Assembly (NCBI GenBank): GCA_032622095.1
Contig: CP136061.1
Location: 55,501,762-55,565,761, forward strand
DNA length: 64,000 bases
Source: Siphonodentalium dalli
Lineage: Eukaryota > Mollusca > Scaphopoda > Gadilida > Siphonodentaliidae
Direction: 5' to 3'
Positions 1-64,000 of the stretch are shown here, one piece after another (position 1 is the stretch's first letter; every line of letters starts with the position of its first letter). A model generated the notes under the pieces. It was given only the letters and a program-made list of their open reading frames with translations, made no database searches and was not told the DNA's origin. A program made the translations under genes and the position numbers.

Positions 1-47
1 TAAGTGTCAGGAGTGTGAACAGAGGCTGGTGCGGGCTGACAAGGTTA
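1..47. repeat. Possible end of a tRNA-derived SINE
   Basis: The stretch GAGGCTGGTGCGGGCTGACA resembles GAGGCTGGCGCGGGCTCACA in the SINE-like copy at 45806-45935. It is cut by the window edge, so only similarity is claimed. Confidence 0.3.
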
Positions 48-108
48 GATTATCTCAACATTCCTAAGGGAACTACTCATCAATGAGTATTTAGTACAGA
101 AAGGGTTA
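48..108 (+). repeat. Family-D MITE, 3' fragment
   Basis: Contains the family-D right end: a decayed ATTATCTGAACATTTCC, GGGAACTACTCATCAATGAG and terminal GTACAGAAAGGGTTAA. The rest of the element is missing. Confidence 0.7.
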
Positions 109-123
109 ACGGCAGTATTTAAA

Positions 124-1277
124 CAAGCCTGAATTTAGTGTGTATGACATTTGCAGAATGAGGTCCCCAGAGGGTGAATTTAGTAATGCTATGCCGCACA
201 GTTGTCTAGCATCACCAAATTCACCCTCTGGGGACCTCATTCTGCTTAGGCCTCAACTGTTATGGGAGACCTAGGATCATATTGAACTTCCCCAGTTGAA
301 GTTAGTGATGTTCATTCATTAGTCACCTCGATTATACATTTTATCTTCTGTTAAATTAGGGGATATATATATATAAAATGTAACTAAAAACACAGTTCTG
401 ATTAAAATCATACTCAGACGCTTCAGGTACTAAGTCTGACGAAATTGGGTTGGGGTTCCATTACTGCAAAGTAGATATTACGTACTTGCCAGCCAATCGC
501 AAAATCATCAGTAAGCGATGTAACCAATCAGGCGATAGTTGCATGGAATTCTCAAGACTATGGGAATTCCTTCAGCCAGCACGATTCCAGTAAACCCCAC
601 CCAATAGATAGCTAAATAGCACAAGAACTTTTCCAAAGTATGGCTAATTTCACACAGTGTTTACAAATTCACAGTTTACGACAACCAATTAAACACTGAA
701 AAGCGTTTATAAAGAGTCCAAAAATGACCAATATTACCTTATATGTCCAATGATATTGGATATTATTTAGAAATTCAACATTTAGTACAGAAGAATTTAG
801 AAGTTGCGATGTCGTAAATTTATTTAATTTCCAGCATATGATGTTGATTTTGAAGCGAAACAAAGAAAATATTATTTTGTTTCGATTCATAAACGCAATA
901 AACATGATCGATCGCAGTTCAAATTATGTCACAAGGCCCAGAATATATTCTGAGAGAATGCGTAGAATAAGAAGCCATGTTTTTCTTTTGCGAAAACGAA
1001 AGTCGTTCGCAGAAACGAATCCGAAAGTACATTATGTCAATCAAAGCTGTTTTTAAAGAAAAATGTAGGCCGTGACGTCATACTGCAGGGGTTGCCTTTG
1101 GAAGTTATTTATAGCGATGGTAATGAGGCAAATAGCGGATTTCATCAGACTTAGTACCTGAAGCGTCTGAGTATGATTCTAATGAGAACTGCTAAAAACA
1201 ATAATTTGAGACTATATAGATATTTGCCAGAAGATCAAGTCTAAGCAGAATGAGGTTCCCAGACAGTGAATTTAGTG
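124..1277 (+). mobile_element. Family-H1 hAT-type MITE, split by a 799-bp insertion
   Basis: Starts CAAGCCTGAATTTAGTGTG followed by the palindrome GAATGAGGTCCCCAGAGGGT...its complement (156-244), then the H1 middle (GGGAGACCTAGGATCA) up to 392. The middle resumes at 1201 (AATTTGAGACTAT) and enters the second palindrome arm at 1238-1277, where it is truncated. The gap is exactly the element at 393-1191. Confidence 0.85.
393..1191. mobile_element. Non-autonomous DNA transposon with 9-bp target duplication (Mutator-like?)
   Basis: Terminal inverted repeats of about 50 bp: left CAGTTCTGATTAAAATCATA then CTCAGACGCTTCAGGTACTA, and the complement at the right end (1145-1191). It is flanked on both sides by CTAAAAACA (384-392 and 1192-1200). 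Paralogous H1 copies read CTAAAAACGATG without interruption, giving the empty site. A 9-bp duplication plus long terminal repeats fits Mutator-like elements; hAT (8 bp) is the alternative. The interior has only short ORFs and no recognisable transposase. Confidence 0.8.
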
Positions 1278-1308
1278 ATGTGAGCATTTTTCAACTTCTA
1301 ACAGAAAA

Positions 1309-1554
1309 TTTAAACCTTCCATGACTGGAGCATCCTGAAAATTTGTGAATACCCTGTGCCAATGCATTCTCTTATATATGCGAGTCACCCAGGGAGAATG
1401 CATTGGCATAACAATATTTACCTTGACCATGTAAGCCACTCTATTCTCTTATATATGTGAAGCTTCCTATGGGAGACTCACATATATAAGAGAATACACT
1501 GGCAAAGGATGTTTAATGCTGCATCAGCGCAGCTCCTTCCATGAAAGTGTTTAA
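1309..1554 (+). mobile_element. Family-B double-hairpin MITE
   Basis: Starts TTAAACCTTCCATGACTGGA and ends GCAGCTCCTTCCATGAAAGT then TTAA. It holds two hairpins built on CCAATGCATTCTCTTATATA and its complement, joined by a spacer with AACAATATTTACCTTGACC. The first hairpin has lost much of its second arm. Ends 37 bp before exon 1. Confidence 0.8.
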
Positions 1555-1591
1555 TTGCTAAATTTAAGTTTTAGCATCTTATTTATTGCAG

Positions 1592-1723
1592 CTTATAGGT
1601 GGACTGGCTGATGAGAAGGACAGATGGAAGGAGTCGGTGTTGAGTCTCGATAGAATTATTGACGATATTGTTGGTGATGTTTTGATATCAGCTGGTTATG
1701 TGGCTTATCTTGGTCCATTCACA
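1592..1723 (+). CDS. DNAH1: DNAH1 exon 1 of window (residues 1-44)
   Basis: Acceptor TTATTGCAG, donor GTGAGT, 44 whole codons, phase 0 at both ends. Encodes the last part of the stalk's second helix and the return to the AAA ring, ending [10 protein letters not shown], a strongly conserved dynein segment that continues into GEYR of the next exon. A family-B MITE ends at 1554, only 37 bp before this exon. Confidence 0.9.
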
Positions 1724-4700
1724 GTGAGTATTATCGCCATTGCCGAAAATAAATTATAAATGGCGAAAACAAAATGACGAAAAAAATGGCTAAATTGATT
1801 TCCTCTCAAATATGTCCATCAGGACATGGTGGCGATTATAAACACACCAGCATTCATCGGTCTAATAACATCACGCGCAGCTGACATCCGTACAACAAAA
1901 GCGTCGCCACCTCGTGTATGTTACACGATCCGATGTGCTTGGAGCAATTAGTAATATGTGTACATTTGTGTTGATTTCATGCAGTGTCAATGGCAGATGC
2001 TTTGTGTTGTAATAAACACAACTTTTGAGTGGGATAAGGGAAAGATGCTTAATCACTTTAAGTGACGGAGGTTTTTGTTGCGAGTCAAGATTCCAAAATT
2101 AATTTCTTGCATTTGCAGTTTGATATCCCTATTAATTAATTCCAACTTTTTACAAAACCGATCGATCTGTCCAACTAGCCGCGATTAAAATTATCCTAAT
2201 TGTGTAGTCACCAGGGTATACTTACTATTTTCCCGCGAATTGAACAAATATGCACCAGATACGCATAGGCATAGATAAAACTATGCACAAACTCGCGAAT
2301 AAATAAAACTTCAGGTTGCGTTCAGATATCGTATTCCATATTTTCGCTATATGTTAATACACCACAATTTGTTTTTATTTGCGATGGTCTAAAAACTTTC
2401 ATTGTATGTGGAATCGCTTGGCAGGATGTTATTGCTCATATCACATTGTTATTTTTTTCCTTTGTCAATAAACTGTGATATACGTTCAATTTATCTCAAA
2501 ATTTTTTTTCCCAAACAAGTGGCTAAAGTAAATTCAAACTGGTTAAAAAAAATTGGCATTTGGCTAAAATAATGGCTAACTGAATTTCTGGGCCAGCGTG
2601 AACACTGTTTATCGCTAATTTTTACAATAAATGCATCCTGATCCTTGTAGAAAATAATTCCAAATTATACATTCTGTTAGCAGTTCATGGTCGCAATATT
2701 TTATTCATTCTGACTGAAATTTTAGGTTTGTTATGAACTTTTTTGTCAGACATATCTGTTGTACTTCCCACAAGTACATCATTATCAGTAATATCATTTA
2801 CATAAATAATCAAGTGAAGGAACGGAAAATTGATGCAACAAAGAATCAGTCTCCACCACCTCTATTTAAAGTCATATCGCACATTAATTGGATACTAAAA
2901 AAACAAGAAATTTGCCTGATGTTAATGTCTTTTGATCTACCCAAACAAATGTAGTAAGTATCTACCTTTAAATAGGTCATCAAATTATATTTTATATCAT
3001 TTTAAAATAGAATTAAATCACTGAGCTAACAATTTCCATTTTTTGTGATAGTTACAACGAGACTCGGAAGCGGTGCTCTCGGAAACCGTTGCTACTAAAT
3101 TTGTATCGAGCTTATTAATACTCGGTGTATTGGTTTGCGTTTGGTTTTTATGTTTCTCATTTAACATTGTATTATGATACATTCATCATACTATATCTGG
3201 ACACATTAGTCCATACTCAAGAGTGTCATACTGAATTAATTCCACGTCCACAATATGTGCACGTGCCATGACACGACTCAAATTGAAAGAACACCAAAGG
3301 CTTCAAAGCGCGGTAGCCAGTACCATTATCTTTGACCGGCCATCATGCAACGATGTATATTTATTAGCCACATTGTCGATTTCATCCATGGTGTAAGTAA
3401 GTCTTCGGCTTTTGTTTTATCTTTTAGCACTGTCATTGCTGAGAGCTTTCTGATGAATGGCAACAAGCCATATTTCCGACTAAATCTTGAAAAGTTGAAA
3501 AGTTACCCATAATCTGCTGTGGTTAAGGAGTCGATTATTTAGGGCATTACTGTAGAGCATTGAAGGCTTATTTTTTTAATTGTTTTTCCTTAGGGAGAAT
3601 ACAGGGCTAACATGCAAAGTGAGTGGGTGGAAAAGATTGATGTCCACAAAGTTCCACGGACAGATGAGCCTACACTAATTAACACACTCAGTGACCCAGT
3701 TAAGATTCGCAGCTGGCAGATTGCTGGTCTACCCAAAGATAACCTGTCAGTGGAGAACGGAGTCATCGTCCAGTTCTCACAAAGATGGCCGCTGTTCATT
3801 GATCCTCAGGGTCAGGCAAACAAATGGGTCAAAAATCTTGTAAGTTTTTATTTACCAGAAATATGGTTCTATTTAGTTTGTCAAATTTTGAGTTTGTTCA
3901 TATGATAGCTCCAATAGAAAACTCCAATTTGGCCGACATTTAGAATGTGAATTTCAAACCATATCCTGATTAAAATAGGCCATCATAAAAAAGACCTTTC
4001 TAATTTTTTAGCATAATTAATTGAATTCTTGCGACCAATATGACATATAATTAGTATTTAATTTCTATTTAATAAGATCTAATTCAAATAATTATAAGCT
4101 CACAACATTACCGTAATAACTTTTATGTTCTTTATAATCTTCACCGGTCAATTAATTGGAAAGAAAGTTAACACCAACCGCATCGCTCAGCCTACCGGTA
4201 AAAATATAGTTCTCCCAATTCTTGCTCGAGAATTTTTCCAATTGATTTATAATATTAATAACATTATTGCCCAAATTCTTGTACTTCATGATTATGTTGT
4301 AATTTCATCGAAGTACTTCCCCACGTCATTATATAGCTGACTTTTGTGGAATTCCATGCGGTATGGCATAATGATCTATGTCAGTGAAATATCTCACTAC
4401 CAAACATGTTTGCACTTCTACAAATTTCAGGTTTAAATTAACACATCTGGTTAACCCTTTGGGATAAAATACATCGCTCTTATACGACTATGTTATTTCT
4501 TGAATGCCCCTCCAAATGAATATAGACCTTTCCAATATATACTTTTATAACTGGGTGAGAGAATCCATTTAGTACAGAAAGGGTTAACATTGTTATATTT
4601 TGTATTAACAGGAGCGAGATAACGGTTTGGATGTTATTAAACTCTCTGATAAAGATTTCCTCAGAAGTTTGGAAAATGCCGTCCGATTCGGCAAACCTTG

Positions 4701-7700
4701 TCTCCTGGAGAATGTTGGTATTGAGCTGGATCCCGCATTAGAACCAATTCTGCTGAGACAGGTTAGTATCACCAGTGTTATTCCATGTGACTGAAATTAC
4801 ATTTGAAGAGCTTTTATTCTGATTCAATATGATCATACTTTTTTTCTAAATGTAAAATCTTGCTCTGTATGTATTATTTTACCTTGTGCTCAGGCATATA
4901 TGAATAATTTTCCTTATAGTCAAGTGATGATATCATGACATCATCTAATGTTAGCGTGACTGACATTACACAAAAATAACTAATTTAAAAATTAAATTTG
5001 TCTTAAACTTACAAAAATTTGTATGAACCCCTTTGTAATTATTCGTAACCAGTATTTCAAGAAACTGTTGAAGCAAGATTTGATTTCAGAACTGGTATGA
5101 ATTTAGGCATGATGGACCTTACCATAATTTCGTGACTAAAATGATGTATTACCGGTAATCAACTATATGCATATTGTGTTATTTAAAGTTTAAAGGTTTC
5201 ATGCTGAATATACATGTACGTGCAATGCTTATAGCTCACAATTGGTTTATGCATGTTATATTCTATGTGACTGAGATATGATGTCATCATGTCATCAGGT
5301 TTATAAGTACTCAGCATAATCCTAGTTATACCCATACCCAACCCCCACCCAAACAAGTTGGTAAAGGGTATGATGGATTCTGTTTACCAAAAAAGCAGAT
5401 GAATGTAAAGAAGGAAGAACAGAAAGCAGCAAGTCATTTTCTATAGGTCCGGCCAGTATTCTCTCTATCTACAGTTTCTAACTATGGTGATTTGAAACTT
5501 TGGGATATGGTTAACAACATATTGAAGATTTATTACTTATAAACATGGTAGAATTAATGGTACACAATCCAATTCGATGGATTCAGATTCAGATTCCAAC
5601 AACAACAACATTTCTTCAAAAAACGCTTTAGTTATCAGAATCGATTAATTACAAAAACGATAATGCTAACCACTCTAGTAAACAGGTTATATATCAACAT
5701 TTTGATCAACGCAATTCGGTATCGAGAGTATGTCAGTCGGCTCGTTGAATATTTCCTGGGCCGCCAAATATTCCAGGTAGTGAAAAATAACAGATTTCAA
5801 TAATCGATATCTGATAACTTTGAGCTTTGATTGGAGCGTTCCTCGACTCGAATCAGATATTTTTTTACCCCGAAGTCAAAGAAATAGTAATTTAGGAGCG
5901 TTAACCCTTTACCCAACAAACCGGCCAAAACCGGCCAAATAAAGCTTCAACAGCCTAAAATATCATCGGTCTGTCTCAATAGAACCATACAAATATGGAT
6001 ATCATTGGAACCGGCTCCTTGACCACATTGTGATAGTTAGTTATGCCCTGTGCCAATGCATTCTCTTATATATGCGAGTCGACCATAGGTCGCCTCGCAT
6101 ATATAAGAGAATGCATTGGCCTAAAAAAAATCTTTTTTTAACACTTTTTACCATTTTTTCTTACATTCTTTAACAATTTTATAATTTTTAATGTGTTAAG
6201 CCAATGCATTCTCTTATATATGCGAGGCGACCTATGGTCGACTCGCATATATAAGAGAATGCATTGGCACAGGGCATAACTGTTGGGTAAAGGGTTAATT
6301 CGGATTGTGTATCTTTAATAGTTGTCTGATTCTTTGATATAAAATCCTTTAAATCCGTAACCCATCGGAGAACATTTTGGTCAGCAACATTTTATTTTAA
6401 ACATTTTTGTGTCTTCATTTTTTTAGACTTATAGGATGCAAGGTAGTCTGGTGATCAAACTTGGAGATGCTGTGATTCCATATCACGAGGATTTCAAATT
6501 CTATATCACGTCCAAGCTACCCAACCCTCACTACACTCCAGAGGTATCAACCAAGGTCACGTTGGTCAACTTCACTCTCTCACCAAGGTAAAAACTATAA
6601 ATTTGACATAGCTACTTAGTCCTCATTAACCCTTTCTATGCTAAATGGATTCTCCCACTCACTTATAAAAGTATACATCGGAATGGTCTATTAATCATCT
6701 GGAGGAGTTTTTGTGAATAAATAAGCAGATGACGGATAATAGTACAGTGAGGGTGCTATTTATTGGAGGAAAATGTTCCGATAATAAGTTAGTATAGAAA
6801 GGGTTAAGTAATGGTATTGACATGGTATATTGAGAGATTCTATGGAGTAAACTGTTTATATGATGTCCGTAGGCCCCTGCAAATAGTGGGTTTTTGATCG
6901 AATCAATTTCCAATGTCATTAGCGAGGAAATCCACATCGATTCAAAATTCGGAATAGGAGATGGACCATTCCATAATTACACTATCACGACTTTCTCAAT
7001 GATAAATCAGGGGTTTGATTAAAGGGCTTTGACCTGCACTTTCGCGAACGACATTACAACTGCCACTGCATGAAAGTCAAAACTAAGCAAACAAGCAATT
7101 ACGAACAGATAATGCGTCTAATATTGTGTATGCACAGTCACGTGACGTACCGTTCACTGCAGAATAAATTATAACTTAACTGTTATATTCGCAGTCATGA
7201 AACAAGAGGGTTGGAAAAGTTATAGTTAAAATGACATATTTTGAGGGTACACTTGCGAGTGTATCTATACTTCTCAGTAGTTCTCAGAATGTTCAAATAT
7301 TACCGATAAATGCATTATGTTCGCATTCACTGGTTTTGTGTACTCAAAACTACTATTCGTTGTTTCAAAGTTGAAACGATTTCTAATCCAATATCGAGGT
7401 CGAATCGAATATCAAAATGAATATCGAATATTCGCAGGAGCCTAGCTGTCTAGGAATCTGTTAATATGCGGTGTTGCAATCTGTTTATATGCTGTCTGGG
7501 AATCTGTTTTTATGCTGTCTGGGAATCTATAAATGGGAGTTCCCCAACTTTGTTGGCAAATTTACAGAATTTAATGCAAAAAAAAAAGAAGAATTATCAT
7601 CATAATACTAATAATATATGTCTAACAGACCCATTTCGCCAAGAAAATTCAAAATCGAGCAGATAGTATTTATATTATTATGATATTAAAAAAATCGCGG

Positions 7701-10700
7701 AAATATCCGAAGTCAGTCAAGTGAGGGCGATCACATGACCACAACGCGGTCACATGACCAATCATCTGCATCGACGCTTACCGATGACAGCGGTGGGTGG
7801 AGCTTGAAATAATTCCGCCAATCGCGTAACGATTGGATAAATTACGCTGGATAATTACCTAAGCCTTTACGATAAATAGCGATCACGGAATAAAACTGTT
7901 TGAATGTGCTGAATTATTAACTGGCTTTGCTAGAATGTGGATTATATAACGAATAATGATGGCTAAAATGCACTTTGATGCGATAAAAGTTATTTGAAAT
8001 GAGATTAATTTATGCAGAAATGCAATGAGCGACCGGAATTTCGTGCGAAACTAATTTAACTGTTTCTGAAAAAATACAAGTTAGGCCATATACCGGTACT
8101 TCATTCTTCGTTGTATGGTACCAATTTCGGAAGCTAGTTTACACATTAGTGTCATCCAGTTGTGCGCTATATGCGTACAATTAAATACAAATGGGTGTGA
8201 TTAAAAAGGTGGTAGTTATTGTACTAGTACATGTACCATGATGGCTTAAATTCGTCATAATAATGTTCCTGTCTGTTTCTTCACACGAAACATTTTGTGT
8301 GGAGAAGTGCACAACTGTGAACAGGTTGCTAAAATCCTTCCAGTCAAGATCGATAAGTGAGTAAACAAAATAATTCACTCGAATACACAACAGACTGTTG
8401 AAACTACAATAATTATTAGTTAGGCTGCAGTTTGGCATAACGACATTTTTTTTAATTGAAGGCTAGCCTGGCATTGTTTTTCAGTTTGTTGTTTGTTTTA
8501 CTTTATGTTTTGATGTCACATATTGACTTTCTAGAGAGGATTTTTTTGAATTGTTAGCATAGAAAAACTCCAATGATTGCCTCTAATAAAGAGCGTCCAT
8601 GTTTTCGTCACGGGTGTAGACAATACAGAGCGTTCTCAATTATGAACGTGCTCTATTTCGATATGTCATGGGTGATTTTGTATTGTGACAATTAAATATA
8701 AAGAGCGTCCATGCTTCCGTCTCCCAAAAGCGGTAGACAATAAAGAGCGTTCTAAATTATGTTGTCTTTTTGGAGGTACTAAATAATGGATCGCTAGCCC
8801 GCTCACAACTGAACACACTACATCTACTAGCCATCTTGGAATATGTGGAGATGACAGATACTCGGGATATTTATATCGAAAGTAAAACAACAAACAAACA
8901 CAAAACAAAGGCGCATAAATAGAGTTAACATTATTCAGCCCAGTGTTTATATAAATTTGGGCGCTTCTTATATATGTATGACCAGAGCGATAATGTTCGA
9001 ATTCTTTCTATTCACTTTGTGGCATTTTAGAGTGCAAACAAGTTCGCGACTGACACTGATGAATAGTCACTGAGTGATTACAAATCACCGAATGAATACG
9101 CGAGACAATCAAAGCACTAATTACTGCCATCTATTTACCAAAACAGACACGTGCCGGCATGTTAATTATTAATGGCTACAAAAACAACAACCATTCTAGG
9201 GGCTATTAATTACTTTATTCACATAGTTATTGTTTTATATTCCAGATAAACGGCCAAAGCGTAACGTAATCTATACACCACACGCGCACATACAACTCCG
9301 CATTTTAGTATAGGCTGACTTACGATTACGTCATTGTAGTCTGCATAATAAACTCCGGCTCCGAATCTGCGTTTTTAATTCGCTCCCCACAAGTATGTCA
9401 CTCGTAGTTTAGTCACGGAAATCTCTGAATACCGGTGGTGGTATTATTTATTTATTTTACGGGTTATTTATTACGCGATCGGAATGGGACTTGGATCATT
9501 TTAATCACAACAGGGAGGGCTTTCCGATTGCGTTTTGTAGTTTCTAGAGCGAATTAGTCCTTTAAAGAAACATGTTCTGTTGCCTGAATTTCATATTATG
9601 TACCGGTATAGGGAAAATGTAATTTTTTTTATTAAAAATGTCTATATCATTTTACAGTGGATTAGAAGACCAGTTGCTGGGTACAGTGGTAGCAGAGGAA
9701 AGACCGGATCTCGAGGAGGCTAAAAATCAGCTGATTATTAGTAACGCTAAGATGAAGCAGGAATTGAAGGAGATTGAGGACCGAATCCTCTACCGTCTCA
9801 GCTCATCCGAGGGCAGTCCGGTCGATGATCTCGATCTTATCGCTACGCTCGAGGCATCCAAAGTCAAGTCACTTGAAATTAAGGTAAATTGGTTCTCTCT
9901 TTATATTTTTGTTGCCTTTTTCTATGTTTTATCTTCGTGATGTAATCTTGGTATTATGAAACATGAAGTTTAAGGATTTTGCCATTATAAAATTTGAATA
10001 ATTGTTGAAGTCTTTATGGCCTATATGCACTGTTCATGAAAGATTCACTATCCTGTTTTTCATTCTTCCAAAATCTGATTTGACACAAAGTTATTATTCC
10101 CCCACTTTCGTCTGTGTCTGTCCGTCACACTTTCTCCCTCCGTGTGTCGTACCGTCCATCCGTCCGTCCGTCCGACCTCATAACTCGAACAACTATGAAC
10201 CGATTTCAATAATGTTTTGTATGCAATCTCCTTAGGACCGCATGATGCTAATTCTTGGTTTGGTAGCTCGATTTTTTGGGGGGAAATATGTGTTATTACA
10301 TTCGACTGGATTGGGAGGGGACATCAACATTTTTGCGATTAGTTTTTTCAAACTTGTTTTGCTTTATCATATTTTATGGATCTTAATGCTGAACACTAAT
10401 ATGTAAGGAAGGGGTAGTGCTATCAGCCCATTTGATATTTTTGAAAAATAGTGTCTTTGAAGCCATTTTCCCCAAACTTGGTGTTATTCCCTTCTAAAAA
10501 TAATATAATAAAATTGAACCTACTAGTACATTATGTACATATCTGGAAGAACCGTAACATTGTTCTGACCACATGTAATATGTAAATAAAGGTACAGATA
10601 CTGTTGCATTGTGGGATGGGGGTTGCATGGACTATGCAAGAGGAATAACCCATGGCCATAACCTAATACAGTAAAACCTCTCCAAACCGGATCCTCTATA

Positions 10701-12167
10701 AACCGAATCCCTCTGCATACCGACCAAATTGTCTCGTTCTGAATTTACCAAAGTGCATTCTCACTAAAAATTATTTCTGTAATCCGGAAACTCTCCATTC
10801 CGAACATCGGATGGCTTTTCTAGTCCAAAAGTGAATGAATACATTAATTTTTACCTTCGAAATCCGAACACGGAAAGCGGTTCCAGCCGAACGCACATGC
10901 AGCATATTTGACATACTTGATGCTGAACTCGTGTTGGCTTTAGTGTATAGACTGGGGATCCTTTATAAGTTTAAATTTCTAGTTATCTTTTATTCGTCAT
11001 TCCTCGTGTTATCAGGCTAAAGTGACAGTAGCTGAGCAGACGGAGAGGGACATCGATTTGACAAGATCACAGTATATACCCGTGGCTGTTAACACCCAGA
11101 TCCTCTTCTTCTGTGTGGCTGACATGGCTAACATAGATCCTATGTATCAGTACTCACTAGAATGGTTCATCAACATCTTCCTCGGAGGAATCTCTCACGC
11201 CGAGAGAGCTGGTGAGTTATCTCGCTTTTCTTAATTTTTACTAAGTTGGATTTCAAGTTGAATACTCGTGACTCATTCCATGAAGCAGATGGTGTAGAGA
11301 GACTGGTACAGCATTAAAGAACCTGCGCCAATGCATTCTCTTATATATGCGAATCTCCAATAGGGAGCCACGCATATATAAGATAATGCACTGGCTTTCA
11401 ATGTCAAGGTAAATATTGTTAGGCCAATGTATTCTCTTAGATATGAGAGGCTCCCTTTGGGAGACTCACATATATAAGAGAATGCATTGGCACAGGGTTT
11501 TTCACAAAATTTCAGGAAGCTCAGTCAGAGATACTCTCAAACTCATGAGATCCAAACATGCTTTTTGTAACATCATTAGTATTTAATTTATTGAATTTTG
11601 TAATTATGTCGACATATTATAATCAGGTTATATGAGGTAAGTTAGTTTTTGTTTTGTGATGGTTTGGCAATGATACTAAAAAAAATTAAAATAACTTCAC
11701 AATCAAGTTGGTGTTATTGAGAGGTATACATACGTGGCTCAGATTTCTGATAAATAAAATCACCAAATATCATGTTTAATCGATAAAATGTTGTAAACCG
11801 ATGAATTGCATGTGTAAACAATGAGACATTTATGGGATCACAGAGGACAAGACAAGTTGATAACGGCTATGTTTAATAAAATATTTATGCCCGGGGCACT
11901 TCAGAGCATAACCCCTTGAGGAAATTGGAGTTTATTCGAGACAAACTGTATAGTGATAAGAGCTGTTTATTGGTAAATAAAAACAGCTGGAAATATCAAT
12001 ATAAGCAATATCATAAGATGGTGAGGGCAACAAAGCGCCATACTTAACCCTTTGAGTGCCAGGTCCGATTTTTGTATCAACCCATATACCCTGTGCCAAT
12101 GCATTCTCTTATATATGCGAGTCGACCATAGGTCGCCTCCCATATATAAGAGAATGCATTGGCTTAA

Positions 12168-12201
<34 letters not shown>

Positions 12202-15200
12202 GTTTTTTACAATTTTAATATATATTTATTATATTCTTTAACAGACTTATTGTGTAGGTTTAGGGCCGATAATATCGGCCCCTGGCACTCAAAGGGTTAA
12301 GAAATGATATGCAGATCGATTGGGGTCATTGGATTTTGACCAGCAGAGTAATTAAACAGTGTGTGAATCCCTAAGGGAACTTTGTTACTCTGCTGGTCAA
12401 AACTAATGATCCCAATCAATCTTCAAGTCATTTCTTATAATCATATACCAGTACATTTTAATAGAATATTAACCATTTAGACAACTTTTCAAAACTACCA
12501 CAACAATTGTAAGTAACATATATTGTTCAAATTCCAACTCAGTCTCCCAATAACAACACGCATCAAGTGAGTGCACATGATCGGCTTGAAGTCATGTAGG
12601 TGTTAGCAGAGGGTGTGTGATTATATGGTTGTATAGATGGATATGGAAAATTCACATGGAAAGCCTGATATAAATTTGCTATACCAGCAATTTGAGAGGG
12701 GAGGGAAATAAATAAAAAGGTTGCACATGTGGGTTTCGGGACCATTTGTGGTGTCCTGATAAATGGGAAATTAACTGTGTGTGGCCAAATTAGTATTTAT
12801 TTTTGTTATGTTCATTTCAGATAACATCACCCAGAGAATTAAGAACATCAATGAATTCTTCACATTCAGTTTGTACAGTAATGTCTGTAGGAGCTTGTTT
12901 GAGAAACACAAGCTAGTGTTCGCGTTCCTGCTGACTGTCAGAATTCAGATGCATGAGGGAATAATCAACATGGTAAGAAATCGCCACACTTATAATACAA
13001 ATGGTTCAGGGAATTATCAAAATGGTAAGAAATCACCACACTTAAAATACAAATGCATGCAGGAATTATCAACATGCTAACAATTCAACACACTAAAAAT
13101 ACAATGCTTGAGGGAATGATCAAGATGGTAAGAAATTTGCCTGAACTCATCTAGATAACAGCTACTTTTTTTTTGACAGCCAGCTGCTGGTGGCAGGGGG
13201 AGTTGAGGCGGGTGTGTCACCCTCGCCAACTTTGGCCAAAAAATTTCAAGAGTTTTAAATGTCATGGGCGACACAGGATTAGTTCGAACTTTCAGACCAA
13301 AACTAGTTTGAACTTTTTTCTGGCCGAGTGGTATTCAAACCATTACGTAAAATTTGTTGTTTTTACACCAAAAGTTGAATATTTTCTATTTTTGGACTGA
13401 AATGAAATCAGTTGGAAATTTCCAACCATATGGTGGGGGGGGGGGGGGGGGGGGGGGGGTGTTAGATTGAAATTTCCAATAGTTGGAAAGTTTGAGGAAA
13501 CCAGTTGGAAATATTTGTATCATATGATTTTGACAATCGTTGCTTTTTCTCTAGGATGAGTGGCGATTCCTGTTAGCTGGAGGCACAGTCGTATCTGAGA
13601 AGGTAGATAACCCCTCATCTGAATGGATCTCCGAACGATCATGGAATGACTTCCTCACTCTCGCCAACTTGGAAAAGTTTAGTGACTTTGCTAAGGACTT
13701 CAAGAATCACGTCCGTGGATTCAAACAGATATTTGACAGCTCAGAACCTCACAGGTAAATGCCTTGTCATTTTTACCCCTTTCTAGGCAAGCCTGCAAAT
13801 AGTGTGTCTGTCATTTGCAGAATGAGGTCTCCAGAGGTGAATTTAGTGATGCTATCCCGCACGATGGGCTAGCATCACCAAATTCACCCTCTGGGAACCT
13901 CATTCTGCTTAAGCCTCAACTGCTATGGGAGACCTAGGATCAGATTGAATTTCCCCAGTTGAAGTTGATGATTATTAGTCACCTCGATTATACATTTTAT
14001 CTTCTGCAAATCAGATATAGACTTCCCAGAAGGAAAGAAGTAACTAAAATCAATGTTATTTTAAGAATATAGATACTTCCCAGAAGAATTGGCCTAAGCA
14101 GAATGAGGTCCCCAGAGGGTGAATTTGGTGATGCTAGCCCACTGTGTGGGATAGCATCACTAAATTCACCCTCTGGGAACCTCATTCTGCAAATGACAGA
14201 CGCACTCGCTATTTGCAGGCTTGTTTCTAGGGCATTCCCCAGAGTAATAAATAAATCTATATATATATTTTGAGACTTCCGTGTGTATATCCTTTATTGA
14301 CTCGAAAACGGCTCGACTGATTGAGCCCAAACTTCCTATCTAAGGGTAAAAAGCCACGGGAAGTGTCATTGCACCATTCGCGAGCCCGTGCGACCACTCC
14401 TTCACCCTTCAACTGCCACCGCAATGGGGATTGATGGGTTAATCGCGTGATAATTAATGAGCGTTTGTATATGACGCGTCGCTATTAAAGAGTGTTTCTC
14501 TACTTTAGTGAAAATATACAGCATTTGACCATCTCGCAAACTGGGGATATCGAGACGAAAACTGCTGGGCCGATTGAACCCAAACTTGCTGTGTAAGGGT
14601 AAAAATCCACAGGCAGTGCACTCGGACCATTCGCGAGCCCGTGCGAACCACTCCTTCACCCTTCATCTGCCACCGTAATGGGGATTGATGGGTTATTCGC
14701 GTGATAATTAATGAGCGTTTGTATATGAGGCGTCGCTATTAAAGAGCGTTTCTCTACTTTAGTGAAAATATACGGCAGGTCAAAACTGGGGTTATCGAGA
14801 CGAAAATTTCGTACTTAGGGGTTCCAAGGGACGGGGGAGATTTTCGTCGGGTCAGTTTGTCCACCCGAGGACCTTGACCTTGAAACGGGTACCCACAAAT
14901 GACCTGGGGCAATATCTCGGTAGTCAGAGGTGACATCGATGTGAATTTTTTTATGTATGGTCAACTCGGGACGGGAAATATTTTTGTCCGGTTATTTTGT
15001 CCACCCAACATGACCGTGACACGGGTACCCGCAAATGACCTTGGGAGATATTTCGGGCATCAGTGGTGGCAGCGACGTACAGGGTTACCTTGAAAAACAA
15101 AAATTAATGGATCAACCAAAGCCATGGGACCAATCCCGCCAGTGGCGGGCTAATCTGCTAGTAATATATAAATGGTATGGTAGCACAGCGGGTTAGTATC

Positions 15201-18200
15201 ACTAAATCCACCCTCTGGGGACCTCATTATGCTTAGGTCTCATCTTCCTGGACATCTCTATAGTCTCAAAATAACATTGTTTTTAGTTACTTCTGTTCAG
15301 TTTCGATGTCCCCTAATTCGAAGAAGATAAAATGCATAATCAAGGTGACTATCACCAACTTCAACTGGGGAATTTCAATCTGATCCAAGGTCTCCCCATA
15401 GCAGTTGAGGCCTCAGCAAAATGAGGTTCCCAGAGGGTGAATTTGGTGATGCAAATCCATTGATAATTGTACGATATAAACTCGGACAACTTTTCATGGC
15501 TGCTTAATGGCAAAAAATTACATTGGGAACCTCGATTTTGCAATTGTGTCTTCTGCCAATTTGGGGATATAGAGAAACTAAACTAAAAAAGAAATAGAAT
15601 CTATGAGAAGAAGTTTCTATAGAAATTTAATGATAAAGAAACTTTCCAGAGGAGATGAGGCCTAAGCTGAATGAGGGCCCCAGAGGGTGAATTTACTGAT
15701 GCTAGCCCGCTTGAATCTTTTCATTGATATAAATGCACAAACTTACACATCATATAACGTTGCAGGGCTGATCTGCCTGGTAAGTGGAACTCGGATCTGG
15801 ATGCCTTCCAGAAGATCATCTTCATAAAATGTCTGCGTCCTGATAAAGTGACAGATAACATGCAGGACTACGTGGCTTCTAATCTGGGACAAAGATTCAT
15901 CGAGCCTCAGGTATGAATGAGATACAATGACCTAATCAGTAATATTAACCCTTTCATTAAAGATCCTGTGCCAGTGCCTTCTCTTATATATGTGAATCTC
16001 TCATAGGGAGCCTCGCATATGTAAAAGAATGCACTGACTTATAAGGTTAAGGTAAATATTGTTAGGCCAATGTATTCTCTCTTATATATGCGAGACTCCC
16101 ATATATAAGAGAATGCATTGGCACATTGTAAGCTCCAGTCATAGAAGGGTTAAGACAGCAATTTGTTGAAACCCAGATATGCTTGAGTTATCCCTTAGAC
16201 TATAGATGTTTTCTTCATTTTCACCAGCCCGTGCAGGATTCCCGCATGGCATTGAAAATCTGGAATGGCCTTGAATTTGTCAAACGACATTTCCAGGCCT
16301 GGAAAGTGCTGATGAATTGACATGGGGAGGGGCTTGAATAGCCTTGAATTTTTATGCTATTATCCCGGTTTGCCAAACTGATAATTAATGTGGATCGCAT
16401 TTTTACAGTTTTTAATTGAGTGTTTTTGAAAATTGCCTTGAAATGGTTTTGAATTTTAAAATTTAGGGCCTTTAACCCTTTCTATACTAGATGGATTCTT
16501 CCATTCAGTTATGACATTAGGGTCCTGCGAATTGGAGATTTTGATCGAATCGAATATCGAATCGAATTGAAGAATTCGAATCGATATCAAATCGAATATC
16601 GAATCGAATATCGAATCGAATTATACATGTGTGTTGCATTCTCAATTAGGCATGTTTTGCCAATGATTAGATGATGTTTGAAACGTTCTATGAACTTCCA
16701 CGAAGTTCCATCATAACTTATGTGGCGATCAACCGTTGATCGCGATACTATTAACTTCAATTGATTATTGTCAAGAAGAAAAAAAAAAGATCAAAACGTC
16801 CATGCGGACGTCACGACGATTAATATATAACCGGCCTATCGGAACAAAAATCACGCAAAGTTTGTACAGTTTGATTGTACATGCAAAATTGCAAATGGGC
16901 ATTCGGAAACACCCGTTGTTGTAAACTTGAAGATGCAACAACAGTCGTAGGGTAGCCTGTTTATGTAGTACTGGGTGCTTCTGGAACTGATGATTCCATA
17001 GATGGGTCGTTGTCCCAGATGCTTGCGATTTATACGCCATGTTGTATTCGTCACACGTGTAAGTTCTTGCACTGCCTGAGAAGCTTATCATGTTTAAAAT
17101 AAACATGAATAACGGACGACTTATTGTCAAGTGCCAAAGGAACGCTCCGAAACTTCAAAAGAAAACTCCACCATGCAACATGCACTTTTCGACCCCTGAA
17201 ACACGTGAAGTTTACATCATCAACGATGTCACATACAAATAACGCGGAACCTGAGATAGACAGTCGGCGGATAACGCTAGCAGTTGCTCAGTCTCATAGT
17301 TATTATAATTTACGTGCGTCGTCTGTCCAACTGCGATTTCATAGCTTTTGGCAACCATGTTCAAAGCTATAATTCAGACGTATTTAGTGGTCCTAATTTG
17401 GTGGCTAATTACTGGTCATAAATATATTTAATAGCATGCGTACATTCGTGATGTACAATAAGAATTATAAAGTGCACATATTCATAATTTTAGGGAATTA
17501 AATGGCACAGAAACAGCTAAGATCGACGTGTGTATACATGTTCGTAAGCAGCTAATAATTTCATCCATATATATTCGAAATTTCGAGTTGGAAATTTCGA
17601 CTCGAATTCGAATCGAATTTGACTTTCGAATCGAATCTCGAATCGAATATCGAATATTCGCAGGACCCTATATGACATATATACCAGAATTGTCTATTAT
17701 TGATTTTTAGGGATGAACAGGTAAATTAAGCAGACGAGAGATAAATAAAAGTAAAGAAATACTCCTATTTATTTCCTTTGGGAACTTTTCTTCAATGATG
17801 TTTTAGTATAGAAAGGGTGAAAAACCTTGAAAATTTGCTGATAAATACCATTGAATGTCTTTGAATTTGATTAGTTCTGAAGCGTGGAAACCCTACTGTG
17901 GGTTCCTTAGTTGGAAGAGATGCTAATGTAGACAGAGTTTCAATCCAATGCCTCTTTTACTTTACTAAAATAGTTGCACATCAAGAGTACCACAACCATT
18001 TCCGAGGATCACAAAAAAATTATTGATTGACAAATAAGGTTTTGATAATCAGCTTTTATCATACTATATAATTTTACATCATGATATAATAAAGAAATAT
18101 CATGCTATGATAATAGAACACATTGTTTGCATACAATATTTTATACTAGTAAGTTAATTTAACAAATTAAAAAAAGGTTACTCATCCTTTGCTGATCTTG

Positions 18201-21200
18201 ATTAATTTTTTCAGACATCTGACTTACATCTGGTGTACAAGGACTCATCGCCGACAGCACCTCTCATCTTTGTGCTCTCCACGGGTACTGACCCAGCGGT
18301 AGACCTCTATAAATTTGCAGAAGAAATGAGATTTGCAAAGAAATTGAATGCTATCTCACTTGGTCAGGGACAGGTAAGTTAACCAGTGCTATATTTCAGA
18401 TTTTCCATCTTTTGTGGAGAAACCATCTTATTTAATATTGAATTTTATGCCTCTTTCTATCGTTATAAATTTAAATTTTAACTAACCTTTCTAACCTCAT
18501 TCTCAGTGAGAGCTTTCCGATGAATGGCAACAAGCCGACTAAATCCTGAAAAATTACCCATAATTCTACTGTGGTTAATGAGTCGATTATTTAAGGCATT
18601 ACTGTAATTTCAACATCCTGAGAGTTGAGCCAGCTTCATAATGTATGTTTTCTATTGCAGGGTCCACGTGCCGAAGCTATGATGAGAAGTGCTATGGAAC
18701 GAGGCAAATGGGTCTTCTTCCAGAACTGTCATTTAGCCCCCAGCTTCATGCCAAGTCTCGAGAGGCTTGTGGAACAAATCGACCCTGACAAGGTGAGTTA
18801 CAGTTTATTAAGATTCTTCCATTCAGTTATAGAAGTATACATTGGAATGGTATATTATTCAATTGGAGGGATGTTATGGATATATGAGCAGACGTTAAAG
18901 CAATAAGATAATACAAGTGTTGAAGAATTCATATTAATTCGTGGGAAATGTTCAGATAATAAGTTCAACAAACGATCTATGGCCGTTTGTTGAACTTATT
19001 ATCTGAACATTTCCTATGGGATAACTACTCATTAATAAGTATTTAGTATGGAAAGGGTTAATCATGGTGTTGCCATTGGTACTTCATTATGGTTAATTCA
19101 GATACTTTTATTAAGAACCTAGAAGTGGCTAAGATTAGTGAAACTTGTTCTTCTGGACAGGGTCCGCGCTGGACCTAAATTTACTTTTGCCAAATATTTT
19201 GCCCAATGAAAATATTTTTTGCCAAATTCAATTAGAATTTGCCAAATGTTATCCCTGATAGTATCATTTCTGCAACCTTGATTGATTTTTATATTTCGAC
19301 ACTCGCGGTTTGAACGACGTTTGATGTCGATAGGAAAGCAGTTAGTTAATAATTATACTCGCATATCTATTGTGGTTTATCATACAATAAACCAATCACC
19401 GAACAATAAAATGGTAGAAGAGTTGCTTCATCAGAAGGGAACATCACAAGAGGATTAGCTAGGTAAACACCACCATCACCACACTAAATACTAGTAATCC
19501 ATCCACCCATCCATAATAATGTTACCAGATTAACTGCATCTTAATGGAGGGGTTAACTTTTCCGAAACCATTAAAACGCCACTATATAATTCTATTGTAA
19601 TAGTTTCCTAAAATTAATGGTATTTATTGACCGAAATTTTTCAACTTTAATATTGAGGAATTAAAAAGTGACTTGCCAAAACTTTTGCCAAATGAAAATA
19701 TTTTTTGCCAAATGTGAATTATTTTTACCATTGGCAAATTTGGCAAATGGCAGCGCGAACCCTGCTTCTGGAATAATGTTATGTTAATTTACTCATTCTC
19801 AACAGCCATTTAAGGCCAGTAAATGCAATTTTGTACACATTTTAATTTATTTGTCATTGACGTATTATGGCATGATATATAAAGCGTGGGCAGCCTTGAA
19901 TATCATCTTTAATCCTTTCTATTCCGAATGGATTCTCCCATCAATTATAAAAGTATATATATATTGCAATGGACTATATATCTGGATTATTCATCTGTAG
20001 GGGCGTTCAGAAAAAATGAGCAGACGACAGACAGACAAATAGATAAAACAAGTGCAGAAGAAGTCTTATTCATTGATGGGAAATGTTCAGATAATAAGTT
20101 CAACATCGTTTGTTGAACTTATTATTGGAACATTTCCTAAGGGAACTACTCGTCAATGAGAATTTAGTAAACAAAGGAAATACTGTGCCATTTTGACAGA
20201 GAAAGCTTATTATATTTAGGATGACCAGGATGACCTGTTTATTTATAACTTTACAGGTACACCGAGACTTCCGTCTGTGGCTGACCAGTATGCCCAGCGC
20301 ACAGTTCCCTGTGTTTATTCTACAGAACGGTTCCAAGATGACCGTCGAGCCACCGAGAGGAGTAAAGGCCAACTTAATGAAATCATACAGCAGCTTCAAT
20401 GATGATTTCTATAACTCGTGTAATGAAAAGGTGCGTTTGATAATTAAAAAATGCCATCTATCATATAAACATCAAGAAAGATACTGAAACCTATCGCCTG
20501 ACATTAGAAACATTCTGAAATTATAAAATTTGAAGATTCATAGAGATGACTCATAAGGAAATGAAATATATAACTAACTATCAAAAAGTAGGCATGATTT
20601 AAACTTTAAAGCTACTATTATAAGCTTAACCTCTGATCTTTAATTTGTATAGAGCAGCACCTTATTGTACATATATCTCCGTCAAAGTCATCTTGCCCAC
20701 TGAACTATATGGTATATCCCCAAAATATTAACAAGGAAGGGTTAACAAACCCGTACGAAAATTCTATGGTACATTTTATCCTGTTTCGTGAACTGTAACC
20801 TCTGATGACGTCATCTCCAAATGTCCCTATATAAGCTCTGTAGCCAGACCGCTTTTCACTTTTTCCCTTGTTAACGCAGGACACGAAGATAAGTCTTGAT
20901 AATATATATATGTTTTTTGTGTTATACAAAAAACATTATCTCCGTTGATTATTATTTGTTGTGTGCAAACTTTACTAACGCGTTGCTATACGTAATTTTG
21001 TCGTCCAATCCATGTTTTTAAACAGACAAGTCCACATGAAACGAAACTTGTCGAAGGCATCTTTTATTTTCTTTATATTATTTGTCACGGAAAGACAGAC
21101 GAATAATAGATGCACATTTGGATATGACTAAGGACGCTCAGAATCTTTATAGCAAGAATAGATTGCACGCATGAGAGATTTTCTTTGGTCGAAGCAAATT

Positions 21201-24200
21201 AGCCACGTGGGCGGTTGCATTGTAACAGTATCACGAAATTCGGTGACTTACTTTCGACCGTCTGACGGCTTGGTAATAATACTGTAGCTACAATTTTATT
21301 TATAAGAGATCGCAGTCGTAGTCAGGTGTATTAAAATCTTGTGAAATGGATGGTCAGGATATGCAATATATCCCGGATTGGTGTGGAAACTCGTTCCGTT
21401 TTATAGTTGTTTGTTTTCCAAATTTTAATAAATTCAAAATGGCATAATAATAAATATATTCGTCGACGAACGACAGAATGATATATGCACATTTGGATAT
21501 GATTAAAGACGCTCATCTTTATTGCAAGAATCTATTGCATACATGTGAAATGTATTCCGGGGTCCAAGCGAGCCGCCACGTGCTCTGGCCTGTGCGATAC
21601 AGGTATCACGAAATTAGGTGACTTACTTTCGGCTTCGTCGCTACAACTTAGTACAAGGTTTAGTTATACTAAGAGTGTAAATTGACCCTTGTCAATTATT
21701 TTTTCATTGTTGTTTCAACTTAACAAAATGGTGTTACAATATTGATTTCGTGCAATACAATCGATTAGCTTACTGCAGTCCGTTGTCACAGCCAAGGTGC
21801 TTATCAGCATAAACATAACAGGTTTTTTATGGTTAGCAATTGTCAGCACTTGGTCAGATTCCAACCTTGTCAGAATTACAGGTCTCATGCAAGATCTATG
21901 AATAAAGATCCGAATGCAAAATGCCGACTTCCCACCCATTACAACACTTGTCCAGGTAGGTTGTCGGGGTGCAGTACGATGCCCGATCGGGCACTGACAT
22001 TGATAGCTGACCCGTGTACACGCCTCGGAGTGTGCGCGTTAAAGAAAGCTACGGGAATCACACAGGGTTATAACGTTACTCGGCCATGGTAGCACCTGCA
22101 CCAGTGCGTTTACAACCAGATGGTTCCTGCACTGTTCTATATACAGATACGATGTAAGAAGAACCAGATCCAGAAGATCTTTCCCTGTAGCTCCCCTAGA
22201 GCTGCTGAACTCCTCGTTTCGAGGGTACCGCTGCCTCGGAGAACTGGCCACTAGAGAATAGTGCTCCCCTCCTTGGCTTAGCAACTCGGGGCGATAGTTA
22301 CCTCAAACACGGAACGTGAGGGCACCGCAGCCAAGCTGCCCCTCCAAGAAGAACCACACAAACAAGAAAAAGAAGAAAAGTTGTGGGTATCCGTGGACTA
22401 TCGTACGGGACGTCAATCTGCTCCCTCGGGTCGGCCGTTGGCGGGTTGGCGTGCCCAGGTACGGCCGTGTGCTTCTCACCTAACATTCGAACCACGCCGT
22501 ACATCGCTACAAGTCACCATCTCGGGGTCAGCACCGCTGGGGGTGAGAACACCCTGTCCCTATTATAATCCTATATGCCTTCGGTCCCTGCTGGGCTTGG
22601 GCTGGGGCCGAACATTTCCAAGCATCCTTCCTCCTTGTTGGCCAACTGCATGTCCGTGGTCCTGGAATTCCAGTTACTGGCCGCCTTTTGATTAACAGCA
22701 GCCAGTACCTTCGGGTTTGAATCCCAATGCACAATAATTTTTTTTTTATTTTTTTTTTTCCACAATGCCATTTGAGTAGGAGGCATGCTTAGGATCCTGC
22801 CCCACCTAACAACCCATCGCCAGTTCGGACGGATGGAGATTGGGATCGGGACGAGCTGTAGCTCTATCCCCGAGGTGAAAAGGCTTTGGACATTCCTTTG
22901 GGGTCACCCATACAAACGAGAAATGAAGACGAAGAGAACTGCGCTCACGAGGGAGCTCAGTTAGTTGTTCAGGGTTCTCTGTTGCAGACAAGTGTCGCTG
23001 TAGCCGAGTGGTTAGACCATCGGACTGCAAACCTGGCGACATGGGAACGGACTAGGTATTCAAAAGACTTCCTGCTTTATATGTGGTGGCTTCTTTCCAT
23101 ATGCCCTCCGGCGCCTGAGAGGTCGTGGTCATGGCTGGAATAGAGTGTCGCCTGTGTCGATAGTCTTCCGGAATAATCTTGGGATGATGGGTCAGTCATA
23201 TCACGAAGAGCGGTACTGATACAATGGGTCACTATCTGAATCCATCCTAGACATAGGCTCATCTTCAGAAAGCAACTGATTTCCTATCTTCACGATTCAG
23301 AAGGGATACACAATCACGGTGCATGTTTCCTGTGATTTCTCAGTTGGTTTAACTTTGGAGCTAGCCGGTATTTCAACATATTGAATATCGCCAGGTTGGG
23401 AAATGGAAGCCTTCTCAAAATCGTGCAACATATAAATGCCAGGCTCCAAACGCATTTCCTTTTGTGAGCATAAAATGCGGAATCAGGTTGGTCATACAGC
23501 ACTGAACTTTGAAAAGTTCGCGAGCATCATTACGAACATAGTTTCGGGGTTCTCATTGAATCTCAAGGCTTGCAACCACTTGTTGACTACTTTAGCGGAC
23601 AGTTGGTTAGAAGTAGCCTTTCTTTCGAAATGGTCTATCTGCTTTCTTCTCTTCCCATTATTTTCTCCATGACATGCATGAGACACATTGACAGCGACGG
23701 TTGTCTTGTGGAGCTTCATTTAGACCTTTCAATTTTTGAGCTTATGGTCCATAATGATCGCTGATTCATTAGGATTCTCTTGTTCACGTATTCACTGGTT
23801 TATTACAGATGTTCCGTAATTGGTTGTATGCACAAGCTAGTGTCCACGCGCTGGTGTATCCTTTGGTATTCACGGCGGTCATCCGGACTCCGTAAGCCTG
23901 TAATTCGCTCAATGTTGGGCTCACGCGGGCAGGCGGGGACTTCCTTGATCGGTCACCTGCCAATGGGGTAATAGCTTATTCCTTTACTTCCTGGTTATAG
24001 GGTCGATGCAACGTTTCCTTTTTTAGTACACGCTTATACTGCATGGCCCTATTGGGATCTACATTAGTGGGTCATCTTGGCTCATAAATGTTTCTTCTCG
24101 TGTTTTTCTATAAACAGCATTGTCGTGTGCTCTGGTCATCAAAGCGAATCTAGGTTCCCTACAATTGCATGTATGGTTCCCTATAGGTCAGATTATGTCA

Positions 24201-27200
24201 GTATTCTATCCATTCAAATTCTTCTGGATATCTTACAGGGGGGTGCAATCGACTATTTCGGCGAGAGTCTCTTCCTGGTCTCTAGTATAGATTCTCGGTC
24301 CATGATATATCAATCCTTATCGACAATGGCATATCTCGGATTACTGGGTGTCTGGGCCCGTTTATAGGGGTCTCCTTTATCCTTTGCTGCATTTGCCTCA
24401 GGTTGTTTCTTCATGTCCCTTATAAGGCTGGTTTTTTCCTTATTGTATTTGTCTACACATGGGGTAGCCTATATATACCAGTCCTTCCCAGGAGACGGGA
24501 GTGATTGCTCTCGCTCCCGTACTGACTCGTAATTTTCAATTCACAGGTGCTGAAATTTGCACCCGTCCCTCTTTGCAAAATACTAATGGAGACCCTAATT
24601 GCTGGTTCAATATTGAACTATTTTAAGGTTATGTAGATCCTTTACCATCTCAGTTCAATATGTATGGCATATTAAAGTGTAAAAGACATAGGTCTATTCT
24701 ACAATGACTGTTTGGTTGAGCAAGACCCCAACTTACAATATAGTATAGTATGGGTGCCATATTACACCCGTCTTCTGATATGTTGATAGCTCTAAGCTCC
24801 GAAAGGGAGGTCATCTCAGTCTCAATATCTTTCGGGAACTACCGGTATCTACTTATTTGCAGGATATTCAATCCAATTCACCACTATTTGTTTAGTTTGG
24901 GACCTCTGGTAGCTGCCCAACATGTATTAGTCTTCTGGTGTAATTACATACATTGGCTTATGGTGATATTGTATATCTTGTAGGTTATCAGGTATCAGGT
25001 CAATCCAGTTCTTTGATTGAGGTGCATAGAGGTGTTTATTTTTCCTCGTGGCCTCCTCCTGCCAGAAAATTCTATATGATACCATATAGTTCAGTGGGCA
25101 AGATGACTTTGACGGAGATACAATATTTTCCAAAAAAAGTAAAATATATATCTCCTAGAAGTATCTTGCCCACTGAACTCTGAGCTCCCTCCCAGGGCTT
25201 CGCACCCACCCCGCTCACGAGGAATGTCCTACTGGGGAAAAAGTGAAAAGCGGTCTGGCTACAGAGCTTATATAGGGACATTTGGAGATGACGTCATCAG
25301 AGGTTACAGTTCACGAAACAGGATAAAATGTACCATAGAATTTTCGTACGGGTTTGTTAACCCTTCCTTGTTAATATTTTGGGGATATACCATATAGTTC
25401 AGTGGGCAAGATACTTCTAGGAGATATATATTTTACTTTTTTTGGAAAATATTGTTTCTCTGTTCTAGTTCTCTGTGTCTTTCTCATGTATTTAATTTGA
25501 GATCTTTATTTTTCCAGACTCCCACATTCAAGCATTTACTTCTGTCACTGTGTCTGTTCCATGGTGCTCTCCTCGAGAGGCGAAAGTATGGCGCTCTTGG
25601 GTTCAATATTCCATATGATTTCACGGATGGTGACCTCCGAATCTGTATCAGTCAGCTTAAGATGTTCTTAATGGAGTATTCAGAGATTCCTTTTAAGGTA
25701 AGGCTGCATAGTTAACCAGAATACTATATATACAGGGTTCATATGTGTACTATATATACACATTAAGGCCGATGCACACTAGAGCCCGATTTCTGAGCCA
25801 TTCTCAGGAGTCACTGTACCGCGCACACTAGCGAGTCAGAATGCTCAGCACTTATTGACCTTATCTCCATCAACCGTAAGCACATGACTTAATACCGACA
25901 GGTGCTCGCTCACATGATACCGGCTTGTTGATTTGTATACAAAATGGCACAGCTGTCGTAATTTGATTGGTCAGACTCTCAGAGGATAAAAATAGCGATG
26001 ATTATTTCATATCTGGTAGCTCAGCAATTGGGCTCGCATCTGCGCAAACTTGAGCAATTTGCCTCACAGATCGAGAAAATATCAAACATGCTTGATATGC
26101 GAGCTCGATTGCTCAGAGCAATTGGACTTGCATAAAATGCTGCGTCCACCTGCCTTTCAAGAGTCTAATTTTAATTAGAACTGCTAACAAAGTAGTTGTA
26201 ACAAAATTCAATACATTACAGGTGCTGGTTTACACGGCTGGTCACATTAACTATGGTGGTCGTGTCACAGATGACTGGGATCGACGGTGCCTGATGAACA
26301 TACTCAGCGATTTCTACCAGTTGGCCATTCTGAGCGAGGACCATAAGTATTCCGAGTCTGGGATATACAGGCAAATCAGCCCAACGCAGGACCATAATGT
26401 AATACTGTGATACTGCTCTACTTCCTCCTGTAACTCTCGTCGCCATGACGACATGCACTCTCGTTCTGGCTGTAGCATAGTATCACTGTTATCTTATGGT
26501 GCCCTCCGAGGCATTCCATGTCGTCATTTCGTCTTGTCCTTGTCTTCCGTAGTTTCTTTATCTCTTATTAACACATTTTGTCAGCTCAACATCATCGCAA
26601 CATTGCAAGAAATGTTTACCATGTCATTGTTATCATATGTATATCATGGCTCGTTTCAAGAATCCTATAATATATGTAAACAGGCAGAGAGAATAGAAAA
26701 ACATATATCTATGTACAATGAAGAATTTCAACCGTAATAAGTCAAATGGAAAGTCATATTACCTGATGTGTGTATAATGATAATAATGGGCTCTTTTCTG
26801 CTGCTGAACGAGGTTTTGGTGGAATATTGTCAGACTGAGATTCGCAGAAAAGAGGCCATATCCATCCGCCTGTCTTGCTCCTCGAGTCACGCAGTCCATC
26901 GCTCAAAATAGATCTTTCTCAAAACATTAGATCTAACGTTTATTAATCCTCATAAGTATTTTCTATCAACTCAAGCTACTCACTGATAACAATAAATGGG
27001 ACGGATTCATAAAAGACTAATGCCCGCGATGTGCCCTCATCACTCGCTTAAATGTAAATCAGGCAGAGAGAATAGCATATATGTGTACAATGAAGCTTTT
27101 CAACCAATGTTGTCATTAATTTGTTCTGATTTGCTGAGAAATATTCTTGTTTTAATTCTAATTTTACCATACTTCTGGTTCTTCTCCATTGCAACACCAA

Positions 27201-30200
27201 AACAATTTTTAATCCACCATTCTGCTAGTATCAAAGTAGGCATATATGTGGGTGTTTGTATCAAAGTAAGCATATATATGGGTGTGTGTATCAAAGTAGG
27301 CATTTATATGCGTGTGTGTATCAAAGTAAGCATTTATATGGGTGTGTATATCAAAGTAGGCATATATGTGGGTGTTTGTATCAAAGTAGGCATATATATG
27401 GGTGTGTGTATCAAAGTAGGCATTTATATGGGTGTGTGTATCAAAGTAGGCCTATATATGGGTGTGTGGATCAAAGTAGGCATATGTATGGGTGTGTGTA
27501 TCAAAGTAAGCATTTATATGGGTGTGTGTATCAAAGTAGGCATTTATATGGGTGTGTGTATCAAAGTAGGCATTTATATGGGTGTGTGTATCAAAGTAGG
27601 CATTTATATGGGTGTTTGGCATTGTGTTGTCTCATCTATAAACTATCATGGGAGTCGTCAGAAACTGATTAAGTTCAAACATAGATATTGTTGGAACATT
27701 TGAATTCATATTTAATATGTGAGCCCCATAAATATTCCAAAGCGCTTAATAAACTAATTGGCCGAAGATTTATTTTACATCTCATTATAAACAACTACAG
27801 GTTTGTTTTGGTATTAGGCTTATTGTTTTTTTGGAATTGGCTTCTATTATTATTGTTTTTTTTTTAGGTTATTTAATTTTAGATGTTGAGCTGACTTTCT
27901 ATCATACTAACTTACAATATCTCTGCATAGTTCCATTAATCAAAGCTGATTTTCCAGCTAGTACACACAAATTCATATATAATAGAGTTACTACCCTTTA
28001 ATCATTTCTCATTAATAACTTAAAGATCTATTATTTACTGGGGTTTTCTAATCAGCAGATAGTAAGTTTAAATGTAACAAAAATGGTGCCTCAATGAAAA
28101 GTATACTCTATTTACCCTTTCTATACTAAATACTCATTGACGAGTAGTTATCCCTTAGGAGATGTTCAGATAATAAGTCATTATCTAAACATTTCCAACC
28201 AATGAATATGAATAATTCTGCTTTTGTTTTATCGTTTGTTCTGTCTGTCGTCTGCTTTTATTACCTGAACACCCCTGCAAATGGATAATAGACTGTTCCA
28301 ATGTATACTTTTATAACTGAATGGTAGAATTCATTAAGTATAGAAAGGGTTAAAAAAAATGCAACTGGTGGTCTGGAACTATGAATACAACTTTAAAATT
28401 AGAATAAATCATTTGTTTTTTGACAAAAATTTGTTGACTTGTTGTATGTAATAGAATTTTAATATTATGTATGTTGTTCGTTCAATGTTTGTCCATGTGT
28501 CTGTGTGTGCCGTGCAATGCTAGTTCTACCTACATTATCTTACTCACTCAGTAGCTCTTATATTAGTGGGAACACTCTGCACATAGAAGTCTCAACTCAC
28601 ACCACTATGCTTGTATGGATTTGCTTATAGAAACAAACTCTCCTGGTACTACACTCATCTATCAGTGTCACACTTAAGAATTCTAAACTCATACTAAGAA
28701 TTCAAAACTTACATTAATCAACTCCCTCTATATAAATTCTACACTCACATTAAAAATATATAATCCAAATTAACGCTCCTAAATTACTATTTATTTGGCT
28801 TCGGGGGGGGGGGGGGAGGGGATGGGGTAAAAAAATATTTGATGGAGTCCAGGAACCCACCCATCAAAGCTTAGAGTTATCAGATATATATTTTTGAAAT
28901 CTTTTATTTTTCACCACCTGGAATATTTGGCGACCTAGAAAATATTCGATGAGCTGATCGACATACTCTCGATACCAAATTGTGTTGAAAAAAATGTTGA
29001 TTATATAACACGTTTTGGAAAATTTTATACTAGAAATGACAGTGATTAGCATAATTTTTTTTGTAATTAATCGATTCTGATAACTAAAGAATCTTTTGAA
29101 GAAATGTTGTTGTTGGAATCTGATGATAGGGGGAACATTGAATCAGATTGTGTAGTGTGTACCTTTAATCACATTTCCTATTGATTCACTTTAAATTTTC
29201 TACATATTCACTTATAGATCAACACCATAAATTCCTGGTTGCATACATTTACATTTGTCAGGGGTACCCGGATCTCTGAAGGACAAAGGGTTCAAAACCT
29301 TTAGGAGGGCTATTGGACCAATCAGTTATTCTGGTGCATGCATTGATAGAGACCCGTCCTTCTGAATTATAATGCCAAATTTGTCACACTTAAGAAATCT
29401 AAACTAACATAGACTCACATCCCTTGTCAAACACATTAATTTGTCAGAGGGCCAGGATCTCTGAAGGGCAGACGAGGGCGGGGAAACTTTACTTTTAACA
29501 GTCGGGGCATTTGTACCATTTTAATTTTCCGATGCATGGATTTATACTTCCTCCACCAATTCTCCCTGGTCCCATGCATTGGTTCAGAGTATACTCTTGA
29601 CACCTAGGTTCTAGAATCTTAAAAAGTATGTTACATTTTTATTCTTGAAATACCCTGTGGCGTCGTGTCTCTTGAACATCAATGCCCAAGACTTGATAAT
29701 AATGGGCTGTCATTCCTTGATATGTTTTGAAACATGGAAATGTCCTTGAAAAATGAGTAGGTATACACTGTGGTATACCTCGAAAAGTTCCTGACTGATG
29801 GGATGGATACAATTTTGAAAAGTCAGTCCACACTGGAAAAGTCAGTCCACACTGGAAAAGTCAGTCCACACTGGAAATCTGAGCACATTCTTCTCAGGAT
29901 ATTCTTGTAGAAACTCTCAATCTGTTCTTTTCTATCAGAATCAATCTTTGCATGAAGATAGTATGCACATAACTGCTATCTCACTCTTCAATACTTATGT
30001 CTTAATTAGCAAAATAGATTTTCCTTTAACTGTCACCCAAAAAGTTGTTAATATTTCTGTCTATATATAATAATATAGTGTACATATGTATGTTACTGAG
30101 TAATAGTTAAATGGTGTTAGTCATTGGATCTATCAATCATGATTAAATGGTGAATTTCCGCCAAATCTGTGACTGTTAAAACAATTTTGTAGAACCCACT

Positions 30201-33200
30201 TGTGAACCATTTAGTTGAGCATTGCATATATCTTACTTGTAAGGGAATAAATAGACATTTAATAGCTGATGGTATTTAGTAGCATACTATTTTTTCTCAT
30301 CGAGTGAGATGCAGAGAGTGCCTCCTGAAAATAATCATTGCATCTCATGAGATGAGAAACATCATGCGCTACTCAGAAAAGTTAAGTGTTATGTTTATTA
30401 TCCCCTCAAATAACGAAGTTATGGGGGCGCTATACAGGAATCAGCTTGTCTGTCTGTCCGTGGATACAACTTTCTACGAACTTGTATTCAAATCATTTTT
30501 CAATCATTTTTGTTTAAACTTGGCACAGATATTTACTTATATGCGAACCTGTGCAGCTGCGATTGTGAGCTCGATCCGACATTTTATTGGAGTTATCAGC
30601 TGGAGTTATCCCCCTTTTTCAACTTTGAAATTTTTCGCAACATGCTTAATTTGTCCAAGCTTGTATTCCTTCTGTATTTTTATAAACAAATATGTTAATA
30701 TAGCTATACTGGGGGGGGGGGGTGGGGTATCCTTTAACAGTCCCATTGGTACAGTCTCACCTCGAGTAATATTTTCTATGCCAGTTTGTATCAGGCAAAC
30801 CACAACGAAAGACATCATTAGGCCTACCACTTTCCCGAAGCTTTAACTTGACCAGCATTTTCTGTTAAACATGATGTGCAAGGATACCGAACAATGTAAA
30901 CATATGACTTCATGAGAGTGGAATAACATCCTGACATCGGAATAACACATTCAGGCTGTAAAATGTTGAAGGATGAAAATATAATAATCATCCATTTTGC
31001 AATATATCAAATTGCTACCTAGCATTATACCATTCTTATCATCTCTCTTTCCAAAATAATTTATTTCTGGAAATATTTTGTTAACTATCATTTCTTTAGC
31101 ATGAAAAACAGTGCAGTCCAAGTTTCTATAGCTTAGTTTCAGCCCTAAATTAGTAAATTTTCACAAATTATGAGCTTCTTAGCACAAAACTCGAAGATCA
31201 TCTAATTTTGCTGATTGGCATGTCTGTCAGTATTCATCATGCAATCTTACTCAGAGTCAAGTCTGGTGGCTTCCGAAAAGTAACCCCTCATTTGTGATGT
31301 GTATCTCTATTATTTGAGCCCTGCCTTTCCATGAGAGACTAAGAGTTGAATGGATCCTGTGGAAGTTTCCCATTAATATGGCTTCATACTGAATAATTTA
31401 CAGGATAATATAGAGTACTCTCATTGTCTTACATGTTCAGTGTTGTTTGAATTAACAAATCTTTGATGTTATGGCTTAAAGCAGAACCATATGTCTACAA
31501 TTACCTTAAAAGTTATTTATTTATTAAGGGAGGGGGCATCATTTTTTATATGATGACTTAATATTAAAAGCTTTTACTGAAAATCCAATCACTCTGCCAA
31601 ATAAATTTTTTTAGATGAAATTTGAATACTGGTCAAATAATTTTAAGGAAATATCCTATTCCTGCAGATATGAGTTAACCCTTCCATGACTGGAGCTTCC
31701 TGAAATTTTGTGAAAACACTGTGCCAATGTATTTTCTTATACATGTGAGTCTCCCATAATGAGCCTCGCATATATAAGAGAATACATTGGCCTAACAATA
31801 TTTACATTGTCATTATAAGCCAGTGCATTCTCTTCATATGTATGCGAGGCTCCCTATGGGAGACTCGCATATATAAGAGAATGCAGTGGCACAGGATAAT
31901 GCTGCACCACTGCAGCTCCCGTCATGAAAGGTTAATGACTGAAGTGGCCTTTCATAGTTGAATGGCAGCTTTGTGAAATTGAATCATAGAATTCCACCTT
32001 GTCTTATCCAGAAATAGTGTGTCTGACATTTGTAGAATGAGGTCCCCAGAGGGTGAATTTAGTGATGCTAGCCCACATGCTAGCATTCACCAAATTCACC
32101 ATCTGGGAACCTCATTCTGTTATGGGAGACCTAGGATCAGAATGAAGTTCCCCAGTTGAAGTTGGTGATGTTCACTCATTAGTTACCTCGATTATGCATT
32201 TTACATTCTGCAAATTTGGGGTTATAAAAACTGAACAGAAGGGAAAAAGTAACTTAAAACAATGTTAATTTGAGACTAGAGATACTTCACAGAAGATGAG
32301 GCCTAAGCAGAATGAGGTCCCCAGGGGGTGAATTTGGTGATGTTAGCCCACTGCAGGGTAGCATCACTAAATTCACCCTCTGGGGACCTCATTCTGCAAA
32401 TTTCAGACACACTAAATCTAAGCTTGTGTGTTATCTGCGAAAATGTTAAAGATTTACAATCTTTCTGTCCGCAGGTTGTTCACACTCTATTTCTATTTTA
32501 TTGGAGTTAAATTCTCTGCAGCAATAGTTAAGAAATTCTGAGAGAGAAGAATTTGGCCCATCAACTTTTGATCGATGTACATTTTATCAACAGAACTAAA
32601 CTGTAATTTTCATCTGTTTTTGATACCTCACATTTTGGTTCTGGTTTGAGTCATTGGCATGCATATATTCTTATTTATCCGTGTGCTAAATTGTCTTATT
32701 CTGTTGCATCTAGGGATATTCCGCCTACATCAAGAGTTTACCCATCAACGATACGCCAGAGATTTTTGGTCTCCATGAAAACGCAAACATAACTTTTGCC
32801 CAGAACGAGACAAGCAAGTGTCTTACGAGTCTTGTGTCTCTACAACCGAAGACAGCGTCAGGCGGTGGAAAGTCTCGAGAAGAGGTAGGTCAAAGTTCAT
32901 TCATATAATGCATTGTGGTAAGTGTATGTGATGATCAGAGAAAATTCATGGAAATAAATCAATGGTTAAAAAAACAGTGATTTGGATGCATAGGCCACTT
33001 ATCTTGGTTGGATTCTATATGGTCACCAGCATTCAGAGCCAGAAGCAACCAATGGTAAGGGGGTGGGGGCACAACTTCCAGAAATGGTTATTTTATTTTA
33101 GATTTTTTTTGTAAAGCATTCATGCTGAAAAGACATATTTTGCCACTTTTGCCCTTTCTATACTGAATGGATTCTCCCATTCAGTTATAAACGTATACAT

Positions 33201-36200
33201 TGGAATGGTCTATTATTCATCTGGAGGGTCATTCAGAAAAAAATTTATAGTAGGGAAATGTCCAGATAAAAAGTTCAACAAACGACGTATGGTTATTTGT
33301 TGAACTTATTATCTGTAAATGTTGTATGGGATAACTACTCATCAATGAGTATTTAGTATAGAAAGGGTTAACATTATTTTTAATGACATCCGAGTACTGT
33401 GACAAAATCATATTTGGTTATCAGGGTGGATATACTGGGCTTTCAGGACAATATAACCCCCGCCCCTCCTCCAATCATCCCTCACCCCCTCTGATATAGC
33501 CCCTCCAATCATCCCTCACCCCAGACCTGTTTACTTTCCCGATTTCGGCGGGAGTCTCCCGATTTTGTGTCATTTCTCCTGTGCTCCGATCGGGAAACGA
33601 AATCTCCCGATTCAAAAGATAAAACAAAAAATTAGCCAACGGCTGTATTAAGCAATAAGCCATGCATGCTATAGTGTTACAAATCAATTAGGAATATATC
33701 GCCTGCGCGTCAAACAGTGACAAAATGTTGACACAACGTCTACTCTTTTGTTTAACAGCGTTGAGTAAGTAAATGCAGTCTTCAATGTCCAGACAAGGAT
33801 TATAATATATCAAACAAGAAGCCTTCCTTTTTGGCCACACTTGATAAAGTGTTGGTTTCTGCTCATCCCGACCGACTGCTTTAAAACCGCCGACTCAATT
33901 ATATTGCTGATTTAAACTTTTTGTTCGTTTTTGTGTCGGTGAAAGTTCCGTTTCCGTCTTTGTGGTATTCCGTGTTTTGTATACGCAATAACAGAATGCG
34001 AATCGAACGGACCTCAAACAATTCTGTCAAAACGTATTCTCTTTAAATTCACTGATGTTTCTGAATATCTCTGGCGACAAAATTATCCGATAGCACCATT
34101 TTATAGTGTGCAACTATAGTTTTAATCCTTGTATTGCCTTGTTCGAAATAAAACGTGATCCATAACCGGAAAATCGTAATTTTATTCCCAAATGATTCAG
34201 TGATTTCAAGGCCATTAATTGTGGCAGATGAAAACCCAATGCAATTAATAGTCTATATGACATTTACAAGCCTTGAAATAGGGTGTCTGTCATTTGCAGA
34301 ATGAGGTCCCAGAGGGTGAATTTAGTGATGCTACCCCGCATAGCGGGCTAGCATCAACCAAATTCACCCCCTGGGGACCTCATTCTGTTTACACCTCAGC
34401 AGAATGAGGTTCCCAGAGGGTGAATTTGGTGATGGTAGCCCGCTATGCGGGGTAGCATCACTAAATTCACCCTCTGGGGACCTCATTCTGCAAATGACAG
34501 ACACCCTATTTCAAGGCTTGGGCATTTAAATGAAAAATATGAAGTTTTTTTCCACGATACTGACATTGAAAAAAAAATCTCCCTATATTTTGCTAAATCT
34601 CCTGATTTCTGAGGACAAATCTCCCTATTTCCAGTTTTGAAAGTAAACAGGTCTGCCTCACCCCCACTCTGATATAGCCCCTGTCCCTCCTCCAATCATC
34701 CCCCGCCCCCACTGATATAACCCCTGTCCCTCCGATCATCCCCCACTCCACTCTGATATAGCCCCTGTCCCTCGTCCAATCATCCCCCACCCCCACTGAT
34801 ATAACCTCTGTCCCCCCAATCATCCCCCACTCCACTCTGATATAACCCCTGTCTCTCCTCCAATCACCCCCACCCTAGCACCCCTGACCAGCATTGAGCA
34901 TCTGTGAGACCGTTTACCACCTTAACCCTTCCATGACTGGAGCTTCCTAAAACCCTGTGTCAATGCATTCTCTTATATATATTGTATGAGTCTCCACAGG
35001 GAGCCTCGCATATACAAGAGAATACATTGGCCTAACTATATTTATCTTGACCTTGGAAACCAGTGCATTCTCTTATATATACTTGGCTCCCTGTGGGAGA
35101 CTTTCATATATAAGAGAACGCACTGGCACAATATCTCTAATCAGCGCAGCTCCCATCATCAAAAGGTTAATAGATTGATTTTGTGATAAATGGATTATAC
35201 ATTGAAAACAAATTAAAACATTGGTCCATTTTTACATGTACTTGTTGATGGTAGTTGTGTTAGACTTTTATAAAATTTATGCTATGTCGCATGAACCCAC
35301 TTTGAAGGTCTTCAGTCCATTTAACCCTTTACCCAACAAACCGGCCAAAACCGGCCAAATAAAGCTGCAACAGCCTAAATTATCTTGGGTCTGTCTCAAT
35401 AAAACCATACAAATATGGATATCATTGGAACCGGCTCATTGACCACATTGTGATGGTTACAGTTATGCCCTGTGCCAATGCATTCTCTTATATATGCGAG
35501 TCGACCATAGGTCGCCTCGCATATATAAGAGAATGCATTGGCCTAAAAAAAATCCTTTTTTAACACTTTTTACCACTTTTTCTTACATTCTTTAACAATT
35601 TTATAATTTGTAATGTGTTAAGCCAATGCATTCTCTTATATATGCGAGGCGACCTATGGTCGACTCGCATATATAAGAGAATGCATTGGCACAGGGCCCT
35701 TCTGTTGGGTAAAGGGTTAAACAACTGGTATAAAAAGTGATTTTTGAGAGTTTAAAATAAGACATTATGAAAGGGTCAACCTTCCTATACTAAATATTCA
35801 TTTATGAGTAGTTATCCCTTAGGAAATATTCAGATAATAAGTTCAACAAATGAAAAAACAACTGCACTTTTATTATCTGTCGTCTGCTTATTTTTCCTGA
35901 ACAAACCCTCCAGGTGAATAATAGATAATTCCAATGCACCCAATATATATGCCCAATATCATGCTGCCAAAAGCAACTTTTAAACATGTATTTGCACCAC
36001 ATTCACCAGTCTATACCCTGTTTATATATGACAGTATCTTGAACTTACTAATTTCAATATGGATAAAATCAGAAATTTATTATTATGTATATTCAATATT
36101 AAATAGTCATAATTTTTCTTTAATAAAATGACTTTTGTTTGTTTTCTGTGAGCTTATAAATGTGACATGTGGTTTTCAACTTTTTTCTGTCAGACAAAGT

Positions 36201-39200
36201 CAACATTGATTTTAAATTTGATTTGTAAAAAAAAAAATGTTGTAAATGGAGGTCCTTTACCATGAATACAGAGGGTGAATAAAATTAGCTATATAAACAC
36301 ATCCCTTAATCTACAGCATACATAGGTACAAGGAAACATGAATATATTTCCACTCCAGGTAGTTGTGTATGAGCTATTGTATTTCCTGAATGCACCATCT
36401 GCATGTGCACAGTGAACTTCCCTCAATAGTGGAGAAGATCAAGTCTGAACTTAGTGTGTCTGATATTTGCAGAATGAGGTACACAGAGGCTGAATTTAGT
36501 GATTCTAGTCAGCTATTGAAACATTGAAAAAAATCTTTGAACTAGTTATATATGCATTAAGACAGTATTACTTTAATATCTGTCAGTAGATTTCCCTTGA
36601 TATCTGATGATAGAATATCATTCCAATCTTCTTTATTTTTGATACTGCAATTATTAAAATTGCTAATTTAATTGTTTTTCTTTGATCTAACTGTATAAAT
36701 TAAGACAATAGTGTTCAAGTAATTGCCCCCCTGATATGATATCTCACTGCAATCTTCTAATCAGATTTATTTTAAGTTTGCACTTTTTGATACAATTTTT
36801 TTTATTTATATTAAAAATTTCCTTGATTTGTTTTTCTTTGTACTAACTACATTCATTAAGACAGTATTGCTCTAACAATTGCTAGTAATTTTCTCCAGAT
36901 ATCATTACATATCTCACTGCAATCTTTTCATCAGTTTTTCATCTTGGATACTGCCATCATTGGATTACCTAACAAAGGTTAGGTATGAGCTGAGATTTGT
37001 ATCTGCTGAGATTGTTACAATGTGAACATGCCTTGAGGGAATATGTCTCTGATTGATCTTAACATATCAATGCTAAATCGCCCCCAGGTAGTGATCCACC
37101 CAGGGTAGTGATCTTGTTATTCACGGATCACTGGTTCCATATTATCTATAATTTCTAGCACTAACTAGCCAAATATGGTTTATCAGAATTTAGCGGTATA
37201 GCATAAGTCACTAAGTTTTATTAGCGGAACTGCATGATATTTAGTAAAAAAATATTATTTTTTTTTTGCTTTTTAAAGGAAACCAACGCACTCACAGTGG
37301 TTAAATTTGCAAACAATAGAAAAGTAAAAGTCTGTAAAAACATCACCACTAAAAAGAACATAGAGAAATAGATAAACTTTGTTCTTATATTCATTCATTA
37401 TATTCATTCATTATATTCATTCATTATATTATATTCATTCATTATATTCATTCATTATCGGTAATGTTTACATAATGTTTTTGATATGCGAAATCTCATT
37501 ATTGGAGAGTTATTAATCATGAAAATAAGAACAAAATCAATCGATTTTTAAATGTATTTGTTGATGATCATTGTTTTACAGACTTTTTTTTGTTGTATTT
37601 TGTATTTTGTTTTGGGTTGAATTTTTTTCGGGTATGCTTAAGCATGCTATATCGAATTTAAAAACAAACTGGATAACACCTTAGGGGCATGTTATAACTC
37701 AAAACTATCACCAAGTATTCATAGTAATAATTTTGATGCCCATAAAAAACATAAGATTCCCTGGCACTAAACCTACTAAATATACCTGTTAAAGAATATA
37801 AGAAAAAATTATTAAAATTGTAAAAAATTGTAAAAAATAATAACAAAAGATGAAAAATTGTTAGGCCAATGCATTCTCTTATTTATGCGAGGCGACCTAT
37901 GGTCGACTCGCATATATAAGAGAATGCATTGGCACAGGGTATATGGGTTGATACAAAAATCGGACCTGGCACTCAAAGGGTTAAACAACTGGTATAAAAA
38001 GTGATTTCTGAGAGTTGGAAATAAGTCTTATTAAATAAAGTTTACAATAAATACTTAAGATCAGGCATGGAGGGGATCCCTGTTCATGGACGGAATCTGT
38101 GTGTATACATATATATTTACATTTGGAAAAGTGCCCTTTAATTATCCCATTTCATGACGAGCTGTGCCGGTGCAGCATTAAAGATCCTGTGCCAGTGCAT
38201 TCTCTTATATATGTGAGTCCCCCCATAGAGAGTCTCGCATATATAACAGAATGCGCTAGCTTACAAGGTGAAAGTAAATATTGTTAGGCCAATATTTTCT
38301 CTTGTATATGCGAGGCTCCCTATGGGAGACTATTGCAGCTTTAAAAATTCTGAAAAATTCACACTATTTTTACCTATTCAATGTCTGAATGATCTACACA
38401 ATCAATGTCTGAATGATCTACACAATCAATGTCTGAATGATCTACACAATCAATGTCTGAATGATCTACACAATCATTGCTTGGAAATATTTTTATCAGA
38501 CTTGCTCTGTACAAATATTTATCAGGAGAAACCTTCAGAAAAAAGGGGAAAAATGGAACCATGTACCCTGCAACCCATCTTCATTCTCCACAGAACTGTT
38601 AACCCTTTACCCAACAAACCGGCCAAGACCGGCCAAATAAAGCTTCAACAGCCTAAAATATCTTCGGTCTGTCTCAATAGAACCATACAAATATGGATAT
38701 CATTGGAACCGGCTCCTTGACCACATTGTGATAGTTACAGTTAGCCCTGTGCCAATGCATTCTCTTATATATGCGAGTCGACCATAGGTCGCCTCGCATA
38801 TATAAGAGAATGCATTGGCCTAAAATAAATCTTTTTTTTAACACTTTTTACCATTTTTTCTTACATTCTTTAACAATTTTATAATTTTTAATGTGTTAAG
38901 CCAATGCATTCTCTTATATATGCGAGGCGACCTATGGTCGACTCGCATATATAAGAGAATGCATTGGCACAGGGCCCTTCTATTGGGTAAAGGGTTAAAG
39001 GGGTACTGTCTCATTTATGGGATCATCTCCTTTTATACTCAACATAATATATGCAACAAATGAATGAATTTGAGCCATGGATTAGTGCAAAATACACAAT
39101 GCTATATGAACGATACAAACAACATGGTACATGTGTAATTATAATAAAAATGAAATTATGACTCCATGCTGCATATATTTTGTTGAGTATAAAAGGAGTC

Positions 39201-42200
39201 GGTCCCATAAATGGCCAGATTTAGTGTAGAGTACTCTTTTAGATCCACAATGAGCATATTAATGACATATACACAAGCCTTGAAATAGTGTGTCTGTCAT
39301 TTGCAGAATGAGGTCCCCAGAGGGTGAATTTAGTGATGCTACCCCACATATCAGGCTAGCATCACCAAATTCACCCTCTGGGGACCTCATTCTGCTTACA
39401 CCTCAGCAGAATGAGGTTCCCAGAGGGTGAATTTTGTGATGCTAGCCCACTATGCGGGGTAGCATCACTAAATTCACCCTCTGGGGACCTCATTCTGCAA
39501 ATGACAGACACCCTATTTCAAGACTTGCTTATACAATCATCATTCTCCTCATCTTCTAATATTTCAAAATAACGCTATTTGACGTCTTGCTTAATCCTTT
39601 CATGACGGGAGCTGCGCTGGTGGAGCATTAACTCTTTACTTCCCATAAGCGTCCCTGGACGCTTTGCACTATTTTCCCCATAAGCGCCTGTGGACGCCTC
39701 GCAGCATATCCCTAGAAGCGCATAAGAGCGCGTTACCAGACTTCCCCACAAGCGCTTTAGAGCGCCACACTAGGCCCAGACTGTACTAATGGGTTCGCCC
39801 CTATGCTCCCCGCTAGTTTCTAATAGAGACCGCCCGGTTATGTCAACTCGTTATTTGCCTATCTAATAACAATAAACGTGGCACCGTGGGCATCGCGCGC
39901 GACAGATGCTGTGTTACTTGGGGTTTATATTGGGGACAGACATCAGTGGTACCATTCTAAGTATTTACGAACAATATGGCTGCAAAATTTTCGAAACAGC
40001 AAGTGATCGACATGTTAATGGGAGATGATAGCAATTTTAGCGGAGATTGCAGTTTCTCGTCATCAGAGGATTCTGACCTCCATCGCCGATAGTAGCTTGA
40101 ATACTAACCCGATTGGCTGGTCATATAAACTTCGAAAGGTATCACTTCCGCCATTTACCCAAATGACAGGGCCAGTTATACCAGATGAATTCGACACTGA
40201 TACAGCAACAGCTTTGGACTATTTCAATTTGATGTTCTCGCCATCGAAGTATGCCGAAATAGCCAGGCATACTAACAACTATGCCAAGTGGAAAATGGAA
40301 GAATATATATAGTGCATGGAAATCATAGAGAACCCAATGTATATCGACTGTATATTGATATACTCAGTTAACATTCAAACTATCCAACTATATTAATTGT
40401 TCACGCAACACATTTCATGATATAATTTCAAATTTGGTGAATTGCACGACTTGATAATTTCAAACCAAAGAATTGTCGACAACACCTGATCAAATGGTCA
40501 TGCTAATACGGTTGGGCCCTGCTGAATTGATATGATGCTGTTAGGGCAAACTGTTGCTGTTAACAAAAATTACCGTTATTTTATTTTTAATTTGTCTCAA
40601 TCGCGGTGTTCCGATAATATGAAAATCCATTATGTGTATCAAATTATAACATTCAAAAACAAATTTATTGCGAAATATTTTTAAAGATACGGCCGGCGTT
40701 CGCGGTGGGTATGGTGTTCATATATTCATCTATGTCAAAAACCACCATAAACAGAAGGAATAGTAAGAAAAAGACAGACCTTGTTCTTATGCCAATCATA
40801 AATATGGCATAAACAGTGTTATAGTCAATTTGTTCCCCTTTGTTATGTAAACAAAAGCAAAAAACGTTACGTTTTCTGGCTTTTGTTTAGATCCGGGTAT
40901 GGTAAACATAAAGAGCGTTATTTGTTACTGTTTTCCTAATATGGAAATAATAGAGAGCGTTTATATCATTTTTGTATGATTATCCAATATAATTTCGGCC
41001 TGTTATGTAAACAGAATCACAACTTATGTAACACAAGCAGTCTCTTGTTTACGTACACATTTGTACGTCTTGACGACAATATACTATTTATGCGCTGATT
41101 ATGTTTGGCATATGTGTGGAACTGTATATATGTTGGCGTTCATTCTGTTGATGGCGATTTGAACAAATATAAATATTTCTGCAACAAATGCCGCCCGTGA
41201 CTTTAATAATGGTTGCATTAGTTGAAAATCGACTATAATCAAGATGGCTATTTGCGTCGTTTTAGAAACACCAGCGCAGTTATTATTATATTTTTCAAAA
41301 ATATATATGTTCTTGAATGTTTTTTTTATCAAATCGCTCTAGTTATACAATCACCGTGAAAATTACAACTTTAGAAAAATAACGGTACTTTTGGTAACGG
41401 AATCAGTTTGCCCTACCCGCATCATAGCAATTCAACATGACCACCGGCATCATAGCATATTAGCATGACCACTTGACCAGTGGTGGACACACGACAGCTC
41501 AGCTACAATTGCTTGATCGAAGATTTCACAAACTATTTTCTCAAACATGTTTGGTTTCTTGAGTAAAAGGAAAGATCTATATCAACACAATTTGTACATT
41601 GTGCGGTCCTTTTTCTGATAATGTTGGTATATGTTTCTGGTGTTTCTGACGTATGCGATAAAATAGTGTGTATTCGCACACATATATACCGGTATATGGA
41701 TTGTTTCAAATTTCTCTTATATTCTATAATGCTAAATTTTAAATGGTGATGCCATACAGTGTTTGCACGAAGATGAACTTCCACACTTAGCACGACGTGT
41801 TATATAATAGGTGTTTTTGAAGTCGAAAATGTTGATAAATGTTACATTTGCATGTTAGTTTATAGTAATAAACAATCGCAAACATCACCGTTCTGAAAAT
41901 ATATATTTAAAACCTTACTTGAATTTCGTAGCGTGACATCGCGTTATTTTGGCTGAACGAAATAGAGGATATATAGCGTTCTGAATTTATACCGGACAAA
42001 TATATTTATTTATTTTCGCGAGCGACTAGCTGCACTTTTCGCCAGCGGAAATACATTATTTCTGGAAGTAGCAACAACAGAAACTCATTATCTCCAGAAA
42101 CAATGTACTTTCGGTCACGATAAGTTGGTCAGGAAATTTAGTCCTTGGGCCATATCATGAGATATTTCTGGTATCCACTTAAAATATTATAGATATCCTC

Positions 42201-45200
42201 TCTTTAATTGTCTTTTAGATAAGAAGAAAACAGAACACATTTGCTTTGAATTGTTTACAAAATACTTTTGGGAGTTGGTGACTTTTTCCAAATAAGACTG
42301 GTCTAAATCCGGAGCAAGGATCATTTGTATAAGACATATTTTATTGTCACAATGTGACATTCGTGTGCATACATTTCAGAGCTGACGAAACGCGCAATAC
42401 ATATACTTTAATATACTATTATTGAACTAATCCCAATGAAAAAGTCAAAGATACTAGCTTGCCCAGGGCTCTTATACTCAGGTGTCGACTTTTCTCATAT
42501 TACGACACACGTCCCGGCTTACGCTCATTATCCCCAGTTGGAGCTGTCACTCCAATAGATTACCCTCACTGCGATAACACAGTAACAGGTTTACCACCAT
42601 TTATTGAGCAACGGGATACTTTCCGACAAGCCAAATACTTATGGGGAAATAGCGTCTGGTACTTGATATATACCCGGGAACACACCGTCGGTATCATGTT
42701 ATAGCTGCAGGGAGATGGCGGGGTGGTTTATACAGCTAGTGTGGGAACTAAAGAGTTAAAGATCATATGCCAGTGCATTCTCTTATATATATGCGAGTGT
42801 CCCATGGGGAGCCTTGCATACATAAGAGGATTCACTGGCTTACATTGTCACAGGAAATATTGTTGGCCAATGAATTTTCTCATATATGCGAGGCTCCCTA
42901 TGGGAGACTCCCATATATAAGAGAATGCCTTGGCACAGGGTTTTTTCTAACTTTTAGGAAGCTCCAGCCATGAAAGGGTTATTGATATATACAATCATTA
43001 TTCTCATCTTCTAATATTTTAAAATAATGCTGTTTGATGTCTTGCTTAAAAGAGTAAGCAGTTTTGGGGAAGTTAAACAAGTGGGGGGGGGGGTAACATG
43101 TTCAATATTTTGCCCCCAGATCAGATGCTCAAATATTTGGTCAACTGAGCTACAATTGAAGTAATTTCTTTCCGATGCCATTCCTGTAGAACATATGACG
43201 TAACGTGAACATATCACATAAGGTGATCATATGAAGTAACTGTCCATTAACAAGTAAGCATACTTATCTAAAAGGTATATAATTCTATTTAATATTTTCA
43301 GATAATGGAGGAAACGGCCAAGTCGATTCTTGAGAGTGTCCCGAAATCCATACCTATCGAGCCAGTCATGAATAAATATCCAGTTTTATATGAGCAGTCA
43401 ATGAACACGGTGCTCACGCAAGAGGTTATCAGGTAATGTAGATTCCAGTAGAAATTAAAAGTGCCCTAAGTTTTTAGGGATATTATTCAACTAAGAAAGC
43501 CTGTTGTTTTTCAGTATAACAAGAATTGACAACTTGTGATATAAACCCTTTCGATACTAAATAGATTGTCCCACTCAGTTATAAAGGTATACATTGGAAT
43601 GGTCTATTTTTCTTCTGGTGGGGTTTTCAGGGAAAATATGCAGACGGCAGATAATACAATTACAGAAGGAGACCTATTTATTGGAGGTAAATGTTCAGGT
43701 AATAAGTTCAACAATGACTTATATTTATCGTTTGTTGAACTTATTATCTAAACATTTCCTAGGGGATAACTTCACGTCAATGAGTATTTAGTAAAGAAAT
43801 GGTTACTAGCACAGATTCTCTGAACTCATATGATAAATTCATGTCCTCCCTGACCTACAGGGTATTTTATTTAGTAATATTATACATGATCATTTTTCTG
43901 ACAAGTTTAAACATGCTTATCTGTCAAACCATCCTGAAAAAAAACCAGTACATCTGATTTAATGAATGAATAAATAAGAATAAATCTGTCCTGATATAAC
44001 CTTTATTTGAATTCCGTTCTAATTCTACTCACCCCGAAGCTTACTAATAAATATTCATCATTCTGTCCAAAAAAGGGAACTCTGGATCAGCATGAAATTA
44101 ATAAATATCTTCCCCACCTGGGATGGAACTTGGGCATGGCAACAGGATTCCTCCACCCCTTCCAATCTGAGACATACAGTAATGCCCTAAATAATTGACT
44201 CCTTAACCACAGAAGTATTATGGGTAATTTGTCAGGATTTAGTTGGAAATATGTCTTGTTGCCATTCATCGGAAAGCTCTCAGTGAGAGCTTTCCAATGA
44301 ATGGCAACAAGCCATATTTCCGACTAAATCCTGAAAAATTACCTATAATTCTGCTGTGGTTAAGGAGTCGATTATTTAGGGCATTACTGTATTTAGTTAA
44401 CTCTTTACCCAACAGAACGGCCCTGTGCCAATGCATTCTCCATAGGTCGTCTCGCATATATAAGAGAATGCATTGGCTTAACACATTAACAAATTATAAA
44501 ATTGTTAAAGAATGTAAGAAAAAATGGTAAAAAGTGTTAAAAAAAGATTTTTTTAGGCCAATGCATTCTCTTATATATGCGAGGCGACCTATGGTCGACT
44601 CGCATATATAAGAGAATGCATTGGCACAGGGCATAACTGTAACTATCACAATGTGGTCAAGGAGCCGGTTCCAATGATATCCATATGTGTATGGTTCTAT
44701 TGAGACAGACCGAAGATATTTTAGGCTGTTGAATCTTTATTTGGCCGGTTTGTTGGGTAAAGGGTTAACAGAAAATTTCCAAAAATAATAAGCCAAGAAA
44801 CGGATATTGCTCTGATGTTTTCCAACCTATATTGCACATTTGAAGCAATAAACACTCTTACTGAGTCGATGCCTCCATAATGTATATGCCAGTAACAGTA
44901 ATCAATTTCGGAGGAAGTGCATTGTGTTGTTCCAATATAATTGTAGATGGGTGTGTCATGTTCAGACTCATATGCTTCCGAACTCTCGGTGAAAGGGCTT
45001 CCTTTTTATAAGCCCATTTGAAAAAACGGTCGTATTATGTAAATGGGTTGTCCGTCGTCCGTCCGCTTTTGGTTTCCGGATGATAACTTGAGATTGAATC
45101 GAGTGAACTGAACCAAATTTGGTATGTTAGTTTACCACACCAAAATACAGATCAAGTTCGAATATGGGTTTCGTCCGCATGATTTTGACTGAGTTATGCC

Positions 45201-48200
45201 CTTTTTCGACTTAGATTTTACCTGATTTGCAGTTTCCGGATGATAACTTTAGATTGAATCAAGTAAACTGAACCAAATTTGGTATATTAGTTTACCACCC
45301 CAAAATACAGATCAAGTTCGAATAAGGGTTTTGTACGCATGATTTTGACTGAGTTATGTTCCTTTTTCGACTTAGATTTTACCTGATTTTCCGGATGATA
45401 ACTTGAGATTGAATCGAGTGAACTGAACCAAATTTGGTTTGTTAGTTTACCACCCCAAAATATAGATCAAGTTCGAATAAGGGTTTCGTCCGCATGATTT
45501 TGGCTGAGCTATGTCTCTTTTTCGACTTAGATTTTACCTGATTTGCGGTTTCCGGATGATAACTTTAGATTGAATCAAGTGAACTGAACCAAATTTGTTA
45601 TATTAGTTTACCACCCAAAAATACAGATCAAGTTCGAATATGGGTTTCGTCCACATGATTTTGACTGAGTTATGCCCCTTTTTTGACTTAGATTTTACCT
45701 CTATGCGGTTTCCAAATGATAACTTTAGATTGAATCGAGTGAACTGAATCAAATACTCCAGAAACGGGCATATTATGCCACGCCCCGACGGCGTGCTCTT
45801 GTTAAGGATGTCGCCGTAGCCAATGTGGTTAGGTCAGGGATAAGATAATCGCAGTCTGGGTAAGATGAGGCTGGCGCGGGCTCACATGGGCGTTCGATTT
45901 TCAAGCTTGATCTGAGGAGAGGGACATCTCAATGTGCTATTTTGATCGATAGATGGTCATTTCGATACGAAAATGAGAATTTGTTCATGCTCACTGAAGC
46001 AAGCACATTTGAAGCAATGAACACTCATACTGAATCCGTGCCTCCATAAATCTGATATGTATTTTGTGCATGAGTATATATAGTGTATGAGTATATATAG
46101 TGTATGAGTATATATAGTGTATGAGTATATATAGTGTATGAGTATATATAGTGTATGAGTATAGTTAGTGTTTGAGTATATTTTTTCCCAAATGTCGTCA
46201 TGCCTTACTGAAGGCACTGGATCATTTGGTTGTCATGGTTACTAGTAATGTGTCTTTCTTCCTGTAGGTATAACCGACTTTTGGATGCCGTCGATCAAAG
46301 TCTTCATGACTTACTCAAGGCCCTAAAAGGTTTGGTTGTCATGTCACAGTCACTAGAAGACATGGCCAACAGTCTGTATATCAACAGCGTGCCTGACCTA
46401 TGGGCAGGAAAGGTAAGTAATAAGTCAGTGACCTGTCAAGATGCTTCTAATTTAGAGAAGTAATTTCACCCTATTAATTATATATTAGGCCAATATATAT
46501 AAATTGCTCGATTTAAAACCCCTCCCTATTTTAGTTCCCACCTCAATTTTGGTTTTATTTGGATACGTTTTTCTCATGCCTTCACTATCTAGAATGGTCC
46601 ATGACCATTTATGTTAGGAAGAATAAAATATAAAAAATAACATTTCACCCTCTTGCCCCATTTTTCTGAAAAAGTTGTATGTAAATCTAGCAATTTATCT
46701 ATATTGGCCTTAGGGAGAAGTGGATGGCTATCAGGGAGAAATAATTTTTTTTTAAATCATTACTGCCATTTGATTAAATAACACCTCCAACAACATTTAA
46801 GTTATGGCCATACGAATCGATTCGATTCAATGTGATTCGGAATCTTCATCTGATTTGAATCGATTCGAAATAAGCTGTCCTGATTTGATTTGTATCGAAT
46901 CATTGGCACCAGATGCATTCTCATTAATTCAACAGACCGCATTGCTTTTTCACGAGGATATATAATGATACCAAGGAAAGGCCACCCATACAAATAACAC
47001 TGTTGTCGACTGAGCTATACTACAGACCACCGCATTGTAAGACTGATGTAACTGATCTAGCAATGTTAAACTTACCCTGCGTGAATGCGATTGCTTTAAT
47101 TCTGTCTTCATTATTGCTTCTCATCAACCCTGGACATAGTGTGTCTGTCCCCAGAGGGTGAATTTAGTGACGCTAAACCGCACAGTAGGCTAGCATCAAT
47201 AAATTCACCCTCTGGGGATGTCATTCTACTTAGGTCTCATCTTCTTGGAAGTATCTATAGTCTCAAATTAACATCGTTTTTAGTTACTTTTTCCATTCTG
47301 TTCAGTTTCTATATCACCTAATTTGCAGAATATAAAATGCACTATCGAGGTGACTAATGGGTGAACTTCAACTTCAACTGGGGAATTTCAATCTGATCCT
47401 AGGTCTCCCATAGCAGTTGAGGCCAAATAACAACAAGGTTCCCAGAGGGTGAATTTGGTGATGCTAGCCCACCATGCAGGATAGCATCACTAAATTCACC
47501 CTCTGTGTACCTCATTCTGCAAATGACTATTTCCAGGCTTACTTCTGACAGTGTTTTATTGTACATACATTGTTTTATAGCAGAGATGGCCACAAAGAAT
47601 ACACACTTATATAGATAATATTTACATTGTATACTGATAATCACTTATCGTCATTACAAAGTGAGCAATTTGATACCAAATGGCACCTCAGTCAATTGAT
47701 ATCTACACCTTCACTATTGATATGCCTGATACAATGAATCGATTTGATATTCGATGCATTTCAGAATTCCTTATTCAGAGGGCCCTAATTTAAATACAAC
47801 TTATGCCATGACAACACGGCGCAATCTGACTAAAAGCTAACTATTTTGGACAATACATGTATAAGCTTGATGGCACTTTTACATTACTTCCATCACCTCA
47901 CATGTCGGATGATGATATCGCAAACGTTTTATTTTGAATGCGGAATTCAAACTAGAAACTTTAGTTTTAATATAGGGTTTGATGGACAGATAGATTGCAT
48001 CATTTACAAATTGAATAATATAATTTATGAATATTGAATTAAACTGCTTGTTTGTGTTTCAGGCCTACCCATCTCTGAAGCCTCTAGCATCATGGGTCCT
48101 GGATTTGGTTGACAGAATGAAATTCATCAAGGAATGGATTGATGATGGAATACCTTCAGTAAGTTGAAATTGAATGCTTGTTTATCCAGTGAAGTGGTTG

Positions 48201-51200
48201 ATCTATGAAATTTCCCACTTTGTTAAAGAATTGTCAACAGGTCCTGAAATTCACACCTGTTAAACATCCGGAGGTAGTTGACCTTCCTAGTATTAGAAAA
48301 TTTCAATGCTTCTCAGAAACTTTCCATCTGGGTGACTGGTGAGTCTTAAATTTAACTGAAATCAGGACATTATTCAACTCTTGGCCTAAAAACCTCATAG
48401 TTTCTCCAAAATATTAGTTGCAAATTAAATCATCACAACAATATTAAAGGTACTCAATCTGATTCGATGGTCCCCATATAATCAGATTCCAACAATAAAT
48501 TATTTTTTTTAAATGCCACTTCAGCTATCAGAATCGATTAATTGCCAAAAAATAATGCTAACCACAGTCAGCTATAGTATAAAATTGCCCGAATAGGTGT
48601 TATTTATCAACATGTTGTTCGACGAAATTTGGCCTTATTATCAACACAAAGCCTCTTGATTTTAGAGTTGTCCATCTTCATCCGCAAATTGGTCCGAGAC
48701 CGTAGGCTCATCAACTTTTTACTGGGCCACTAATAAGTCTCAATGGTGAAAAATAATAGATTTCAAAAATCGATATCTAATAACTCTGAGAGCTTAATAA
48801 TGGGTAATCGTTACCTTATTAATCTCCTCAACTCGAATCAAATAATTTTACCCCCGAATCCAAATAAATAGTAATTGAGAGCTGTTTAATCGGATTATGC
48901 ATCTTTAATCTATTTTCCAGCCTTTAAAATCAAAATATTGTTCATCTTAGCTGCTGAAAATTTTATCCAAACTTCTCTTGTCCCTACATTTAGTTGTTTT
49001 TATACCTGTCCCCGTGTGTTAGGGCTGCTTGTCTGTATACTTTGAATGGGGATAGCAGTTCAGAACATTGCAGTATGTCAGAGCTTTCCTCGGGTAAATC
49101 TTTCTTCCTGTCTACCATCTTCTGAAGGGTCTTGTGTCTTTTTCAGGTATTCTGGATCTCTGGTTTCTTCTTCCCACAAGCCTTCTTGACAGGAACATTA
49201 CAGAATTATGCAAGGAAAGAAATTATCTCAATTGACACCATATCATTCGAGTTCAAGGTTAGTCAAATATGCAAACTAATCAATTATATATGGAATACAT
49301 TTTATTTGCTTTAGTGTCTTTAATCATATTTGTGGGCATTATTTACCTAGAAAATTATATTTTGTTCTTCGTTTCAAGTTACCCTATTACCAATTATTTC
49401 CAAACCTGTAAATACATCTTACTTCATGGAAAACAAACCAGGTCTAATGCCTGTTATAAGAAAATTAATTTCAGGCATAAAAAAAAATTAGCATTTGCAA
49501 TGTATACAAATTCCCCAATTAAGGTATCTTACCATGGTGTTTGGGATTCATTCATGGGTACAATCACGTTAATCAGGGATTCATCAAGTAAGAAGGAAAG
49601 ACAAAATTTTTGACATTGCTATAAACGCCACAGAAAAATTGAGTCAATATAATAACCCCTGGATGGACTCGGGGTACCTGGCAGATGTTATAATGACATT
49701 TGATTTTTAAACCTTTGATTTTAGAACAAATTAATTTAATTATTTAATTTAAAAAAAAAAAAAAAATGTTTTGTTAAATTGAGCAAGGAAAAAAAAAATA
49801 ATCAAAAATTGCGAAACAAAGTATACTTTTATTATGGCCTCAGTAAATGTACCAATTCATAGCTTAGTTCATAATGAAGTGCACAGTACATTCTATCCTC
49901 AATAGTTCATAAGAACATGCTGACCAGTTAATTTTATCATGCTTTTATATTACGTTGGATCGATAACATCCCCTTGATAATTATTGTCTTCTAAAGGAAT
50001 TATGTTTATGAATGTCACAGCTGGTCAGTGAGATTATTCCCTGTACAGATATAAAACCTAAAATATTGCAATACCTGTACAACATGTGAACAGCACACAG
50101 CCACATCCAGGCATGAAAATCAATAGTGAGATAGGCTTATATTATATGTGATTTACTCCGAGGCCATACTAATCATCTGCATCTGGGTACCACAGTACCC
50201 AAATGTAACACAAACTGTCACATAGAAATAAAAATGTTATGTATTAAACCCTTTGTTTAATATCCCCCACATACACAGTTTGGCAGGGGATATAGAAATG
50301 GGTTCCGTCCGTCAGTCCATCCAGGATTCCATCTGTCATTGGAGACTTGAAATTTGGAGTTCTCTTTTAACATAATAATATCGATATCATTGCACTAAGC
50401 TCTTACGTCACTGCCTGTGCGGATAATACATGTGTGTCTTACTAAGAAATAGGAGGCCGGATTTAGGTTCCAGTAGGTACTCAGAACGGACATATAGCAG
50501 ACAGCGTGCCATTTTACATCCGTACTCAGTATGGACATATATGAACCAAGAAGTTAAAGTGAATGAGTGGACAGATGAGATCAGAAAGACTGCAAATTTT
50601 TGTGTAGTGATATGTATCAATATATTCTTCATGGAAAAAGAGAGTGTGGGAGCTGGTGAGAGAAGAAAAATAATAAAATATTTGGGTGATACAGATACAG
50701 TAATGCCCTAATTAATCTACTCCATATAAACCACAGCAAAATTATGGGTAATTTTCAGGATTTAGTCGGAAATATGGCTTGTTGCCATTCATCAGAAAGC
50801 TTTCCCCGAGAGCTTTCCAATGAATGGCAACGAGCCATATTTCTGACTTAATCCTCAAAAATTACCCATATTCTGCTGTGGTTATGGAGTCGATTAATTA
50901 GGGCATTACTGTAGAAGGGTAATGAGGATGAAAATCACACATGTTTACTATTTCCGTACTAATATTTATTTCAGATTTTGAGAGAGGAAGTTGAGGAATT
51001 GAAGAAGAGTCCTGATCATGGTTGCTATATCCGAGGAATGTTTATAGAGGGCGCTGCATGGGACTACAGCAAGTTCCTGCTCACTGAGGCTCGACCAAAG
51101 GAACTGTACACAACAATGCCCCCAGTCTGGCTGACACCTAAAACTAATAGGAAACCGCAGACGGGAGGAATATATGAATGTCCGGTATATAAAACCCTCA

Positions 51201-54200
51201 CCAGGGCCGGTAAGCACCATTATTTTATGATTGTCTGGTCTATAAAACCCTCACCAGGACTGGTAAGCACCATTATTTTATGATTGTCTGGTCTATAAAA
51301 ACCTCACCAGGTCCCATAAGCACCATTATTATATGAATGTCTGGTCTATAAAACCCTCACCAGGACTGGTAAGCACCATTATTTTATGATTGTCTGGTCT
51401 ATAAAACCCTCACCAGGGCTGGGAAGCACCATTATTTTATGATTGTCTGGTCTATAAAAACCTCACCAGGGCTGGGAAGCACCATTATTTTATGATTGTC
51501 TGGTCTATAAAACCCTCACCAGGACTGGTAAGCACCATTATTTTATGATTGTCTGGTCTATAAAAACCTCACCAGGGCTGGGAAGCACCATTATTTTATG
51601 ATTGTCTGGTCTATAAAAACCTCACCAGGTCCCATAAGCACCATTATTTTATGATTGTCTGGTCTATAAAACCCTCACCAGGGCTGGCCATGGGAAGCAC
51701 CATTATTTTATGATTGTCTGGTCTATAAAACCCTCACCAGGACTGGTAAGCACCATTATTTTATGATTGTCTGGTCTATAAAAACCTCACCAGGGCTGGG
51801 AAGCACCATTATTTTATGATTGTCTGGTCTATAAAAACCTCACCAGGGCTGGGAAGCACCATTATTTTATGATTGTCTGGTCTATAAAAACCTCACCAGG
51901 GCTGGGAAGCACCATTATTTTATGATTGTCTGGTCTATAAAAACCTCACCAGGTCCCATAAGCACCATTATTATATGAATGTCTGGTCTATAAAACCCTC
52001 ACCAGGCCGGAATACACCATTATTTTATGATTGTCTGGTCTATAAAACCCTCACCAGGGCTGGTATACACCATTATTTTATGAATTTCTGGTCTATAAAA
52101 CCTTCATCCTTTCTTCACTAAATTTATACTCATTGATGGGTTGTTACCTTAGGAAATGTTCAGATAATAATTTCAACCTAAATATTATCTGAACATTTCC
52201 CACCAAAGAATTTGAATCCTTCTGCACTTGTATTAGCTTTTCATCTGTCTGTCATCTGGTTTTATAAAAATCCAAGTATCTTTCGATACTCTTATACACT
52301 GAGAGCTTTCCGATGAATGGTAACAAGCCATATTTCCGACTAAATCCTGAAAAATTACCCATAATTCTGCTGTGGTTAAGGAGTCGATTATTTAGGGCAT
52401 TACTGTAGCTGAATATAATAGTATCCACCCGGAACTGTTTTTTGATGGACTTTGCCAATTGTGTGATAGAATAGTATCAACACTGAAGTAAAAACTAAAA
52501 TGACACTTAAATATTGTGATAGCCCTTAAAGCTCAGAAAGTGTGAAGAACAACCAATAAAGAGATTAGCATTATAAATGATTTGTACAGATACTACAATG
52601 TACTACAATTACAGTTTGGTTCAGTAATCTGCATCAGTATATTGGGGTTGGTAATTGTTGCAAATAGAGTTGGGTATAGTAATCTTCAGGGGTTACTGAT
52701 GTGGTTAATTTAAGGGCAGAATGCCCTTAGCTAGCACAATAAGATGGATTATCATATGTATTGTGAACACTTCACACCTTGTTGCTATCTTATTTGTGGC
52801 CTGCCCTGGGTTGTCAGAGCAGGGGGTGCATTTGATGTCCTTTGTAGAGAAACGCCCCTGTGTAATTTATGTATGTTTTATAAAATGGCAAGAGAATTTG
52901 TTTTTAAAGTGGCTTAACAGTATTGTTCTACCTCTGACCTAAAAGCAGGGACATGGAACAATTATGTTTCTTTCCCTCCCCCCACCCTCCCCAAACTTTG
53001 GTCAAAAATTTCAACTGTCAGCAACAGTTAGAAATTGTCATGTCTGAGATAACAGCAGTTGTCGAAATTTCAGACCGAAAATATAATAAATTTCTAACCA
53101 TAGGGGCTCAATCAGAACACCCCCCCCCCAATGGCCATGTTGAAAAGGGTACCATTTCCTGGAAGCTCGCCTCCCCTCCCCTACTCTTAAATGCCTCTTG
53201 TGCCCCATGGCTCAAAGGGTGATATAATGCCTGTAGTCTATGATTTTTGTTTCCTGCTGCTTCAGCGATTTTATGTTCTTACCTGATATTGTCAGCTTTA
53301 AACTCGTGGCCTGAGGGGTGATGTAGGCCTAGCCCCCCCCTCTAACATGGTATGTACTTCATAACACTAAACTCCCACCTCTTATCTCATAATATCTCAC
53401 CACTTGCCTGAGGGGTCAGAGCTCAGGAGATATATTAGATGCTGGGCCAGTCTTTGCTGTAAAGTGATATATTACTTTGTGCCTTGGAACCATTAAATTT
53501 GTACATAAACTGGAAATTTGCAATAAAAAAACATAAAAACTGAAAATAGGTAATAAAAAACATACAATCTTGTTTTGTTGATATATGATAGGTGATAAGG
53601 GGGTAAATAAGGACACCTGTAATTATGGGAAACAAATATCCTCAAACATCTGTGATATTATTTGTTTTATATGTCTTTCTCCCATGCTATAATATATATC
53701 TGGTGCAGGCCTGATTAAAGTGTGCCTGTCATTTGCAGAATGAGGTCCCCAGAGGGTGAATTTAGTAACGCTATCCCACATAGCGGGCTAGCATCACTAA
53801 ATTCACCCTCTGGGGACTTAATTCTGCTTAGGCCTCATCTTCTCTGGAAAGTTTCTTTATTATAAAATTTCTATAGAATCTTCTTCAAATAGATTCTATA
53901 ACTTTTTTAGTTTAGTTTCTCTATATCCCCAAATTGGCAGACGACACATTGCATAATCAAGGTTCCCAATGGGTGTAGATCACAATATTCATCAATTGGG
54001 AATTTCAATCTGAGACTATGTCTCCCATACCAGATGAGGCCATACAGAATGAGGTCCCCAGAGGGTGAATTTGGTGATACAAGCCCGTTATGCGGGATAG
54101 CGTCACTAAATTCACCCTCTAGGGACCTCATTCTGCAAATGACAGGCATACTATAATCAGACTTGATCTGGCGATATGTTATTGGTCTTTTTAAGCAGGT

Positions 54201-55875: not shown

Positions 55876-56341
55876 CCAAGCTCTCAACCAACAATCTGGA
55901 TATCCGAAGAGACCTCAACTTCTAGTCCTCAACCAACAATCTGAACATCTGAAAGAGACCTCAAGTTATAGTCCTCAACCAACAATCGCGACAGATGAAT
56001 GATACCTCAACTTAACCCTTTCAGTGCCAGGGGCAGATCTCATCGGCCCAAATTTACGGTCTGTAAAATCGGCCCTAAAAAAATAAAAAACATTTTTTTT
56101 TTTAGATTTTTTAAAAATTATTAAAATTGTAAAAAATTGTAAAAAATAATAACAAATGATGAAAAATTGTTAGGCCAATGCATTCTCTTATATAAGAGAA
56201 TGCATTGGCACAGGGTATATCGGTTGATACAAAAATCGGACCTGGCACTCAAAGGGTTATAGTCCTCAACCAACAATCGGGACAGTTGAATAATACCTCA
56301 ACTATTATGAGTCCACAGTGAACTATTTCGACATCTGAATG
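55863..56341 (+). repeat. Stop-codon/3' UTR tandem array, 5 units of 46 bp
   Basis: Units begin CCTCAACTACTAACC (55863, containing the real stop), CCTCAACTTCTAG (55913), CCTCAAGTTATAG (55959), CCTCAACTTA-[MITE]-TAG (56005) and CCTCAACTATTATGAG (56296), each followed by TCCTCAACCAACAATC-like text. Spacing is 50, 46, 46, and 46 once the MITE and its duplication are removed. Units 1-4 keep a stop triplet at the same place. Confidence 0.9.
56015..56257 (+). mobile_element. Family-C MITE in the DNAH1 3' UTR
   Basis: ACCCTTTCAGTGCCAGG ... CCTGGCACTCAAAGGGT with a shortened hairpin (CATTCTCTTATATAAGAGAATG). TA flanks both sides; the neighbouring tandem units give the empty site (CAAGTTATAGTCC). It carries AATAAA at 56082-56087 followed by a T-run. 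Confidence 0.9.
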
Positions 56342-56413
56342 AAGTCTCAACTACTAATTCATGAGATTTCCACCAACAGGTCCTCAAGCTGGACTTCTAT
56401 ATGAAGTCTCAGA

Positions 56414-56419
56414 AATAAA
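56414..56419 (+). terminator. DNAH1: Poly(A) signal AATAAA, DNAH1
   Basis: Canonical AATAAA 539 nt after the stop codon with a GT-rich stretch about 20 nt downstream. A second AATAAA, carried by the MITE at 56082-56087 and followed by a T-run, could act as an earlier site. Confidence 0.55.
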
Positions 56420-56640
56420 AGTTGACTATATGATATGAGTGTGCCCTGCATAGTGAAATCAATGCAGGAAACAACGACAGTATAATTACATTCCGTCCAG
56501 CGTCATTTTGTGAATCTGTGATATTTTGAAAATTATTTATTTAGTGACGAAACATTCTCATTTGCATGAAATTACATTCTGATACAAACAAATGTCCATC
56601 CAAATGAAACAGAATGACCCACTCCTCATTACCCCATTAC

Positions 56641-57021
56641 TTAACCCTTTACCCAACAAACCGGCCAAAACCGGCCAAATAAAGCTTCAACAGCCTAAAA
56701 TATCTTGGGTCTGTCTCAATAAAACCATACAAATATGGATATTATTGGAACCGGCTCATTGACCACATTGTCATAGTTACAGTTATGCCCTGTGCCAATG
56801 CATTCTCTTATATATGCGAGTCGACCATAGGTCGCCTCGCATATATAAGAGAATGCATTGGCCTAAAAAAAATCTTTTTTTAACACTTTTTACCATTTTT
56901 TCTTACATTCTTTAACAATTTTATAATTTTTAATGTTTTAAGCCAATGCATTCTCATAGGTCGACTCGCATATATAAGAGAATGCATTGGCACAGGGCCC
57001 TTCTGTTGGGTAAAGGGTTAA
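56641..57021 (+). mobile_element. Family-A double-hairpin MITE
   Basis: TTAACCCTTTACCCAACAAA ... CTGTTGGGTAAAGGGTTAA. The first hairpin is intact, the second shortened (CATTCTCATAGGTCGACTCG). TTAA on both sides. It lies about 220 bp after the DNAH1 poly(A) signal. Confidence 0.9.
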
Positions 57022-57210
57022 TGGATATGAAAGGTATCACCATGGACTGTACTACTAGTACATTATTTTTTTTCTGAATTATCAAATCACCCATTCAAAC
57101 TTGTAGGTTGAAATCCTTTCTCTTTGAAAAGCCATTTAGTTTTTTTAGATAATGTTTCTAGAATTGTTTATAGATTTCATCTCATGATTTCCTAGATAGA
57201 GTTTGACTAC

Positions 57211-57356
57211 TTAACCCTTTCATGATGGGAGATGCGCTGGTGCAGCATTAAAGATCATGTGCCAGTGCATTCTCTTATATATGCGAGTCTCGCATACTGG
57301 GAGTCTCACATATATAAGAGAATGTGCTGGCTTGCAAGGTCAAGTTAAATATTGTT
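57211..57356 (+). mobile_element. Family-B MITE, first half
   Basis: TTAACCCTTTCATGATGGGA, GCAGCATTAAAGATCATGTG, one hairpin, GGTCAAGTTAAATATTGTTA, then truncation before the second hairpin. Confidence 0.8.
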
Positions 57357-58015
57357 AGAAGATATGTTTAGGACACTTTTGTTTTTCATCAAATGATTGG
57401 TTAATTTCACAGAGAAAGTGATATTTCATTGGTTTAGCAATGTAACAAGCGATTGCCAGGAATCAATTCCTTATTCCGCCAAACCTTCGTGCTTTGCTTA
57501 CAGATTTGATGATTATAAAAGGTTAATTATCAGATTTTGTTTTAATCAGCCAATCAAGGTATGATTTTAACAGGTGTGTATGAGGACTGGTGTGATACCG
57601 AATATGGCCAAGCAATCACCTTCTAGCATTTATTAACATTTTATATGGCTATAGTCAAGTTCAATCCCGACATAGACAAGGAATTGCATGCTAGAGGTGT
57701 TTTATTTAAATTAAGCATTAGATTAGCAGCCAGTGGTAATGAATTCAGCACCTGTTACTTTTCTATATATGGCTCTGTTACATTGACTACTCAATTAATA
57801 GATTTCAGGCAAGAGATATAAATTATATCATATAAAATAATTTTAGTGTAACATATCAAAATTCAAAGACAATAAATTCATCTTTTAGTACCCTCTCATG
57901 AATGGTCCCATTTAAATATAAATCATACAATCACAGGATTCCATGTAACAGGCACTGATATTCAAAACATACAATTAAAGGAATATTAAATTCAGAATTC
58001 AATCTTCATTATCAA
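57357..58015. other. Intergenic, no feature recognised
   Basis: A+T-rich DNA without visible repeats, ORFs of note or RNA genes. Confidence 0.5.
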
Positions 58016-58457
58016 GCCTGAGTTTAGTGTGCCATTCATTTGCAGAATGAGGTCCCCAGAGGGTGAATTTAGTGACGCTATCCCGCATAGCGGGTTAGCA
58101 TCACCAAATTCACCCTCTGGGTAGCTCTTTCTGCATAGCCTCATCTGCTATAGGAGACATAGACTCAGATTGAAGTTCCCAAATGGTGAATATTGTGATG
58201 TACACCCATTGGGAACCTCGATTATGCAATTTGTCATCTGCCAATTTGGGGATATTGAGAAACCAAACTAAAAACGAAATAGAATCTATGTGAAGAAGTT
58301 TCTATAGAAATTTGATAATAAAGAAACTTTCCAGAGAAGATGAGGTCCCTAGAGGGTGAATATAGTGACGCTAGCCTGCTATGTGGGATAGCGTCACTAA
58401 ATTCACCCTCTGGGGACCTCATTCTGCAAATGACAGGCACCTTATTCTCAGGCTTGC
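58016..58457 (+). mobile_element. Family-H1 hAT-type MITE, second subfamily
   Basis: CAAGCCTGAGTTTAGTGTGC to CCTTATTCTCAGGCTTG, palindromes with CCCGCATAGCGGG and CCTGCTATGTGGGA, middle GCCAATTTGGGGATATTGAG and GAAGTTTCTATAGAAATTTG as at 53710 and 15471. Flanks CTTCATTA and CTTCATAT (6 of 8). Confidence 0.88.
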
Positions 58458-59331
58458 TTCATATGAGAATATCCAATGAAAATAAATCATAAAATATTGT
58501 TATCACTCATAACTCTGTGATTTATTATTATGGCCTCAGAAATATTGATCAGAATACATAGCACACCTGTTGCTTTGATTGTGGCACATCAATCCTGCAG
58601 GAGAACTGTTTATGTGATATCTGATATGGTTATTTGATACAGAATGGTACTTTGGGTTGCATTGAATGTAGGTTGTGCAGACAGACAGCTGCCATTTTGC
58701 TTGTAGAATAAATGTCAATCAAACTTTTTGCTACTTTCCCTGAATGTACGCTCGGAAACACAGTGATAGGATATTGGAGAATTCCCTTACCCTTCTGAAT
58801 ATTCATATATTACCGAGCACTCATCTTCGATTGTGTGATGGCTGTACAACAATAAGTCCTTTTGCCTAAATTCATATTTCGAGTGGTGGCAGCTTTCCTC
58901 TTTTTCTTAACATTTTCTTGATATTTCGCCATGTTGACTTTGAAATACATATTTCAATCCGGTCTGGAATATGTGGAATTTCTCTACCTGACCTCTACAG
59001 GTTTGGCATATTTTGTACTTACGACTTGAAATGTCAATGCCAGAACGTCATAGATTTTGTTAACGATGTCCTGTTTATAGGATTTTGTTCCAATTGAAGC
59101 ATTATATAATGTTGTAACACGATGGAATTGGAAACATATTCACGACAAATACAGATATCATTATCTTTGCAAAACTTGTTACATGAATCGAGAAATACAA
59201 AAAGTGCGCCGGCATGAGTACAGAAATAGATTGGGAATTCTCAGTATTCAGGACTAAAAATACTTCGTTTGACTCCTGCAACCATTGGGATATTCAAATA
59301 AAAAGTAGTCCATCGGCAATATGGCAATTGT
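58458..59331. other. Intergenic, no feature recognised
   Basis: About 870 bp with only short ORFs and no repeat that I recognise. Confidence 0.5.
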
Positions 59332-59675
59332 GTATGGACGAGTCCAAGATTGGTAAGCCGATTCGATGAGGGTGACAATTGGAGTAATGTGTACACTCCC
59401 GTATTCAGGGGTGGCAGAGCAGGGGGTCATACAGGGGTTCCAGCCCTCACCCTTGCCCTTGTCTGACCCTGTGCAAATACATAATATACATTGGGAAAAG
59501 TGCCCTTCAGACCCCTTGTCCTTCAGTATTTCTGCCATCCCTGCCCATATTCTCACTTTCATTGAATTATAACACTTTTATGACAGGAGCTGCGCTGGTG
59601 CAGCATTAAAGATCCTGTGCCAGTGCATTCTCTTAAATTCCCATATTATTTTCATTCTCTTATATTCCCATAGGG
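59332..59675 (+). repeat. Repeat L, second copy
   Basis: GTATGGACGAGTCCAAGATT, GGTAAGCCGATTCGATGAGG, CCCTTGCCCTTGTCTGACCC, then the left half of a family-B MITE (TATGACAGGAGCTGCGCTGG). Unlike the first copy, the MITE continues to its right end at 59845. Confidence 0.85.
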
Positions 59676-59845
59676 AGCCTCTTATATATATAAGAGAATG
59701 CACTAGCTTACAAAGTCAAGGTAAATATTGTTATGTATTCTCTTATATATGCAAGGCTCCCTATGGGAGACTCGCATATATAGGAGAATGCATTGGCACA
59801 GGGTTTACGCAAAATTTCAGGAAGCTCCAGTCATGGAAGGGTTAA
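59570..59845 (-). mobile_element. Family-B double-hairpin MITE
   Basis: TTATGACAGGAGCTGCGCTG, AAAGATCCTGTGCCAGTGCA, hairpins with a duplicated TCTTATATTCCCATA segment, AAGGTAAATATTGTTATGTA, and AGCTCCAGTCATGGAAGGGT then TAA. Confidence 0.82.
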
Positions 59846-61185
59846 TTATCAGTTTACAAATGTGGTTTTGTTTGGTATATAATACAAGCTATGCATATAA
59901 AAATATTTAAATTGTCAGGAGCACAATTAAAGTTTGTATGGTTATAACATCCCTGTTTTAATTGTCCTTAATCAAATTCACCTTTTTCAACTCATACACA
60001 GAGTTACGGTACTGAATCCAGATGAAAAAATCATTAATTTTTGCAGATTTTATGAATTAATCCAGATTAATCAGTTAAATTATAGGCAGAATGTTGCAAG
60101 TTTGAATTCAAATTCAGTTTATCAAGCAGATTAATGACCACACCTAACAATGAAACAACATGTGTTGAAATGGGAGCAAACAAAATTTGAATAAGTGAAA
60201 TCCCATTTACCTTTTTATCAAGTAATGAATCTCCAATAATTTGTAGATTATAATACAGTATGGGTGGCAACATATTGCAGGCTTATACACACATGACAGG
60301 GGTCTTATACATTCTGGGTATACAAATCAATAGGCTTACATTGAAATGAACCCAGTCGGAATACACAGCGGTACCATGTGGTGGTGTAATTCTTCATGCT
60401 TATGAGGGACCACAGCCTGGAGGCCCCGTTCATTTATCCACACCATGTAGTTTGATAGTACTTGTTTTATCCCCTAATTAGGCAAAGAAGCTGTTCAGGT
60501 ACCACAAGTCAACATACTGTGGCCCAATGAAGAGTTCATTACATTCCAGGGTGTTATTATATGAACCCTAGAACCAGTAGGAATGGTCAAAAAGGACTTT
60601 CAGTCACCTTTTGTGTTATAATATGAAGTTTCCAGGGTGTTACTGTCACTGCATGGGGTATAATGTTCTCACAGACACATATGTGCCTTAAAAATTAAAA
60701 AAAAGAACCTAACTGAGAATTCCCAGTGGTACCAATACAATGAATGAGCTCAAATAGGCTCAGACTTAACCATTTTATTAATTATGATAACTGATACTAA
60801 TTAATGGTTATTCATTCATTCTCATTCATTCATTTGTAGGCTTTCCTGAGCTTTATTAGATGAGGTTAGGGTATTATCATAACTGACACACAGTTGCGCC
60901 TTAAGAATTGAAAACATTAAGAAGGAGAATTCAGTTGTCTCAATACTGAATGTTCGCATATAAACCCAGCCATAACCCTTTTATAACAGTATATTCGATG
61001 ATGGATGGTCAGTGATTCCCATCTATAGGGATGTTCAGCTAGTCAGTTCAAGCAGTCTTATGAAGTTATTATCTGAACATACCTGAAAATGAATTAATGA
61101 GATTCCATAGCCGTTTCTCTGCCTGTTGTCTTCTGATATTTTCAAATCATCCCTACCAATGAAGAGTAGACTACAGTAACAGAGC
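59846..61185. other. Intergenic, family-D traces only
   Basis: Mostly unrecognised. 60960-61160 contains decayed family-D words (AGTTATTATCTGAACATACC, TCTCTGCCTGTTGTCTTCTG). 60781-60835 has ATTCATTC repeats. No gene seen. Confidence 0.45.
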
Positions 61186-61287
61186 TTTCCGATGAATGGC
61201 AACAAGCCATATTTCCGACTAAATCCTGAAAAATTACCCATAATTCTGCTGTAGTTAAGGAGTCGATTATTTAGGGCATTACTGTAT
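61186..61287 (+). mobile_element. Family-F MITE, right half
   Basis: Preceded by ACAGTAA (stub of the left arm), then CAGAGCTTTCCGATGAATGG to GATTATTTAGGGCATTACTG then TA. An internal deletion derivative of the palindrome. Confidence 0.85.
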
Positions 61288-61952
61288 TCCAAGTTATATG
61301 TTTAGAAGTGAATGAGAATCCTTTCTGGAGTTCTGATGGATATTTTGTTTGTATCAGATTGAATTTCTTTTTTACACGAGTAATAGTAATATATTTATGG
61401 TATTCTGTCCATGTCAACTGTGATGGATATTATGTTGTTTATTTTTATACTATTGTTTTATGTTGACAATCTAGTTATAAATTAAATTGTGAAGAACTAT
61501 TAAAAGATCTAAAACTATATTTTGCTTCCCTTCTTTATTGTTAATTTACCTATTTAAGATGGTCGAAACAGTTCTGACTCGTATTGAAGCACAATTCTGC
61601 TCATTTCTTGTTGAAATATTACTAGAATCCCAATGGTTTGTTTTTGGTAAAATTTCATACCGCGTTCTGTAAAATCAAATTATTGAGGGTTCTGATGGGG
61701 CGGGATCCCAAAGAATAGCATATTTCATTGCTCCAGTGACCAGTTAACATGAACAATACAAAACGAAGTCACATTTCCGAACGAGTTCCATACAGAATAA
61801 ACTGGTATAGAAGATTTATTTGAATTCAAGCGCAATTCAATTAAAACCTAAAGAAATTATCTTTCCCAGTTGATTGCCATCTCAATTTGCAGTTCATTTG
61901 AAATATGGTCATATTGCTCAAACCCTGATTGAGGCAATGAGCACATGTCTGG
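61288..61952. other. Intergenic, no feature recognised
   Basis: About 660 bp of A+T-rich DNA; nothing recognised. Confidence 0.5.
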
Positions 61953-62020
61953 ATATAGTGTGTCTGACATATGCAGAATTGGGTCCCTAGAGGGTGAATA
62001 GTGATGCTATTCTGCACAGG
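61953..62020 (+). mobile_element. Family-H1 MITE, 5' fragment
   Basis: ATAGTGTGTCTGACATATGC, AGAATTGGGTCCCTAGAGGG, TGAATAGTGATGCTATTCTG; only the first palindrome arm remains. Confidence 0.7.
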
Positions 62021-62094
62021 ATTATAACAGGAATATAAAAAAAAAACCCTAAAACTGATGACGTTGAAACACAAATATCATATACAATCCTTTT

Positions 62095-62220
62095 TTTTCA
62101 GGATTTAGTTGGAAATATGGCTTGTTGACATTCATCGGAAAGCCATATTTCCGACTAAATCTTGAAAAATTACCCATAATTCTCCTGTGGTTAAGGAGTC
62201 GATTATTTAGGGCATTACTC
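62095..62220 (+). mobile_element. Family-F MITE, partly palindromic
   Basis: TTCAGGATTTAGTTGGAAAT, GGCTTGTTGACATTCATCGG, then jumps to AAAGCCATATTTCCGACTAA and on to GATTATTTAGGGCATTAC. The centre of the palindrome and the left end are deleted. Confidence 0.82.
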
Positions 62221-62273
62221 TCTACACTGTTTCAAATGTTGAGATACAATAGTTCCGGTGCACCAATCTCAAT

Positions 62274-62493
62274 CAATCTGTTAGTGTGTTGAAGTCAATC
62301 TGTTAGTGTGTTGAAGTCAATCTGTTAGTGTGTTGAAGTCAATCTGTTAGTGTGTTGAAGTCAATCTGTTAGTGTGTTGAAGTCAATCTGTTAGTGTGTT
62401 GAAGTCAATCTGTTAGTGTGTTGAAGTCAATCTGTTAGTGTGTTGAAGTCAATCTGTTAGTGTGTTGAAGTCAATCTGTTAGTGTGTTGAAGT
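62274..62493 (+). repeat. 22-bp minisatellite, 10 identical copies
   Basis: CAATCTGTTAGTGTGTTGAA plus GT, ten units without a single difference, 220 bp exactly. Perfect identity implies a very recent expansion. Confidence 0.97.
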
Positions 62494-62544
62494 AGGACCG
62501 TACTCAGTGTGGACATATAGCAGCCAAGAGGGTAAGGCAAAAAA

Positions 62545-62616
62545 AAAATTCTGCATATTTTCGTTGCTGGCCCAAAATAAAAAATTCTGCATATTTTCGT
62601 TGCTGGCCCAAAATAA
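62545..62616 (+). repeat. 34-bp direct duplication
   Basis: AAAATTCTGCATATTTTCGT then TGCTGGCCCAAAATAA, two adjacent copies. Confidence 0.85.
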
Positions 62617-63909
62617 ATTCATGAATGAATAATTATTTTTTAAATGCCACGGGGGTTTAAATACTAGGAGTTTAACAGTATCATCTTTATATGAATGACT
62701 AATTTTAAATTCATAGGGGTTATGGGTTTATGAGGTTATCAGAAAAAGTGTATTTGAGGTTTTTTTTTAAATATCTGAAGTCTTACATATCATATAAACA
62801 TCTAACAATAAAGACTCCACAAATTGACAGGTAAGAACACTTAAAATTCCCCTAGAGGTATACCCTGTACTGTAGGCCATTTAATTACACCAATTTTACA
62901 GCATTTACTGGTGTCCCAAAAGCATAAATAATAGTGAAATATGTATGTGTATCAAGTACAGATTTCTATTTTAATTAATCATAACATGAAAGGGAAAACT
63001 GTTTGCAAATGTGAGATGAGTTAAAAAAATTATTATTACATATCATTGAACAATTATTGTGTTTCAGGTATGGCATGGAATTGATAATGGAGAGTTCCCT
63101 TCTGTTTTCAAAAAACAAAAAACCCTGCTACATGTAGTAGCCCTTGAAATACTCTTACGATCATGTTCTCAATCACCAATGCTATGAGACTTTATTGGCT
63201 GATATATTTGTTAAAATGCTGAAAACATTTTCTGAACATAAATCTGTGGAGGGTGGGAGAATATCTAATATCTACATGTCCTCACAGGAGCTTGTTCAAA
63301 TATTTTCAAAATTTAGTAATTTTCAGAAAAGTGAGTTTGCCATTTTAACATGCATGATAAATGGCCGTTAAAGGCCTCAAAGGTCTGACATGTGTGAACC
63401 CTTAAATCGGGGACATGGCTTTTATTAAAGTAAAAGTTCTCCGGTCAGGCTCCCGATTATATATCAGGGCTATGACAACAGAGTGAGAAGTGGTTTAAAC
63501 ACAAATTTTCAACAGTTGAAAATGTAATGCCAGTCACTTAAGTTGGAAAATTTACACACATTTATGGGTTGAAATTGTTCTCATTGTTTTCAAACAAGTA
63601 AATAATGTGAAAGATGTAGTTTTTGTTACCAACAGCAGCATATTTTTCTAGTTTTGGTCCAAATTTTTTTCTGAAATGGCCATCAGTTGGACATTTTCCA
63701 AACTATGGGGAGTTGGAAAGTTTGAGGTACTAGTTGGTAATGTTCCAACCCAAAAGGGGGGTGCAAATCGTATTTATGAACATCGGAGTTGGGAAATTTC
63801 AAGGTGGACATCCCCATCAAAGGACTTACTCTGGCCGCCCACACCCTGCTTTAAATGTCTCCTATTGCCAATGGTTATCAGTTACATCTGTATCCAGCAG
63901 CACACGATG
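62617..63909. other. Intergenic, no convincing gene
   Basis: A 75-codon ORF at 63144-63371 has no recognisable domain and no splice context that I trust. 63480-63840 carries GTTGGAAAGTTTGAGG-type words like those around 13415-13510, probably an old interspersed repeat. Confidence 0.4.
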
Positions 63910-64000
63910 CTTATCCATTCCATGACTGGAGCTTCCTGAAATTTTTGCAAAAACCCTGTGCCATGGGGAGCCACGCATATATATATATTAGAGAATACAT
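63910..64000 (+). mobile_element. Family-B MITE, cut by window end
   Basis: CCATTCCATGACTGGAGCTT, CTGAAATTTTTGCAAAAACC, CTGTGCCATGGGGAGCC, first hairpin with a deleted arm; it continues past 64000. Confidence 0.75.

Follow-up and report, generated by a model that had tools for sequence, protein, structure and literature searches.

A row of splice donors at the start of the last DNAH1 intron of Siphonodentalium dalli is probably a largely neutral 'mirage' minisatellite

In the scaphopod Siphonodentalium dalli the last intron of DNAH1, a cilia-motor gene, opens with a row of near-identical splice donors, which raises the questions of how such a row arose, which of its donors is used and whether it is peculiar to this gene. 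The window analysed is the whole stretch of 64,000 nucleotides from contig CP136061.1 (positions 55,501,762 to 55,565,761), in which the following features define the locus:

50975 to 51209, forward strand: penultimate DNAH1 exon, assigned by homology, starting ILREEV and closing with the first base of a Gly codon (phase 1)
51173 to 52106, forward strand: donor-spanning minisatellite (main array), 53 bp x 17.5 by TRF, unit of 37 bp exon end plus 16 bp intron start
55754 to 55875, forward strand: last DNAH1 exon, from the rest of the Gly codon to LCALNY and the stop TAA
55883 to 56014, forward strand: array after the stop codon, 46 bp x 2.9 by TRF

The left edge of the main array lies 37 bp within the penultimate exon, at TATGAATGTCCGG, and the array crosses the donor of that exon. 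TRF (period 53, 17.5 copies, 91% matches, score 1478) and unit alignment bear out the original prediction of an exon-derived 53-bp unit in about 17 copies with the true donor in the first. The array was indeed present over the predicted span (51187-52105) but starts 14 bp further left, and the 20-30 bp of intron then allotted to each unit is replaced by a measured 16 bp. Listed unit by unit, GGTAAGC occurs in units 1, 2, 4, 7 and 11 (five copies, unit 1 holding the true donor), GGGAAGC in units 5, 6, 8, 12, 13 and 14 and CATAAGC in units 3, 9 and 15, in agreement with the mixture of intact and GT-less copies first described; unit 10 carries a 6-bp insertion, units 16 and 17 are degenerate and unit 18 is partial. 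The GT is kept in 5 of 16 intronic copies and lost in the other 11. A chance repeat is ruled out by the TRF score, and a dispersed element by the eight assembly matches of the unit listed from one DNA search (counts being lower bounds), all of which fall at the DNAH1 locus. By eye, the unit of the array after the stop codon is similar to the last DNAH1 codons (CTCAACTACTAA).

The identity of the gene, as originally proposed, is upheld by the top PDB match of the penultimate exon (DNAH1, E=4e-25) and by a fused query made from pieces of the window exons, which matched the DNAH1 chain at E=0. By the match coordinates, the final segment of this query (949-1066) corresponds to chain residues 4149-4266, and as this is 118 residues on each side there is no length change at the junction of the penultimate and last exons. 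Only one intron is required by the reading frame where the array lies, and because the exon that follows (ending LCALNY and a stop) is the last, the array-bearing intron is the last of DNAH1. The name 'exon 20' fits a numbering of the exons within the window but not of the whole gene, which begins upstream (DHC_N2 matches at C1:55.436-55.447 Mb).

Donors were scored with a matrix built from 183 donors of the S. dalli genome (median score 4.14). The sites concerned are:

51210 to 51211, forward strand: GT of the true donor, CCG/GTAAGC, score 3.14
51263 to 51264, forward strand: decoy donor in unit 2, CTG/GTAAGC, score 3.90
51369 to 51370, forward strand: decoy donor in unit 4, score 3.90
51528 to 51529, forward strand: decoy donor in unit 7, score 3.90
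51746 to 51747, forward strand: decoy donor in unit 11, score 3.90
52063 to 52064, forward strand: weak decoy in unit 17, CTG/GTATAC, score 1.15
51281 to 51283, forward strand: in-frame stop, reached when translation runs beyond the first donor

The decoys had been expected to be near-equal in strength to the true donor and the four in units 2, 4, 7 and 11 in fact slightly outscore it. The stop at 51281-51283 is present in the translation as foreseen, and the claim that use of a later donor would shift or truncate DNAH1 agrees with our predictions, in which every decoy gives a wrong C-terminus: splicing from unit 2 would frameshift the last exon with a stop 84 nt beyond the junction, and splicing from unit 4 would meet a stop 85 nt before the last junction. 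As the C-terminus produced by first-donor splicing is unchanged in length relative to DNAH1 and each decoy would spoil it, the exon-proximal donor is most likely the one used.

The array is probably a junction-spanning 'mirage' minisatellite, the product of a largely neutral expansion that would be tolerated through use of the exon-proximal donor. The founding step would be a tandem duplication of about 53 bp straddling the junction of the penultimate exon with the last intron, after which slippage or unequal exchange may have multiplied and partly homogenised the copies within the intron, while protein constraint would have preserved the true exon sequence. The exon-proximal donor would be transcribed first and would yield a DNAH1 C-terminus of normal length, so that the extra copies would be largely neutral and the decoys could persist or decay. 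The same process would have acted at other donors of the genome.

Ten further donor-spanning arrays were found, one in another part of DNAH1 and the remaining nine at other loci:

12956 to 13136, forward strand: second DNAH1 donor-spanning array, 52 bp x 3.5 by TRF, with the same anatomy as the main array

Here the exon (12821-12972) ends GIINM with the donor ATG/GTAAGAA, and two of three further copies have the GT. The nine others come from a sample of 205 exon ends of dynein, kinesin and ABC genes outside the window and are unevenly distributed (kinesin 6/46, dynein 2/120, ABC 1/39). Units of the ten arrays are 30-90 bp long and unrelated to each other, which points to a general process. Among them the GT is retained in 52 of 54 intronic donor copies, making the main DNAH1 array (5/16) the outlier. 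At the L077 array (1167-2310) nothing coding was recognised by eye in three frames that would make an unlisted kinesin exon its source.

The exon ends were sampled from listed profile matches (Dynein_C 52/64, with 5/64 being the window's own; DHC_N2 68/89; kinesin 46/123; ABC 39/48), the DHC_N2 and kinesin pieces being selected for closely spaced exons; the sample excludes near-duplicate ABC copies, one long open frame and the myosin matches, and an open frame near 40 kb, doubtful by eye, was removed from the exons used in the coverage comparison. Twelve of the 52 Dynein_C matches extend to the profile end and probably represent terminal exons, which lack a donor, so that 205 is a number of exon ends rather than of verified donors, which lowers rather than raises the donor rate. 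Several of the dynein exons belong to recent paralogues and are therefore not independent samples. Splice positions, donors and acceptors alike, were derived from match ends by a script that may have erred at some exons; for one exon, which had no donor call, the match end itself served. One marginal array (L089, 5 bp exonic, 1.9 copies) was excluded and another (L128, 104 bp x 2.2) set aside for its intronic start and fewer than 2.4 copies; acceptor-abutting arrays outside the exon (L085 166-369, L090 1010-2963) were not scored as spanning.

Minisatellites at splice donors seem more frequent than chance in this genome, although the excess ranges from 3- to 27-fold with the choice of null and is absent by base-pair coverage, and it should be noted that thresholds and yardsticks were chosen once the arrays were already known and that both window cases were found first (the rate outside the window being 9/205). 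By base-pair coverage, with donors called by an approximate matrix, there is no excess (donors 10/184, 5.4%, versus introns 4.9%, p=0.41). Under a seed-unit null, arguably the fair one since the true donor can fall only in the first unit, 0.87 arrays were expected and 10 observed (p=3e-8). A TRF-free test that included two-copy repeats gave 11/222 against 3.3 expected (3.3-fold, p=6e-4), with one match (L066) probably a misplaced donor within a mobile element and one array (L080) missed; when at least three copies were required the excess was 27-fold (11/222) at the looser threshold and 25-fold (8/222) at the stricter. Acceptors in the sampled exons show no clear excess: donor arrays outnumber acceptor arrays 10 to 3 (p=0.09), 10 to 1 with stricter array limits (p=0.01), and the TRF-free matches give p=0.03 (Fisher). 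Three arrays that do not span an acceptor lie no more than 40 bp from one (L050, L085 and L090), and arrays off the junctions are evenly spread by distance from donors. An excess at donors is not predicted by the preferred reading under uniform seeding. We propose tentatively, and at somewhat less than even confidence, that minisatellites preferentially arise or survive at donors, with a row of donor copies at about one in twenty sampled exon ends, from several-fold to tens-fold more than chance would give, and mainly at donors rather than acceptors. If so, some process tied to donors, be it breakage linked to transcription or RNA or selection for multiple U1 sites, would keep producing such rows. 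The cell would normally use the exon-proximal donor of each, and the rows would provide material for new splice forms and introns.

It is unlikely that the row is instead a functional platform that raises U1 binding at the start of the intron, with better exon definition or shielding from premature polyadenylation as the benefit, so that selection would favour donor-spanning arrays and preserve their donors. Over-representation at donors on three of the four yardsticks and the near-complete GT retention in the ten other arrays are what this reading expects, but the coverage yardstick shows no excess, the GT is lost in 11/16 intronic DNAH1 copies, and in the ten arrays conservation is not significantly higher in donor columns than in others (variable columns: donor 5/90, other 45/418, p=0.17). 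For the preferred mirage reading, the same result is what neutrality predicts, donor columns varying no more than the rest.

Within the main array the donor is the most variable part (variable columns: donor 6/9, other 4/44, p=6e-4), which strict neutrality does not predict. By eye about six independent events lie behind this variation, and the donor region forms a quasi-palindrome (ACCAG-GA-CTGGT) in which some variants (TGGGA/TCCCA) resemble local inversions. Such focusing on the donor, together with the strength of the intact decoys and the frameshift or early stop predicted from their use, would fit selection for decoy-killing mutations where later-donor use lowers or varies DNAH1 output; we consider this less probable still, as four strong decoys persist, the ten other arrays retain 52/54 of theirs and the changes may come from a mutation-prone quasi-palindrome. 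Whether GT loss clusters had been posed as a check, and no clustering was found along the main array (runs test p=0.85, adjacency p=0.63). Among the 37 exonic sites, four set the exon copy apart from the consensus of the intronic copies; by eye, a Pro codon of the exon (CPVYKT) reads Leu in every intronic copy. Differences of this kind would follow if homogenisation bypassed the exon unit, but at three other arrays (L081, L085 and L108) no exonic site differs, and exclusion of the boundary unit would not be general.

An expanded or misjoined repeat is very improbable in an assembly of nine contigs of 190-301 million bases, given copies that differ among themselves and ten further arrays of the same anatomy, although the copy number rests on this single assembly and may be off.

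Natural rows of near-identical donors, some outscoring the true one, provide an existing test case for spliceosomal choice among equivalent 5' splice sites. Should the donor bias hold genome-wide, it would suggest that an unexplained process, mutational or selective, operates at splice donors, and would make duplicated splice signals a possible source of introns and splice variants. In genomes with such arrays, gene predictors and repeat maskers may put exon ends in the wrong place.

The term mirage reportedly goes back to a description by Canestro et al. in 2002. No standard feature type was known to the original prediction, but in two papers on amphioxus the same architecture is named 'mirages', exon/intron-boundary minisatellites of Adh3, the globins BflGb6 and BflGb9, troponin C and PGBD5, with tandem units of 10-160 bp across 5' and 3' boundaries alike and splice signals in many but not all copies (PMC3087553, PMC3902484). 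The same papers report a globin mirage with its boundary unit excluded from homogenisation and regular splicing left intact by RT-PCR and Adh3 data (PMC3087553), undisturbed splicing also being stated in PMC3902484; by analogy, these results speak against interference with DNAH1 splicing. Like mirages, the DNAH1 units straddle the boundary (37 bp exon, 16 bp intron), are of a length (53 bp; 30-90 bp in the others) inside the amphioxus range and keep splice signals in part (GT in 5/16, and in 52/54 in the ten others). Unlike them, the main DNAH1 array has 17.5 copies and has lost most decoy donors, and the S. dalli arrays were counted over 223 exon ends and are commoner at donors, in a genome of 2.23 Gb in 9 contigs as against about 0.5 Gb in amphioxus. 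The human 6-16/IFI6 (G1P3) gene is said to carry a comparable minisatellite, with donor sites repeated at an exon end; a paper whose title names its multiple splice donors is among the references of PMC2572611. Its unit is reportedly about 12 bp with several donors used, whereas the DNAH1 unit is 53 bp and its decoys are putative donors. Intron gain via tandem duplication is said to have been treated by Rogers (1989), Zhuo (2007) and Gao and Lynch (2009). In human paralogues, tandem repeats that lie at exon-intron boundaries are linked to new or alternative introns (PMC2812944). The DNAH1 array shares the duplication of splice signals with these paralogue repeats and with intron gain by tandem duplication, but unlike those cases it lies within a single existing intron.

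The array identified by TRF in the window (53-bp unit, 17.5 copies) crosses the splice donor of the penultimate exon of DNAH1, and a second donor array lies in the same gene.

DNAH1 features discussed here (window positions, forward-strand numbering)
12956–13136: second DNAH1 donor array, 52 bp; begins in another DNAH1 exon and repeats that exon's donor
50975–51209: array-bearing penultimate exon, phase 1
51173–52106: DNAH1 array
55754–55875: last exon, the next after the array-bearing exon

The order of these two exons places the array at the start of the last intron. The original assignment of the gene to DNAH1 holds, as this is the top match of the array-bearing exon among solved structures (E = 4e-25), with other heavy chains ranking next, and a query joined from pieces of the window's exons matches DNAH1 chain residues ~3123–4266 (the C-terminal quarter). 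The final stretch is 118 residues long in both query and chain (from match lengths), so the splice from the array-bearing exon to the last exon alters no length. The unit consists of 37 bp of exon end and 16 bp of intron start; it thus begins in coding sequence and crosses the real donor as originally noted, although its intronic share had been put at 20–30 bp. In the first copy, exon and donor are the real ones (CCG/GTAAGC, the slash marking the exon end). The intronic copies have common differences from the exon, by eye including a Leu codon for the exon's Pro, from which it seems that a single mutated copy founded or swept them. By eye, a palindromic element of ~215 bp lies closely upstream of the exon (50700–50920) with a partial copy closely downstream of the array (52300–52410), and similar peptides turn up in several open frames of the window. 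Downstream of DNAH1 there is a 22-bp array of 10 copies with 100% matches (62273–62493).

Donors were scored against a matrix of 183 sampled, script-called donors of the same genome, array-bearing donors included (median 4.14). The real DNAH1 donor, in unit 1, scores 3.14 (36th percentile); each of the four decoys left intact (donor copies within intronic units) scores 3.90 (47th percentile). Splicing at the unit 2 donor would insert 53 nt and put the last exon out of frame, with a stop 84 nt into that exon, and the donors of units 4, 7, 11 and 17 would retain the stop at 51281–51283, in agreement with the original prediction that later donors would shift or truncate DNAH1. Decay is usually expected for a stop more than 50–55 nt upstream of the last junction; here the stop would sit 85, 244, 462 and 779 nt upstream, respectively, and is expected to trigger it. 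Either the exon-proximal donor wins, therefore, or the array harms the gene.

The donors of units 2–17 read GTAAGC (four), GTATAC (one), GGAAGC (six), ATAAGC (three) and GAATAC (one), with a 6-bp insertion in one, so that GT is kept in 5/16 intronic copies, and variable columns are concentrated in the donor (6/9 vs 4/44 elsewhere, p = 6e-4). The ten other donor-spanning arrays keep GT in 52/54 intronic copies, and their donor columns are no more variable than the rest (5/90 vs 45/418, p = 0.17). Candidate explanations for the variability at DNAH1 are that decoys are being purged, that the small inverted repeat ACCAG-GA-CTGGT is a hotspot, or that a few variants have spread; GT loss, for which clustering had been suggested as a check, is not clustered along the DNAH1 units.

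Outside the window, exons of four protein families were sampled from the same genome: Dynein_C (52 of 64 matches listed), DHC_N2 (68 of 89), kinesin (46 of 123) and ABC membrane (39 of 48), stretches with closely spaced exons being chosen for DHC_N2 and kinesin. Each donor-spanning array found there was read by eye.

Donor-spanning arrays outside the window (L numbers, sampled pieces of the assembly)
L036: 37 bp x 11
L059: 64 bp x 5
L077: 60 bp x 3.1
L078: 90 bp x 3.8
L080: 60 bp x 4.3
L081: 34 bp x at least 11.4; runs off the sampled piece
L084: 35 bp x 2.9
L085: 30 bp x 14.5
L108: 53 bp x 5.7

These represent 9/205 exon ends, or 11/223 with the window's 18 added. Acceptor-spanning arrays were found at 3/224 exons (L054, L064 and L084, the last with 6 bp exonic; L089 was omitted as marginal). 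By base-pair coverage, before the ABC sample, there is no donor excess (10/184 donors, 5.4%, vs 4.9% of intron positions). However, the donor can lie only in the first unit, because copies within the exon would break the protein, and the matching null is therefore the fraction of intron sequence covered when each array counts as a single unit (0.475%). Against this, 0.87 donor arrays are expected and 10 observed (p = 3e-8, this and the other p values for excess assuming independent exon ends and resting on thresholds chosen after the arrays had been seen); for kinesins alone the count is 6/46 vs 0.36 expected (p = 1.6e-6). Without TRF, counting any repeat of at least two copies, the donor excess amounts to 3.3-fold (p = 6e-4; 9/204 and p = 0.004 when restricted to exons outside the window), and it reaches 25- to 27-fold when at least three copies are required. 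At acceptors no excess stands out under the one-unit null (3/185 vs 0.88 expected, p = 0.06), nor without TRF at two or more copies (3/223 vs 3.75 expected) or three or more (1 and 0 of 223 vs 0.78 and 0.63). Arrays spanning no junction show an even spread of distances from donors, and three of them lie within 40 bp of an acceptor. As the donor-array rate is also uneven among protein families, these assumptions and late thresholds lead us to regard a minisatellite excess at donors in this genome as likely, short of proven.

Several further arrays were noted. In L078 the kinesin gene's 90-bp donor-spanning unit reappears ~1.3 kb on as a second block (2102–2380, reverse-complement) preceding the next listed exon. 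A 40-bp array of ~49 copies in L090 (1010–2963, reverse-complement) extends as far as the polypyrimidine tract at the acceptor of a kinesin exon, stopping short of the exon itself. Upstream of a kinesin exon in L085 (1–92, reverse-complement), a 37-bp x 2.5 array is by eye like the exon part LGNVISAL, as though the intron had received a copy of exon sequence. L077 has an intronic 65-bp x 17.6 array (1167–2310) containing the donor-like TTGGTGAGTAG, with no adjoining exon recognised. In the window a 46-bp x 2.9 array (55883–56014) starts directly after the DNAH1 stop codon; its unit is by eye like the last DNAH1 codons, and it may be the equivalent, at a stop codon, of the donor-spanning arrays.

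In humans, a minisatellite that provides several splice donors has reportedly been described. Human repeats at exon–intron boundaries are treated in PMC2812944, and the passages covered from PMC2206037 and PMC12783039 contain no further boundary-spanning array. No genome-wide count of such arrays was found among titles and abstract openings, which is weak evidence that none exists, as subscription papers are mostly outside this coverage. Donors as favoured minisatellite sites in the S. dalli genome are the part worth following. The DNAH1 array itself belongs to a known kind, the boundary minisatellite, and is most likely neutral. The view that it has no standard feature type did not stand: the same architecture, tandem repeats across exon/intron boundaries, is named mirages in amphioxus, where two papers (PMC3087553, PMC3902484) describe units of 10–160 bp at both boundaries, length differences between haplotypes, somatic instability at Adh3, regular splicing left undisturbed (RT-PCR for globins) and a proposed model of intron gain.
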